5,055 bases of DNA. It comes from Chloroflexota bacterium (GTDB lineage: Bacteria; Chloroflexota; Anaerolineae; B4-G1). Below are positions 1 through 5,055 of the stretch, in pieces. How positions within the stretch are numbered: the stretch's first letter is position 1; each line of letters opens with the position of its first letter. The notes below the pieces were generated by a model. It was not told the DNA's origin and did not search any database. It worked only from the letters and a program-made list of their open reading frames with translations. The stretch covers positions 1-5,055 of the forward strand of contig JAAEPW010000173.1 in the NCBI GenBank assembly GCA_024232355.1. The letters are read 5' to 3'. The position numbers and the translations under genes are program-made.

Positions 1-105
1 CCACCTGGCCAGACCAGGGGAAGACGGCGGGGGAGCGGATTGGGAGCGCGTCGGCGGCGGTGGGAATGAGTAGGTCAGGCCGATAATCCCTGTGGCAATC
101 TGTGG
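1..105. repeat. Imperfect ~105-bp direct repeat, copy 1 (may be cut by window start)
   Basis: This segment recurs at about 216-319. Both copies begin with CCACCTGG-x-CAGACCAGGGGAAGACGGC and both end with TGTGGCAATCTGTG. The first ~39 positions differ at only a few bases and the middle is more diverged, at roughly 80% by eye. Each copy keeps a small inverted repeat near its start, CCTGG and CCAGG around a 5-nt loop, and the only difference there falls in the loop. The unit may extend left of the window. No reading frame is conserved between the copies, so it is not a coding repeat. Its role is unknown; a duplicated end of a mobile element or a family of intergenic repeats would fit. Confidence 0.75.
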
Positions 106-160
106 ACATCTCTTCATTTCAGCCGTCCCAATCCGGGTACGCACACTCTATCCCACAACG

Positions 161-196
161 CCAACTCCCCCCCCCCCGCCCCCCACCGCCCGCCCC
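161..196 (-). other. C-rich tract; potential G-quadruplex on the minus strand
   Basis: The plus strand carries an 11-C run (167-177), a 6-C run (179-184) and further C runs to 196. Read on the minus strand this gives at least four runs of three or more G separated by loops of 1-4 nt, which meets the usual quadruplex pattern. It lies about 155-190 nt past the recombinase stop codon, on that gene's transcript strand, so it could form in the 3' part of the message or in DNA. Folding is inferred. The exact C-run length is error-prone in sequencing. Confidence 0.55.
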
Positions 197-215
197 AAGG
201 AAACAAGCCAATGCA

Positions 216-319
216 CCACCTGGGCAGACCAGGGGAAGACGGCAAGGGAGCGGACCGAGGATCGCGGTGGCGGCGGAGGTGATGGGGCGGGTCAGGCCGA
301 TTCTTGTGGCAATCTGTGA
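216..319. repeat. Imperfect ~105-bp direct repeat, copy 2
   Basis: This is the second copy of the repeat at 1-105, about 215 bp away, ending about 30 bp before the recombinase stop codon. The early CCTGG/CCAGG mini-hairpin is kept. Towards the 3' end two bases are lost relative to copy 1, and the block TGTGGCAATCTGTG is identical at 305-318. Together the copies and the C-rich spacer fill the whole 1-349 region, where no gene is supported. Confidence 0.75.
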
Positions 320-349
320 GCAAGCGAGTAAAGAATGGTTTCCATCGCG

Positions 350-1369
350 TCAAGTCTCCCTGACCAACTTGCTCAGGTCAAACGTATACACCGCCGGTGC
401 TCGGCGATACGTCACGTCCAGGTTACCAATGTATCCCAGCGTTGTCGCCAATCCACTGTGCCCCAGGTTCTGCTGGATTGCTACAGGATCTGTTCCCGCT
501 TCAAACAGTCTGCGAGCATACGTCCGGCGCAGATCGTGGGGCTTGACGTGAACCATTTCGCCATCCACCATCATCGGATACCGGCCCATAATGTGCCCGA
601 TCGCCCTCACGCTTAATCGCCCAGTGCGTAGCGTCTTGCCGCCCTTGTACAGCCCACGGAACACGTAGCCTCCACCGATACCAGCCTTGCTGAACCAGGC
701 ATCCACTACTGCCAGCACCCACGATAGCTCTCCGTAGGGAACCAACCTTTCCTTGCACCCTTTTCCCTCCCTAACGTGGAGCGCCAACTCTCCACCCAAG
801 CGTTGGCGCAGATCGGGCACTTTTAACGACGAGAGTTCCGCCTCGCGGATACCCGTACATAGCATCAGAGCGATCACCGCCGTGTCACGTAACCCCATCA
901 GGGTGTTCACACCGGGGGCCATCATCAGTGCCTCAGCTTGCTCCCTGGTCAGGCGCAGGTGGGCACTATCCGCCCGATCCTGAGAAACCTTGACTCGGAC
1001 CTGGGACGCCTGTGGGGCTATGGCATTCTCCACGCGAGTGAGAATCTCGTCCACGAACGATTTGCGGTCCGAGGGGGCATCTGCCACCTGTTCGGCCAGA
1101 CGATAGAGGCTATCTCGCGTGGCATTGTCCCGAACGATGGCTCGGTAGCGAGCACGGATCGTGGATAGGTGTGCGTTCACGGTTGCAGGGGCCTTTCCTG
1201 CATCCTCCATTGCATCCCGGTAGGCCGCCAGGTCAACCTGGTGCCACAGCAAGTCGCGGTCATCCATCCAGACCACAAACTGTCCGAGTCTGGACTTGGT
1301 ATGTTTATCAGCATTTTGAGGGATGATGATGCCGCCGATACCGGTTTTGAGGGTTAGACCATCACTCAT
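350..1369 (-). CDS. Tyrosine recombinase / phage-type integrase
   Basis: This 339-aa enzyme should cut and rejoin DNA through a covalent 3'-phosphotyrosine intermediate. Residues ~22-115 look like the helical core-binding (SAM-like) domain and ~138-325 like the catalytic domain. The full active-site set is visible: R175 in CTGIREAELSSL, a beta-hairpin lysine in GKGCKER (K203 likely), H278 and R281 in HDLRR, H304 in NLGHSGL, and nucleophile Y313 in LGYIGNLD. It appears intact and near Cre in length (343 aa), and the segment after Tyr recalls Cre's YIRNLD. The overall sequence is closer to ordinary integrases than to Cre. The start is ATG at 1369, with GGAG 9 nt upstream. It overlaps the stop of the zinc-ribbon gene by 8 bp, so translation is probably coupled. 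The likely substrate is the lox-like inverted repeat upstream of the operon; that link is inference. Confidence 0.93.
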   Translation of the reverse strand: MSDGLTLKTGIGGIIIPQNADKHTKSRLGQFVVWMDDRDLLWHQVDLAAYRDAMEDAGKAPATVNAHLSTIRARYRAIVRDNATRDSLYRLAEQVADAPSDRKSFVDEILTRVENAIAPQASQVRVKVSQDRADSAHLRLTREQAEALMMAPGVNTLMGLRDTAVIALMLCTGIREAELSSLKVPDLRQRLGGELALHVREGKGCKERLVPYGELSWVLAVVDAWFSKAGIGGGYVFRGLYKGGKTLRTGRLSVRAIGHIMGRYPMMVDGEMVHVKPHDLRRTYARRLFEAGTDPVAIQQNLGHSGLATTLGYIGNLDVTYRRAPAVYTFDLSKLVRET

Positions 1370-1586
1370 CTTTTTTCACTCCGAGCTTTTGTAGCCATTC
1401 ACGATACTCGTCTTCCAAGATTATTCTATCGACGAAATCGGATACTATTTGACGGATTTTTCTTTGCCGGGCTTTCTCACCAGTCAGAATTCGCTGGAGC
1501 CGGTATGCATCGTAACAATCCTGGTTGCAGAATTTCTGATGACGTGGAGAGTGTTTAGCACAATTTAGGCATGTCGTCATGGCCAC
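1362..1586 (-). CDS. Small zinc-ribbon-like protein coupled to the recombinase
   Basis: This 74-aa protein has two cysteine pairs near its N-terminus, C6-x2-C9 and C20-x3-C24, in the pattern CxxC-(x10)-KFCNQDC seen in many short bacterial zinc-binding proteins. A basic and acidic, probably helical tail follows with no other recognisable domain. The GTG start at 1586 is preferred because a GGAG/GAGAAAGAG purine stretch lies about 10 nt upstream. An in-frame ATG at 1580 would lose only two residues and keep all cysteines. It is the first gene of the operon and its stop lies inside the recombinase start region, so both should be made together. A DNA-binding accessory factor, such as a directionality factor or regulator, is plausible from position and from the zinc site, but the sequence does not prove it. 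Confidence 0.8.
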   Translation of the reverse strand: MAMTTCLNCAKHSPRHQKFCNQDCYDAYRLQRILTGEKARQRKIRQIVSDFVDRIILEDEYREWLQKLGVKKDE

Positions 1587-1644
1587 TTTTCTCTTTCTCC
1601 CGCTATTTTTCGGCGTATTTTAGCGACGCATTTTCTGCCTGGGT

Positions 1645-1678
1645 ATTACTGCGTAGACGTGTAATTCTACGCAGTAAT
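1645..1678. other. lox-like 13-8-13 inverted repeat: candidate recombinase core site and/or operator
   Basis: The left arm ATTACTGCGTAGA (1645-1657) and right arm TCTACGCAGTAAT (1666-1678) are perfect reverse complements. They flank the asymmetric 8-bp spacer CGTGTAAT (1658-1665). This 34-bp layout is that of loxP (13-8-13), and each arm agrees with the loxP arm at 10 of 13 positions. It lies 58 bp upstream of the two-gene recombinase operon. Tyrosine recombinases cut at the edges of a 6-8 bp spacer between inverted binding arms, so this is a natural core site. It also covers the last two bases of the -10 box and the start of transcription, so a repressor operator is the main alternative. No second copy occurs in the window. 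Confidence 0.65.
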
Positions 1679-1704
1679 TATACTCCAAATTGTGCCTCTT
1701 ACAA
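1677..1704 (-). promoter_or_regulatory. Sigma70-type promoter of the zinc-ribbon/recombinase operon
   Basis: On the minus strand a perfect TATAAT (-10, 1682-1677) is preceded by TTGTAA (-35, 1704-1699; four of six consensus bases) with a 16-bp spacer. Transcription would start near 1670, inside the lox-like inverted repeat, leaving a leader of about 85 nt before the GTG at 1586. Any protein bound to the repeat should therefore block this promoter. Confidence 0.65.
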
Positions 1705-1758
1705 GCAGTTTTTTCGCAAAGTACCATCACTATGTGCGCCTCATCGGAGTCGCTGTAA

Positions 1759-1792
1759 GTGGCACGATTTCGTCATGATGTCGATGTGCCAC
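1759..1792. repeat. Inverted repeat GTGGCAC / GTGCCAC
   Basis: Perfect 7-bp arms (1759-1765 and 1786-1792) enclose 20 nt. It sits between the divergent promoters, about 55 bp upstream of the minus-strand -35 box. A regulator-binding site or a hairpin is possible. There is no T-tract, so it is not a terminator. Confidence 0.35.
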
Positions 1793-1812
1793 ACCAAGAT
1801 ACTGTTATTACT

Positions 1813-1836
1813 GGTGTTTTGTGCAAACTAAACACC
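1813..1836. repeat. Inverted repeat GGTGTTT / AAACACC
   Basis: Perfect 7-bp arms (1813-1819 and 1830-1836) enclose a 10-nt loop in the intergenic control region. It is one of several dyads between the divergent operons. Function is unknown, and an operator or accessory arm site are equally possible. Confidence 0.3.
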
Positions 1837-1912
1837 TACCCTATATCCGTGGGTATCCAACGGTTTGTCCAAGTCACTCCGGCGCGAAATCAACGCTGCT
1901 GGTATATGAATG

Positions 1913-1948
1913 GAGTGTGCTTTACACGTTGGTGTTGGTAAAACACTC
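1913..1948. repeat. Long imperfect hairpin just upstream of the plus-strand promoter
   Basis: GAGTGT (1913-1918) pairs with ACACTC (1943-1948), and after a 2-nt bulge TTTAC (1921-1925) pairs with GTAAA (1938-1942). This gives 11 base pairs around a 12-nt loop. It ends 10 bp before the proposed -35 box at 1959, a typical place for an activator or repressor site. There is no T-run, so it is unlikely to be an intrinsic terminator. Confidence 0.35.
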
Positions 1949-1958
1949 ATCTCTCAAC

Positions 1959-1987
1959 TTGGCTGTCCCCAATAAATGCAGTAAAAT
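1959..1987 (+). promoter_or_regulatory. Putative sigma70-type promoter of the cold-shock/radical SAM operon
   Basis: TTGGCT (1959-1964; four of six bases of TTGACA) and TAAAAT (1982-1987; five of six bases of TATAAT) are separated by 17 bp. A start near 1994 would give a ~110-nt untranslated leader before the GTG at 2104. Long structured leaders are common for cold-shock genes. It is the best match found upstream of this gene. Confidence 0.5.
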
Positions 1988-2025
1988 GGTAGTGTTAGGA
2001 CAAAGCAAGTTTTGGTTGCAACATC

Positions 2026-2064
2026 AAAGACTGTCCAGGCTTGCGGAGGCGGGGTGGTCTTTTT
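2026..2064 (+). promoter_or_regulatory. Possible attenuator-like hairpin in the cold-shock gene leader
   Basis: AAAGACTGTCC (2026-2036) can pair with GGGTGGTCTTT (2052-2062) through 11 pairs, three of them G-U, around a 15-nt loop. A run of T follows the G-rich arm and overlaps its end (2060-2064). This resembles a weak intrinsic terminator inside the leader. Cold-shock proteins can melt such structures, so autoregulation is conceivable. The G-U pairs and short T-tract make this tentative. Confidence 0.3.
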
Positions 2065-2090
2065 GCTATTTACAATCACACAGTTTATCA

Positions 2091-2095
2091 GGGAG
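2091..2095 (+). promoter_or_regulatory. Ribosome binding site that fixes the GTG start at 2104
   Basis: GGGAG lies 8 nt before GTG at 2104. An in-frame TTG at 2041 would add 21 residues unrelated to cold-shock proteins and lacks an equally placed site, so 2104 is chosen. Confidence 0.7.
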
Positions 2096-2103
2096 TAGAA
2101 AAA

Positions 2104-2667
2104 GTGACAGATAGAGAAACTGGAACCGTCAAGTGGTTCAATGCAGACAAAGGATATGGCTTTATTTCCCGCGATTCCGGAGAGGACGTATTCGTCCACT
2201 TTTCAGCCATCGAAGGAGGTGGGTTCCGCTCATTGGACGAAGGCCAACAGGTCGAGTTCAGCGTCGAACAAGGGCCAAAAGGGTTGCAGGCTGTCCGTGT
2301 CAGGACTTTGTCCTTGACCGAGTCAAGGATTTTATCATCGGGCACGGGTGACCGTGTGTCTGATCCGGAGGAAGGTGTGTCAGCGCGAAAGCTATACGTA
2401 GGCAACCTGAGCTACATAACTACCGATACTGCCTTGTCTGAACTATTTGGAGAGATCGGAGAGGTTCTCTCTGTAAACCTCGTTACAGATCGTATGACAG
2501 GGCGATCCAAAGGCTTTGCATTCATCGAGATGGCGGAGCAGGCCGCCGCTCTCGTAGCCATTAACCAACTCAATGGTCGGGAGGTGAATGGGCAGGCTAT
2601 CACGGTAAATGAGGCACGACCGAAACGGGACAGCCAGGGAGGCAGAGGCGAGCGCCAGCGTTGGTAG
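2104..2667 (+). CDS. Cold-shock domain plus RRM fusion, RNA-binding protein
   Basis: This 187-aa protein joins two single-stranded nucleic-acid-binding domains. Residues ~5-69 form a cold-shock domain ([17 protein letters not shown], with RNP1 at 16-22 and RNP2 VFVHFS at 29-34). A ~25-residue linker follows. Residues ~95-172 form an RRM with RNP2 LYVGNL (97-102) and RNP1 KGFAFIEM (136-143), whose aromatic residues should stack on RNA bases. The tail is short, Gly/Arg-rich and ends in Trp ([13 protein letters not shown]). Each domain is common alone in bacteria as a cytoplasmic RNA chaperone or RNA-binding protein; the fusion is less usual. It is the first plus-strand gene, 43 bp before the next ORF with no visible terminator between, so co-transcription with the radical SAM genes is likely. 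A direct role in that system is unproven. Confidence 0.93.
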
Positions 2668-2698
2668 GATCACCTCGCGCCCGTGTATTCTACTCTCA

Positions 2699-2704
2699 GA
2701 GGAG
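2699..2704 (+). promoter_or_regulatory. Ribosome binding site that fixes the ATG start at 2711
   Basis: GAGGAG ends 6 nt before ATG 2711. The frame stays open upstream to 2609, inside the cold-shock gene, but only the ATG at 2711 has this strong site, and its N-terminus matches that of the protein starting at 4596. Confidence 0.8.
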
Positions 2705-2710
2705 ATCATT

Positions 2711-3307
2711 ATGCGCATTCTCAGTCTGCGACGTGGCTTTGAGGCCGACCACAGCTCTTCATCCTACGAATTCTTTGCCCTCGATAAATTGACATCCGAA
2801 CAGCGCGAGTCTGTGCAAAAGCTGACCGGGGAGTCAGCCCGACGCCACTTGCGCTTTCACTATATGGGCGACTGGAAGGACATCCCCTCCAACTGGCCGG
2901 ATAAACTGCTCACGATGGGCTATGACGTTCTGGTCAGCGAGAGCTACGACTGGTGGGGCGTTTACCTTTCGCTGCCCCAGAACCCGATCTTGATGGAACA
3001 ACTGCCCCAATATGACTGTGACGCCGATGGTAACGGCTTTAGTGTGCGCACGGTCAGCGAGCGAATGATCCTCTACTTTGGGATGCAACTGGATTATGGT
3101 GCGATGTATGACAAGTTCGGAGAAGACGCTTTCGAGGGACTGGCCGACCTGTTCGAGCAGGTACGGGACGAACTGCTTGCCGGTGACTTGAGCGCAGTGT
3201 GGGCGACGTACAAAACCTACGGCGGGTACGACGATAGTGAACCGGAACCCGTTGAACCGTTGTCTGCCAGCGCCGGGACATTGCTGAATGTGATGGAGCG
3301 CTACTAA
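2711..3307 (+). CDS. 198-aa protein with ILSLR-GF-DHSSSS N-terminal block; candidate maturase substrate
   Basis: The N-terminus MRILSLRRGFEADHSSSSYE aligns without gaps with the product starting at 4596 (14 of the first 26 residues identical). It is also reminiscent of the GF-xx-NSSS-xSF openings of many small bacterial hypotheticals. The body recalls an uncharacterised family with YEF-x-A-x-D-xxLT-x-E (19-30 here), a GD-W-K segment (53-56), a W-rich strand ending in LSLP (81-89) and a late LRxELxxGDLxAL stretch (VRDELLAGDLSAVW, 151-164). I recall such proteins near SWIM zinc-finger genes; this comparison is from memory. It is acidic, with one Cys (in YDCDAD), and has no signal peptide or membrane segment. 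The stop lies 5 bp before the radical SAM gene. The proposed role, substrate of that enzyme through an N-terminal leader-like tag, is inference. Alternatively it is a partner or immunity-type protein. Confidence 0.85.
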   Translation: MRILSLRRGFEADHSSSSYEFFALDKLTSEQRESVQKLTGESARRHLRFHYMGDWKDIPSNWPDKLLTMGYDVLVSESYDWWGVYLSLPQNPILMEQLPQYDCDADGNGFSVRTVSERMILYFGMQLDYGAMYDKFGEDAFEGLADLFEQVRDELLAGDLSAVWATYKTYGGYDDSEPEPVEPLSASAGTLLNVMERY

Positions 3308-3312
3308 GACCA

Positions 3313-4599
3313 ATGGAAGTCTGGCAACTGGCAGAGGCAGTGACTCTGCGGCCCGAAGCCTTTGGCGGGATGGCCTTCCACCGCGAGCGCGGCATTACGC
3401 TAGAGGTGGATACGGAGGCATACCGCTTCCTGTGCGCCTATCTCCAACCTCGCCCGCTGCCGTCGCCCAACCACCCCGCCGCGCGCCTGGTGCCACAACT
3501 AACGCACCTGAGCTTTATCTGCCCGGCAAACACAAATTGGGACCAACCGACGCTGGTTCCAGATACGCCCTGGCTGGGTGACGATCTTGCGCTCTCCGCA
3601 CCGGAGACGATTCACCTGGCGATCACCACTCGCTGCAATCTATCCTGTCCTGGCTGCTACGTCCCACACCCGGATGCCGGTATCGGACCAGAATTGACTG
3701 TTGCCGAATTGCGCGAGTTGATCGATCAATGGGCGCAGATGCGCGTCTTCCAGCTAGCTGTGGGGGGCGGCGAGCCCTTGCTGTACGATGGCCTGTTCGA
3801 CGTGCTGACCTACGCCCGTGAGCGGGGCATTGTACCCAATCTGACCACCAACGGGACGTTACTCAGTACCGACGTGATCCGTCACTTGGTGTGGGCCGGT
3901 GTGGGCCGCGTCAACCTCAGTTGGAATGGACCAGACAACAGACACCGAGGGCGAGGCCAATCAGCCATGCAAGCTTTGCGAATGCTGCTCAACTCGACGC
4001 TGCGGGTGGGTGTGAATCTATTGGTCACACCAACATTGCTTCCCCATCTTTCTCAAACACTGGCTCGACTGCAGACGCTGGGCATCCAGGGGGTGACAAT
4101 TCTACGACCTAAACCACCCGCCATATCCTCCAAACCTAGCATAGCCTGGTACAATGCCAACAGGCTCCGCCGCGCCGATCTGCTTCGTCTGCGTACCATC
4201 CTGAACGGCTGGCAAGGCGTGTTGAGGATAGAGGTGGACAGTGCTCTGGTCAGTCTGATGGGAGACGCAAACCCAACGCTCTTGCGCCAACGCGGAATCC
4301 ACGGCTGTACCGCCGGGCGACGTATCTGCACAATCTGGCCCGATGGACGCGTGACCCCTTGCTCATTCCTGGCCGACCTCAGCGTTGGGAACGTGCGCCA
4401 GACACCATTCGCCGAACTGTGGGAACGAGGGGAGAACTGGGGTGTATTGCGCGACCCTACCATCCAACTCCAAGGCAGTTGCGCTAACTGCGACATCGCA
4501 TCGCAATGCGGTGGTGCGCGCTGTGTGGCCCGCCACGAGCACGGTGATCTGTTCGCCGGAGACATCCAGTGTCCACATTATTTGGAGTCAGTAGAATGA
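3313..4599 (+). CDS. Radical SAM/SPASM peptide maturase with N-terminal PqqD-like recognition region
   Basis: This is a 428-aa cytoplasmic iron-sulfur enzyme. Residues ~8-45 (LRPEAFGGMAFHRERG then a hydrophobic TEAYRFLCAYL helix) resemble a PqqD-like RiPP recognition element, which binds leader peptides. The radical SAM core carries C108-x3-C112-x2-C115 for the SAM-binding 4Fe-4S cluster, GGGEP at 151-155 and TTNGT at 178-182. A C-terminal SPASM region (~332-423) has C332, C339, C350 after a PDGRVTPC motif, then C390-x2-C393-x5-C399-x4-C404 and C420, suitable for auxiliary clusters. Such enzymes usually modify ribosomal peptides by forming C-S or C-C crosslinks, epimers or excisions; the reaction here cannot be read from sequence. 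ATG 3313 follows the previous stop by 5 bp. The nearest GGAG is 14 nt upstream, so translational coupling is likely. Its stop overlaps the next ATG. Confidence 0.93.
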   Translation: MEVWQLAEAVTLRPEAFGGMAFHRERGITLEVDTEAYRFLCAYLQPRPLPSPNHPAARLVPQLTHLSFICPANTNWDQPTLVPDTPWLGDDLALSAPETIHLAITTRCNLSCPGCYVPHPDAGIGPELTVAELRELIDQWAQMRVFQLAVGGGEPLLYDGLFDVLTYARERGIVPNLTTNGTLLSTDVIRHLVWAGVGRVNLSWNGPDNRHRGRGQSAMQALRMLLNSTLRVGVNLLVTPTLLPHLSQTLARLQTLGIQGVTILRPKPPAISSKPSIAWYNANRLRRADLLRLRTILNGWQGVLRIEVDSALVSLMGDANPTLLRQRGIHGCTAGRRICTIWPDGRVTPCSFLADLSVGNVRQTPFAELWERGENWGVLRDPTIQLQGSCANCDIASQCGGARCVARHEHGDLFAGDIQCPHYLESVE

Positions 4600-4934
4600 A
4601 TATCCTGAGCGTCCGCACCGGCTTTGCGACAGACCACAGCACGGTAGCTTATCGCTACACAGCCCCCGACAAGGCCACTGCCTGGCGTGCGTTCTGGAAA
4701 GGATTGCCCGCCATCTGTGCTGCCGGACAGGTGCGGAATCTGACATTGTTTTCACCCGAGCCATTGCCCAAGATAAACTTGCCGCTTCAGCCGATCCACC
4801 GTTTTCTATTCATCGAGGATGACTACGAATCGCTGGGGGATGAGCCGCCTTACTATCTGGGCATTGACCTGACCTTTGACGAGTGGCGGGACCTGATCAC
4901 CAAGTATCGTCGGCAGTTAGGAACGAGAATTTAA
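4596..4934 (+). CDS. 112-aa protein with ILSVR-GF-DHS N-terminal block; candidate maturase substrate
   Basis: The ATG overlaps the radical SAM stop (ATGA, 4596-4599), with GGAG 8 nt upstream, so it should be translationally coupled to the enzyme. Residues 1-26 match the product at 2711 without gaps: I3, L4, S5, R7, G9, F10, D13-H14-S15, Y19, A23, D25 and K26 are shared. The rest (LTLFSPEPLP, then FLFIEDDYES and a PPYYLGIDLTFDEW segment, then a basic tail KYRRQLGTRI) matches no family I recognise. There is one Cys and no signal peptide or membrane span. A common head with unlike bodies, on both sides of an enzyme with a fused recognition region, suggests a second substrate; that is inference. 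It may instead be a short diverged paralog of the 198-aa protein. Confidence 0.82.
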   Translation: MNILSVRTGFATDHSTVAYRYTAPDKATAWRAFWKGLPAICAAGQVRNLTLFSPEPLPKINLPLQPIHRFLFIEDDYESLGDEPPYYLGIDLTFDEWRDLITKYRRQLGTRI

Positions 4935-5055
4935 TAACTTGCCCATTTGGTTTGGCCGTTTTGGGACTAGCACCCCAATACAGCGAGTGCAAAGTCGAAA
5001 TAACCTGATAAAGCCACGAAAACGGTCATTTTCGGCCAATAACACGGATAATGAA
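4935..5055. other. Downstream intergenic tail with mutually complementary segments
   Basis: No complete gene is visible. GGCCGTTTT (4954-4962) can pair with AAAACGGTC (5019-5027; one G-U). CGAAAA (5017-5022) can pair with TTTTCG (5029-5034). TTGGG (4961-4965) can pair with CCCAA (4974-4978). These pairings compete with each other, and none is followed by a clear T-run, so no terminator is called. An ATG at 5051 at the window edge might start another gene, but no good ribosome binding site is seen and it cannot be judged. Confidence 0.35.

Follow-up and report, generated by a model that had tools for sequence, protein, structure and literature searches.

A radical SAM/SPASM enzyme (B) with an N-terminal RRE-like domain is encoded, in the 5,055-base stretch of DNA analysed here (the window), between the genes of two proteins, A and C, that begin with a common N-terminal block, and homologues of A and B recur side by side in several phyla. 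The reading preferred here, with a probability of about 0.58, is that the radical SAM enzyme of the A/B module modifies folded proteins, guided by a leader, perhaps at a Y-x-W-W hairpin of A. Computation brought to light the pairing of the genes, the conservation and specificity of the tag, the RRE-like fold, the globular body of A and a second partner family (D). That B, an enzyme of the kind that remodels small peptides, travels in very different bacteria with larger, tagged proteins suggests, as far as sequences and models can tell, that the tag may be used to find and modify folded proteins.

The three genes are all on the plus strand and, as the original prediction had claimed, the coordinates of the open reading frames give a gap of 5 bp between A and B and an overlap of 4 bp between B and C (Table 1).

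Table 1. Positions in the window of the genes A, B and C and of their sequence features
Feature	Positions	Strand	Length	Basis or description
Gene A	2711-3307	+	198 aa	ORF; predicted folded substrate protein, N-terminal tag
Tag of A, residues 1-26 (MRILSLRRGFEADHSSSSYEFFALDK)	2711-2788	+		Model and conservation
SESYDWW, A residues 76-82	2936-2956	+		Beta-hairpin turn; candidate modification site
Gene B	3313-4599	+	428 aa	Radical SAM/SPASM enzyme, N-terminal RRE-like domain
RRE-like (PqqD/MftB-like) domain of B, residues 1-71	3313-3525	+		Compact, without middle helix
CxxxCxxC radical SAM cluster motif of B (C108, C112, C115)	3634-3657	+		Sequence
SPASM domain of B, residues 332-394	4306-4494	+		Pfam
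Gene C	4596-4934	+	112 aa	ORF; second tagged protein
Tag of C, residues 1-26 (MNILSVRTGFATDHSTVAYRYTAPDK)	4596-4673	+		Comparison with A

A genome collection of 84,980 species was scanned once by pattern, a match to DHSSS[ST]YEF or to SESYDWW being enough, and of the 43 stretches returned 34 encode A relatives. Judged by their record titles, these A loci are spread over Chloroflexi/Anaerolineae, Bacillota including Halanaerobiales, Omnitrophota, Elusimicrobia, Lentisphaerae, Planctomycetaceae, Poribacteria, Aerophobetes, Actinomycetota and one unplaced bacterium; Paradesulfitobacterium and Natroniella are among the carriers of the A-B module. At 28 of the 34, in several phyla, A has the tag and is adjoined on its own strand by a B homologue; the remaining loci comprise one in which the tag is fused to B in place of the RRE-like domain (L032), two cut by contig ends (L007, L018) and three with A fragments without the tag and without an intact B (L031, L033, L034). 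Among the 28 paired loci, the enzyme frame is broken or without an in-frame N-terminal part in L027, L019 and L024 and cut by the contig start in L009, and L016, L019, L021 and L029 have an A that is short or split. The gene order is A then B in Chloroflexota and B then A in all others having both genes, with a distance of -44 to +46 bp between them (21 loci measured). Pairwise distances of A and of B are correlated (r 0.946 over 19 pairs including the window; r 0.927 over 16 pairs without the window, L001 and L003), neither value being reached in any of 5,000 permutations, and this correlation shows joint inheritance, not interaction.

At the 34 loci no third conserved gene was found among frames of at least 70 aa (largest other cluster in 4 of 34), nor was a hidden small peptide substrate when frames of 20-90 residues up to 2.5 kb away were compared (no group in more than 3 of 34 loci), and no protease or exporter conserved near the A-B pair was seen. 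The neighbour families listed (25 of 101, from 85 of 145 neighbours) each occur four times at most, an MFS transporter three times. Genes for SEC-C, PRiA4_ORF3, DUF6933, UPF0158, HepT and Fic proteins lie near some loci, from which no link with defence islands is claimed; neighbours at L022:4258-6234, L006:1354-2397, L010:1278-2195, L025:4922-6004 and L013:5917-6384 include a DUF6933-PRiA4_ORF3 fusion and a nucleotidyltransferase-HepT pair, besides the SEC-C, Fic and UPF0158 proteins.

The search was also conducted from the enzyme side, where 29 genes were kept and the rows dropped were those without the N-terminal domain and also at or below 217 bits. The genes kept were at least 14 from the class of G001 (298 genomes, with up to 5 candidates scored in each; 11 of 25 rows dropped), 6 in 82 genomes of the class of G010 (4 of 10 dropped), 8 in 59 genomes of the class of G015 (11 of 20 dropped, one further row being the second piece of a gene already counted) and 1 in 149 genomes of the phylum of G020 (1 of 2 dropped). 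A tagged partner adjoins the enzyme in 24 of the 29, one of these partners being an A truncated after about 47 residues (L080:3019-3285, +). The others are a fused tag (L072), a tagless in-frame fusion that joins the start of the enzyme to the C-terminal part of A (L096:345-1451, -), a truncated enzyme with no partner (L073) and two genes that run off their contigs (L093, L095). This check is only partly independent, because most of the genomes were ones located through A or D. As to the fusion in L032, it was considered as evidence for a link between tag and enzyme and given little weight, since L096 suggests that such fusions are deletion products.

The assignment of B to the radical SAM/SPASM enzymes was borne out by matches above the Pfam cut-offs to PF04055 (E 4.6e-17) and PF13186 (E 1.9e-9), and in 23 B-family sequences the three cysteines of the cluster motif are invariant and C390 and C393 nearly so. 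None of the 25 NCBIfam models listed, out of 74 matched, reached its cut-off, the best being NirJ2 with 126 bits against 500. For the PqqD-like region announced at its N-terminus, an RRE-like fold is modelled and MftB is matched, but Pfam PqqD (PF05402) is not among the 11 families matched by the 23 B-family sequences (E 0.1), and the middle helix is absent. MftB (TIGR03967, the mycofactocin RRE chaperone) was matched at E 1 or better by all 23 B-family N-terminal domains, the best match having E 1.9e-6 and that of the window B E 2.4e-4 with 21.3 bits, under the cut-off of 33. The possibility had been raised that the start of the enzyme would not model as a PqqD-like fold; against it, the model of residues 1-70 (pLDDT 94-96) aligns best with solved RREs. 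In the accessible text of PMC12710340 the RRE fold is given as three strands followed by three helices; the model of B has the strands and two helices, helix 2 being absent in the window protein, and homologues such as that of L022 carry extra residues where helix 2 would be.

Several further features were noted among the enzymes. Many homologues outside Chloroflexota (among the B homologues, those of L006, L010, L020, L022, L023 and L028) extend further at the C-terminus, by a region of about 100 aa that the window B does not have, and single weak matches to the DeoR and PafC helix-turn-helix families occur among the 23 B-family proteins. A radical SAM/SPASM-like enzyme at L063:1387-2523 (+), a locus without a tag match, has a very short N-terminus, RYEHFGGIVV, which by eye is like a reduced RRE-like strand pair. 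At L083 and L084, each with a radical SAM enzyme match without RRE-like domain, separate frames of 102 residues (L083:2483-2788, -) and 136 residues (L084:1140-1547, +) gave weak RRE-like profile matches (E 4.2e-6 and 6.1e-6).

The first 26 residues of A and C are identical at 14 positions without a gap, in agreement with what had been predicted, and the comparison of residues 2-26 gave a BLOSUM62 score of 66, which none of 200,000 shuffles reached (best shuffle 31). Past residue 26 the two proteins agree at 7 of the next 86 ungapped positions, and when C was compared with the loci by tblastn (E 1e-3), the A-family genes and the L032 fusion were matched only through its first 26-32 residues. 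The claim that the sequences differ after the block holds between A and C, but within its own family A is conserved over its whole length. In the AlphaFold2 model of A, residues 1-13 stay below a pLDDT of 50 and are not modelled with confidence as folded; a strand follows at residues 16-22. The mean frequency of the majority residue over 23 A sequences is 0.76 for residues 1-13, 0.82 for residues 1-22 and 0.57 for residues 23-198, and the strict tag pattern was present in 117 of the 120 database relatives of A listed.

A tag profile (A3; 28 residues, the tag of C included) was run on 22 A-bearing genomes among those of the 34 loci, genomes thus selected for carrying A, and gave 23 matches at E 0.05, all on the same contig as an enzyme match and beside it, one of them fused to the enzyme. 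That the block might be widespread without any radical SAM gene, as had been envisaged, was not so in these 22 genomes, where it was found only at B. In 400 Chloroflexota genomes, in some of which the number of candidates scored had a ceiling, the profile matched at least three loci, all already known, along with one 13-residue match (E 0.005) within a 16-residue frame that is taken as chance. On 8,278 six-frame segments of the 34 loci, it gave 32 strong matches, all to A-family or fusion genes, and no further match below E 0.3. The view that the N-terminal block of A and C behaves like a recognition tag is supported by its restriction to B in the 22 genomes, by its conservation although residues 1-13 are predicted unfolded, by the different bodies that carry it (those of A and C, and that of D with a related version) and by the RRE-like fold of the enzyme.

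For the remainder of A, the picture differs from the conserved leader and variable core that the original prediction had drawn, the protein being conserved over its full length with a globular model. Among 265 candidates 157 matched A at E 0.1, and the 120 of them that were listed (own entry included) have 66-100% identity over 87-100% of A; mean column identity is 68% in 29 members and no variable core is present. The AlphaFold2 model is a globular domain (mean pLDDT 86.4, pTM 0.85), for which no Pfam or NCBIfam match at E 1, no convincing relative in Pfam, NCBIfam or PDB and no clear fold match was obtained. A and C were correctly said to be low in Cys, with one each.

The invariant blocks in 23 A sequences from many phyla include D-H-S-S, Y19, F21 and S-E-S-Y-D-W-W (76-82), the latter forming the turn between strands 73-78 and 81-89 of the model. 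The invariance of SESYDWW is partly built in, because it was itself a search pattern, and that of the tag is less so, because many loci read DHSST and therefore came via the other pattern. The database relatives are less biased than the loci found by pattern, and Y-x-WW is present in all 120 listed (own entry included). An A located through its enzyme (L081) reads SEEYSWW and a 142-aa A-like protein of L002 reads TQDYDWW at this place, so that Y-x-W-W appears as the robust core of the hairpin. The L002 protein keeps the tag, YDWW and part of the remainder and is missing the middle of A. Y79-D80 was also tried as the modification site and dropped, D80 being missing in L081.

Protein C matched no Pfam family at cut-off and none in NCBIfam, and is without the Y-x-W-W motif. 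Its longest relative (P0123) has 162 aa and the window copy stops earlier. Because the hairpin motif is absent and the window copy is shorter than P0123, C may be either a further substrate, modified at a different site, or a truncated copy. By eye, three relatives of C (P0125, P0126, P0127) keep its early part and then change to other sequence, and in a fourth (P0128) the early part is joined to a stretch resembling a radical SAM enzyme; these patterns are repeated breaks or assembly artefacts.

A second partner family was found through a further enzyme in two genomes that matches B from residue 6 or 9 to 422. This diverged enzyme branch is adjoined by D, a protein of about 270 aa with the start MLRARWxGYEIDSSEAAYE, which 9 of the 298 genomes searched from the class of G001 contain, each time with an adjacent B homologue (9 of 9 loci, in 2 only partly), and in 2 of the 22 A-bearing genomes. 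Searching proteins at E 0.001 yielded 228 members of the D family, and of the 120 listed 119 have the tag pattern and the remaining one starts just past it; no convincing Pfam family was found for D. By profile comparison the A tag RGFEADHSSSSYEFF aligns with the D tag QGYEIDSSEAAYEVS (E 3.1e-4, probability 40%), a score reached by 65 of 20,000 column shuffles, and the bodies of A and D gave no alignment (probability 2.5%). The N-termini of the D-type enzymes align with the RRE-like domain of B (E 3.4e-6, probability 88%); taken singly against MftB, they match weakly or not at all (3 of 6 at E 0.5).

In the mechanism proposed, A and B would form a two-gene maturation module, in which the RRE-like domain of B would bind the flexible tag (about residues 1-14) of A, and here that of C too, probably as an added beta-strand. 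The bound tag would hold the folded body against the active site of B, whose deoxyadenosyl radical would then bring about one or few oxidative changes on A, the product being a crosslink or an altered aromatic residue that the finished A would use. It is in this sense that we infer the binding of the tag, the status of A, C and D as substrates, and the site, product and role of the modification. The hairpin Y79-x-W81-W82 is the best candidate for the site in A, put forward tentatively. The second enzyme branch would act likewise on D, with its similar tag and a body without detectable similarity. A broader version, doubtful at present, is a transferable tag-and-fold arrangement whereby one enzyme family would read a short tag on unrelated globular proteins (A, C, D) and install a crosslink or aromatic cofactor in the folded body, as an independent parallel to the tryptophylquinone enzymes, perhaps spread by horizontal transfer among phyla.

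The main alternative to Y-x-W-W as the site in A is the D-x-S...Y of the tag. It is unlikely that B modifies the tag itself, acting on this segment (A residues 13-19) next to the RRE-binding strand, so that the body would be the functional protein needing a modified N-terminus or the part releasing it. D-x-S-x-x-x-Y is indeed the segment common to A, C and D, Y-x-W-W was seen in A-family proteins and not in C, and residues 1-13 of A, not confidently folded, may be accessible; however, residues 16-22 are a strand in the model and the hairpin 76-82 is conserved at least as well as the tag, a comparison to which the search bias applies. Rather improbable is a role of A and D as accessory subunits (scaffold, chaperone or electron-transfer partner) docking on B by the tag with the true substrate elsewhere. 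A conservation along the whole length, like that of a working protein, and the lack of a fold match pointing to a substrate would suit such subunits, but neither a third conserved gene nor a small frame recurs beyond the 4 and 3 loci given above, and two tagged proteins per enzyme (A and C in the window, A and the 142-aa protein in L002) suit several substrates better than several scaffolds.

That A and C arose by duplication of one gene and owe the likeness of their tags only to this, the block being structural and the RRE-like domain binding something else, is improbable as well. The 142-aa protein of L002, with tag and YDWW and no middle of A, shows that such proteins do diverge; against this origin, residues 1-13 are conserved yet predicted unfolded, D joins a similar tag to a body in which no similarity was detectable, and tag matches never occur away from B in the 22 genomes. 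An ordinary RiPP precursor, of which the tag would be the leader and a piece cut out of A or C the small product, is very improbable. In its favour, RiPP clusters often have RREs that are fused to radical SAM proteins or lie near them, as stated in the accessible text of PMC12710340; against it, A is conserved over its full length with a globular model, each of A and C has a single Cys, and among the neighbours listed neither a protease nor a transporter was seen to be widely conserved.

SuiB, CteB, TigE and other RRE-fused radical SAM/SPASM maturases have short precursor peptides as substrates, and MftB is a separate RRE protein whose substrate is also a short peptide. In contrast to the former, the partners of B are larger proteins, and B met no cut-off among the 25 NCBIfam matches listed of 74. 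MftB/MftC and PqqD/PqqE resemble B in that an RRE works with a radical SAM/SPASM enzyme, but there the RRE is separate and the substrate a short peptide, whereas the RRE-like domain of B is fused and its partners have 110-270 aa. PqqD is described as a separate RRE protein with a short peptide substrate (accessible part of PMC8326336). RREs bind leaders, that of CteB as an added strand, and are often fused to radical SAM/SPASM enzymes; the leader of SuiB occupies the active site, and many RRE-fused radical SAM/SPASM enzymes work without the leader (accessible parts of PMC8326336 and PMC12710340).

A close likeness in layout is to QhpD, which acts on a protein subunit, QhpC, via an N-terminal leader of 28 residues, the genes being in one operon (accessible part of PMC7876137); QhpC, the gamma subunit of quinohemoprotein amine dehydrogenase, is crosslinked through Cys and mostly random coil. 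Both systems have a radical SAM enzyme and a protein partner with an N-terminal leader or tag, but A and C are not Cys-rich, each having a single Cys, and A is modelled as folded. The QhpD model was touched by 2 of 23 B-family N-terminal domains (best E 0.031), and no QHNDH genes are among the neighbour families listed (25 of 101, from 85 of 145 neighbours). The anatomy of A/B fits the leader logic of QhpD with one difference, the tethered partner looking folded. Three-residue cyclophane enzymes target aromatic residues in short motifs, such as the Tyr-Asp link of YxdB (accessible part of PMC11002830), and are comparable by analogy only: they have the aromatic-residue chemistry that Y-x-W-W would need, but their substrates are small peptides.

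The enzyme class and the leader logic are already known. A description of the A-B pair was not found in the searchable literature (titles and starts of abstracts, with most subscription papers outside its coverage), four motif strings gave 0 papers in the same searchable literature, with its same coverage of subscription journals, and no description was seen there of the partners, of the second tagged family or of the proposed arrangement with folded substrates. RRE-guided radical SAM enzymes have so far come mainly from peptide natural products. If the preferred reading is true, leader-guided modification would extend to folded proteins of full size, of which two types share a tag, and would hint at protein-derived cofactors or crosslinks that are new to science; a portable tag could steer radical modification onto chosen proteins.

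The surroundings of the three genes in the window have features of their own. A gene in which a cold-shock domain and an RRM domain are fused (about 2104-2667, +) ends 43 bp upstream of A, and a single partial match to it was seen among the loci collected, in L027, about 6 kb from A. A tyrosine recombinase gene (350-1369, -; PF00589, E 1.3e-20) lies next to that of a 74-aa protein (1362-1586, -) with weak zinc-finger/treble-clef Pfam matches below cut-off, and both together suggest a mobile or accessory region. Beyond the 3' end of the recombinase gene are located two direct repeats, one of 39 nt (92%) at 1-39 and 216-254 with copies 215 bp apart and one of 19 nt (89%) at 86-104 and 300-318 with copies 214 bp apart.
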